A stretch of DNA of 44,690 nucleotides from Malaciobacter halophilus (GTDB taxonomy: Bacteria > Campylobacterota > Campylobacteria > Campylobacterales > Arcobacteraceae). The stretch is taken from contig NZ_NXIF01000010.1 in assembly GCF_002837275.1 (NCBI RefSeq), positions 1-44,690 of the forward strand, read 5' to 3'. The notes under the pieces were generated by a model. It was not told the DNA's origin. It searched no databases and saw only the letters and a program-made list of their open reading frames with translations. Positions 1-44,690 of the stretch are shown here, piece after piece. Position 1 is the stretch's first letter. Each line of letters starts with the position of its first letter. Both the position numbers and the translations under genes were made by a program.

Positions 1-42
1 AAATCCTCTCTCTTGCTTCTCTTTTTAGCCTCAGCGAATTTG

Positions 43-78
43 GACGGGAATTATAGACAAATTTATCTATCTTGTCAA
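43..78 (-). promoter_or_regulatory. Perfect-consensus sigma70 promoter directed out of the left edge
   Basis: On the minus strand TTGACA (78-73) is separated by exactly 17 bases from TATAAT (55-50), with a predicted start near 43. It is the only full -35/-10 consensus I see in the window; the other promoters here show only a -10. Such strength is typical of rRNA or tRNA operons, so a stable RNA operon probably lies left of position 1. That identity is inference, because the transcript leaves the window after about 40 bases. Confidence 0.75.
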
Positions 79-236
79 CCCTTTACCCTTAACTACAGCT
101 TAAATTTTTGAATTTTTCTGCTTTTTACCTCTTTTTTTCTTTTTTCTCTATATTTTATGGTCTTTTTTATTTGACTGTTATTTTCTATTCGTAGTATTTT
201 TTTTGAGTTTTAGATTTTTTGTATATATAAAATGAG
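79..236. other. Intergenic A+T-rich spacer, no gene seen
   Basis: Between the left-edge promoter and the mtnN terminator the sequence is pyrimidine-rich with long T runs. I see no reading frame with a ribosome binding site and no RNA signature. The part next to 79 would lie just upstream of the -35 element and could act as an upstream promoter element, but nothing specific supports that. Confidence 0.5.
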
Positions 237-267
237 TTAAAAAAAAAGAGAAAATTCTTCTCTTTTT
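237..267 (-). terminator. Terminator hairpin after mtnN
   Basis: Directly past the mtnN stop the minus strand can fold AAAAAAAGAGAA against TTCTCTTTTTTT with a short loop, and the 3' arm ends in a T run. The stem is almost all A:T, so it is weaker than a GC-rich terminator, but its placement between mtnN and the strong left-edge promoter fits a transcription end. Confidence 0.55.
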
Positions 268-963
268 TTAATTATTTAATTTTTGTGCTATTTTTAAAAT
301 ATAATCTGCAGAAATTTGTGCGCTTGATTTTAAAAACTCATCAAAATCAAAATTTGCGTCCATATCAGCACTATCAGAAATAGATCTAAGTATGAAAAAA
401 GGTACATTTAATGAATCGCAAATTACTGCAACACTTGCACCTTCCATCTCTAATGCATCTGCTTTAAACGTATTTTGTATAAACTCTTTTCTCTGAGATG
501 AATGAACAAACTGGTCACCAGTAGCAATAGTTCCTTCTAAAACTTTTAATGAGTTTTGTTTTGCTACTTCTTTAGCAATTTCTCTTAACTCTTTTGAAGT
601 TTCAACAAAAACTTTACCTCCAGGAACAAAACCATGTGGATGCCCAAAAGCTGTAATATCTAAATCATGCTGACAAAGTCTATTAGCTATTACTAAATCT
701 CCAATTTTTAAATCACTATTTACAGCTCCTGCTACTCCTGAAAAAAGTAGAGTGTCACAACCAAATTTTTCAATCATTGTAGTTGCAGTTAAACTTGCAA
801 AAACTTTACCAATTTTAGAATGTGCAATAACAATATCTAATCCATCTAATGAAACCTCATAATATTTATTATCTGCATATTCTGTAATTTTTATATCTTT
901 AAAGTTAGCTAATAAAGGATCAATTTCCTCTTGCATAGCTCCCATAATTGCTAATTTATTCAT
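268..963 (-). CDS. mtnN: 5'-methylthioadenosine/S-adenosylhomocysteine nucleosidase
   Basis: Cytoplasmic hydrolase that removes adenine from methylthioadenosine and S-adenosylhomocysteine; in many Campylobacterota the homologue also works in the futalosine menaquinone pathway (family knowledge). The 231 residues match the usual length. Visible marks are the N-terminal GAMQEEI with the presumed catalytic Glu13, the phosphate/ribose-binding FSGVAGA (about 75-80), LEMEGA (171-176) and the SISDSAD segment with Asp197, the likely general acid. Its start overlaps the 3' end of fabD by 8 bases, so translation is probably coupled. A hairpin terminator follows at once, making it the last gene of its unit. 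Confidence 0.95.
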   Translation of the reverse strand: MNKLAIMGAMQEEIDPLLANFKDIKITEYADNKYYEVSLDGLDIVIAHSKIGKVFASLTATTMIEKFGCDTLLFSGVAGAVNSDLKIGDLVIANRLCQHDLDITAFGHPHGFVPGGKVFVETSKELREIAKEVAKQNSLKVLEGTIATGDQFVHSSQRKEFIQNTFKADALEMEGASVAVICDSLNVPFFILRSISDSADMDANFDFDEFLKSSAQISADYILKIAQKLNN

Positions 964-1888
964 TTAATGCCTCTATTGTTTTTTTCAATGATGTCATATC
1001 ACTTACATTTAAAGTTGGTTTTTTAGTGATTTTTCTATTTAAACCTTTTAAAACAATTCCATTTCCAAATTCAATAAAAGCATCAACATCTTCATCTTTT
1101 GAAGCAATAGAGTGTTTATATTTAACAGGGTTAATTAACTGTTCAGAAAGTAAATCAATTGCTTCTTCTTTAGTATTATAAGCTTTAGCCGTAACATTAG
1201 AAATAACATCAACTTCAAAAGAGTCAATTAAAAACTCTTCTAAATACGGTCTTAAATTTTCAACTGCGCTTTGTAAAAGTTCACAATGACTTGCAACAGA
1301 CATATCAAGTACTATTGCTCTTTTTGCACCAGCTTCTTTGAAAGTATCTATTAAACTTTCTAAATCTGCTTTCAATCCTGCAAGTACCAATTGACCATCC
1401 ATATTATAATTTGCTGGCCATACTTTTAAACCTTTTTCTCTTTGCTCTTTACATAAAGTTTCAACTTTTTCATCATCAAGACCAACAAGAGCCATCATAC
1501 CTGCACCAGAGCCAGCACAAGCATCATTCATAAATTTACCTCTTTTATGAACTAATTCTAAAGCATCTAAGTAATCAATTGCACCTGCACTAACTAATGC
1601 AGAAAATTCACCCAAAGAGTGTCCTAAAACAAATTCTGGTTTTATATTAGATGTCTCTTTAAAAATTGCATTTGCAATTGATGAAACTAATAATATAGCT
1701 GGTTGTGTATATTCTGTTTGACCTATTTTATCATTCTCTTCAAAAAGAAGTTTTTCAAAGTTTATACCTAATCTTTCACTTGCTTTTGAAATCATATCTT
1801 TTGCTATATCACTATTTTCAAAAAAATCTTTTCCCATTCCAATTTTTTGACTTCCTTGTCCTGGAAAAATAAAAGCAACTTTTTTCAT
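956..1888 (-). CDS. fabD: Malonyl-CoA:ACP transacylase
   Basis: Moves the malonyl group from CoA to acyl carrier protein for fatty acid elongation in the cytoplasm. The 310 residues cover the family's normal length. FPGQGSQ (8-14) is the N-terminal signature, GHSLGE carries the nucleophile Ser91, Arg116 in HKRGKFM binds the malonyl carboxylate, and His201 in SVASHCELL completes the dyad. A ribosome binding site AAGG stands about 8 bases before the ATG. A strong terminator separates it from slyD upstream, so fabD-mtnN look like a separate two-gene unit with its own promoter. It is not beside other fab genes here. Confidence 0.95.
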   Translation of the reverse strand: MKKVAFIFPGQGSQKIGMGKDFFENSDIAKDMISKASERLGINFEKLLFEENDKIGQTEYTQPAILLVSSIANAIFKETSNIKPEFVLGHSLGEFSALVSAGAIDYLDALELVHKRGKFMNDACAGSGAGMMALVGLDDEKVETLCKEQREKGLKVWPANYNMDGQLVLAGLKADLESLIDTFKEAGAKRAIVLDMSVASHCELLQSAVENLRPYLEEFLIDSFEVDVISNVTAKAYNTKEEAIDLLSEQLINPVKYKHSIASKDEDVDAFIEFGNGIVLKGLNRKITKKPTLNVSDMTSLKKTIEALNE

Positions 1889-1917
1889 GTTTTTACCTTA
1901 TTTTAAATTTATGTCTT

Positions 1918-1923
1918 AGTATA
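1918..1923 (-). promoter_or_regulatory. Candidate -10 element for fabD-mtnN
   Basis: TATACT on the minus strand about 30 bases upstream of the fabD ATG, just past the slyD terminator. No -35 is visible. It is proposed mainly because the terminator isolates fabD from upstream transcription. Confidence 0.35.
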
Positions 1924-1963
1924 AAACTATTTTTTAAAAGTAAATACTACTTCTAAAAAATAG

Positions 1964-1996
1964 TTTTGCCCAAAAGTGAAACACTTTTGGGCAAAA
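1964..1996 (-). terminator. Strong hairpin terminator after slyD
   Basis: TTTTGCCCAAAAGTG (1964-1978) pairs perfectly with CACTTTTGGGCAAAA (1982-1996) around an AAA loop. On the minus strand the stem is followed by AAAACTATTTTTT. It closes the long Tol-Pal/slyD unit. The flanking AAAAAATAGTTTT words (1955-1967, 1994-2006) and the complementary AAAACTATTTTTT at 1923-1935 allow alternative, larger foldings. Confidence 0.85.
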
Positions 1997-2021
1997 AATA
2001 GTTTTTATCTTTATTTTACTA

Positions 2022-2591
2022 TTAGTGACTACAACCACAACCACCAGATTGAGACTGTGGATCTGAACTACAACAACCACCTTCAGAACCATGGTCATGG
2101 TGTCCACCACCACAACAACCACCACCCATAGCAGCCATTCCACCAACAACACCAGTTTGAATCTCTTCTTCAGTTGCATCTCTTAATGAAACAACAGACA
2201 CAGAGAACATTAAACTTCTACCTGCCATTGGATGATTATAATCAATTGTTACATCACTATCTGTAAAAGATTTAACAGTAACTTGTACAGTTTCACCATT
2301 TTCACCTGTACCATAAAGACTCATACCTTCTTGTAATTCAATACCTGCAAATTGCTCTTTTGGTAAAGTTTGAGTTGCTTCTTCATTGTATTCACCATAA
2401 GCATCTTTTGGTTCAACTAATACATCAGCTTCTTCATTTAAGTTCATGTTAACTAACTTTTCTTCTAGTCCTGGAATAATTTGACCTTTTCCAGAAACAA
2501 ACTCTAGTGGAGCAGCTCCAACATTTGTATCTAAGTGCTCACCTGAGTTTGCATCTTTTAATGAATATTCAATTCCAATTACTTTTGACAT
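2022..2591 (-). CDS. slyD: SlyD-type FKBP peptidyl-prolyl isomerase with metal-binding tail
   Basis: Cytoplasmic prolyl cis-trans isomerase and chaperone, in its family also a nickel-storing protein for hydrogenase and urease maturation. The 189 residues show the split FKBP domain with the inserted flap: PGLEEKL (40-46), DAYGEYNE (63-70), and DYNHPMAG (117-124), the typical family end signature. Residues 150-189 form a Gly/Cys/His tail with CC pairs, HHDH and a terminal CGCSH, which suits Ni, Zn or Cu binding. AGGAG precedes the ATG. It follows cpoB by 18 bases, so it is likely co-transcribed with the Tol-Pal genes, and ends before the strong terminator. Confidence 0.93.
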   Translation of the reverse strand: MSKVIGIEYSLKDANSGEHLDTNVGAAPLEFVSGKGQIIPGLEEKLVNMNLNEEADVLVEPKDAYGEYNEEATQTLPKEQFAGIELQEGMSLYGTGENGETVQVTVKSFTDSDVTIDYNHPMAGRSLMFSVSVVSLRDATEEEIQTGVVGGMAAMGGGCCGGGHHDHGSEGGCCSSDPQSQSGGCGCSH

Positions 2592-2609
2592 AATTTCTCC
2601 TGTATTTTT

Positions 2610-3581
2610 TTATAATTTTGATATATTTTTAGTTGCTATTTTTGCCTCTTCTGAACTTGGATAAACATCAATCAATGTACCATAAAATTTAGTAGCATTA
2701 TCAAAATCTTTAACCTTTTCAAAAGATATTGCACTATGAAGCAACAACTTTGGCATCCAAGAAGCTTTATCATATAAAACTGCTGACTTTTTAAAATAGT
2801 TTATTGCTTTTTCATACTTATCTCTATAATACCACATCTCACCAAGATAGTAGTTAGCTTCAGCAGGCTTAAAATTAAGCTCTGCTAACTCTTCAAATAT
2901 AGGAATAGCTTTTGTAAAATAATCTTTTTTAAATAAAGCTTTAGCTTCTTCTAACATCTTATCTTTTTGAGCGTATGATAGCTTTTTTGAATTAGTAGAT
3001 GTTTTTGTTTTTGCACTAGTTTTCTTGCCTAAACTTTTTTTAAATGCATTAAACTCTTCTATAGTTATAAACTGTTTCATATTCTTTTTCATTTCAGTAA
3101 ATGAAACATACTCTTTATTAATTTTAGTTAATTGTGTAGATAATTTATCAATTGCTTTTTTTAAAGCATCTAAATTTTTTCTATTTTCTGAAGATATTTC
3201 TTCTTGCATAGTCAATAATTGACTAGTAACATTTTTCAAGTTTTCTATATCTGTAGTATTTTTTGAAGTAATATTTTGTGATTCTTCTATTTGCTTAACA
3301 AGTTTGTTTACTTTTATAACTGTTTTATTTAATTTTTGTGAGTCACCTTCGTAAATTGATTCAATTCCATCAATTCTTTCACTAACTGATTGTAAGGTAG
3401 TTTTAACACCTTTAAATTTTGTATCAATCTTTCCCAACTCTTTTTTATTATTAAGAATATATTTTTCAGTAGAGTTTAATCCATAAGGTTTATCTGAGTT
3501 TAAATCCCCAGCTCCAAATACTGAAACTTCATTAGCAATTGCTAATGAAGATAGTATTGTTATTAAAGTTAGTTTTTTCAT
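2610..3581 (-). CDS. cpoB: Tol-Pal system protein CpoB/YbgF (coiled coil plus TPR)
   Basis: Periplasmic partner of the Tol-Pal machinery that in E. coli coordinates outer membrane constriction with peptidoglycan synthesis. The 323-residue product starts with a signal-peptide-like stretch (MKKLTLITILSSLAIA), continues with a long polar coiled-coil region (about 40-190) and ends in TPR-like repeats (about 205-323), including LFKKDYFTKAIPIFEEL, YYRDKYEKAINYFKKSA and KVKDFDNATKFYGTLI. It is longer than E. coli CpoB (263), mostly in the coiled coil. Its position directly after pal is the standard context for this gene. The symbol is given by domain order and location. Confidence 0.85.
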   Translation of the reverse strand: MKKLTLITILSSLAIANEVSVFGAGDLNSDKPYGLNSTEKYILNNKKELGKIDTKFKGVKTTLQSVSERIDGIESIYEGDSQKLNKTVIKVNKLVKQIEESQNITSKNTTDIENLKNVTSQLLTMQEEISSENRKNLDALKKAIDKLSTQLTKINKEYVSFTEMKKNMKQFITIEEFNAFKKSLGKKTSAKTKTSTNSKKLSYAQKDKMLEEAKALFKKDYFTKAIPIFEELAELNFKPAEANYYLGEMWYYRDKYEKAINYFKKSAVLYDKASWMPKLLLHSAISFEKVKDFDNATKFYGTLIDVYPSSEEAKIATKNISKL

Positions 3582-3610
3582 AAAATTTTATTTATTAACT
3601 TTTCTTTAAA

Positions 3611-4183
3611 TTATGGTAAAAGCTTATGTTCAGCTCTTCTATTTTTTTGCCAACAATTTTTATTTTTCTCATTACAAACTGGGTTACTTTCACCAAAACT
3701 AACTAGTGAAATTGTATCAGCATTTAAACCTTCAGCAACTAGTGCATCCTTTGTAGCTTTAGCTCTTTTTAGACCTAATGCATAATTATATTCGTCAGTT
3801 CCCCACTCATCGCAGTTACCTTCGATTTTAATTTTAGTAGTATCTTTAATACCAACAAGTTTTTGAGCATTTTGTTTTGTTTTTTCAATCATCTCAGAGT
3901 TTAATTTATATTTATCAAATCCAAAATAGATATTTTCAATAAATACTTTTTCACCATTAATCATATAGTAATAACCATTCTCTGCTTTTTCTGCTAGAGT
4001 ATCATTTTCAACTTCTTCTTGAATATTGCTGTTATCAATATTATCTAAAGTTGATTCAGAGTTATTAATTGTACTTTGATCTTGTTGGCTAGCTGAACTT
4101 CCGTCCATTTCAACATTTTTTTGACTACATCCAGTAAATAACACTGCTGCAACTAAAAAAGAGTAAATACCAATCTTTTTCAT
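3611..4183 (-). CDS. pal: Peptidoglycan-associated lipoprotein Pal
   Basis: Outer-membrane lipoprotein that tethers the envelope to peptidoglycan and cycles with TolB. The 190-residue product has a lipoprotein signal with lipobox LFTGC (lipidated Cys19), an Asn/Ser/Glu-rich linker to about 85 and a C-terminal OmpA-like domain. The peptidoglycan-binding signature is visible as GNCDEWGTDEYN (122-133) and LGLKRA (137-142), with NRRAE near the end. It follows tolB by 115 bases, a larger gap than others in this cluster, with a TATAAT inside, so it may have an additional promoter to support its high protein demand. Confidence 0.95.
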   Translation of the reverse strand: MKKIGIYSFLVAAVLFTGCSQKNVEMDGSSASQQDQSTINNSESTLDNIDNSNIQEEVENDTLAEKAENGYYYMINGEKVFIENIYFGFDKYKLNSEMIEKTKQNAQKLVGIKDTTKIKIEGNCDEWGTDEYNYALGLKRAKATKDALVAEGLNADTISLVSFGESNPVCNEKNKNCWQKNRRAEHKLLP

Positions 4184-4232
4184 AACATTTCCCTTATTTA
4201 AAATTTAAACGATTTTACAAAAATAAAACTTA

Positions 4233-4238
4233 ATTATA
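4233..4238 (-). promoter_or_regulatory. Candidate -10 element for pal
   Basis: TATAAT on the minus strand in the 115-base tolB-pal gap, about 50 bases before the pal ATG. No -35 at standard spacing. An extra internal promoter would raise Pal above the other Tol proteins; this is inference. Confidence 0.45.
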
Positions 4239-4298
4239 AATTACAAGTCAAGCCTATAAAATAGCTATTGTATAGTAATTATAGTGATTTTGTAACTT

Positions 4299-5567
4299 TT
4301 ACCAATCAATTGATTGAATTTTACCACTTCTTAATGGGAAAGTAAAAGCTTTATCATAATTTAATCTAATAATACCTATATAACTTCTTCCATTTATTGT
4401 TTTAGTATGCAAAATAGACTCTCCATCAGATGAAAACTTTGGAAACTGATTTAGCCCTGTTGTTGTTAATCTTCTTAGAAAATCACTTTTAGTTGATATT
4501 AAATATAAATTAAAAGTTCTAACTCCAAATTCATTTGCTTTATCTCTACTTGAATAGACTACATAATTTTTATATGTAGTAGCTGCTGAATTATTTGTAC
4601 CATGGTAAACTAATCTTTGCACACCTCTTTGTCCAATTTTTTTCGAAAAGATATTTGGATAATTAAGTCTATCTGAAACAAAAATAATTTTAGAATCATT
4701 CTCAACAAAATGGGCACCTACATCAATACCTTTATAATTTGTAAGTCTTTGTTTTGTTTTATTTATTGTATTATACAAATAAATATCAGCTTGTCCATAA
4801 GGTGAAGCTGTAACTAATATTTTTGATTCATCACTACTTATATCAGAAGCAATTACCATACCTTCACTTCTCATAATAACTTCTTTTTTCCCATTATATA
4901 AATTTGCTTTAACTAATGTAGGTAAGTTATTATTATAAGTTGTATAATAAAAACTATCTTGCTTTTTACTTGCCCATTTTGGGAAAATATTTAAGCCACC
5001 ACTTACTATTCTTTTTTGAAAACTTAAAGTATAGTCACCTATATAAATATCAGCTTTTTTTGAGTCTTTATATACAGAAAAAATCACAAACTTATCCATC
5101 CATTTAATTGAAGGAGCTTTTAAATAGTCATTAACTGAAATAGCAACTCTATGTGATAAAAAAGGATATCTTTTTTCATATTTTGTTGAAAAAGTTTTAT
5201 TAAGTACAAGTGTTTTACTATTTATATCAAATAGCTTAGTATTTAAAATAAACCCACCAAAACCACTTATTTGAGAATCAAGATTCAAATATAAGTCAAC
5301 ACCCTCTTTTTGTAATCTATATAAATCTGGTGTTTGAGAAAACTGAGTGCTTACACTAGTTTTAATAACATTAAAATGTCCACTAACTTTTAAATCTTTT
5401 TCAATTACTTTTTTTACTTTTGTTAAAAAATCAATATCTTTATTATTTTTTGATATTGAAACTACAATCTTTGGAAGATTTTTTGATTTTTTTACAATTT
5501 CTAATTTTGCATCAACTGCAAAAACTAAATTAAAAAAACATAATAGCAAAACTACTATTTTTTTCAT
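4299..5567 (-). CDS. tolB: Tol-Pal system beta-propeller protein TolB
   Basis: Periplasmic protein that binds Pal and relays TolA/TolQR energy. The 422 residues (E. coli 430) begin with a signal peptide (MKKIVVLLLCFFNLVFAVDA) followed by the N-terminal TolB domain (about 20-150) and a six-bladed propeller whose blades show repeats such as PKWASKKQDSFYYTTY, DISSDESKILVTASP and FPKFSSDGESILHT. It begins 5 bases after the tolA-like stop. The N-terminal residues just after the signal peptide, which in E. coli contact TolA, are not obviously conserved here. Confidence 0.94.
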   Translation of the reverse strand: MKKIVVLLLCFFNLVFAVDAKLEIVKKSKNLPKIVVSISKNNKDIDFLTKVKKVIEKDLKVSGHFNVIKTSVSTQFSQTPDLYRLQKEGVDLYLNLDSQISGFGGFILNTKLFDINSKTLVLNKTFSTKYEKRYPFLSHRVAISVNDYLKAPSIKWMDKFVIFSVYKDSKKADIYIGDYTLSFQKRIVSGGLNIFPKWASKKQDSFYYTTYNNNLPTLVKANLYNGKKEVIMRSEGMVIASDISSDESKILVTASPYGQADIYLYNTINKTKQRLTNYKGIDVGAHFVENDSKIIFVSDRLNYPNIFSKKIGQRGVQRLVYHGTNNSAATTYKNYVVYSSRDKANEFGVRTFNLYLISTKSDFLRRLTTTGLNQFPKFSSDGESILHTKTINGRSYIGIIRLNYDKAFTFPLRSGKIQSIDW

Positions 5568-5572
5568 AACAA

Positions 5573-6328
5573 CTATCCTTTAGATTTAAATGTTACCTCT
5601 ATATTAGTTTTAGAACCTTTATTATGAGGTGGGTAAGTAAGAGTTTTTTGTTTATTTAAAAACTCTTGTAAAAGGTTATCAAATTTTTCATTAGTAGAAT
5701 ATTTTAAAAACCTATAATCAAACTCTCCATTGCTGTATATAATAACTAATACCTTTGCACTTAAGCCATCATCGATTAGTATAGGATTCCATCTTTGTGC
5801 CAAAATTTCATGTATTTTTGAATAATAAGGATCATTTGCATGCTCAGATGAAGTTGAAATTGATAATTTTCTTTTTTGAGATTGCACATCATCTAAAATT
5901 TTAGATACATTTAAATCACTATTTGTTCTTTTTTCTCTTTCAAATTTTGATTTAAATCTACTTGATACATTAGATGATTTCACATTATTTACTTGTTCTT
6001 TTACAACTTTTTCTTCAGTTGTTTTTACATTTGCAAATAGTGATTTTAAATTTGATTTTTTCTCTGCACTTCTTGATGCTGATTTTTTAATAACTTTTTT
6101 CTGTGCTTGTTTATTTAGTTTCATTTTAGCAACATCTTTAGGTTCACTATCAGCTAAAATAACATCTAATTCAAGTACAGTAACCTTTTTTGCAGAATCA
6201 TATGTCTTGGCATCATTTGAATCTAAATAGAGTAAAAAAAGAGTAAATACAAAGATATATATAAAAAGTGCTAAAAGGCCAGAGAGATAGAAATTACCTT
6301 TGTTATAAGATGAAAAATAATTAATCAT
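5573..6328 (-). CDS. tolA: TolA-like energy-transducing protein with TonB C-terminal domain
   Basis: Inner-membrane-anchored periplasm-spanning protein that couples TolQR to TolB/Pal. The 251 residues comprise one N-terminal membrane segment (about 12-33), a charged Lys/Ser/Glu-rich linker (about 60-155) and a C-terminal TonB/TolA fold (about 165-251, with NDPYYSKIHEILAQRWNP and the closing LTYPPHNKG region). In Campylobacterota this slot is often annotated simply as TonB; its place between tolR and tolB argues for the TolA role. It is much shorter than E. coli TolA (421) because the helical linker is reduced. Confidence 0.85.
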   Translation of the reverse strand: MINYFSSYNKGNFYLSGLLALFIYIFVFTLFLLYLDSNDAKTYDSAKKVTVLELDVILADSEPKDVAKMKLNKQAQKKVIKKSASRSAEKKSNLKSLFANVKTTEEKVVKEQVNNVKSSNVSSRFKSKFEREKRTNSDLNVSKILDDVQSQKRKLSISTSSEHANDPYYSKIHEILAQRWNPILIDDGLSAKVLVIIYSNGEFDYRFLKYSTNEKFDNLLQEFLNKQKTLTYPPHNKGSKTNIEVTFKSKG

Positions 6329-6335
6329 TTAAGCC

Positions 6336-6725
6336 CTATCCATCTGTAATTAGTGAAACTTTAAAAAAGCCAGCTTCTTTTACTGTTCTAAGTACATAAA
6401 TAATATCATCATATACTAAAGTTTTATCGGCTCTTATATGTATTGGAGTATTTCTATCTTTTGATTTTGCATATAAAGTAAAACTATCAGCAAAGTCTTT
6501 AATATCATATCTATTTTTATTTACTTTAACTACTCTATTTTTATTAATAAAAACTGTGATTTTTTTTACATTTTGTATCTGTTTAGATTTACTTCCACTA
6601 GGAAGATTTATTTGTTCTTCAAACTCTAATACTGGTGCTGTAACCATTAAAATTGCTAAAAGAACTAACATAATATCTACTAATGGAGTAATATTTAAAT
6701 CAGGCTTTTGGTTAAAATCATACAT
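6336..6725 (-). CDS. tolR: TolR/ExbD biopolymer transport protein
   Basis: Part of the proton-driven motor with TolQ in the inner membrane. The 129 residues show the family layout: a short cytoplasmic start with LNITPLVDIMLVLLAILMV (about 10-28), in which the Asp of PLVDIMLVLL is the proton-carrying membrane residue, then a periplasmic domain ending in the conserved IRADKTLVYDDIIYVL stretch. It lies 3 bases after tolQ and 7 bases before the tolA-like gene, so the motor and transducer are made from one message. Confidence 0.93.
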   Translation of the reverse strand: MYDFNQKPDLNITPLVDIMLVLLAILMVTAPVLEFEEQINLPSGSKSKQIQNVKKITVFINKNRVVKVNKNRYDIKDFADSFTLYAKSKDRNTPIHIRADKTLVYDDIIYVLRTVKEAGFFKVSLITDG

Positions 6726-6728
6726 CTA

Positions 6729-7289
6729 TTAACCTTTTGCTATCAAAATTTCAGCTTGTGCCTTTATATAAGTATTTAATTCATAAACTTTTCTTACTAA
6801 AATTTGATGAAAAGTATATGCAAAAATTGCAACAAATATACCAGCAGCAGTAGCTACTAACGCTTCAGAAATTGCAGGTGCAATTATTGAAAATCCTACT
6901 TTAGAATGATTTGAAAATTTTGCAAAAGATTCCAATATACCCACAACCGTTCCAAATAAACCAACAAATGGTGCAGTTGATGAAATTATTGAAAGCCATG
7001 AAATTCCAAAACTTGCATCTTTAATTATAGAGATTTCACAAGCTTTTAGTATATGCTTTGAACTTGAACCATTTGAACATTTATATAAAGATGATAACGG
7101 ATTTATTGATGTATTACGTGATGTTAACGACTCTAATGATTTTTTCTCATTTACAATAAGTGAATTTAATGAAAGAAGTCTATATATAAAAATCCAAAAA
7201 ACTACTACTAAGTAAGCAGATAGTAGCACTAGCACAAGAATTGCGATAGCGCTACTATTACCTAGATAATCTAATATCATATCAATCAT
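6729..7289 (-). CDS. tolQ: TolQ/ExbB proton channel protein
   Basis: Inner-membrane subunit of the TolQR motor. The 186 residues have an N-terminal membrane helix (about 12-36), a cytoplasmic loop, and two C-terminal helices (about 92-118 and 134-160) with the family pattern SIISSTAPFVGLFGTVVGI and APAISEALVATAAG, where the Thr/Ala-rich faces line the proton path. It starts 9 bases after atpC, so Tol genes may receive readthrough from the ATPase operon. The distinction from ExbB rests on the tolB/pal neighbours. Confidence 0.93.
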   Translation of the reverse strand: MIDMILDYLGNSSAIAILVLVLLSAYLVVVFWIFIYRLLSLNSLIVNEKKSLESLTSRNTSINPLSSLYKCSNGSSSKHILKACEISIIKDASFGISWLSIISSTAPFVGLFGTVVGILESFAKFSNHSKVGFSIIAPAISEALVATAAGIFVAIFAYTFHQILVRKVYELNTYIKAQAEILIAKG

Positions 7290-7298
7290 AAGATATTT

Positions 7299-7676
7299 CT
7301 ATGCAAATGAGTTGATTTTAGCTTCAACCGAAGCAACAGAAACATTAGAATCTTTTACAGAATTAACTAAGTCTTTTGCTGCATCAATATTTTTAGCAAT
7401 ATTAGAGTCTTCACCTTGTGTTAATGCAATAGCACCATCTGCTAGTACATCAACAGAACTTTCATTTACTTTAACGTGTCCCCAGTTTATAGCAACAGCC
7501 TCAGTAGAATTTGCTTTTTCAATAACAATTACACCAACTGTTAAAGAAGAAACTAATGAAGAGTGTCCTGGTAAAACACCAAACTCTCCCTCTTTTCCAG
7601 GAAGAGTTACTGTTTTAACGTCATCATTAAAGATTTCTCCGTTTGGTGTAACTATTGATAATCTAATTGTCTCCAT
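7299..7676 (-). CDS. atpC: ATP synthase F1 epsilon subunit
   Basis: Rotor stalk subunit that couples gamma to the c-ring and can inhibit ATP hydrolysis. At 125 residues it is shorter than E. coli epsilon (139): the beta-sandwich (about 1-85, with LSIVTPNGEIFNDDV and GEFGVLPGHSSLV) is complete, while the C-terminal helical part is reduced to roughly 40 residues. It is the last F1 gene, 9 bases after atpD, and precedes tolQ by 9 bases. Confidence 0.95.
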   Translation of the reverse strand: METIRLSIVTPNGEIFNDDVKTVTLPGKEGEFGVLPGHSSLVSSLTVGVIVIEKANSTEAVAINWGHVKVNESSVDVLADGAIALTQGEDSNIAKNIDAAKDLVNSVKDSNVSVASVEAKINSFA

Positions 7677-7685
7677 AGGCTAACC

Positions 7686-9104
<1,419 letters not shown>

Positions 9105-9992
9105 TTATTTTAATGATTCAACACCACTGATAATCTCTATCAGTTCTGTTGTAATTGCAGCTTGTCTAGCTTTATTATATTCAACTGTTAAAGTATTAAC
9201 TCTCTCTTTTGCATTATTAGTTGCAGCTTCCATAGCTTGCATTCTAGCAGAGTGTTCTGCTGCTAAAGAGTCAATTAATGAATAATACATGTTAAAATTA
9301 ATATATTTAGCAGTTAATTCATTTAATACTTCTTCATCGTCATCTGGTTCAATATCAAGCATTGAGCTCTCTTCTTCATTAGTTTCAGCTTCTTCTAAAC
9401 TAATAGGTAATAGATCTCTTACTTTTAACTCTTGAGTTAACATATTTAAGAACCCATTATATACAAGAACTACTTTTTCAGTAATTCCATTATTAAAATC
9501 TTCTACAACTTCGTCAATAAAATCAGAAGCTCTATCATAATCTGGCGCTGAAGATAAATCTGCAACTTTTTGAATTAATTCAATGCCTTGGAAAGAGAAG
9601 AAATCAATCCCTTTTCTTCCAACAACTCTTAATCTAACTTTTGCACCTTTATTTTCATATTCGGCTTTGATTCTATTAACAGTTTTAATTGTTGCCATAT
9701 TAAAACCACCGCAAAGACCTTTGTCAGCAGTAACAAAAACAATATCAACTGTTTTTGGGTTGTCATTAGGAATAAATGCTTTATCAACATTACCATCTTC
9801 ATGAACTTTGCTAACTCTATTTGCGATATCAGAAAGAACATCATTTATCTTGTTTGCATAACTTCTAGCTTGTTCAGACAATTGTCTTGTTCTAGTAAGT
9901 TTCGCAGAAGATACAAGCTTCATAGCTTTAGTTGTCTTCTGAGTATTCTTTACACTATTGATTTTTAGTTTAATCTCTTTTAAGTTAGCCAT
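9105..9992 (-). CDS. atpG: ATP synthase F1 gamma subunit
   Basis: Central rotor shaft. The 295 residues show the conserved N-terminal helix (LKEIKLKINSVKNTQKTTKA) and C-terminal signature (AMEAATNNAKERVNTLTVEYN followed by ARQAAITTELIEIISG). Between about 200 and 230 there is an acidic loop (ETNEEESSMLDIEPDDDEEV) longer than in E. coli gamma, in the variable Rossmann-like region. It lies 10 bases after atpA and 18 before atpD. Confidence 0.97.
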   Translation of the reverse strand: MANLKEIKLKINSVKNTQKTTKAMKLVSSAKLTRTRQLSEQARSYANKINDVLSDIANRVSKVHEDGNVDKAFIPNDNPKTVDIVFVTADKGLCGGFNMATIKTVNRIKAEYENKGAKVRLRVVGRKGIDFFSFQGIELIQKVADLSSAPDYDRASDFIDEVVEDFNNGITEKVVLVYNGFLNMLTQELKVRDLLPISLEEAETNEEESSMLDIEPDDDEEVLNELTAKYINFNMYYSLIDSLAAEHSARMQAMEAATNNAKERVNTLTVEYNKARQAAITTELIEIISGVESLK

Positions 9993-10002
9993 GCGCTAAT
10001 CC

Positions 10003-11520
10003 TTATTTTGCACTGAATACAGTTTTAAACTCATCTAATGCAGATTTTAATGCAGACTCAATCTCGTCATCAATTTTTTGTTTTGATTTAATTGATTCTA
10101 AAATATTTGAATATTTTTGCTCAAAGAATGCGTGTAATTCATCTTCGAATTTAACAACATCTCCTACAGCAACATCATCTAAATAACCTTTTGTACCAGC
10201 ATAAATGATAACAATTTGTTTTTCAATAACTAAAGGCTTATTAACACCTTGCTTTAATACTTCAACCATTCTTTGTCCAAGTTCAAGCTCTTTTCTTGTT
10301 GATTCATCAAGATCAGATGCAAACTGTGCGAATGCTTCAAGTTCTCTATATTGAGCAAGAGATAATTTTAGCGTACCAGCAACTTGTTTAGTAGCTTTAA
10401 TTTGTGCAGCACCACCAACTCTTGATACTGATAAACCAACATTAATTGCAGGTCTAATACCAGAGTTAAAAAGGTTAGTTTCTAAGAAGATTTGACCATC
10501 TGTAATAGAAATAACGTTTGTTGGAATATATGCAGCAACGTCACCTGCTTGAGTTTCAATAATAGGTAATGCAGTCATAGAACCAGCACCTAAATCATCA
10601 CTCATTTTTGCAGCTCTTTCAAGTAATCTTGAGTGTAGATAGAATACATCCCCTGGGAACGCCTCTCTACCTGGAGGTCTTCTTAATAATAAAGACATTT
10701 CTCTATATGCAACAGCATGTTTTGATAAATCATCATAAACAATTAAAGCATGTTTACCATTATCTCTGAAATACTCACCAATAGTAACACCTGTATATGG
10801 AGCTAAGAATTGTAAAGCTGAAGATTCAGAAGCACCAGCATTTACAACAACAGTATAATCCATTGCACCATTCTCTTCTAATGTTCTAACAACATTAGCA
10901 ACAGAAGATGATTTTTGTCCAATAGCAACATAAATACAAACAACATCTTCACCTTTTTGATTAAGAATTGTATCAATTGCAACAGTTGTCTTACCAGTTT
11001 GTCTATCACCAATAATAAGCTCTCTTTGTCCTCTACCAATTGGAACAAGTGCATCAATTGCTTTAATACCAGTTTGTAATGGCTCGTGTACAGATTTTCT
11101 AGCCATGATTCCAGGAGCTTTTTCTTCAACAAATTTAGTCTCTTTTGCCTCAATAGCACCTTTACCATCAATTGGTTCACCAAGAGCATTAACTACTCTA
11201 CCAACCATAGCTTCACCAACTGGTGTTTCTAGTAATTTTCCAAGTCTTTTACAAGAAGTACCTTCTGTAAGACCTTCACCTTTACCTAAAACAACCACAC
11301 CTACAGAAGACTCTTCTAAGTTAGAAGCTAATCCTCTTTCACCATTTTCAAACTCTACAAGCTCACCAGCCATAACATTTTTAAGACCGTAAACTTGCGC
11401 AATACCATCTGCAAAAGAGATGATTTTACCAGTTTCATTTACATCTACGTTTAATTCAAAGTTTTCGATTCTTTCTTTTATAATAGAACTGATTTCATCA
11501 GCTTGAATCTTTGCACCCAT
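10003..11520 (-). CDS. atpA: ATP synthase F1 alpha subunit
   Basis: Non-catalytic nucleotide-binding subunit of F1. The 505 residues agree with the family (E. coli 513). The P-loop GDRQTGKT is at 171-178; the family signature [17 protein letters not shown] is in the second half, and the N-terminal segment [14 protein letters not shown] is the delta-binding helix. A ribosome binding site (AAGGAG) precedes the ATG. It sits between atpH and atpG in the standard order. Confidence 0.98.
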
Positions 11521-11541
11521 TCAAATTCTCCTTTATAAGTT

Positions 11542-12072
11542 CTAAACTGCTTTTAAAATATGATCAATCATTTGAGATTTTAATCTATCTTTAGAAAAAG
11601 ATATTTCTACCCCAAGTCCATCAATATCAACTTTAATACCATTATAATCACAAACATCTTGTGTTAATGATAAATCTACATTAAATTTCTTACTAAACTC
11701 TTTTTCAATTGATGAAATATATTCTGCAGCTAACTCTTTATTTGTGTAAATTACACCATTGTATGAGTTATTAATAATAGCAAGTTGAGCTTTTAACTCT
11801 TTTGCAATTATTGGAATAATATCTAATCTTTTGTTATTACTTAGTAATTTAATTAGATTTTTTAAAGTGTCACTACAATTATCTACAAGAGAGATAATTA
11901 ACTCAACTTTATCACTATTCTTTACTTCAGTAGATGATATAATAGCTATGAATTTCTCATTATTATAAGCTGAAGAAATCTCATTTAACTCTTTATTTAA
12001 AGCAGTGATTGAGTCCACATCTCTTCCATCTAATAAAGCTTTTACGTATCTTTTTGCTACTAAATCAACCAT
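11542..12072 (-). CDS. atpH: ATP synthase delta subunit
   Basis: Peripheral stalk protein joining alpha to the b subunits. The 176 residues have the six-helix N-terminal domain beginning VAKRYVKALLDG and a diverged C-terminal domain that ends LKSQMIDHILKA instead of the common DxSxxxxLxxL pattern; delta is the least conserved F1 subunit. Its start codon overlaps the atpF stop by one base, indicating coupled translation. Confidence 0.93.
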   Translation of the reverse strand: MVDLVAKRYVKALLDGRDVDSITALNKELNEISSAYNNEKFIAIISSTEVKNSDKVELIISLVDNCSDTLKNLIKLLSNNKRLDIIPIIAKELKAQLAIINNSYNGVIYTNKELAAEYISSIEKEFSKKFNVDLSLTQDVCDYNGIKVDIDGLGVEISFSKDRLKSQMIDHILKAV

Positions 12073-12590
12073 TATGCTACCTTCTTAAGTACAATATTTG
12101 ACAACTCATCTTGAGTTAATTCAACATCGTCTGAATTAAATAGCTCTTCAAGAACTTCAGCAACAACTTGTTTTTTTGCTTTTCTTGCTTCAATCTTAGT
12201 CTTTTCATCAAAGTTTTTCTCTAATTGAGCAATTTCAGCATCTACTGCAGCTGCCACTTTTTGTTTGATTGAATCAACATCAGTTTTTGCATTATCAACA
12301 ATCTCTGCAGCTAGTACTTTAGCCTCTTCTAACTGTTTGTTAGCAGAGTCAATTTTACTTTGTGAAGCTTTTAAAGTATCTTGTACCTTATCAAGTTCAG
12401 CTTGTATAGATAAACTTCTATCTGCAAAAAATGCTTTAATTTTATCAGCAAGTAAATACCATAAAATTCCAGCAAAAATTATAAAGTTAACGGTTCTTTG
12501 AATAATATCGTAATCAGTTTCCGCACCTTCACCACTAGCAAGTAATGCAACTGGACTTAAAGCTAAACCTAATAATACAATTTTTTTCAC
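12072..12590 (-). CDS. atpF: ATP synthase F0 b subunit
   Basis: Membrane-anchored stator stalk. The 172 residues start with a signal-like hydrophobic stretch (MKKIVLLGLALSPVALLASG) before the true membrane helix (about 30-50, TVNFIIFAGILWYLLADKIKAFF), followed by a long amphipathic helix rich in Ala, Lys, Glu and Asp. The extra N-terminal hydrophobic segment is known from Campylobacterota b subunits, where it appears to be a cleaved leader; cleavage here is inference. It pairs with the upstream b' gene to form a heterodimeric stalk. Confidence 0.94.
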   Translation of the reverse strand: MKKIVLLGLALSPVALLASGEGAETDYDIIQRTVNFIIFAGILWYLLADKIKAFFADRSLSIQAELDKVQDTLKASQSKIDSANKQLEEAKVLAAEIVDNAKTDVDSIKQKVAAAVDAEIAQLEKNFDEKTKIEARKAKKQVVAEVLEELFNSDDVELTQDELSNIVLKKVA

Positions 12591-12600
12591 TTTAATTCCT

Positions 12601-13023
12601 TTATATCGAGCTAAGCTTAGCTTTTAGGCTCTCATTAAATTGAGGCATAGAAGCTACTAATGAATCTTTTAGTGCTTTTGTATCATCTTGTAAACTTTTA
12701 GCAAACTCTTCAGATTTCTCTTCTAAGTTAACTTTCGCGTTTGCAAGTTTTGCATCTGCACTCTCTTTAGCTTCATTGTAAGCTTTTTCTCTTATCGCAG
12801 CAGCTTCTCTTTTTGCAGCCGCAATCACATCATTTGCTTCAGCCAGCATGCCATCTACATTTGCACTATTTGATTTTGCGTTTTCTAAATCTCTTTTAAT
12901 AGATTCCGCTCTATCATCCATATGCTTTAGTAGAGGCTTGAATAGACAACTGTTTAGTCTAGCAACAACTAACAAAAAGATGATACCAGAGCTAAGCAAC
13001 AATACAGGACTTATGTCTAACAT
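12601..13023 (-). CDS. atpF': ATP synthase F0 b' subunit
   Basis: Second stator b-type subunit, as in organisms with heterodimeric b/b' stalks. The 140 residues have one N-terminal helix (about 6-24, SPVLLLSSGIIFLLVVARL), the RAES-type turn (DDRAESIKRDLENAKS) and a charged coiled coil to the end. GGAGG stands just before the ATG. It is the first gene of the ATPase block; atpB and atpE are absent from the window, as is usual in this phylum, where they lie elsewhere. Confidence 0.94.
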   Translation of the reverse strand: MLDISPVLLLSSGIIFLLVVARLNSCLFKPLLKHMDDRAESIKRDLENAKSNSANVDGMLAEANDVIAAAKREAAAIREKAYNEAKESADAKLANAKVNLEEKSEEFAKSLQDDTKALKDSLVASMPQFNESLKAKLSSI

Positions 13024-13068
13024 TCATTCCTCCATATTTTTACAGTTTAGTTTGACTAAAACTGATTT

Positions 13069-13077
13069 ATTTTATCA
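13069..13077 (-). promoter_or_regulatory. Candidate extended -10 promoter for the atp operon
   Basis: TGATAAAAT on the minus strand, about 50 bases upstream of the atpF' ATG, in the 102-base gap after parB. This is the TGn-TAAAAT form of an extended -10. The operon might also be read through from birA/parA/parB. Confidence 0.4.
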
Positions 13078-13125
13078 AAAATTAGTATAAAAATATATTA
13101 AAATGAGGAAGAATGCTACGTAAAT

Positions 13126-13995
13126 TTATAAAGTGTTACGAAAATAATTAGAAATCTTTTCTATATCTTCTTGTGAGGTAATTTCAATCTTAAAATAATT
13201 TTTTTCTGCCTTAACTTTTAAGTCATTATCTTTTAAAGTTTTTAAAACATTATTTAAAGGTTTAAAATCATAATTAGTAGTTTTTTTATTTTTTTGTACT
13301 TTTTTTGTACTAGGTTCTTTTAAATCTTTTACAAGCTTTTCAGTCTCTCTTACTGACAATTTTTGTCCAATAATTGAATCTGCAACTAGTTTTTGCTGTT
13401 CTTCTTCTAAACCAAGCATTATCTTAGCATGTCCTGCAGTTATTTTATTATTTGCAAGCAATTGTTGTACATAAGAACTTAATTGTAAAAGTCTTAAAGT
13501 ATTTGTAATTGATGTTCTACTTTTGAACACTCTTTTTGATAATTCATCATGTGTAATATTATGTTCATTAATTAATTGGGCATATGAATAAGCAAGTTCA
13601 ATAATATTTAAATCATCTCTTTGGATATTTTCAATTAATGCTAGTTCTCTTAGTTTAAACTCTTCAATATCTAAAACAATAGAGTTAATTTTTTCAAGAT
13701 TTGCTAATTTATGAGCTCTTAGTCTTCTTTCTCCAGAAATCAATGTAAAACTAGTATCACTATTTTGTACAACAACAATTGGCTGTAATAATCCATGCTC
13801 TACAATTGAGTCACTTAACTCTTTTAACTTATCTTCATCAAAAATTTTTCTTGGTTGGTTTGGGTTTGATTTTATTAAATTTACATCAATTTCAACAATA
13901 GTACCAATTTTTTCTAATGTATCTTTGCCATTGCCATTTTCATATGCAACTTCAACTTCACCTAATAACTCTCCAAGTCCTCTTCCTAATGCCAT
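13126..13995 (-). CDS. parB: Chromosome partitioning protein ParB
   Basis: CTP-dependent DNA clamp that loads at parS and works with ParA in origin segregation. The 289 residues show the N-terminal MALGRGLGELL, the NPNQPRK (44-50) and GERRLRA (88-94) nucleotide-binding boxes, ENIQRDDLN (122-130), and the helix-turn-helix region LSKRVFKSRTSITNTLRLL. The C-terminal dimerisation part (about 225-289) is lysine-rich and diverged. It begins 3 bases after parA. I found no clear parS site in the window. Confidence 0.95.
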   Translation of the reverse strand: MALGRGLGELLGEVEVAYENGNGKDTLEKIGTIVEIDVNLIKSNPNQPRKIFDEDKLKELSDSIVEHGLLQPIVVVQNSDTSFTLISGERRLRAHKLANLEKINSIVLDIEEFKLRELALIENIQRDDLNIIELAYSYAQLINEHNITHDELSKRVFKSRTSITNTLRLLQLSSYVQQLLANNKITAGHAKIMLGLEEEQQKLVADSIIGQKLSVRETEKLVKDLKEPSTKKVQKNKKTTNYDFKPLNNVLKTLKDNDLKVKAEKNYFKIEITSQEDIEKISNYFRNTL

Positions 13996-13998
13996 GTT

Positions 13999-14775
13999 CT
14001 ATCCTGCTATTGCTCTTGCTAAATTTGTGTATGCTTTTGTTCCTGTTGCACTTGCATCATAAAGCATAATTGGTTTTCCAAAACTTGGACTCTCTGCAAG
14101 TTTTATATTTCTTGGAATAACCACATACGAAGTATCATCAATTTTAAAAAGTTTACTCTCAAAATGTTGTGCTAAATCAGCAAAAACTTGTTTTGAAAGA
14201 TTATTTGTAGAACTATACATAGTAGGTAAAAAACCTCTTATTTGTAACTGTCTATTTATAGTTTGTTTAACTAATTTAATAGTGTTAAGAAGTTGTGCTA
14301 AACCTTCTAATGCAAAAAATTCACACTGAATAGGTATAAGAACTGAATTTGAAGCACTTAATGTGTTAATTGTAATTGGGCCAAGTGCTGGTGGTGAATC
14401 TATTATAATATAATCAAAATCTTTTTTTACTGGGTCAATTTTTCTTTTTAAAATCAACTCTCTTTCTTTATTGTTTTTATAGAACTCTTTTTCAATCCCA
14501 ACTAAACCAATATTTGATGGAGCAACTTTTAAATTTTCAATTTCTGAATCTAAAATGATTTCATTTAATTCTTTTGTTCCTAACATCACATGATAAAGAT
14601 TATACTCATATGTATCTCTATGAAAACCTAAGCTTGTTGTAGCATTAGATTGTGGGTCTGCATCAATTAATAGTACTTTTTTACCTCGTAAAGCCAAAGC
14701 TGCACTTAAATTTACTGCTGTAGTTGTTTTACCTACACCACCCTTTTGATTTGCTATTGATATTATTTCTGTCAT
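13999..14775 (-). CDS. parA: Chromosome partitioning ATPase ParA/Soj
   Basis: Deviant Walker-type ATPase that forms a DNA-bound gradient for ParB-parS movement. The 258 residues match chromosomal Soj proteins. The deviant P-loop KGGVGKTT (11-18) with the signature Lys, LLIDADPQSNATTSLG, and DYIIIDSPPALGP are all present. There is no N-terminal helix-turn-helix as in plasmid P1-type ParA, which supports a chromosomal role. Its start overlaps the birA stop by 4 bases (ATGA-type coupling). Confidence 0.96.
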   Translation of the reverse strand: MTEIISIANQKGGVGKTTTAVNLSAALALRGKKVLLIDADPQSNATTSLGFHRDTYEYNLYHVMLGTKELNEIILDSEIENLKVAPSNIGLVGIEKEFYKNNKERELILKRKIDPVKKDFDYIIIDSPPALGPITINTLSASNSVLIPIQCEFFALEGLAQLLNTIKLVKQTINRQLQIRGFLPTMYSSTNNLSKQVFADLAQHFESKLFKIDDTSYVVIPRNIKLAESPSFGKPIMLYDASATGTKAYTNLARAIAG

Positions 14776-15407
14776 CGTAAACTAAAAACCTTTTTTTTAT
14801 CTATATTTATAGAGCCGTCGCTATTTAAAATAGCTTTTTCTAATGATTTTTTCTTATTGTCGATTGTTACATGGAATTTTTTACTCTTTTGAAATTCTAT
14901 CTTAAAATCACTAAAAATTTGCTTCCATGAAAGGTGATTTTCTATTTTATTAAAATAGTCTTGTAGTGTTTTATCAATATCAATATTAATATCTAATTTA
15001 CCAAATTGATTATTTACAAACTTTAGATTTAAACCTATTCCACAAAGTACCAAATCATTGGACATTGTAGTGATTGTTCCTCCGATTTTTTTATTATCTA
15101 TATAAAAGTCATTTGGCCATTTTATCCAAACATTTGAACCGTTCTTTTTTAATATTTGTTTTAAAATATAAGAAAAATATATTGAACAACTTTGTAAGGG
15201 TAAGTCTAAAGGTAATTGGTTTTTATTATATGCAAACGAGAAAAAAAGATTATCTTTAACTCCTGTCCAACTATTACCTCTACTTCCAATTCCATTTGTT
15301 TGTAATTGTGCTACAATACAAGTAGGTTCAAACTCATTTAAACCTTTTAAATAGTTTTTTAAATATGTGTGTGTAGAATCTACCTCTTTTAATCTTTTAA
15401 TTTTCAT
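14772..15407 (-). CDS. birA: Biotin-[acetyl-CoA-carboxylase] ligase
   Basis: Attaches biotin to the carboxylase carrier protein. The product is a short BirA (211 residues from the chosen ATG) lacking the N-terminal DNA-binding domain, so it is a ligase only. GIGSRGNSW (39-47) is the biotin/AMP-binding loop, KWPND (96-100) and KKIGG (106-110) are family motifs. An upstream in-frame TTG at 15422 is less likely because it overlaps a TATAAT; the ATG at 15407 lies exactly where a transcript from that -10 would begin and has no Shine-Dalgarno sequence. It heads the parA-parB series. Confidence 0.92.
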   Translation of the reverse strand: MKIKRLKEVDSTHTYLKNYLKGLNEFEPTCIVAQLQTNGIGSRGNSWTGVKDNLFFSFAYNKNQLPLDLPLQSCSIYFSYILKQILKKNGSNVWIKWPNDFYIDNKKIGGTITTMSNDLVLCGIGLNLKFVNNQFGKLDINIDIDKTLQDYFNKIENHLSWKQIFSDFKIEFQKSKKFHVTIDNKKKSLEKAILNSDGSINIDKKKVFSLR

Positions 15408-15413
15408 AAGTTC

Positions 15414-15419
15414 ATTATA
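15414..15419 (-). promoter_or_regulatory. -10 element giving a probable leaderless birA mRNA
   Basis: TATAAT on the minus strand, six bases before the birA ATG (15407). With normal -10 to start spacing the first transcribed base is the A of the ATG. Confidence 0.5.
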
Positions 15420-15458
15420 CAAAAAGTAACTACAAGAATAAATTAATACTATTGTATA

Positions 15459-15464
15459 TATAAT
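15459..15464 (+). promoter_or_regulatory. Candidate -10 for the AEC transporter
   Basis: TATAAT within TTGTATATATAAT, 25 bases before the ATG at 15490, with GAGAG as ribosome binding sequence. Divergent from the birA -10. Confidence 0.5.
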
Positions 15465-15489
15465 ATTTTAAAATCAAAAAGAGAGTTTA

Positions 15490-16383
15490 ATGTTAGATCC
15501 AGTTTTACCAATAGCTATGTATTTATTACTTGGCTATTTATTTAAAGTATATTTTAAAGATAATTCAAAAGAGTTAATTGAGTTTATTATTTACTTTTCA
15601 TTACCTGCAATTGTTTTTAATAAAATCTATAATTTAGAATTAAGCTTTGAGATACTTAAGTTAATAGTTTTATTTAATGGTATAATCTTTCTAAATCTTA
15701 TTTTTGCATTTATTTTTGCAAAATTCTTAAAACTAGAAAGAAAACTATTTGCAACCTTTGTAATAGTTGCAACCTTTGGTAATACGTCATTTATTGGCTT
15801 TTCTTATATAGATGCATTTTATGGGCAGGATTATGTAGTTTATGCTTTAATTTATGATTTGTTTGGTTCTTTTTTAATACTTGTAAGTTTAGGAATGGTA
15901 ATAATTAACTGGGGAAATGCTCAACAAGTAAATTTTAAAGCTATTAGTAAAAGTATATTATATTTTCCACCAATAGTTATGTTTTTTATAACTATATTTT
16001 TTAAACTATTTGATGTACCTGTATTTGTTATAAATACAACTGAAACATTAGGTGCTACCCTTGTTCCACTTGCTATGATTGCAATAGGAATGAAACTTCA
16101 AATTAAAAATATTTTTTATAAATTTAAGGCTGTACTTACTGCTATGCTATTAAAAATGATATTAATACCACTTATAGTCTATCTTGGTTTTTTACTATTT
16201 TATAATATTGATGATACATGGAGTAAAGTTACAATAGTTGAAGCAGCAATGCCTCCTATGACTATGGCAGTTGTATTAGCTATCAAAGGTGGGCTTGATG
16301 AAACATTTGCAATAAATGCTTTAGTACTAGGAGTATTAGGAAGTTTACTAACAGTTACGGGCTTTTATTACTTTTTAGCTTAA
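15490..16383 (+). CDS. AEC-family membrane transporter (auxin efflux carrier superfamily)
   Basis: Integral inner-membrane protein of 297 residues with about ten hydrophobic helices arranged as two five-helix halves. The first half contains FSLPAIVFNKIYN, the second has LVPLAMIAIGMKLQ and EAAMPPMTMAVVLAI, which are the broken-helix Pro-rich motifs of this superfamily. Substrates of bacterial members are organic acids such as malate or malonate, or unknown; the sequence gives no hint which. It stands alone, divergent from birA and convergent with a histidine kinase whose stop codon is one base away, with no terminator visible between them. Confidence 0.85.
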   Translation: MLDPVLPIAMYLLLGYLFKVYFKDNSKELIEFIIYFSLPAIVFNKIYNLELSFEILKLIVLFNGIIFLNLIFAFIFAKFLKLERKLFATFVIVATFGNTSFIGFSYIDAFYGQDYVVYALIYDLFGSFLILVSLGMVIINWGNAQQVNFKAISKSILYFPPIVMFFITIFFKLFDVPVFVINTTETLGATLVPLAMIAIGMKLQIKNIFYKFKAVLTAMLLKMILIPLIVYLGFLLFYNIDDTWSKVTIVEAAMPPMTMAVVLAIKGGLDETFAINALVLGVLGSLLTVTGFYYFLA

Positions 16384-16384
16384 G

Positions 16385-17752
16385 TTAAAAAGTAATAGTA
16401 AAACAAGCCCCTTTATACTCTTTATTATTAAAAGTAAACTCTTCATTTGTAACATTAATAGTTGCATCCATGTGCTTTGTAATTATCTCTTTTACCATAA
16501 AAAGACCTATTCCTGTTCCACCACTTTGAGATTTTGTAGTAAAGTGTTGTAAAAAGATTTTATCTATAATAGAATCAGGAATTCCTTTTGCATTATCTTT
16601 TATTTCAATTACTGATTTATTTTGACTATTTTTATATAAATTAATAAATATATATCTTTTTTCATCTACTTTTACATTTTCTACTAAAGCATCTTTGGCA
16701 TTTGTTAATAGATTTAAAAGTGATTGAGTAAACTCATTTCTTAAACCATAAGCAGTTAAACTTTCATCTAAATTTAAAATAAATTTTATATAAGAGCTAC
16801 TCATAGTTGCAGTTGATAAAGATACGCTTTTATTAATTGCTTCAGCCAGATTAAAATGCTCTTTAGCTCTATCAACTTTATAAAAACTTCTAAAATCATC
16901 AATTGTTTGAGATAAATATTTAGTTGTATCTACAATTTGTGATAGGTTTGATATTGCTTGTTCTTTTTTAAAATTATTCATTTCTAAGTCAATAGACATT
17001 CCACTTGCAATAGTACTAATTGAACTTAAAGGTTGTCTCCATTGATGGGCAATATTTCCTATCATTTCTCCCATACTTGCCATCTTAGATTGATGAAAAA
17101 TAATTGCACTCATTTTCTCATTTTCTTGAACCTCTTTTTGAACTCTTGATTCAAGCTTTTTATTTGCTTCTTCTAATTGTCTATTTAATCTAGTTAACTT
17201 TTCAACATCATTTTGTGCTTTTGCAATTGATAAAGAGATAAAAGAACTAATCATAGAAACAATATCTTTATCCTTTTTTGTAAAAGTATCAATACAACCA
17301 TTAGTTTTTTTATTTAGTAGTTGAATAACTCCAAGTTTAGTCTTTTGCCTTGGATGAATTAATGGAACTGTAATTATTGAATAGGTTTTATAATCAAAAA
17401 CTTCATCAAACTCTTTTACGCCTAAAAGTTCATACTCTTTAGTTTTATAAACATCATCAATAATTATAATCTTGTTTAAAAGCATAGATTCAACTGCAAG
17501 ATATTTTTTTGAATCATTAAGAGGTAATTCTAAATCTTTTATATTACAATATTGCTTAAAAATATTTTCATAAGATAGTGCATCATTTTGGAAAACATGA
17601 AATGCCAAATGATTTTTTTCTTTCATATAGATTGTGCCAGCTTCACAAGAGACTAATTCTCTTGTGTGCTTAAGTATTTCATGTAGTAATACATCTAAAT
17701 CATCTACTGTAAAAATACTTAAGTCGTAAAAATGTTTAAGTTCTCTATCCAT
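16385..17752 (-). CDS. Cytoplasmic GAF-domain sensor histidine kinase
   Basis: 455-residue kinase without membrane segments. A GAF domain (about 17-178) is followed by a coiled-coil linker (about 180-220), the dimerisation helix with phospho-acceptor His236 in IAHQWRQPLSS, and the ATP-binding domain: N-box Asn351 (LLTNAKDAL), DNAKG (386-390) and GTGIGL (412-417). It should sense a soluble ligand or redox state in the cytosol; the ligand is unknown. No response regulator is adjacent. It starts 36 bases after fmt, so may be cotranscribed with obgE-proB-fmt. Its H-box DNA is nearly identical to those of two other kinases in the window. Confidence 0.9.
   Translation of the reverse strand: MDRELKHFYDLSIFTVDDLDVLLHEILKHTRELVSCEAGTIYMKEKNHLAFHVFQNDALSYENIFKQYCNIKDLELPLNDSKKYLAVESMLLNKIIIIDDVYKTKEYELLGVKEFDEVFDYKTYSIITVPLIHPRQKTKLGVIQLLNKKTNGCIDTFTKKDKDIVSMISSFISLSIAKAQNDVEKLTRLNRQLEEANKKLESRVQKEVQENEKMSAIIFHQSKMASMGEMIGNIAHQWRQPLSSISTIASGMSIDLEMNNFKKEQAISNLSQIVDTTKYLSQTIDDFRSFYKVDRAKEHFNLAEAINKSVSLSTATMSSSYIKFILNLDESLTAYGLRNEFTQSLLNLLTNAKDALVENVKVDEKRYIFINLYKNSQNKSVIEIKDNAKGIPDSIIDKIFLQHFTTKSQSGGTGIGLFMVKEIITKHMDATINVTNEEFTFNNKEYKGACFTITF
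17015..17086 (-). repeat. H-box DNA block shared by three kinase genes, copy 1
   Basis: About 72 bases encoding the ASMGEMIGNIAHQWRQPLSS segment. Copies 2 (35441-35512) and 3 (40050-40120) match it at most positions, far more than the rest of these genes. Paralogy and strong constraint explain it; recombination between copies is possible. Confidence 0.7.
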
Positions 17753-17788
17753 ATCTATTACTTTTCTTTTTTTATATTCTAATAGATA

Positions 17789-18712
17789 TTAGATTAAAGT
17801 ATCATTTACAGTTAACCTCTTACCTCTTAAGTAATCTGTAATATTTACTGCTTTTTTTGATGGAGCTTGTACGGTAAAAACTTTTATTGAGCCTTTTTGG
17901 CATGCAATAATTGCATAGTCTTTGTCTATATTTAAAATCTTACCCTCTTCATTAATAGATTTATCTTCATTTAACTCAAGCTTTTTTAATTTTAAATTAT
18001 TATCTAAAAATACTCCTGGCCAATAACAGTATGCTTTATATTTTAAATATAAACTCTTTGCATCTTCTAAGGTTACTAAGCCATCATCTTTTTTTATTTT
18101 TTTACAAAAACTAACTTCAGAATCATTCTGTTTTTTAGGATTGATTTTTTCATAATTATCAAGTGTTGTAATAGTTAATTGTGCAGCAATTATTGATAAT
18201 TTATTAAATACTTCATCAACTAACATACTATTTTCAAGCTTTAAATACTGAATTGCCAAAATATCTCCACTATCAAGTCCCTCTTCCATAAGCATTGCAG
18301 TTACACCTGTATATTTATCATCATTTAAAATTGATTCTTGAATAGGACTTGCACCTCTATATTTAGGTAAAATTGAGGCATGAAGATTAATACAAACAGC
18401 TATGTCTAAAACCTCTTTAGGTAAAAGCTGTCCATAAGCAGCAACAATAATAAAATCAGGTTTTAGCTCTTTTAAAGTATCAATCATATCCTTATTGTTT
18501 CTTAGAGTGTTTGGTTGATATATTGGAATATCTATACTATTTTGAATACAATAATTTTTGATATGTGGTGGAGTTAAAATCTGTTTTCTTCCAACTTTTT
18601 TATCAGGTTGAGTAAATAAAGCAACTATATTATAATTATCATTTTTTATAAGTGCATCAAAGATTATTGTTGCATAATCTGGTGTACCCATAAATACTAC
18701 TTTTTTGCACAT
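17789..18712 (-). CDS. fmt: Methionyl-tRNA formyltransferase
   Basis: Formylates initiator Met-tRNA using 10-formyltetrahydrofolate. The 307 residues fit (E. coli 315). The catalytic triad is visible as Asn109 and His111 in INLHASILPKYRGASPI and Asp147 in GLDSGD; the C-terminal OB-like domain follows from about 205 and ends with ITDYLRGKRL. It is 14 bases after proB, in the order obgE-proB-fmt. Confidence 0.96.
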   Translation of the reverse strand: MCKKVVFMGTPDYATIIFDALIKNDNYNIVALFTQPDKKVGRKQILTPPHIKNYCIQNSIDIPIYQPNTLRNNKDMIDTLKELKPDFIIVAAYGQLLPKEVLDIAVCINLHASILPKYRGASPIQESILNDDKYTGVTAMLMEEGLDSGDILAIQYLKLENSMLVDEVFNKLSIIAAQLTITTLDNYEKINPKKQNDSEVSFCKKIKKDDGLVTLEDAKSLYLKYKAYCYWPGVFLDNNLKLKKLELNEDKSINEEGKILNIDKDYAIIACQKGSIKVFTVQAPSKKAVNITDYLRGKRLTVNDTLI

Positions 18713-18726
18713 ACTTCTATCCTTTT

Positions 18727-19503
18727 TTATTTACTTATAAAAAGTGTTCCACTACTATGATTTTCATTATACAAAAAGTCATAAGCATTTGTTAAATCAA
18801 AACCTGAAGATAAATACATAGGAATATTTCTATTCATTAAAAAATGTGCTGCTTTTAATTTAGTTACAATTCCACCTGTTGCAAATTCTGAGTTTGGAGT
18901 ATGAACCATATGTAGCTCATTATCTTCAATATTTGTAACAATTTTTTGCATTTTAGCATCCATTTCAACTCTTGGATTTTTATCATAATAACCATCAATA
19001 TCAGATAAGATAGCTAACAAATCTGCATTAAAATAGTATGCAACATGAGCTGCAAGTTGGTCATTGTCTCCAAAAAGTAGCTCATCATTTGCTATTACAT
19101 CATTTTCATTTATAATTGGTACTATATTATTTGAAAGAAGTATTTCCATTACATTTTGTGCATTCTTTGTTCTTTTTCTTGAATCAAAATCATTTTCAAT
19201 AAAAAGCATTTGTGCACACTTAATATCATGTTCTCTAAATCTTTTTTTATAATGCTTCATCAACAATGGTTGCCCAATTGCTGCTAAAGCTTGTCTATTT
19301 GCTATTTGTGTTTTATCCAATTGAAGTTTAGTATTTCCAGCACCAACAGCACCAGAACTTACTAAAATAACTTCATATTTTTTATCATTTTTTAATTTTG
19401 CAATAAAGTCAACTAAATTAGTTAATCTTTCTAAAGCTAATTCATTATTTTGAGTTAAAACAGCAGTTCCAACTTTAATAACTACTCTTTTCTTTTCTTT
19501 CAT
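18727..19503 (-). CDS. proB: Glutamate 5-kinase, short form without PUA domain
   Basis: First enzyme of proline synthesis: phosphorylates glutamate. The 258 residues contain the amino-acid-kinase fold only: [10 protein letters not shown] (8-17), VSSGAVGAG (48-56), PIINENDVI (about 133-141) and FGDNDQLAA. The PUA domain of the 367-residue E. coli enzyme is missing, as in other Campylobacterota; in E. coli, removal of PUA weakens but does not abolish proline inhibition, so regulation may be altered. Its ATG overlaps the obgE stop by 4 bases. Confidence 0.95.
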
Positions 19504-20591
19504 TTACTTTGTCCTAAAAGCTCATAAAGTGCATATCCAATTGATTTTGTATTCATATGTGTTACTGAAGATATTGGTAAAATAAAAAATGGTTTTGTAT
19601 TATCAAATCTTGACATAGTTAAATCTTGTACATAATAAGGTAATTTTTTATCAAAACCAAATTCATTATTATTTGAAATTTCTAAATCTAATTCTTTGAT
19701 AAATTCACTTATATCTTTTTGTAAATCTTCACCATAATATGCATCTGTTTTTGTTAAAGCAATAGCATAATTTCTTCCACTTAATTCAACAGAGAATTTC
19801 TTTAACTCCTCTTTTAAAACAAAAAACTGCTCACTTATTGTTCTATGATTTGATACATCAATTGTAAAAAGAAGTGTTTTTGTTCTTTCAATATGTTTTA
19901 AAAACTCTATTCCAAGACCTCTTCCTTCACTTGCTCCATCAATAATTCCTGGAATATCAGCCATTACAAAAGAGTTATATTCCCCTACTTCTACTACACC
20001 AAGTTTTGGAGTTAATGTTGTAAATTCATAATTTGCGATTTCTGGTTCTGCATTTGAAAGAGTAGAAATTAACGTAGATTTTCCAACATTTGGATAACCA
20101 ACCAATCCTACATCAGCAATAAGCTTTAACTCTAATTTAATCTCTTTAGTAATTCCAGGTAAACCTGGTTGAAAATAAGTAGGTCTTTGATTTCTTGAAT
20201 TTTTAAAGTGAACATTTCCTAATCCACCTTTTCCACCTTCTAAAAACTTAACCTTTTTACCTTCTTCTACTAAATCTAACAAAACTTCATTTGTTTGTGC
20301 ATCTATTACTTGAGTTCCAGGAGGTACAGTAAGTGTAAGTGCGGGTGCTGATTTTCCTGTCATATTTCGCCCCATACCTTGCTTTCCATTCTCAGCTTTA
20401 AGTACAGTTCTTCCTTTATACCAAGATAAAGTATCAGTGTTATTATCTACTAAAAAGTAAACATCTCCACCTTTTCCTCCATCTCCTCCATCAGGACCAC
20501 CTTTTACTACAAATTTCTCTCTTCTAAAAGAGGCACAACCTTGCCCACCTTTTCCAGATGAAACTTTAAATTTTACACTATCTATAAACAC
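19500..20591 (-). CDS. obgE: GTPase Obg (CgtA)
   Basis: Essential ribosome-associated GTPase for 50S assembly and stress control. The 363 residues show the glycine-rich Obg fold (1-158, with [17 protein letters not shown] and [14 protein letters not shown]), and the G domain with GYPNVGKST (165-173), the DIPG switch and TKTD. It follows rplU-rpmA, the widely conserved arrangement, but a strong hairpin lies in the 79-base gap after rpmA, so only part of the ribosomal protein transcription may reach it. Confidence 0.97.
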
Positions 20592-20608
20592 TTTTTTCTC
20601 CTAAAACT

Positions 20609-20640
20609 AAAAAAGGGTGTAGGCAAAGCCATACACCCTC
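20609..20640 (-). terminator. Rho-independent terminator between rpmA and obgE
   Basis: On the minus strand GGGTGTATGGC pairs with GCCTACACCC around TTT, followed directly by six T. This is the clearest GC-rich terminator in the window. As obgE starts 18 bases later without a visible promoter, partial readthrough (attenuation) is likely. Confidence 0.85.
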
Positions 20641-20670
20641 TTAAAAAAACAGTTAATACTTCAAAAATTC

Positions 20671-20925
20671 TTATGAAGCGTATACTGATACTTTTTTTCT
20701 TTTTTTATCTTTAACTTCGAACTTAACTACACCGTCAATTAAAGAGTAGATTGTATGGTCTTTACCAATTCCTACATTTTCTCCAACGTGTACTTTTGTT
20801 CCTCTTTGTCTTACGATGATATTACCAGCTCTTACTGTCTCACCACCAAATTTTTTAACACCAAGTCTTTTCCCAGCTGAATCTCTATTATTCTGTGTAC
20901 TACCTTGACCTTTCTTGTGAGCCAT
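20671..20925 (-). CDS. rpmA: 50S ribosomal protein L27
   Basis: 84-residue L27. It begins [23 protein letters not shown] directly with the mature-type sequence, so no cleavable N-terminal extension of the Firmicutes kind is present. Contains the [11 protein letters not shown] core. It follows rplU by 17 bases with an AAGGAG-type ribosome binding site. Confidence 0.98.
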
Positions 20926-20942
20926 TGTTTATCTCCTTAAAA

Positions 20943-21260
20943 TTATGCAGCGATTTTAGTAATTTTAATTTTTGTGAAGCTTTTTCTAAAACCTCTTTTT
21001 AATTTACTATCTTTTCTTCTTCTTTTTTTGTAAATGATAACTTTTTTATCTCTATTTACACCAGTACCATCAAGTAATACTTCTGCTTCAACTTTTGCAG
21101 ATGAAACAGCATCACCAGTTTTAAGTTCTCCGTCATTTACTGCAAGAACATCAGAAATTTCTAAAGTTTCTTTTGCAGCTTTTCCTAAATAATCTACATC
21201 TAGGATATCACCTTCTTGAACTTTATATTGCTTACCAGCACATTTAATAATTGCGTACAT
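20943..21260 (-). CDS. rplU: 50S ribosomal protein L21
   Basis: 105-residue L21 with the N-terminal [18 protein letters not shown] and the C-terminal [21 protein letters not shown] signature. First gene of rplU-rpmA-obgE-proB-fmt. The 101-base upstream gap includes TATAAG on the minus strand (about 21307-21312) as a possible -10. Confidence 0.98.
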
Positions 21261-21346
21261 TCTTTATCCTCTAACTATCTATATCTATCAAATACGTATT
21301 TTTTTGTGAAGCGAAATACTATCTTATATTAGTTTAAACTTTGTTT

Positions 21347-21360
21347 AAGCGAAATCGCTT
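21347..21360 (-). terminator. Small hairpin after ridA
   Basis: AAGCGATTTCGCTT on the minus strand is a perfect six-pair hairpin immediately after the ridA stop. It lacks a clean T run after it, so termination is uncertain. Confidence 0.3.
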
Positions 21361-21361
21361 T

Positions 21362-21745
21362 TTATTGATAATCGTATGGTAATGCGATTACATCCATCTC
21401 TACAAGTACATTTTTTGGTAGTGTTTTAACAGCTACTGTACTTCTTGCAGGCTTGTGTTCACCGAATGCTTCGGCATATAATACATTTACTATACCAAAA
21501 TCATCCATATTTTCTAAATAAATTGTAACTTTTATAACTCTATCCATACTACTTTGTGAATCTTCAAGTAACATTCTTAGATTTTCTAATACTTGTCTTG
21601 TCTGTTTTTTTATATCTCTTTCAACTAATTCACCATCTGTTTTTAAAGGAATTTGTCCTGATGTATAAATTAATCCATTTGCTTTTACTGCTTGTGAATA
21701 AGGTCCAATCGCTGCTGGAACTCTATTGGTATGTAAAAACTCCAT
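21362..21745 (-). CDS. ridA: RidA family enamine/imine deaminase
   Basis: Small cytoplasmic trimeric protein that hydrolyses reactive enamines from pyridoxal-dependent enzymes such as threonine dehydratase. The 127 residues match the family. IGPYSQAVKANGLIYTSGQIP (about 17-37, shown in part), YAEAFG and ARSTVAV with the key Arg that binds the substrate carboxylate are present, followed by LVEMDVIAL. It starts 46 bases after dnaG and has its own ribosome binding sequence GAGGAAG. Confidence 0.93.
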   Translation of the reverse strand: MEFLHTNRVPAAIGPYSQAVKANGLIYTSGQIPLKTDGELVERDIKKQTRQVLENLRMLLEDSQSSMDRVIKVTIYLENMDDFGIVNVLYAEAFGEHKPARSTVAVKTLPKNVLVEMDVIALPYDYQ

Positions 21746-21791
21746 TTTTCTTCCTCTGTAATTTTTCAGACATTTTACATAAAAAAACTAT

Positions 21792-23444
21792 TTATTTCAA
21801 TAAATCAATATCAAAACTAACTAATTTACCTTTTTTTAGTTGTGAAATGTTGTCTTTTAGTTTTCTTATTATATTCGCTTTTTTTCTAAATTCAATATCT
21901 TTTTGATAAAGTATTTTATTTAAATATTTTGAATAAAACTTTATAAGTAAAATCAAAAGTTCTCGTTCTAATCTTTCATCATCATAGTTTTCTAATCTTT
22001 CATTTAAAATAATTGCATTTAAAGAAGGATTATTTATATCTTCTAAAAGAGTTTCAAACTCCAAATTATGATATTCAAACATGGAAGCATCTACTAAGTC
22101 TAAAACTAAATCTAATCTTGAAGGCTTTTCTAAAATTGCTTTAATAATACATAATTCTGCAATATCTATTTTTGTTGCATCATTATTAAACTTTACTCTT
22201 GAATTATCATTTGTTACTTTTACTAAATTTTCTCTAATATTTAATTTTTGAGCAATGTATCTTTTGTATTCATCTTGATAAAGCATACTTAAACTTTTTA
22301 AATAATCATTTGCTTCTTTTAATGCTTTTTGTTTTTGCATTGGATCATTTATTTCATACTTTTGAATAATATAATCAATAGCAAAAGAGATAAATGAAGA
22401 TGGTGAAGTAAAAATAGTATTCAATTTTTCAATTTGTCCATCTTTTACCATATCAGCAGGGTCAAGTCCTTCATCAAAAATAACTACTCCACCTTCAAAT
22501 TCACTTTGACTTAACATCACAGAAGCTTTAAAAGCAGCATTTAATCCTGCTTTATCTCCATCATAAGCAACTATAACCTTTGGTTCACCTCTTCTTAAAA
22601 TTGGCAAGTGTTCTTTAGTTAAAGCAGTACCCAATGTTGCAACAGCTGTGTTAAAACCTGCTTGATGAAGCATTATTACATCTAAATACCCTTCAGTTAC
22701 AATAATCCTATTTTTTTTATAGATATTCTCTTTTGCAATATTGTATCCATACAAAAGTTTTGATTTATTAAAAAGTTTTGTTTGAGGAGAGTTTACATAT
22801 TTTGCACTATGACCTGTTATAGTTCTTCCACCAAAACCTACAATTTTTCCATTTAATCCATATATAGGAAAAGTAATTCTTTCTATAAATCTAGAGTATA
22901 ACCCATTTTGTCCTGAATCTATAACTCCTAAATCCTTTGCATCTGCAAGATTTAAAAAATTATTTTTTAAGTAGTTTATTGTTTCAAAAGATTTTGGGGC
23001 ATAGCCTATTTCAAACTTTTCAATAGAAAATTCTGAAATTCCTCTACTTTTTATATAATCTTTTGCAACTTTATTATTTGCAAAAAGTTTTTGATAATAT
23101 TGATTAACACTTTCTAAAACTTTTAAATCTTGTTTTGGTTTATTATTTGTATTATCATATGTTAAAGTAACATTATACATCGAAGCTAGTTTTTCTAAGG
23201 CTTCAGGATAAGTTAGTTTCTCATACTCCATGACAAACTTTATTGCATCTCCTCCCGCACCACAACCAAAGCAATGATATATCTGCTTTGCAGGACTTAC
23301 TACAAAAGAAGGTGTGTCTTCTCCATGAAAGGGACAACAAGCTTTAAAGTTAGCTCCTGATTTTTTTAATTCAAGTGATTGGGAAATTACATCTACAATT
23401 TCAATATGGTTTTTTAAGTTGTCAATAGATTCTTTAGTTATCAT
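21792..23444 (-). CDS. dnaG: DNA primase
   Basis: Makes RNA primers at the replication fork. From the chosen ATG the product is 550 residues. The N-terminal zinc ribbon uses Cys37, His40, Cys58 and Cys61; the TOPRIM core shows VTEGYLDVIML and VAYDGDKAG; a short C-terminal helical part replaces the longer DnaB-binding domain of E. coli (581). A start further upstream at 23501 would add residues unlike the family and would run through the promoter. The ATG lies six bases after a TATAAT with no Shine-Dalgarno, suggesting a leaderless transcript. Confidence 0.95.
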   Translation of the reverse strand: MITKESIDNLKNHIEIVDVISQSLELKKSGANFKACCPFHGEDTPSFVVSPAKQIYHCFGCGAGGDAIKFVMEYEKLTYPEALEKLASMYNVTLTYDNTNNKPKQDLKVLESVNQYYQKLFANNKVAKDYIKSRGISEFSIEKFEIGYAPKSFETINYLKNNFLNLADAKDLGVIDSGQNGLYSRFIERITFPIYGLNGKIVGFGGRTITGHSAKYVNSPQTKLFNKSKLLYGYNIAKENIYKKNRIIVTEGYLDVIMLHQAGFNTAVATLGTALTKEHLPILRRGEPKVIVAYDGDKAGLNAAFKASVMLSQSEFEGGVVIFDEGLDPADMVKDGQIEKLNTIFTSPSSFISFAIDYIIQKYEINDPMQKQKALKEANDYLKSLSMLYQDEYKRYIAQKLNIRENLVKVTNDNSRVKFNNDATKIDIAELCIIKAILEKPSRLDLVLDLVDASMFEYHNLEFETLLEDINNPSLNAIILNERLENYDDERLERELLILLIKFYSKYLNKILYQKDIEFRKKANIIRKLKDNISQLKKGKLVSFDIDLLK

Positions 23445-23450
23445 GGCAAA

Positions 23451-23456
23451 ATTATA
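23451..23456 (-). promoter_or_regulatory. -10 element giving a probable leaderless dnaG mRNA
   Basis: TATAAT on the minus strand followed by six bases and the dnaG ATG. The spacing is the same as at birA and puts the transcription start at the initiation codon. Confidence 0.5.
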
Positions 23457-23484
23457 CACTTTTATTATTTTATATGTGCTTTTA

Positions 23485-23493
23485 TGGTAAAAT
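23485..23493 (+). promoter_or_regulatory. Extended -10 promoter for the lapB-like/rnhA/rnc/aroC operon
   Basis: TGGTAAAAT, the TGn-extended form, about 28 bases before the TTG start at 23521. It is divergent from the dnaG -10, 30 bases away. Confidence 0.5.
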
Positions 23494-23520
23494 AATAACA
23501 TTTTATGAAAAAGGTATTGA

Positions 23521-24570
23521 TTGGACAGTATAGTTTTAGACTACAGAGATCCACTATTTAGTGTAATTATATTTTTTACTTTAATTTTCCTAATCTCTTT
23601 TATTACTTATTCTTTTGGTTTATACAAAGAGAAAAATGCACGAAAAGATTATAGAAAATTGCTTAATCGTTTCGAATTAGGAAAGCTAAAAGAAGAGGAT
23701 TATGTACATCTGTATAAAACTTATAACTTACCATTTGATTCAATAATATTACTTGCCTCAAGTTTTTTACATAAAGGTGATTATAATAAAGCCATTTCAG
23801 TCTATCTTGCGCTACTTGAACATGTAACAGATAGAGTAAAGAAAGAAGAGCTTTTAGAGTTACTAGGTTCAACATATTTTAAAGGTGGCTTCTTACAAAG
23901 GTCAAAAGAGATATATTTGAAAATCTTAAAATTTTCACCTAGAAATGAAAATGCATTAAAACATCTTCTTATAATAAATGAAAAGCTTAAAGAGTATGAT
24001 AAAGCTTTAGAAGTTATTGAAGCTTTAGATGAATTAGAGATTGATACAATTAGAGAAAGAATATATGTTGAAACATTAAGAATATTAAATAATACTGAAC
24101 TTACATATGAAGATAAGACAGATAAACTATACTCATTTTATAAAATGAATCATATAATAGAAAGACTTTTTGTACAATACTTAATCCAATACAATAAAGA
24201 GTTTCTATGGAGTCATATTGATGAGTTTGACGTTACAAAATTTATTGATTTATTATGGTATTTAGATTTTAATGATATAGATTTTGACGCAGTTTCAAAT
24301 AATGAACAACTAAATCAAATCTATAATGCAAAAGGATACTTACAAACTTGTAATCATAGTAGTGATTTTGTTTTTGATATATTAATTGCTTTAAATAAAC
24401 ATGAACATAAAATTCCTGTTACATTAGATTTTGAATTTATTTGTACTTCATGTAAACACATACACCCTATTTATGAATCTAGGTGTCCTCATTGTCATAA
24501 TATCTTAACTTATAAAATAAAACATAATTTAGCTAAGGACTTAAATGAAAGAAATCAATCTTTACAGTGA
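23521..24570 (+). CDS. LapB/YciM-like membrane-anchored TPR protein with zinc ribbon
   Basis: 349 residues: one N-terminal membrane helix (about 12-33), TPR-type helices (about 75-290, e.g. HKGDYNKAISVYLALL, KGGFLQRSKEIYLKIL, LKEYDKALEVIEAL) and a C-terminal metal site with Cys308/Cys311 and Cys322/Cys325 (CTSC and CPHC). This order is that of LapB, which in E. coli steers FtsH-dependent turnover of LpxC to balance lipopolysaccharide. Whether it does so here is inference. Start is TTG, the first codon after an in-frame stop, with AAGG six bases upstream. The end overlaps rnhA by 26 bases. Confidence 0.75.
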   Translation: MDSIVLDYRDPLFSVIIFFTLIFLISFITYSFGLYKEKNARKDYRKLLNRFELGKLKEEDYVHLYKTYNLPFDSIILLASSFLHKGDYNKAISVYLALLEHVTDRVKKEELLELLGSTYFKGGFLQRSKEIYLKILKFSPRNENALKHLLIINEKLKEYDKALEVIEALDELEIDTIRERIYVETLRILNNTELTYEDKTDKLYSFYKMNHIIERLFVQYLIQYNKEFLWSHIDEFDVTKFIDLLWYLDFNDIDFDAVSNNEQLNQIYNAKGYLQTCNHSSDFVFDILIALNKHEHKIPVTLDFEFICTSCKHIHPIYESRCPHCHNILTYKIKHNLAKDLNERNQSLQ

Positions 24571-24997
24571 TGGTTCAAGTTTAGGAAATCCTGGACCTGG
24601 TGGATGGGGAACTATTCTTGAATATAAAGGTAAAGAAAAAGAGTTTTGTGGAGGTGAGTATAATACCACTAATAACAAAATGGAATTAGTAGGTGTTATA
24701 GAAGGTCTTAAAGCTTTAAAAGAGCCATGCATTGTAAATGTAATATCTGACTCTACTTATGTAGTAAAGGCTATAAATGAATGGTTAGAAGGTTGGATAA
24801 AAAATAATTGGAAAACTGCTTCTAAAAAGCCTGTAAAAAATGTAGAACTTTGGCAAGAGTATATAAAAGTTTCAAAACCACACAAAATTAATGCTTTTTG
24901 GGTAAAAGGCCACGCAGGGCATGAGCATAATGAAAGATGTGATATACTAGCAAGAGAATTTGCAGAAAATTTAAAAATTAAAGGGGAAAAAATATGA
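24545..24997 (+). CDS. rnhA: Ribonuclease HI
   Basis: Degrades RNA in RNA:DNA hybrids. The 150 residues show the active-site acids in context: [15 protein letters not shown] (Asp8), NNKMELVG (Glu48 region), VISDSTYVV (Asp70 region) and [12 protein letters not shown] (Asp at the end). It starts inside the end of the lapB-like gene and overlaps rnc by 4 bases, so the operon is tightly coupled. A second RNase H (type II) is encoded at 42700. Confidence 0.96.
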
Positions 24998-25671
24998 GTG
25001 ATTACTCAAAATTAGAAAAGTGTTTGGGTTATCAGTTTAAAAACAAGGATCTGATAATCGAAGCACTTACGCATAAAAGTTTAAAGAAACCATACAATAA
25101 TGAAAGATTAGAGTTTCTTGGAGATGCTGTATTAAACTTAATTGTTGGAGAATATTTATATAAAAATTTTCCAAATTCAAATGAAGGTGAACTTTCAAAA
25201 ATAAGAGCTTCTTTAGTAAATGAAACAGGTTTTACAAAACTTGCAAATGAGATAAAATTAGGTGAATATATCTTTATTTCAACGGCTGAAGAGAGAAATA
25301 AAGGAAGAACAAAAGCTTCTATTCTTTCAGATGCTTTTGAAGCAATCATGGGTGCTATTTATTTAGAGTCAGGACTTGATACTTTAAAACCTATTATTCT
25401 TGAACTTTTAGAAAAATCATATGATAAAATAAATCTTGATGTTCTTTTTAGTGATTATAAAACAGCATTACAAGAGATTACACAAGCAGAGTTTGGAACT
25501 ATACCTGAATACAAAATCGAAGGTTCTTATGGGCCTGACCATAAAAAAGAGTTTGAAGTATCAATTTGGATTGATGGTAAAAAATATGGGCAAGCAAGAG
25601 GAAAAAGTAAAAAGCTTGCTCAACAAGCTGTTGCAAAAATTGCAATTGACCAATTTAAAGGCACAGCATAA
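24994..25671 (+). CDS. rnc: Ribonuclease III
   Basis: Double-strand RNA endonuclease for rRNA and mRNA processing. The 225 residues include the signature [11 protein letters not shown] (36-46), the second acid cluster [14 protein letters not shown], and a double-stranded RNA binding domain (about 150-225, ending in [15 protein letters not shown]). Between rnhA and aroC, with a one-base overlap to aroC. Confidence 0.97.
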
Positions 25672-26747
25672 TGAATACATTTGGTCATAGATTTAGATTT
25701 ACAACTTTTGGAGAAAGCCATGGTAAAGCTTTAGGCTGTGTAGTAGATGGAGTTCCAGCAGGTATAAAAATTGATGAAGAGTTTATTCAAAATGAAATGA
25801 ATAGAAGAAAACCTGGACAAAACAAATATGCAACAGCTAGAAAAGAGAGTGATAGTGTAGAGATTTTAAGTGGTGTATTTGAAGGGCTTACAACAGGAAC
25901 TCCTATATCAATGATAATCTTTAATGAAAATCAAAAAAGTCGTGATTACTCTAATGTTAAAGACCTTTTTAGACCAGGTCATGCTGATTATACATATTTT
26001 AATAAATATGGTATTAGAGATTATAGAGGTGGAGGAAGAAGTAGTGCAAGAGAAACAGCAGCAAGAGTTGCAGCTGGTGCAATTGCAAAACTTTTACTAA
26101 AACAGCTAGATATTGAAGTTAAAAGTGGTATTTGTGAAATTGATGGTATAAAAGCAACAAACTTTGATTTTTCAAATGTTCAAAACTCTGAAATTTATGC
26201 ATTAGATAAAGAGGTAGAACAAAAACAAAAAGATGCAATTTTAAATGCAAAAAACTCACATAATAGTGTTGGGGGAGTAGCTTTAATAAAAGTTACTAAC
26301 TGTCCAGCAGGTCTTGGAGAACCACTTTACTTTAAATTAGATTCACAACTAGCAAATGCAATGATGAGCATAAATGCAGTAAAAGCAATAGATATTGGAG
26401 ATGGTTTTAATTCAGTACAAAATAAAGGCTATGATAATAATGATGAAATTAGAGCCAATGGTTTTAAGTCAAATCATAGTGGAGGAATTTTAGGAGGTAT
26501 ATCTAATTCAGAAGATATAAAATTAAAAGTCTATTTTAAACCAACACCTTCTATTTTTATAAAACAAGAAACAGTCGATATTTATAATAAGGAAGTTGAT
26601 TGTGAACTAAAAGGTAGGCATGACCCTTGTGTTGCAGTAAGAGGTAGCGTTGTTGCTGAGTCTATGACTGCATTAGTAATAGCAGATATGCTACTTTTAA
26701 ATATGAGTTCAAGAATTGATAATATTAAAAAAGTTTATGAAAGATAA
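25671..26747 (+). CDS. aroC: Chorismate synthase
   Basis: Last step of the shikimate pathway, an FMN-dependent lyase. The 358 residues match the family. Signatures: FGESHGKALG (13-22), RPGHADYTYF, and GGRSSARETAARVAAGAIAK, plus DPCVAVRG near the end. It closes the lapB-like/rnhA/rnc/aroC unit; a strong bidirectional terminator lies 58 bases downstream. Confidence 0.98.
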   Translation: MNTFGHRFRFTTFGESHGKALGCVVDGVPAGIKIDEEFIQNEMNRRKPGQNKYATARKESDSVEILSGVFEGLTTGTPISMIIFNENQKSRDYSNVKDLFRPGHADYTYFNKYGIRDYRGGGRSSARETAARVAAGAIAKLLLKQLDIEVKSGICEIDGIKATNFDFSNVQNSEIYALDKEVEQKQKDAILNAKNSHNSVGGVALIKVTNCPAGLGEPLYFKLDSQLANAMMSINAVKAIDIGDGFNSVQNKGYDNNDEIRANGFKSNHSGGILGGISNSEDIKLKVYFKPTPSIFIKQETVDIYNKEVDCELKGRHDPCVAVRGSVVAESMTALVIADMLLLNMSSRIDNIKKVYER

Positions 26748-26804
26748 AGAAAGAAATCTATTTTAATAAGTAAGTTTCAATTTATCTTTTTTATATATAA
26801 TTTC

Positions 26805-26835
26805 AAAAGTACCTCTTTGGTCAAGGGGTACTTTT
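26805..26835. terminator. Bidirectional terminator between aroC and the nifX-like gene
   Basis: AAAAGTACCTCTT pairs with AAGGGGTACTTTT (13 pairs, one G:T) around TGGTC. T runs follow on both strands. It serves aroC (+) and the convergent NifX-like gene (-), whose stop codon lies inside the stem. Confidence 0.85.
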
Positions 26836-27154
26836 ATATTTTTGTTAATTTATCTTGAACAAAATCACTATATAAAGCTAATACTTTTTTTCTATTTTTT
26901 TCTTTAAATATAGAAACTCCAACTTTTTTCAAGTCTTCAACAGGTAAACCAGTAGTATCTGCTGTAACTAAAGCATTAAAACTATTCTTTTTAAATAATT
27001 TAACAATATCCTCATTTCTATTCTCTAACATTTCAACTGAACTAATAGTTTGTCCACTTAAATTTAAAACAGTAAAATAGTTTGCATCTTTAACACTGCT
27101 TGCAACTTCTGACATGTAACTTAGATTTTCAACGGTAGGAAATACAATTCTCAT
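26834..27154 (-). CDS. NifB/NifX-type dinitrogenase iron-molybdenum cofactor family protein
   Basis: 106-residue cytoplasmic single-domain protein of the family that binds Mo/Fe-S precursors: MRIVFPTVENLSYMSEV at the start, then NYFTVLNL, a variable middle, and FNALVTADTTGLPVEDLKKVGVSIF. There is no nif cluster in the window, so a role in nitrogen fixation is not supported; many stand-alone members have unknown functions. The usual His/Cys metal ligands are sparse. It is divergent from a DUF134-NifX fusion gene and shares with it a region with a perfect inverted repeat. Ribosome binding site AAAGG. Confidence 0.75.
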   Translation of the reverse strand: MRIVFPTVENLSYMSEVASSVKDANYFTVLNLSGQTISSVEMLENRNEDIVKLFKKNSFNALVTADTTGLPVEDLKKVGVSIFKEKNRKKVLALYSDFVQDKLTKI

Positions 27155-27188
27155 TTTGTACCTTTAAGTATGATAATTTTATAAAAGG

Positions 27189-27244
27189 ATTTTTGTAAAA
27201 ACTTAATACTTGTTTATATTTATCTAAAAAGTTTTTACAAAAAT
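27189..27244. repeat. Perfect 16-bp inverted repeat, candidate operator
   Basis: ATTTTTGTAAAAACTT (27189-27204) and AAGTTTTTACAAAAAT (27229-27244) are exact reverse complements, 24 bases apart. Each arm is itself nearly palindromic (TTTTTGTAAAAA). It sits just upstream of the plus-strand TATAAT at 27253 and upstream of the minus gene, as an operator for a dimeric or tetrameric regulator would. As RNA it could also form a stem, but it is probably outside both transcripts. Confidence 0.7.
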
Positions 27245-27252
27245 AATGGTGT

Positions 27253-27258
27253 TATAAT
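27253..27258 (+). promoter_or_regulatory. -10 element for the leader or small RNA
   Basis: TATAAT in GTGTTATAATC; predicted start near 27264-27266, at the base of the first hairpin. It lies nine bases past the right arm of the inverted repeat, so a protein on the repeat would touch polymerase. Confidence 0.55.
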
Positions 27259-27261
27259 CTC

Positions 27262-27485
27262 GATTGACCCAAGAGAGGAGTGTTATTTTGTATGTTAGGC
27301 TAGACAACTAAACAAAACGGTCAATCTAATTATATTTGTTAATATATATTCTTCATACTTAACTCTAAAATTAAGTTCAACTAAGAATTAATTTGAGAGA
27401 GCGGGTTCACTTAGTTTATATGAAATTTATATTCACTTCATAAAATTATTACTTTTGAGTTAAGTCATATGTCAAGTATTTTTTT
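27262..27485 (+). ncRNA. Candidate structured RNA (independent small RNA or long leader of the DUF134 gene)
   Basis: Two fold units are visible. Unit A: GATTGACC (27262-27269) pairs with GGTCAATC (27319-27326), with an inner TTTTGT/ACAAAA stem. Unit B: ACTTAACTC...AAAA (27357-27370) pairs with TTTT-GAGTTAAGT (27453-27465), enclosing AACTAAG/CTTAGTT (379-385/410-416) and TATGAA/TTCATA (419-424/437-442): a three-way junction. Seven T follow at 27479-27485. It matches no RNA family I can name; I specifically do not see tmRNA, RNase P, SRP or tRNA signatures. Confidence 0.5.
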
Positions 27486-27503
27486 AAATTTTTAACAAAA
27501 TTA

Positions 27504-27512
27504 TGCTAAAAT
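27504..27512 (+). promoter_or_regulatory. Extended -10 promoter directly upstream of the DUF134 gene
   Basis: TGCTAAAAT, start predicted near 27519, 22 bases before the ATG with AAGGAG between. It lies after the T run that would end the upstream RNA, so the coding gene can be expressed independently of it. Confidence 0.55.
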
Positions 27513-27540
27513 CTATTATTCGTTAAATTTAAGGAGAGAA

Positions 27541-28131
27541 ATGCCTAGAGAAAAATTAGAAAGAAAATTAAATTTAAAACCAGTATGTAAATATTTCGGG
27601 CCCAAAGATACCGAAGCAAAAGAGGATGTAGTACTACTTCATGAAGAGCTAGAAGCAATTCACTTAATGGACTCATTTTGTATGTATCAAGAAGATGCTG
27701 CTAAAAAAATGAATGTTTCAAGAGCTACTTTTGCAAGAATAATAAAAAGTGCAAGAAAGAAGATTTCTCTTGCTTTAATCACAGGAAATAATATCAAAGT
27801 TCATGAAGTTAAAAATGAATTTCACATTGCCCTTTGCTCTCACAAACAAGATGAACTTGATTATGCAGAAGCTGAAGCAGAATATATTTGGATAGTATTT
27901 ATAAAAGACTATAAGCTAAAATCACAAAGCTGTATAAAAAACCCAATGTATCAAAATGAAGAAGAAGCAACTTGTAATGTTCTTCCGGATATTTTACATG
28001 ATTATGGTGTAAACTATTTTATGATAAAAGATATAGATTATGATTTAAAAATCTCACTAATTGCAAAAGGTATTTATCCTATATTAAAAGAGGAAGTTCA
28101 ACTAGAAAATCTAGTAGATATATTTCAGTAG
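27541..28131 (+). CDS. DUF134 DNA-binding protein fused to a NifX-like domain
   Basis: 196 residues in two parts. Residues 1-95 match DUF134 (PREKLERKL...VCKYFGPK, LHEELEAIHLMDSFCMYQEDAAKKMNVSRATFARII), a family with a sigma-region-4-like helix-turn-helix in MNVSRATFARIIKSARKKI. Residues about 96-196 resemble the NifB/NifX fold (FHIALCSHKQDELD, EYIWIVFIKD, LPDILHDYGVNYFMIKDI, KGIYPIL) but with Cys53, Cys103, Cys126 and Cys140 scattered as possible ligands. Typical DUF134 proteins are about 100 residues, so this is an extended form. It probably regulates transcription in response to what its C-terminal domain binds; target and ligand are unknown. Confidence 0.75.
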   Translation: MPREKLERKLNLKPVCKYFGPKDTEAKEDVVLLHEELEAIHLMDSFCMYQEDAAKKMNVSRATFARIIKSARKKISLALITGNNIKVHEVKNEFHIALCSHKQDELDYAEAEAEYIWIVFIKDYKLKSQSCIKNPMYQNEEEATCNVLPDILHDYGVNYFMIKDIDYDLKISLIAKGIYPILKEEVQLENLVDIFQ

Positions 28132-28146
28132 AGGCAAGGTCTCTAC
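28128..28146. terminator. Hairpin at the convergent DUF134/htpX ends
   Basis: GTAGAG (28128-28133) pairs with CTCTAC (28141-28146); the DUF134 stop codon is in the left arm and the htpX stop adjoins the right arm. The T runs are weak, so efficiency is uncertain. Confidence 0.45.
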
Positions 28147-28992
28147 TTAAAGTTGTGATTTTAACTCTTCTAGCCTTGCTATTCTATCTTCCGTTGTAGG
28201 ATGAGTTCTAAAAAGTTCAGAAAATTTAACATCTTTTCCACTAAAAGGATTTATTATAAACATATGTGCAGTCTGTTCTGTTGCATTATGAATCTCACCC
28301 CTTTTTGCATAATTTTCAAGTTTACTTAATGCACTTTGTAAACCACTTGCATCACCTACTAATTTTGCAGCACCTTCATCTGCTAAATACTCTCTACTTC
28401 TACTTACAGTCATTTGTATAATAGCTGCTGCTAAAGGCAATACAATTGCTAAAATTATCATTACTAAAGGATTTGAATTTTGTCTATCATTTCCACCAAA
28501 CATCGCTGAAAACTGCATCATATTAGCAATCATAGCAATTGCACCCGCAAAAACAGCTGCAATAGTTCCTATTAATATATCATAATGTCTTACATGTGAT
28601 AGCTCATGGGCAATTACACCTTCAATCTCTTTTTCATTTAGCAAATCCATAAGTCCTTGAGTTACTGCAACTGCTGCATGTTGATGATTTCTTCCTGTTG
28701 CAAATGCATTTGGCATATCATCTGGTATTATATATACTTTTGGCATTGGTAAATTTGCTTTATATGCTAATTTTTGTGTTATTTGATAAATCAAATGTCT
28801 TCTATTAGTTATTTCAACAGCATTATATGAAGATAAAACATGTTTATCAGAATAATAATAAGCATAAAAGTTCATTCCCGCAGCCAGTAAAAATGCAATT
28901 AACATTCCATTAGGCCCACCAAAATAGTATCCTATAAATACAAACAGCACAGATAATAATGCTAGAAAAAATACAGTTTTTATTTGTTCCAT
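28147..28992 (-). CDS. htpX: Zinc metalloprotease HtpX
   Basis: Inner-membrane M48 protease for quality control of membrane proteins. The 281 residues have two N-terminal membrane helices (about 5-23 and 28-46), the zinc site HELSH (129-133) with the third ligand Glu201 in [11 protein letters not shown], and two more helices (about 140-160 and 176-196). All catalytic residues are present. It is a single gene between convergent DUF134 and divergent phosphatase genes. Confidence 0.96.
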
Positions 28993-29099
28993 TACTGCTT
29001 CCTTTAACTTAATTTCATATAGAGTATTATATTATAATTTATCAAGTTTAATAAACAATTTAAATTTATTCCATAAATTTATTACTTCTAGGAGATATT

Positions 29100-29591
29100 T
29101 TGAAAAAACTATACTTAATAAGACATGCAAAATCATCTTGGAAAAATCTTACCTTAGAAGATTTTGATAGACCTTTAAATAAAAGAGGAAAAAGAAATGC
29201 TCCATTTATGGGTAATTTACTTCATCAATTAGGAGTAAACCCAGATATTATAGTTGCATCACCTTCATATAGAACAAGAAAAACAGCTGAAATAATAGCA
29301 AAAGAAGTCAATTATGATAAACATAAAATTGATTATTATGAAGATTTATATGAAGCATCATTAAATGATATACTTGATACACTAAAATATTTAGATGACA
29401 AAAATAAAATAGTTTTTTTAATTGGACACAATCCTAGCCTTAACCTTTTTGCACAGGAGGTTTTAGACTTTGATGAAAATATTCCAACTTGTGGTATTTT
29501 AGAGATAGAATTCTCTTGTGACTTATGGCAAGATATAAGCAGTAAAAACTCTAAATTAATATCATTTGAATACCCAAAAAAATATGAATAA
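29100..29591 (+). CDS. SixA-type histidine phosphatase, copy 1
   Basis: 163-residue member of the histidine phosphatase superfamily. LIRHAKSSW carries the nucleophile His9 with Arg8; ASPSYRTRKTAEII (about 55-68) and the second catalytic His in FLIGHNPSLNLF are present. SixA removes phosphate from histidine phosphotransfer proteins or phosphotransferase components in E. coli; the substrate here is unknown. The start is TTG with GGAG five bases upstream. A paralogue follows 24 bases later. Confidence 0.85.
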   Translation: MKKLYLIRHAKSSWKNLTLEDFDRPLNKRGKRNAPFMGNLLHQLGVNPDIIVASPSYRTRKTAEIIAKEVNYDKHKIDYYEDLYEASLNDILDTLKYLDDKNKIVFLIGHNPSLNLFAQEVLDFDENIPTCGILEIEFSCDLWQDISSKNSKLISFEYPKKYE

Positions 29592-29615
29592 AATTTAATA
29601 ATATAGGTAATAAAG

Positions 29616-30095
29616 ATGAAAACACTATACTTAATGCGACATGGACAAAAAGAGCTACTTTCAAATAAAGACGACTTTGATATAGAACTAACAGCTCAAG
29701 GTATTTTAGATATAAAAAATATGGCTAAAAAATTATCACAAAATAAAGTACAATTTGATTTAATTGCAGCAAGCCCTGCATTAAGAGCAAAACAAACAGC
29801 ACAAATTATTTCAGAAGCATTTCATTATGACAAATCAATTATGTACAATGAAGTAATATATCAAGCATTTTTAAATGAACTACATGAAACTATTACTTAT
29901 ACATATGACTATGTTGATTCTATGCTTTTAATAGGTCATAATCCTTCACTTGCAGCACTAGCTTTAACATACTGTGGATATAAAGAAGAGTTTGATATGG
30001 GATATGTTTTAAGAATAGATTTTGATTGTAATTCATGGATTGATATAGGAAAACATAATGCTAAACTAATAAAAGTTTTTAAAACAGATAAATAG
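29616..30095 (+). CDS. SixA-type histidine phosphatase, copy 2
   Basis: 159 residues with the same layout as its neighbour: LMRHGQKEL (His9), AASPALRAKQTAQII and LLIGHNPSLAAL. The first motif is RHG here and RHA in copy 1. The C-terminal halves also align (both end D-C-N/D-xW-x-DI-x-x-x-NAKLIK-type). A tandem duplication followed by divergence is the simplest explanation. It converges on mnmE. Confidence 0.85.
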   Translation: MKTLYLMRHGQKELLSNKDDFDIELTAQGILDIKNMAKKLSQNKVQFDLIAASPALRAKQTAQIISEAFHYDKSIMYNEVIYQAFLNELHETITYTYDYVDSMLLIGHNPSLAALALTYCGYKEEFDMGYVLRIDFDCNSWIDIGKHNAKLIKVFKTDK

Positions 30096-30112
30096 AAGTA
30101 ATACTTCTATTT
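30090..30112. terminator. A/T hairpin at the convergent phosphatase/mnmE ends
   Basis: AAATAGAAGT pairs exactly with ACTTCTATTT around AAT, covering the phosphatase stop codon and reaching the mnmE stop. T-containing arms suit both directions but the stem has little G:C. Confidence 0.5.
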
Positions 30113-31453
30113 ACCTAAACAAAACTCACCAAACATTACATCAAGCATCTCATCATTTTCATATGGTCTAGTAATATTAGAAATATTATGTAAAGCCTCT
30201 GTAATATGATGAGCAAAAAACTCTAATTCTCCCGTTTGAAGAGGCATTGTTGCTTCATTTATATGATAAAGTGTTTGAGATACACTGTTAACTTGCCTTT
30301 TTGAAATAAGAGTCATCTCATCACTATGGGTATTATTATCTAAAATTTTCTCAATTTTAGTAACAACTGGATTAATAGACTCTTTTGTACTTAAATTTAT
30401 AAAATCTTTTTCAAGTATTGAAATATCAAAAACATTTGGCAAATCACTTTTATTTAAAACCTTTAATATATGTTTATTTGATGCTTCATTTATCAAAGAT
30501 AATATTTTTTTATCTTCATTATCACAATTTTTACTATTATCAAATAAAGCAACTACAATATCTGCTTCATTAATAGCTTCAATTGATTTTTCAATACCTA
30601 TTTTTTCAATAACATCTGAAGTTTCATCTCTAATTCCAGCTGTATCGACTATTTTAATAATATGACTTCCAATTTTAACAGACTCTTCTATTGTATCTCT
30701 TGTTGTACCTGCTATATCAGAGATAATTGCTCTATCAAAATTTAATAATTTATTTAATAAAGATGATTTTCCAACATTTGGTTTACCAATAATAGCGACT
30801 TTAAAGCCCTCTATCATTCCTTCTCTTCTTTTACTGGCATCAAGAGTATTTTCTAATTTATCTTTTATTTTTTCTAATTTATCTTCAATTTTTTCAAAAA
30901 TATCTTCAGGTAAATCCTCTTCAGCATAATCAATACTTACTTCAGTATAAGCTAGCATAAAAAGTAAATCTTCTCTTATATCTTCTACAAAATTTGTTAA
31001 TTCACCCTTTAACTGCTTAGCTAAAAGTTTAACTGCATCTTCACTTCTTGCTTCAATTATTTTAGAGATTGCTTCTGCTTTAGATAAGTCAATTTTGCCA
31101 TTTAAAAAAGCTCTTTTTGAAAACTCACCTGGATTTGCCATTCTTGCACCATAATGTAGTACTTCATCTAAAATCATATTTGCAATAGCTATACCACCAT
31201 GACATTGAAACTCAACTATATCTTCACCAGTAAAAGAAAAAGGTGCTTTAAAATATATTAATAAACCTTCATCTATTGCTTCACCACTATTAGAATATAA
31301 AGTTGAAAGTGTTGCTACTCTTGGAGTTAAAGTTGTTCTTTTTGAGATTTTTAGAGCTATGGGTAAGGCATCCTTACCACTAACTCTAACTATTGAGATT
31401 GAACCAATACCATTGGCTGTAGCAATAGCTACAATTGTATTATCATCAAACAA
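30107..31453 (-). CDS. mnmE: tRNA modification GTPase MnmE
   Basis: Works with MnmG to modify the wobble uridine of several tRNAs. The 448 residues include the N-terminal folate-binding domain (1-118), the helical domain, the inserted G domain (GKPNVGKSSLLN, DIAGTTRDTIEE, DTAGIRDE, NKSD) and the C-terminal catalytic-cysteine motif CLGK as the very last residues. Last gene of the rpmH-rnpA-yidD-yidC-jag-mnmE unit; it starts 2 bases after jag. Confidence 0.97.
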   Translation of the reverse strand: MFDDNTIVAIATANGIGSISIVRVSGKDALPIALKISKRTTLTPRVATLSTLYSNSGEAIDEGLLIYFKAPFSFTGEDIVEFQCHGGIAIANMILDEVLHYGARMANPGEFSKRAFLNGKIDLSKAEAISKIIEARSEDAVKLLAKQLKGELTNFVEDIREDLLFMLAYTEVSIDYAEEDLPEDIFEKIEDKLEKIKDKLENTLDASKRREGMIEGFKVAIIGKPNVGKSSLLNKLLNFDRAIISDIAGTTRDTIEESVKIGSHIIKIVDTAGIRDETSDVIEKIGIEKSIEAINEADIVVALFDNSKNCDNEDKKILSLINEASNKHILKVLNKSDLPNVFDISILEKDFINLSTKESINPVVTKIEKILDNNTHSDEMTLISKRQVNSVSQTLYHINEATMPLQTGELEFFAHHITEALHNISNITRPYENDEMLDVMFGEFCLGK

Positions 31454-31455
31454 TT

Positions 31456-32325
31456 TTATTGCTCTTTACTTCTATATTCATTAACAAGTACATATCTATC
31501 CCCTCTAACATTTGTTTTTACTGCAACATATTTATTAGGAAATTCATCTCTTAATCTTTTCAATGCAATATGTACTAAAATCCCATCTAAAGGTTTAGTT
31601 TTAAAACTACCTTTTTGCTTGATTGTCTCAATAGCAGGCTCTAAATAAGTATGAATTGCTTCTTCTTGATTTTTCAAAAACTCTGCAACTTCAAGTCTTA
31701 GCATTAATCCATATTTTTCATTTATCCAATTAAAAAGAATATATGATAAGGCTTTATATCTATATCCTTCTTTTCCAATTAAAAGTGCTGAATCTTCACC
31801 TGTAAACTCTACATATAGTGTTTCTTCATCATAAAATTCAACTTTAATATCATCAATATCATAACATGTATTTGAAAATAGTGAGTCAATTCCCATTTTA
31901 ACTTCATCTAAAACCTCTTGTTGGTCTTTTTTTACAATAACTTGAGAAAGATGATGTTTGTTTTCATCTGAATCATAAAAATTATCAAAAATTTTCTCTT
32001 TTGAATCAACAGATGGAACTTCTTTTAAAGATTGTTTTTCAGGAGTTTTTTTTGTAGTAGTTTTATTAGAGTCTTCGATTTTTTTAGATACATCTTCAAT
32101 TTTAATATCTTTTTTTCTAAATCTATGCTCTTTAACTTTTCTATCATAAGTTCTTCTAGAGTTTTTTTCAACAACCCTAATAATAGCACTTTTACGACCA
32201 AAACCAAGAAAGCCTTTCCTTGGTTGTTGGTCAATCTCTATCTCTAGATTTGTAATTGAACAATTGAATTCATTTTTTGCTAATTCATATGCCTCTTCTA
32301 AACTCTTTGCTTCAAACTTTTTCAT
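31456..32325 (-). CDS. jag: Jag/KhpB-like RNA-binding protein (Jag-N, KH and R3H domains)
   Basis: 289 residues. The N-terminal Jag-N domain (1-52; KSLEEAYELAKNEF and RKGFLGFGRKSA) is followed by a charged, low-complexity linker (about 55-135), a KH domain (about 150-215, GEDSALLIGKEGYRYKALSYI) and an R3H-like end (about 220-289, LRDEFPNKYVAVKTN). Proteins of this family bind RNA and cooperate with KhpA in Gram-positives; its place between yidC and mnmE is conserved in many bacteria. Its exact role in Campylobacterota is not established. Confidence 0.88.
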   Translation of the reverse strand: MKKFEAKSLEEAYELAKNEFNCSITNLEIEIDQQPRKGFLGFGRKSAIIRVVEKNSRRTYDRKVKEHRFRKKDIKIEDVSKKIEDSNKTTTKKTPEKQSLKEVPSVDSKEKIFDNFYDSDENKHHLSQVIVKKDQQEVLDEVKMGIDSLFSNTCYDIDDIKVEFYDEETLYVEFTGEDSALLIGKEGYRYKALSYILFNWINEKYGLMLRLEVAEFLKNQEEAIHTYLEPAIETIKQKGSFKTKPLDGILVHIALKRLRDEFPNKYVAVKTNVRGDRYVLVNEYRSKEQ

Positions 32326-32333
32326 AATAAATC

Positions 32334-33956
32334 CTATTTTTTTATAGCTCTTTTCTTTTCGAACATTTTATTAATTGTATATTGTTGAGCTATTGTAAAT
32401 ACGTTGTTAACAAACCAGTAAAGTGTTAAACCTGCTGGGAACCATAAGAAGAAGAATGTAAACACAACTGGCAACATTTGGAAAATCTTTCTTTGCATTT
32501 CATCTTGCATAGTATTTGGTGTAATTCTTTGTTGTAACCACATTGAAGCACCCATTAAAATTGGTAATACAAAATATGGATCCATTTCAGCTAAATCATT
32601 AATCCAGAAAATCCATTCTGCACCTTTTAACTCAATTGCATTTAAAAGTACTCTATAGATTGCAAAAAATACTGGAATTTGTAAGATAATTGGTAAACAA
32701 CCACCCATAGGATTTGCACCATGTTTCTTATAAAGTTCCATCATATGCATAGATGCTTTTTGTTTGTCATCTTTGTACTTTTCTTGAATCTCTTTGATTT
32801 TAGGAGCTAAATCTTTTAATTTTTGCATTGATACCATACCTTTGTATGATAAAGGATACAATACAAGTTTAATTAAAATTGTAACAATAACAATTGTCCA
32901 TCCCCAGTTTCCAATTATATTATGAATATATTGTAAAAGAATAAACATAGGTTTTGCAATAAAAGTAAACCATCCATACTCAATTACATCAGTTAATTCA
33001 GGATTTAAAGCTTTTAAAGTTTTAAACTCTTTTGGTCCTACATAACCGCTAAATACAATTTTATCATTACCATGAATAAAAGGTTGAGGATTACTTTCAC
33101 TATCAGGCATTACAGTAATTGCTAATGATTTATTAAAATTATAAATTACTGTTGCATAATATCTATCAAAATTTGATACAAATTTAATCCCAGTATAGTT
33201 TTTAGTTTTATCTAAATCTCCATCTTCGATTAATTCCATAGTACCATCATTTTGTTTTACATACATACCATGGTCTGCATACATATCAGCTAAAACATTT
33301 GGTCTAAATCCATTTGTAATAAAAAATTTCTTTGCATTAGTTGTTTTAACTTCTAAATCATAGTGTCCATCTGGATAAAATTTAAATGTTTTTGTTAATG
33401 TAGTATTTGAAAGTTTTTGTGTTAATACTAACTCTTGAACTTCACTTTTTGCATCAACTAAACTTTTGCTTGCAACTACACTTACTTTAAATGCTTCATC
33501 ATTGATATTTGCATCTGCAAATCTAACTTCTAAAGGTCTTAACTGATTAGCTTCAAAAAGCTTAATTTGCTCTTTATTTTCATCTATGTATTGTCTATCT
33601 TCTAAAGTAACTTGTGCAATTCTTCCTAAATTATCAATTTCAAAAGTATTATGTCTAGTTTTTACTGTTGTAATAATATTTTTAGATGCAATTGCTTTTG
33701 AAGATAAAGCATCAACTGATTTTGAATTCTCTTCAGCTGAAGCAGTTACACTATTTGACATGCTATTTTGCTGTTCTACAGAAGGAGCACTATTTGCTTT
33801 TTGTGTTTGTTCTTGTTTTATTTGAGCTTGCTTAGCTTCTTTTTGTGGCTTTAATACCAAAAACTCATATGCAATAAAAAATACAAAAACTACTAATGTC
33901 ATAATTAACATTCTTTTTTGCATACCACTATTATTCTGATTCATGTTATTCATCAT
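32334..33956 (-). CDS. yidC: Membrane protein insertase YidC
   Basis: Inserts and folds inner-membrane proteins alone or with Sec. The 540 residues follow the Gram-negative layout: an N-terminal helix (about 14-31), a large periplasmic domain (about 85-320), and the conserved five-helix core (about 340-530) with the hydrophilic-groove Arg region YPLSYKGMVSMQKLKDLAPK and the GGCLPIILQIPVFFAIYRVL helix. It ends with a basic tail. The start overlaps yidD by 11 bases. Confidence 0.97.
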   Translation of the reverse strand: MMNNMNQNNSGMQKRMLIMTLVVFVFFIAYEFLVLKPQKEAKQAQIKQEQTQKANSAPSVEQQNSMSNSVTASAEENSKSVDALSSKAIASKNIITTVKTRHNTFEIDNLGRIAQVTLEDRQYIDENKEQIKLFEANQLRPLEVRFADANINDEAFKVSVVASKSLVDAKSEVQELVLTQKLSNTTLTKTFKFYPDGHYDLEVKTTNAKKFFITNGFRPNVLADMYADHGMYVKQNDGTMELIEDGDLDKTKNYTGIKFVSNFDRYYATVIYNFNKSLAITVMPDSESNPQPFIHGNDKIVFSGYVGPKEFKTLKALNPELTDVIEYGWFTFIAKPMFILLQYIHNIIGNWGWTIVIVTILIKLVLYPLSYKGMVSMQKLKDLAPKIKEIQEKYKDDKQKASMHMMELYKKHGANPMGGCLPIILQIPVFFAIYRVLLNAIELKGAEWIFWINDLAEMDPYFVLPILMGASMWLQQRITPNTMQDEMQRKIFQMLPVVFTFFFLWFPAGLTLYWFVNNVFTIAQQYTINKMFEKKRAIKK

Positions 33957-34281
33957 TATTGTTATTCCACTCCCTATTTTTAACTACCAAATATCTATTA
34001 TTATTTACAGGTATGTACCAATATTTGATTTTAATTTTCTTATAATTTATATTATTATGTTTTATCAACTTTACAACAGGATAATCAAATCCACCTTCAA
34101 AAAGTTGATTACATTTTAATATTCGTGTTATTGTAAAATAAATAGCCTTAAAAAATGTATTATTTTCAAACTGCCAGATAGCATATTGTGAACAAGTTGG
34201 GTAATATCTACAACTTCCATATGAAAAAACCGATAAATATTTTTGATAAAATCTTATTATATATTTTGCGATACTTTTCAT
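33946..34281 (-). CDS. yidD: Membrane protein insertion efficiency factor YidD
   Basis: Small protein that assists YidC. Of 111 residues, the first 73 or so are the conserved part: YQKYLSVFSYGSCRYYPTCSQYA with the three Cys, and ILKCNQLFEGGFDYPV. A C-terminal extension of about 35 residues (Lys/Asn/Tyr-rich, ending NNNNDE) exceeds the usual 70-85-residue length. Its ATG overlaps the rnpA stop by 4 bases and its end overlaps yidC. Confidence 0.93.
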   Translation of the reverse strand: MKSIAKYIIRFYQKYLSVFSYGSCRYYPTCSQYAIWQFENNTFFKAIYFTITRILKCNQLFEGGFDYPVVKLIKHNNINYKKIKIKYWYIPVNNNRYLVVKNREWNNNNDE

Positions 34282-34613
34282 TTTAGAAGTTCTAATCTTT
34301 TAAGAGCAAAGTTAAAATCTCTTCTTAGCTCTTTTGGGTCTCTTTCAAAAATCTTTTGTTTAGCAACAAAAATATAGCTTCCAGTAGCTACACTCTTTTC
34401 AAAAGAAACAAACATTCCTCTAAGTCTTCGCTTAGCTCTATTCCTTTGTACAGCATTACCTACTTTTTTAGAAGCAACAAAAGCTACTTTTAAATCTTTT
34501 GTAGGCGAAAAAAAAGCGACAAATGAATGGGTATGCCATTTTTTGTCGCTTTTATATATTTTGTTAAAATCGCTTGAACTATTAATTCGGTGTTTTTTGC
34601 TTAAACAGCTAAT
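34278..34613 (-). CDS. rnpA: Ribonuclease P protein component, apparent ATT start
   Basis: Protein subunit of RNase P, which matures the 5' end of tRNAs. The 111-codon frame contains the family core [22 protein letters not shown] (about 44-65; the RNR signature) and the N-terminal KKHRIN...FNKIYKS. Between an in-frame TAG and this core there is no ATG, GTG or TTG. The best start is ATT at 34613-34611, nine bases after AAAGG inside rpmH, overlapping the rpmH end by 13 bases. The only in-frame ATG (residue 67) would delete the core. The stop overlaps the yidD start (ATGA). Confidence 0.88.
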
Positions 34614-34735
34614 CTTTTTCTACCTTTAGCTCTTCTTGCTTTAATAATTCTTCTACCGTTTTTAGTAGCCATTCTAACTCTAAAACCATGTGTTCTCTTT
34701 CTAGGAGTATTATGTGGTTGATATGTTCTTTTCAT
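34601..34735 (-). CDS. rpmH: 50S ribosomal protein L34
   Basis: 44-residue L34: [20 protein letters not shown] at the start, then [20 protein letters not shown] and RLAV. All family positions are present. GAGG precedes the ATG by about 10 bases. It is the first gene of the rpmH-rnpA-yidD-yidC-jag-mnmE order, which in many bacteria lies near the origin; dnaA is not in the window. Confidence 0.97.
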
Positions 34736-34771
34736 CTTTAGCTTTCCTCTTATTGACTAATTAAGTTGCGG

Positions 34772-34777
34772 ATTATA
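34772..34777 (-). promoter_or_regulatory. -10 promoter element for the rpmH operon
   Basis: TATAAT on the minus strand 37 bases before the rpmH ATG, in an otherwise A+T-rich gap after the kinase gene. No -35 consensus. The AACTTT/AAAGTT hairpin at about 34795-34811 could end kinase transcription. Confidence 0.55.
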
Positions 34778-34816
34778 GTTAAATACAGCTTAAAGTAACT
34801 TTAGTTTAAAGTTGTT

Positions 34817-36712
34817 TTAATCTATTGGAAGAGTAATTTTAAAACATGCTCCCTTATAATTTTGACCTTCATACTCATACTCTTCATTAGTAACTTCTAG
34901 TGTTCCTTTAAGATGTTTACAAACTATCTCTTTACTCATATAAAGCCCTATTCCCGTACCATTTTGCTTAGATTTTGTAGTAAAATATGGCTCAAAAATT
35001 TTCTGTTTTATTTCTTCATCAATGCCATTTGCATTATCTTTTATAATAATAATTGCCTTATTTTCAAATTTTTTTGTTTTTATAAAAATTAATCTTCTAA
35101 AATCTTGTTTTATTAATTCATCACGAGCATTGTTAAGTATGTTGATTAAAACTTGTACCAATTCATTTTGTAAAGAGTATATTTTATAATCTTCAATTTC
35201 ATTTACTATTTCAATATCTTTATTCTTATATTGGGCAGAAACAAGTTTTAATGTCTTATCAAAGCTTTCTTCAATACTAAATTCTGTTTTTGTTTTATTA
35301 TTTTTAAAAAAATTCCTAAAATCATCAATAGTTTTTGATAAATACTGTACACTATTATTTATTGCATCTAAACTTTTAATTTCATACTTATCTGTTAATA
35401 CTCCAAGCTCTTTTTGCATCTTTATTCCAGTTGCTGCTGTACTAATAGAACTTAAAGGCTGTCTCCATTGATGGGCAATATTGCCAATCATCTCTCCCAT
35501 ACTTGCCATTTTTGACTGATATGCAATTAAATTGTCTTTTTTTCTACTATTTTCAAGTTGATACTCAATTTTTGTTTTATATTTTAAAAATATTCTCTCT
35601 ATTATTTTAGAAATATATAAAGAAACAATTAAAAGAATAATTGTAGAAATAATAGTTATTTTATATAGTGTATGAATCTCTTCTTCATATTTTTCTTCTA
35701 AAATTTGCTCTTTTTTATTTAACTCTTTGTAAAAATCATCCATATAAAAGCCTGTTCCAATAATCCAATTCCAAGGTTTAAAACCTTTTACATAACTTAT
35801 TTTTCTTACTTCTTTTTGTATAGTCTTAGGCTTATCACTATGTAAATATGTCAAAAAGCCACCTTTATTAGCTAAGGTTTTCATCTTTTCAAAAGAATCA
35901 TCAATATTTTCAATAAAAGCAAGTTTTGAAATTTTTTTACCTAAAAACTCTTTATTATGATAAGTTAAATATCTTCCTTGACTATCTAAAACAAATATAT
36001 ATCCATAACGTCTGTACTGTACATCATTTAAATACTCTAAGATTCTATTTTTTATACTGTTTTCATAATCATAAACAAACTTACCAGAACCTACATATAT
36101 ATCCAAAGGTTCAATTTTTTTAAAATATCCTATTTTTTTATACTCTTTTGAATCTTGTTTGGGCCAATACCATGAATAAAAAGTCTCTTTTTTTGTTTTA
36201 AAAATAGTATTTAAATCTTTTGAAATTTCATTACCTTTAGAGTCTTTATAATTTAAAAGGTTTTTCCCTTCTAGTTTTTTATTGTTGCCATGGAAAATAT
36301 TTATACCATTTAAATCATATATAAAAAAGTATCCATCATTTCCATACTTAATACCTTTTAATACAGATTTTATGCTTTTTATAATCTCTTCTTTACTTTT
36401 GTGTTTATTTAAGTTATATACATTCAATGCAATTTGATGGGCATTTAATACCCTCTTTTTTAAAACAGTTTTTAACTCTATTTCTGTATTTTTTTGTTTG
36501 ATTTTAATGTAGTGAAGAATTTCTTGAACTTCATTTCTTACAAGCTCTTTGTTAGTATTAATATATCTTTGTTTTATCTGCTGTTTTTCTGTTTCTAAAG
36601 TATTTTTCTTTTCATAAAATAAATAAAAATTAATAATTATACATAAAGTAAGAATAAATATGGTGGGTGCAAATTTTATAATCTTTAAAATTCTATTTTC
36701 ATTTTTAATCAT
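34817..36712 (-). CDS. Double-Cache sensor histidine kinase
   Basis: 631 residues. Two membrane helices (about 13-32 and 349-370) bracket a periplasmic region with two Cache-type repeats, recognisable as YGNDGYFFIYDLNG (about 123-136) and YRRYGYIFVLDSQG (about 234-247), each followed by a W/G-rich end (WYWPK; WNWIIGTGFY). The cytoplasmic part has phospho-acceptor His414 in IAHQWRQPLSS, an N-box (ILNNARDEL), DNANG and GTGIGLYMSKEI. Cache domains of this type bind small organic acids; the ligand here is unknown. No partner regulator is adjacent. AAGGAG before the ATG is part of an inverted repeat. Confidence 0.88.
   Translation of the reverse strand: MIKNENRILKIIKFAPTIFILTLCIIINFYLFYEKKNTLETEKQQIKQRYINTNKELVRNEVQEILHYIKIKQKNTEIELKTVLKKRVLNAHQIALNVYNLNKHKSKEEIIKSIKSVLKGIKYGNDGYFFIYDLNGINIFHGNNKKLEGKNLLNYKDSKGNEISKDLNTIFKTKKETFYSWYWPKQDSKEYKKIGYFKKIEPLDIYVGSGKFVYDYENSIKNRILEYLNDVQYRRYGYIFVLDSQGRYLTYHNKEFLGKKISKLAFIENIDDSFEKMKTLANKGGFLTYLHSDKPKTIQKEVRKISYVKGFKPWNWIIGTGFYMDDFYKELNKKEQILEEKYEEEIHTLYKITIISTIILLIVSLYISKIIERIFLKYKTKIEYQLENSRKKDNLIAYQSKMASMGEMIGNIAHQWRQPLSSISTAATGIKMQKELGVLTDKYEIKSLDAINNSVQYLSKTIDDFRNFFKNNKTKTEFSIEESFDKTLKLVSAQYKNKDIEIVNEIEDYKIYSLQNELVQVLINILNNARDELIKQDFRRLIFIKTKKFENKAIIIIKDNANGIDEEIKQKIFEPYFTTKSKQNGTGIGLYMSKEIVCKHLKGTLEVTNEEYEYEGQNYKGACFKITLPID
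35441..35512 (-). repeat. H-box DNA block shared by three kinase genes, copy 2
   Basis: Almost identical to the blocks at 17015-17086 and 40050-40120 and encodes the same ASMGEMIGNIAHQWRQPLSS segment. Confidence 0.7.
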
Positions 36713-36716
36713 AAAA

Positions 36717-36770
36717 TAGTTCTCCTTCTAAGATTATAGCACAAAAATTACTATTTAGAAGGAGAAACTA
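36717..36770. repeat. Inverted repeat spanning a promoter and the kinase ribosome binding site
   Basis: TAGTTCTCCTTCTAA (36717-36731) pairs with TTAGAAGGAGAAACTA (36755-36770), one bulged base. The arm near the gene is the Shine-Dalgarno of the kinase at 34817-36712. The loop contains TGCTATAAT on the minus strand (36733-36741), an extended -10. Transcripts from clpB would contain both arms; transcripts from the loop promoter would contain only one. Confidence 0.6.
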
Positions 36771-36775
36771 TATAA

Positions 36776-39352
36776 TTATTTTACTTCAACTACAATTTTT
36801 TCATCTATGCAATCAAAATCTACACTACTTCCTTCAGATATTTGTTCTTCTAAAATCATATCTGCTAATCTATCTTCAACAATTTCATAAATTGCTCTTT
36901 TTAATGGTCTTGCACCATATACTGGATCAAAACCTGCTTTTGCGATAAACTCTTTTGCACTTTGTGAAAGTGTAATTGTAATATCTTTTTCTTCTAATTT
37001 TTTTCTAATATTATTAAATAAAATCTCTACAATACTTGTAATAGATTCTAATGCTAATTGTTCGAAAATAATAATATCATCAAGTCTATTTAAAAACTCT
37101 GGTTTAAAGTTTACTTTTAACTCATTTAAAACCTCTTTTCTTCTACTGTCTTTATCAGAAATTTCAATAATTTTTGAACTTCCAATATTTGAAGTTAAAA
37201 TAATAATTGTATTTTTAAAATCAACTGTTACACCTTTATTGTCTGTTAGCCTTCCATCATCTAATACTTGTAATAGTATATTAAATACATCTGGATGTGC
37301 TTTTTCTATTTCATCAAATAAAATTACACTATATGGTTTTCTTCTAACTGCCTCAGTTAACTGTCCCCCTTCATCATATCCTACATAACCAGGAGCTGCA
37401 CCTATTAATCTTGAAACAGCGTGTTTTTCCATATATTCACTCATATCAAATCGAATAAGTGATCTTTCATCATCAAATAAAAATTTTGCCAATGTTTTCG
37501 CACTTTGTGTTTTACCTACACCTGTTGGTCCTAAAAACATAAAAGAACCAATTGGTCTATTTGCCTCACTTAATCCTGCTTTATTTCTTTTAATTGCTCT
37601 ACTTATAGCTTTTATAGCATCATCTTGACCTATAACATCTTCTTTTAATACAGACTCTACTTTTAAAACTCTTTGTTTTTCAGAATCCATCATCTTATTT
37701 ACAGGAATACCTGTCCATCTTGAAACAATACTTGCAATTGACTCCTCATCAACAGAGTTTCTAAGTAAAGTTCCCTCTTCTTGCATTTTTTCCCATTTAA
37801 GCTCATTCTCTTTTATTTGTTTTTCTAAAGCTGGTATCTCTCCATACTCAATTGATGCCGCTTCTTCAAATCTTGATTCTCTTTTTGCAATACTTGCTTT
37901 TGTTCTAAACTCATCAATTTTAGCTTTTAAAGTTGAAGTAGCATTAAATGTTTGCTTTTCATTTTCAAACCTTGATTCTAATCCTCTTTTCTCTTCATCT
38001 TTATTTGCTAACTCTTTTTCAATCTCTTCTAGTCTTTGTTTATTTTTCTTTGTTTTCTCCATTTTTAATGCTTCTTTTTCAACATTTAAAGACTCAATCT
38101 CTCTTTTAATAGCTGAAAGAGCATATGGTTCTGATTCAATCTGCATTTTTAATTCTGCTGCTGCTTCATCAATTAAATCAATCGCTTTATCTGGCAAAAA
38201 TCTATCTGTAATATATCTATCACTTAATTTTGCTGCTGCAACAAGTGCAGAATCATTTATTGTTACATTATGATGTGTTTCTAATCTTTGTTTAATACCT
38301 CTTAATATTTGCAAAGCTTCATTTACATTAGGTTCATCAACTTTTACAGGTTGAAATCTTCTTTGCATAGCTGCATCTTTTTCAAAATATTTTCTATACT
38401 CTTTAAGTGTAGTTGCTCCAATAGTATGCAATTCACCTCTTGCTAAACTTGGCTTTAATATATTAGCTGCATCCATACTTCCTTCACTAGCACCTGCACC
38501 AATAATAGTATGAATCTCATCAATAAACAGTATTACATTTCCTGCTTTTTTCACCTCATCTATAACAGCTTTTAATCTATCTTCAAACTCTCCTCTATAC
38601 TTTGCTCCTGCTATTAAAGCACTCATATCAAGAGCAACAACTCTTTTATTTAATAAACTTGTAGGAACATCTTTATTTACAATTTTTTGAGCTAAACCTT
38701 CTGCAATTGCTGTTTTACCAGTTCCTGGTTCTCCTAGTAATACTGGATTATTTTTAGTCTTTCTAATTAGAATTTGCATCATTCTATTTATTTGTTCATC
38801 TCTTCCAATAACTGGGTCTAGTTCTCCATCAATAGCTTTTTTATTTAAATCTGTTCCAAATTTTTCTAAACTCTCTAAAGTTTCATCTGATGTTGCACTA
38901 TCTATTTTTGCTCCTGCTCTTATAGCTTCAAGCTCTTTTTTTGCATCTAAAAGATTTACATATTTTCCTAAAATATCTTTTATTTGTTTATCATCAAAAT
39001 TAGCAATAAGCCATGTATCAACAGCAATAAATTTATCCCCGTTTGAGTTCATTAATCCATGAGCTTTTTCAAGTGAACTCATAAAGTTTCTTGATAATTT
39101 TATATTCTCTTTTGATACATTTGACACAGCTGGTAATTTTGTAGTAGCAGATTTAATCTCTAGCTCTATTGCTGCTTTATCAATATTCATTTTATTTAAT
39201 AATTGGTTTAATACTGAATTTGTATTTGTTATTAATGCCCATAAAAAATGTATTACATCTACTTCTTGATTTTTATTATGTAAACTTAATGATACTGCTG
39301 AATCAATTGTTTCAGCAACTTGATTTGTTATTTGTTCAAATATCTTTTTCAT
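36776..39352 (-). CDS. clpB: ATP-dependent disaggregase ClpB
   Basis: Hexameric AAA+ chaperone that rescues aggregated proteins with DnaK. The 858 residues (from the ATG) include the N-terminal double Clp repeat (1-145), first AAA with [13 protein letters not shown], the middle coiled-coil domain (about 405-525) typical of ClpB, and second AAA with [12 protein letters not shown] and the GYVGYDEGG pore loop. A GTG three codons upstream (39361) is rejected as start: it lies in the CIRCE-like element, and AGGAG is correctly spaced for the ATG at 39352. Confidence 0.96.
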
Positions 39353-39354
39353 TT

Positions 39355-39381
39355 TTAGCACTCCTTTGCTTTAATTGCTAA
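39355..39381. promoter_or_regulatory. CIRCE-like operator (HrcA site) at clpB
   Basis: TTAGCACTC, nine bases, then AATTGCTAA. The first half matches the CIRCE half-site exactly; the second matches GAGTGCTAA at seven of nine positions, with the canonical nine-base spacer. It covers the clpB Shine-Dalgarno and the predicted transcription start, where HrcA repressor would block polymerase. Confidence 0.75.
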
Positions 39382-39384
39382 ATA

Positions 39385-39393
39385 ATTATAGCA
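39385..39393 (-). promoter_or_regulatory. Extended -10 promoter of clpB
   Basis: TGCTATAAT on the minus strand, immediately upstream of the CIRCE-like element. The predicted start near 39378 falls inside the operator. Confidence 0.65.
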
Positions 39394-39410
39394 AGTTGAG
39401 TGTATTAATG

Positions 39411-41531
39411 TCAAGTATTTTCAATATAATCAAAAGAAATTTTAAATTCACACCCTTTATACTCTATTTTTTCATACTTAAATTTTACATTTTCTACTTG
39501 GATATTTCCATTCATATGGTCAACTATTATTTGATGGGTCATATATAAACCTATCCCTGTTCCTTGAGTTTGATGTTTTGTAGTAAAATATGGTTCAAAA
39601 ATCTTTGGCTTAACCTCTTTAGAAATACCTCCTGCATTATCTTTAATGATAATTACAACACTATTTTTTGAAATATAAGTATCAATAACAATTAACTTTC
39701 TTTCTATATTATTTAATTTTAATGCATCTTTTGAATTATTTATAATATTTATAAAAGCTTGAGCCAATTCATTTGAAAAACCATTTATAGTCATATTTTT
39801 ACTAAAATTCATAACAACTTCAATTCCATGGTCTTTAAAACTTGATTCTAATAATTTTAATGCCTTTTTCATTACATCATTTACATCAATTATTTCAATC
39901 TGTTTATCCACTTTAAAAAAATTTCTAAAATCATCAATTGTTTTTGATAAATATTGTGTATTTTTTATAATCATATTTAAAGCATTTTCTAAACTCTCAT
40001 CATCTAAAATCTCAAGCTCTTTTTCTACTTTCAATCCACTTGCAGCTGTACTAATAGAACTTAAAGGCTGTCTCCATTGATGAGCAATATTACCTATCAT
40101 CTCTCCCATAGATACCATTTTTGCTTGTTGGGATATAAGTTTATCTTTATTTTTTAATTCAGTAATATCAATAAAGCAACTAATTTTTAATCTTTTTTGA
40201 TTTAAAACAATAAACTTCCCTTGTCCTAATGCAGTAAAAGTCTCTCCTTTAGTATCTTTTAATTCCAGTTCATAAGGTGTTGTATTTTTTTGAAAATTCT
40301 TAGCAACCTTTTCATAAGAACTATCACTTATATAAACAAAAGGTGACTTTCCTAAAATATCCTCTTTATTTTTTATTTTCAAAAGTTTTAGTGTTACATC
40401 ATTTACATCATATATTTTTTTAGTATCATGTAAAACAATTGCTTCCATTGTAGAGTTAAGTAGATATTCAAAACTATCCCTTGAAGCTTTTAAATTTTTT
40501 TCTCTTTTTTTTATTTGCTTTTTCATTTTATCAAAGCTATTTATTAAACCACTAACTTCTTTAAATTTTGATTGTTTTAATGTTTTTGTATAATCACCAT
40601 TTGAAATATCTTTTGCTCTTTGTTGTAAGTAGTCTAATTCAAAAAATATTTTATTAAATATCTTAAACACAAAATACAAAGCAAAAAGTATAAATAACAC
40701 AATAATCAAAAATATTAAAATCAATATTTTTTCTAAACTTCTTATTAAAGTTTCATGATTTTCTCTAATAATTATAATCCATCCAGTTTTTTTAACTTTA
40801 GTGTACATTCCAATATTTTTTACATCACGTTTTATATTATAAAAACTTCTTATTTTAAACATTGCTTTATCTTTAATAAGCTCATCATACACTAAACTAT
40901 TTTTGATATTAAATCTTTGATTAACAAGCTTTTTAGAATCGGGATTAAAGATAAAAACTCCATTTTTATCCACCATTCGAATCATATGTGTACCATCACT
41001 ATTTTTAAATCTAGTAACAAATTGTGTAAGTTCATCTAATTTTAACTCTATTACAATAACTCTATTTTCATATTTTAAACTATATGAAATTGAAGGGGTA
41101 TTATTTACAGAAGATAAAAATACATTAGACCAAGAAAATGAGCTATTTTTTATATCTTTAAAAAAGTCTTTGTTTGAATAATCAAACCCAACATAAATAT
41201 TATCTACTTGTTTGGAATAAAACTTTTTTAATATACCCTCTTTATTAAGTACAAAAATCGAAGAAATATCACTATTTAAAGTTACAATATCTTTTAAACT
41301 TTCATTTGTTATATTGTTTTTTCTTGCTATATGTGAAGCAACTGATTCAATCTTTTGTATTAATTTTATTGCTTCAAAATCCACTTGTTTTAAAAACTGT
41401 TTTTGTGTATGTTCAACACTATTTATTTTCATATCATAAAAATTAAGCATTGCAATTACACCAACTAAAATAGATACTGTTGCTATTGATAAGATTATAA
41501 AAGATGAGATTGTATTTTTTAAACTTTTCAT
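39411..41531 (-). CDS. Cache-HAMP-PAS sensor histidine kinase coupled to a binding protein
   Basis: 706 residues: membrane helix (about 8-30), periplasmic double-Cache region (about 35-262, with SSIFVLNKEGILKKFY, SFSWSNVFLSSVNNTPSISYS, MIRMVDKNGVFIFNP), second helix (about 267-290), HAMP (about 290-342), PAS (about 350-460) and kinase core with His484 in IAHQWRQPLSS, N-box (FINIINNSKDAL), DNAGG and GTGIGLYMTHQI. The ATG overlaps the stop of the upstream solute-binding protein gene (ATGA), so the two are made together and probably sense together. There is no regulator gene beside it. Confidence 0.88.
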   Translation of the reverse strand: MKSLKNTISSFIILSIATVSILVGVIAMLNFYDMKINSVEHTQKQFLKQVDFEAIKLIQKIESVASHIARKNNITNESLKDIVTLNSDISSIFVLNKEGILKKFYSKQVDNIYVGFDYSNKDFFKDIKNSSFSWSNVFLSSVNNTPSISYSLKYENRVIVIELKLDELTQFVTRFKNSDGTHMIRMVDKNGVFIFNPDSKKLVNQRFNIKNSLVYDELIKDKAMFKIRSFYNIKRDVKNIGMYTKVKKTGWIIIIRENHETLIRSLEKILILIFLIIVLFILFALYFVFKIFNKIFFELDYLQQRAKDISNGDYTKTLKQSKFKEVSGLINSFDKMKKQIKKREKNLKASRDSFEYLLNSTMEAIVLHDTKKIYDVNDVTLKLLKIKNKEDILGKSPFVYISDSSYEKVAKNFQKNTTPYELELKDTKGETFTALGQGKFIVLNQKRLKISCFIDITELKNKDKLISQQAKMVSMGEMIGNIAHQWRQPLSSISTAASGLKVEKELEILDDESLENALNMIIKNTQYLSKTIDDFRNFFKVDKQIEIIDVNDVMKKALKLLESSFKDHGIEVVMNFSKNMTINGFSNELAQAFINIINNSKDALKLNNIERKLIVIDTYISKNSVVIIIKDNAGGISKEVKPKIFEPYFTTKHQTQGTGIGLYMTHQIIVDHMNGNIQVENVKFKYEKIEYKGCEFKISFDYIENT
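40050..40120 (-). repeat. H-box DNA block shared by three kinase genes, copy 3
   Basis: Third copy of the block at 17015-17086 and 35441-35512. It differs most at its end, where VSMGEM replaces ASMGEM. Confidence 0.65.
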
Positions 41532-42636
41532 AACTCTATCTTTTTATATTTACCATTTTTTATAGTTACTATAAAATAGTCTCTTTTTACATCTCCATAC
41601 TTATCAAATACAATCTTACCTTGCAAGCCTTTAAAGGACTTTTTTGAGAGAATATATTTTTTTATATCCTTAGCAGAACTATTATTTTTTAATGCTTCTA
41701 TTAATATCTTTGCTGTTTCATAAGCCTGTGCAGCAAAAACTGAAGGTACATGTCCATATAAACTTTCATAATTTTTTATAAAATTTTTATAACTTTTATC
41801 ATTTGAGTTATCATCATATCCAGTTGAAAAAAGCATTCCTTCAACTGCTTTTCCTCCCTCTGTAATTAGCTTCAACTCTTTTGCCCAAGCAGCAGAAGCT
41901 AGCTGAGAATCAATATTATTAAGTCTTAAATATTGAGCAAGTTTTGCAGTATCTAAAGCATTTGCAATTATAAATATTACATTTGGATTATTCTGTTTTA
42001 CATCATTTAAAATATTTTTAAATCCAGAACTTATATCAAGCAAAGAAACAATTTGCGCTTGTTTTTTTTCATAAGAGTTTTGTATATTTCTAATTACACC
42101 TTTTACATACGAGCTATTTTTAGAATCAAAATAGATTGACATTCTATCTTTTTTCATATGAATTAAATAGTTTGCTAATTTTAAAATCTTTTGCGTGTTA
42201 ATAGAAACCTGAGTACGTAAAAAATTATCATCTTTATATGCAAACTCTTGGCTACTTGCAGTCGCAGAAATCAATAAAACATCATCTTTATCTTTAACTT
42301 CATTAATAGATACTTTTGTCATGCTTGAAGTTGTATTTCCAACGATGATTTTAATATTTTTATCTAATAATTGAGTTATTGCTTCTCTTGCTTTTATTCT
42401 ATTTTGTCCATCATCTTTTGTAATAATATTTATAGATTTATTATCAATTTTATAATCAATCTCTTCAAAAGCAAGTTTAAATCCACTAAGTACACTATTT
42501 CCTAAAGAAGAATATTTGCCACTAAGACCAGAGATAAAGCCTATATTTATATTTTCTTTATTACTATTGCTTTTAAAAAAAAGTATAGTAAAAATAACAG
42601 CAACGCAAATAAGTAAAAAAGTATTATTTTTTTCAT
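41528..42636 (-). CDS. Periplasmic solute-binding protein (type I fold), frame interrupted near the 5' end
   Basis: Amino-acid-type (LivJ-like, ligand-binding receptor family) binding protein: INIGFISGLSGKYSSLGNS, IIVGNTTSS, VLLISATASS, AAQAYETAKILIEAL. The good initiation site is ATG 42636 with AAGG seven bases before, but that frame stops at 42549-42547 after 29 codons of hydrophobic leader. The rest of the protein is open in the next frame from 42661 onward. One extra base, at A7 next to the ATG or at T8 (42575-42582), joins both into about 369 residues with a hydrophobic anchor. The internal ATG at 42322 would lose the first lobe strands. No permease or ATPase gene is adjacent. Confidence 0.75.
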
Positions 42637-42662
42637 TTTGTAGCCTTAATGCTTTGTTAAAC

Positions 42663-42674
42663 TATAATATTATA
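42663..42674. promoter_or_regulatory. Back-to-back divergent -10 elements for rnhB and the binding protein gene
   Basis: TATAAT on the plus strand (42663-42668) abuts TATAAT on the minus strand (42674-42669). They point to rnhB and to the binding protein-kinase operon. Polymerase cannot open both at once. Confidence 0.55.
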
Positions 42675-42699
42675 CATGAATTGTTATTAAAGGACAAAT

Positions 42700-43266
42700 A
42701 TGCTTTGTGGAATTGATGAAGCGGGACGTGGACCCCTTGCTGGACCTCTTGTTGTAGCAGGTGTAGTATTGAAAAAAGAAGTAAAAGAGTTAAATGACTC
42801 TAAAAAATTAACTGAAAAAAAAAGAGAAGAACTTTTTGATAAAATAAAACAATCAAGTGATTATCATATAGTTTTTAAAAGTGCCAAAGATATTGATACA
42901 AAAGGCATAAGCACTTGTATAAAAGAGTCAATTCAAGAAATCATGCAAAATGTAAACGCAAGTGAATATCTAATGGATGGAAACACCTCTTTTAATATTC
43001 CTACACTACAACATAAAATCAAAGCAGATGCAAGTGTAGTTGAAGTTAGTGCTGCTTCTATCTTAGCAAAAGTAAGTAGAGATAGATATATGTGCGAAAT
43101 TGCAAAAGCTTTCCCAAACTATAATTTTGAAAAACATAAAGGCTATGGAACAAAAGCTCATATAGAAAAAATCAAAGAGTTTGGACGAAGCAATGAGCAT
43201 AGAGTTTCTTTTAGATTAAAAGATTTAGGTGAAGAGAAAATCGGAGTTCAAAAAAGCCTATTTTAG
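42700..43266 (+). CDS. rnhB: Ribonuclease HII
   Basis: Cleaves RNA strands and single ribonucleotides in DNA. The 188 residues show GIDEAGRGPLAGPLVVAG with Asp6 and Glu7, LNDSKKLTEKKRE, the third acid in KADASVVEVSAASILAKVSRD, and the closing HKGYGTKAH. AAGGA is well placed before the ATG. It complements rnhA at 24545. Its stop codon is inside a hairpin shared with the convergent gene. Confidence 0.97.
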   Translation: MLCGIDEAGRGPLAGPLVVAGVVLKKEVKELNDSKKLTEKKREELFDKIKQSSDYHIVFKSAKDIDTKGISTCIKESIQEIMQNVNASEYLMDGNTSFNIPTLQHKIKADASVVEVSAASILAKVSRDRYMCEIAKAFPNYNFEKHKGYGTKAHIEKIKEFGRSNEHRVSFRLKDLGEEKIGVQKSLF

Positions 43267-43275
43267 GCTATTTTG
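43250..43275. terminator. Bidirectional terminator between rnhB and the thiamine-binding-type gene
   Basis: AGCCTA (43255-43260) pairs with TAGGCT (43264-43269) around TTT, extended by A/T pairs. The minus strand continues in T5 after the stem, the plus strand in ATTTTG. Both genes' stop codons lie in it. Confidence 0.7.
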
Positions 43276-43582
43276 AAACTTCTCCTATAAACTCTTCAAC
43301 TGATTTTATTTTTTGTTTCATTCTGTTTTCATGATTTTGTCTAATATCAAAAGTAATAGTTGAATAGACTCTTTTACACCCTGCTTTTTCTAAAACTTCA
43401 TAACATTTACCAATCAAAGTTAAAGCTTCACTCATTTTTTCTGTTTCTATAATAGTGCACATAGAAGTCAACTGATAGTTATATCCACTATTTTTAATAA
43501 CTTCAATTACCTTTGAAACCTCTTTTGCCTTACTTTCACCCTTGTCAGTTGGAAACATAGCCATTTGTACTAAAACACTCAT
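43268..43582 (-). CDS. MTH1187/YkoF-type thiamine-binding domain protein
   Basis: 104-residue single-domain protein of the DUF77 family: VQMAMFPTDKGESKAKEVSKVIEVIK at the start, then YQLTSMCTIIE and VYSTITFDIRQNHENRM. Members form ferredoxin-like tetramers and some bind thiamine or hydroxymethylpyrimidine compounds; many stand alone with no known task. No thiamine gene or riboswitch is nearby, so the ligand is unproven. It converges on rnhB. Confidence 0.8.
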   Translation of the reverse strand: MSVLVQMAMFPTDKGESKAKEVSKVIEVIKNSGYNYQLTSMCTIIETEKMSEALTLIGKCYEVLEKAGCKRVYSTITFDIRQNHENRMKQKIKSVEEFIGEVSK

Positions 43583-43623
43583 TTTAATCCTTATAAATTT
43601 TATTTTGATACTTTAGCGTTACT

Positions 43624-43638
43624 ATTATACAATATAAT
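43624..43638. promoter_or_regulatory. Divergent -10 elements for the thiamine-binding-type gene and the membrane sensor gene
   Basis: TATAAT on the minus strand (43629-43624) and TATAAT on the plus strand (43633-43638) lie four bases apart in an 80-base gap. A further plus TATAAT overlaps at 43638-43643. Confidence 0.45.
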
Positions 43639-43662
43639 ATAATTTAAAAAGAAAGTAAATAT

Positions 43663-44690
43663 ATGAAAAAAGCCTTATCTTATAAAAAACTTTTTGTTTT
43701 TTTAACTATACTTTTTGGAATAATCCTAACAGCAGCAACTTACGTAACATTTAACTATATAAAAAAGAGTGATATTCATCAAATATCAAATGATAATTTT
43801 CAAAAAACAATTAATTACAAAAAGAGATTTATAGATGAATATTTCAAACCCTATAAAAACTTATTAAATTCTCTTTCAAATAATAAGATAATTAAAAATG
43901 ATATTTTAAAAAACAAAGAGTTTGTAGAAACTCTATTCTCTTCATATATTGCAACTTTTGAAGATATTACTCAAATTAGATATTTAGATAAACAAGGTTT
44001 TGAAAAAATTAGAGTAAATAGAAACTTATCAAATAAAACAATTAAAAGTGTAAAAAAAGAAAATCTACAAAATAAGTCTCATCGTGATTACTTTAAACAA
44101 GCAAAACTTTTAAAAAACAATGAAATTTTTATATCAAATATTGATTTAAATAAAGAGTTTAAAAATATAACTTCTTTAAAAATAGTAACGATAAGACTTA
44201 TAAAAAAAGTTGCTAATAGTGGATATATTATTATCAATTTGAATTTAGAAAATTTCTTACAAACATTAAAAGAGTCAAGATTATATGATACTTTTTTAAT
44301 AGATAAAAAAGGAAGATTTATCTTATATAAAACTTTTGATAAAGGAATTAGAACAAATAGTTTTGATAAATATACAGTTTTTAATGACTTTTCAAAAAGA
44401 GATGCAACAAGAATTTTGAAAAATAACACAACAAAAGGCAAAGATTTTTTAGTCTCAAAAATCAATATAAACAACCAAAATTTAAAACTCATTTTAAAAA
44501 TGAAGTATAAAGAGCAAAATACAAGTATTAGAGATTCTCAAAATTTTATTTTTATAATTATTTTTATTTCATTTATTATATTAATTCCTCTTGCTATATA
44601 TTTTGCAAATCTTCCAGATAGAGTACTAAAAGAGTATGAATCAAAGCTTATTACTCATAATATTACTGGTTTAAAAAACTCTATTTATTT
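43663..44690 (+). CDS. Membrane sensor protein with start of a GGDEF-like domain, cut by the window end
   Basis: Open for 342 codons with no stop. N-terminal membrane helix (about 9-34, KLFVFLTILFGIILTAATYVTF), an extracytoplasmic region (about 35-285) with Cache-like features (RYLDKQGFEKIRVNR, NKSHRDYFKQA, DTFLIDKKGRFILYK), a second helix (about 292-315), then SKLITHNITGLKNSIY, which resembles the DxLTGLxNR opening of diguanylate cyclase GGDEF domains. It is probably a cyclic di-GMP enzyme with a periplasmic sensor; the catalytic motif is outside the window, so activity cannot be judged. Confidence 0.75.
   Translation, partial: MKKALSYKKLFVFLTILFGIILTAATYVTFNYIKKSDIHQISNDNFQKTINYKKRFIDEYFKPYKNLLNSLSNNKIIKNDILKNKEFVETLFSSYIATFEDITQIRYLDKQGFEKIRVNRNLSNKTIKSVKKENLQNKSHRDYFKQAKLLKNNEIFISNIDLNKEFKNITSLKIVTIRLIKKVANSGYIIINLNLENFLQTLKESRLYDTFLIDKKGRFILYKTFDKGIRTNSFDKYTVFNDFSKRDATRILKNNTTKGKDFLVSKININNQNLKLILKMKYKEQNTSIRDSQNFIFIIIFISFIILIPLAIYFANLPDRVLKEYESKLITHNITGLKNSIY

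Follow-up and report, generated by a model that had tools for sequence, protein, structure and literature searches.

The region under study lies in the window, the 44,690-nucleotide stretch of DNA that was analysed as a whole, in a spacer of approximately 390 bp between a small NifX-like gene and a gene encoding a DUF134-family regulator. This spacer was conserved in 6/6 genomes of the window's genus (g1), and comparison was extended to a sister genus (g10) represented by 16 species, including Halarcobacter sp. The principal features of the locus are as follows.

27541..28131, plus strand: DUF134-family regulator gene with an N-terminal HTH and a C-terminal NifX-like region (PF02001, E 2.3e-16)
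27507..27512, plus strand: probable −10 box of the DUF134 gene, TAAAAT (from the sequence; conserved in alignment A1)
27470..27475, minus strand: −35 box of the RNA promoter, TTGACA (in relatives with TATAAT at 17 bp)
27190..27465, minus strand: structured RNA spanning P1 to P4, approximately 280 nt (alignments A1 and A4 and strand test; 5' end inferred)
26834..27154, minus strand: small NifX-like gene, co-oriented with the RNA and lying 3' of it (PF02579 only at E 0.034, below the cut-off)

A DUF134 paralogue additionally matched PF02579 (E 0.0014). A strong intrinsic terminator of 13 pairs was seen at 26805-26835, where the aroC-like and NifX-like genes converge. No match was found in the plasmid collection, nor for an exact motif among the genome contigs, from which records close to the window may be missing.

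The first-pass annotation of this DNA had placed an RNA on the plus strand, running from a TATAAT at 27253-27258 to a run of seven T after 27478, and had described within it a closed hairpin (GATTGACC, 27262-27269, with GGTCAATC, 27319-27326) and a 13-pair stem (27357-27370 with 27453-27465), with a separate promoter serving the coding gene, namely the TAAAAT of DUF134. All of these elements exist where they were described; the region, however, encodes a conserved structured RNA on the opposite, minus strand. Folding of 27262-27485 gave a z score of +0.38 on the plus strand, which is no better than shuffled sequences, versus −2.25 on the minus strand, and the minus value was below the plus value in 12/13 loci tested. 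In g1 the main stem paired in 94/96 cells when read on the minus strand as compared to 82/96 on the plus strand, and in g10 the corresponding figures were 329/368 and 310/368. The excess on the minus strand consists of G.U pairs that become C.A mismatches on the plus strand, an effect observed independently in the two genera, and inspection by eye of the earlier 13-pair stem in a relative (L003) revealed two pairs of the same kind. As the stems of both genera pair better on the minus strand, the RNA is assigned to that strand, and we regard strand and structure as established. The TATAAT at 27253 turned out to be paired sequence on the 3' side of the main stem of the RNA and is not conserved as a promoter in other genera, while the T run lies upstream of the RNA, beside the −35 box of the minus-strand promoter. 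An independent plus-strand RNA delimited by these two elements is thus very improbable.

Conservation of the RNA exceeds that of the genes on either side of it. Two blocks were invariant in 48/49 and 37/38 columns among the six genomes (97–98%), versus 69% for DUF134 and 57% for the NifX-like gene, and conservation of this core is beyond chance. Compensatory changes, which had been proposed as a check, were found in g10, where 97.9% of cells were paired and six pairs and 15 cells had changed on both sides, a result reached by 0/500 shuffles that take no account of relatedness. Sliding the partner strand by 1–3 columns destroyed these pairing values, with no other register matching. Within g1 alone the covariation was weak, being reached by 95/500 shuffles that likewise ignore relatedness. 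The covariance model R2 matched once in each genome of the genus, in every case at this locus. The RNA is composed of four parts, listed here from its 5' end.

27453..27465, minus strand: P1, 5' strand (from the alignment)
27357..27370, minus strand: P1, 3' strand, part of the earlier 13-pair stem, pairing with 27453-27465
27379..27416, minus strand: P2 hairpin AACUAAG/CUUAGUU with the invariant loop GUGAACCCGCUCUCUC (37/38 columns invariant, six genomes)
27252..27337, minus strand: P3, long stem UAUAAUU-AGAUUGACC / GGUCAAUC-GAGAUUAUA (strand test)
27269..27318, minus strand: near-invariant core of P3, including a C/U-rich candidate antisense loop (48/49 columns invariant)
27190..27243, minus strand: P4, inverted repeat UUUUUGUAAAAACUU / AAGUUUUUACAAAAA (sequence comparison)

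P3 contains an inner hairpin with a GUCUAGC loop and an exposed C/U-rich strand, AACACUCCUCUCUU; in the window's own genome it matched R2 with an E value of 2.0e-25, and in an analysis of 25 pairs 100% of cells were paired. P4 is AU-rich, is followed by a short U run in some species only, and has arms that co-vary in L065 of genus g18 (GUAGAAACU/AGUUUCUAC). It is a possible weak terminator or attenuator. A coding frame of nine codons (GTG-AAC-CCG...) in P2 of the window was considered and rejected, since a one-base gap breaks the frame in three relatives and the frame is missing from other genera.

The RNA could not be assigned to any catalogued family, in agreement with the first-pass annotation, which had recognised none. 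The covariance search against Rfam that it had proposed gave no match for the RNA region and no credible match for its relatives: across the whole window nothing reached the gathering score of any of the 4227 families, and the interval 26900-27800 gave no match at E values up to 10. Permissive matches, including those in relatives (e.g. mir-506 and mir-276), were chance only. The suggestion of a divergent 6S RNA (RF00013), for which the size of the molecule and its long, abundant, AT-rich hairpins speak, did not hold. 6S was found by DNA identity at another locus in 6/6 genomes of the genus, and in three of them RF00013 scored 38.2, 35.1 and 24.3 bits there, below its gathering score of 46.4, while no Rfam 6S match was obtained here. 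A 6S identity is therefore hardly credible. In the window's genome 6S lies at G000:C45:134101-134274 (L131), directly upstream of purD, a position that it also occupies in C. jejuni and H. pylori (PMC3847290).

In order to evaluate whether the RNA is a leader or a molecule in its own right, its association with the NifX-like gene was followed across genera. In g1 and g10 the RNA leads into a NifX-like gene of like orientation, and no clear terminator was found between the two. In g3 (three genomes) and g18 the NifX-like gene is absent both from the locus and genome-wide, yet the locus retains its promoter and hairpins as well as the inverted repeat that follows them. In g17, a NifX-like gene with a short spacer has no comparable RNA. 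The RNA locus can thus occur without the gene and the gene without the RNA, and the two are therefore separable; the persistence of the locus without nifX is an established observation and bears out the earlier suggestion that the RNA can be independent of its neighbours. Covariance models R1 and R2 gave chance matches only beyond their home genus, so the case for a homologous RNA in different genera is built on synteny, the promoter, the layout of the stems and partial motifs.

These observations bear directly on a reading in which the RNA is solely a cis leader of the NifX-like gene, a riboswitch-like element or attenuator that senses a metal or cofactor and uses P4 or a hairpin at the Shine-Dalgarno sequence (CCTTT/AAAGG) as its expression platform. 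The direct passage of the RNA into nifX in g1 and g10 with no obvious second promoter, its distance of approximately 11–25 nt from the nifX ribosome-binding site in some species, the covariation and the conserved loops all fit such a leader. A cis riboswitch would, however, always precede nifX on the same strand, and this is not what g3 and g18 show, where locus and promoter were kept with no nifX in the genome, nor does it account for g17. The conserved loops are moreover C/U-rich, which is unusual in aptamers. The leader-only reading is on balance an unlikely one that nonetheless deserves attention. Judged from gene content and sequence, a separate function for the RNA appears to be the better account, with a double role, own function and leader, being likely in g1 and g10.

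As to the promoter of the RNA, a minus-strand TTGACA, a 17 bp spacer and a −10 box matching TATAAT at 5/6 or 6/6 positions were found in 29/30 related loci, the exception being the window. The promoter is divergent from the DUF134 gene and is framed by two GAACATATGTC-like sites with centres 30 bp apart, approximately three helical turns, of which one overlaps the −35 box and the other the start point. Genomes of the genus carried the motif GWCATATGTTC only 2–4 times each, either inside coding genes or ahead of one of the two DUF134 paralogues. The second paralogue (G000:C34:20149-20802, L109, with equivalents L116, L123, L112, L124 and L125) is divergent from a DUF4492-cydA operon, whose cydA, encoding cytochrome bd subunit I, matched PF01654 at E 2.3e-141, and here the same doublet frames the cyd promoter. 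The promoter-operator unit was also found upstream of DUF134 in g2, g8, g13, g18, g19 and g20, with the misplaced stretch L171 left out; in these genera its divergent partner was in most cases DUF4492-cydA and in one case a NifX-like gene. The doublet hence recurs at independent DUF134 loci and is otherwise rare. The conserved promoter with its operator doublet and the linkage of both to DUF134 are established. As the doublet precedes both DUF134 paralogues as well as DUF134 in other genera, the DUF134 protein is its probable binder and would control its own gene and the divergent transcript, which here is the RNA. DUF134 may by the same token be the cytochrome bd regulator of the Arcobacteraceae. 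Given that the predicted operator frames the RNA promoter, the sensor of the locus is more likely the DUF134 protein than the RNA, for which metal or cofactor sensing had earlier been a speculation. A literature search retrieved no published function for DUF134. Control of a small RNA promoter by a metal or redox regulator is exemplified by Fur and RyhB and by the nickel-regulated NikS; the control logic is alike, although the DUF134 regulator family and the present RNA are unrelated to those systems. A third, short DUF134-like match was observed in one species (G078:C1:90848-93687), approximately 2.3 kb from a second NifX-like gene.

The copy in the window departs from this arrangement. Compared with five other species of the genus, approximately 45 bp have been deleted at 27465/27466, a loss that takes with it the −10 box of the RNA promoter as well as one operator site of the pair and leaves the following.

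27466..27471, no strand assigned: CATATG, the operator half of the GAACATATGTC doublet that is left (comparison with five congeners)

A weak AATAAT remains 19 bp from the −35 box. Expression of the RNA in the window's genome is doubtful on account of the lost −10 box and operator site. The RNA domains are intact despite the deletion, so the loss may have happened recently, or the promoter may remain functional.

An exposed and conserved C/U-rich loop in a stable hairpin was looked for as a sign of action in trans and was found. The exposed strands are C/U-rich and nearly fixed within a genus, being AACACUCCUCUCUU in g1 and GUCUUUUCCCUAGUCAUUACUUUUUUUCACUC in g10; in g3 they carry a run of 5 to 10 C and in g18 they read UCAUUCCUUUAAUUG. 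By analogy this suggests a trans-acting antisense sRNA like CJnc190 or RepG. In Campylobacter jejuni, the C/U-rich loop of CJnc190 binds ptmG at its G-rich ribosome-binding site by base pairing (PMC8687705). CJnc190 comes from a related lineage and is, like the present RNA, a structured sRNA that exposes a C/U-rich loop, a likeness of features; it has other neighbours, while the RNA described here has a putative DUF134-type promoter with an operator doublet. RepG acts on G-repeats in Helicobacter pylori through a C/U-rich loop (PMC8295292) and is likewise a single-copy sRNA gene beside a regulator gene, and the g3 loop even reaches C9–C10; RepG, however, pairs by way of its terminator loop, whereas the loop here is internal and the neighbouring gene is DUF134.

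Among near-exact complements of the g1 loops, none was conserved at a ribosome-binding site, the sites being scattered or in coding sequence, and the g10 loop had no second site within 3 mismatches in the searches performed. A near match of loop B common to five genomes was discarded as it corresponds to conserved IERAGSKV codons inside a ribH-like gene. The absence of a trans target among near-exact loop complements would fit a reading in which the RNA is instead a protein-binding sponge, with near-invariant loops that titrate a regulator and no pairing to mRNA. Protein titration is the main alternative for the action of the RNA, and the 37-nt loop region of g10, which is almost unchanged across 16 species and longer than a usual seed, speaks in its favour. 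The loops are, however, wholly different between genera and lack a recurrent binding motif, for instance a series of GGA loops, and we rate a sponge as rather improbable, below the leader-only reading.

The explanation that we prefer, a minus-strand RNA with a DUF134-bound promoter and action in trans, would proceed as follows. A sigma-70 promoter, TTGACA-N17-TATAAT, would drive the RNA on the minus strand, in the direction of the NifX-like gene. The DUF134 protein, with its HTH and NifX-like sensor region, would bind the two GAACATATGTC sites, probably as a repressor, and would adjust its own expression and that of the RNA to a redox, metal or respiratory signal, with a DUF134 paralogue placed likewise over the cytochrome bd promoter. 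The RNA would fold into hairpins exposing near-invariant C/U-rich strands, and would base-pair in trans with ribosome-binding sites rich in purines. In genomes where the NifX-like gene follows, the RNA would double as the leader of that gene. Within this scheme we infer DUF134 binding, the sign of control, the signal and the trans action, and the explanation taken jointly stands, in our estimate, evenly balanced between being right and wrong. More tentatively still, the RNA could represent a dual-function class of the Arcobacteraceae: a DUF134-controlled leader of the NifX-like gene that is also trans-acting or protein-titrating, with a 37-nt ultra-conserved loop, a regulator that elsewhere sits over cytochrome bd, and two genera in which only the RNA is left.

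The locus holds a regulatory RNA, found in marine relatives of Arcobacter, that is new and absent from the catalogue. Small RNAs have scarcely been described in the host family, and this one, for which no catalogued family exists, comes with its strand, promoter and fold. It also leads us to propose a concrete operator for DUF134, GAACATATGTC twice, 30 bp apart, and with it a first putative regulon, comprising cytochrome bd, the RNA and DUF134 itself, for a family whose function is still listed as unknown.

In the g3 spacer upstream of DUF134 the C run of the loop measured 10, 9 and 5 in L052, L058 and L060, respectively, a length-variable tract that resembles phase-variable sites.
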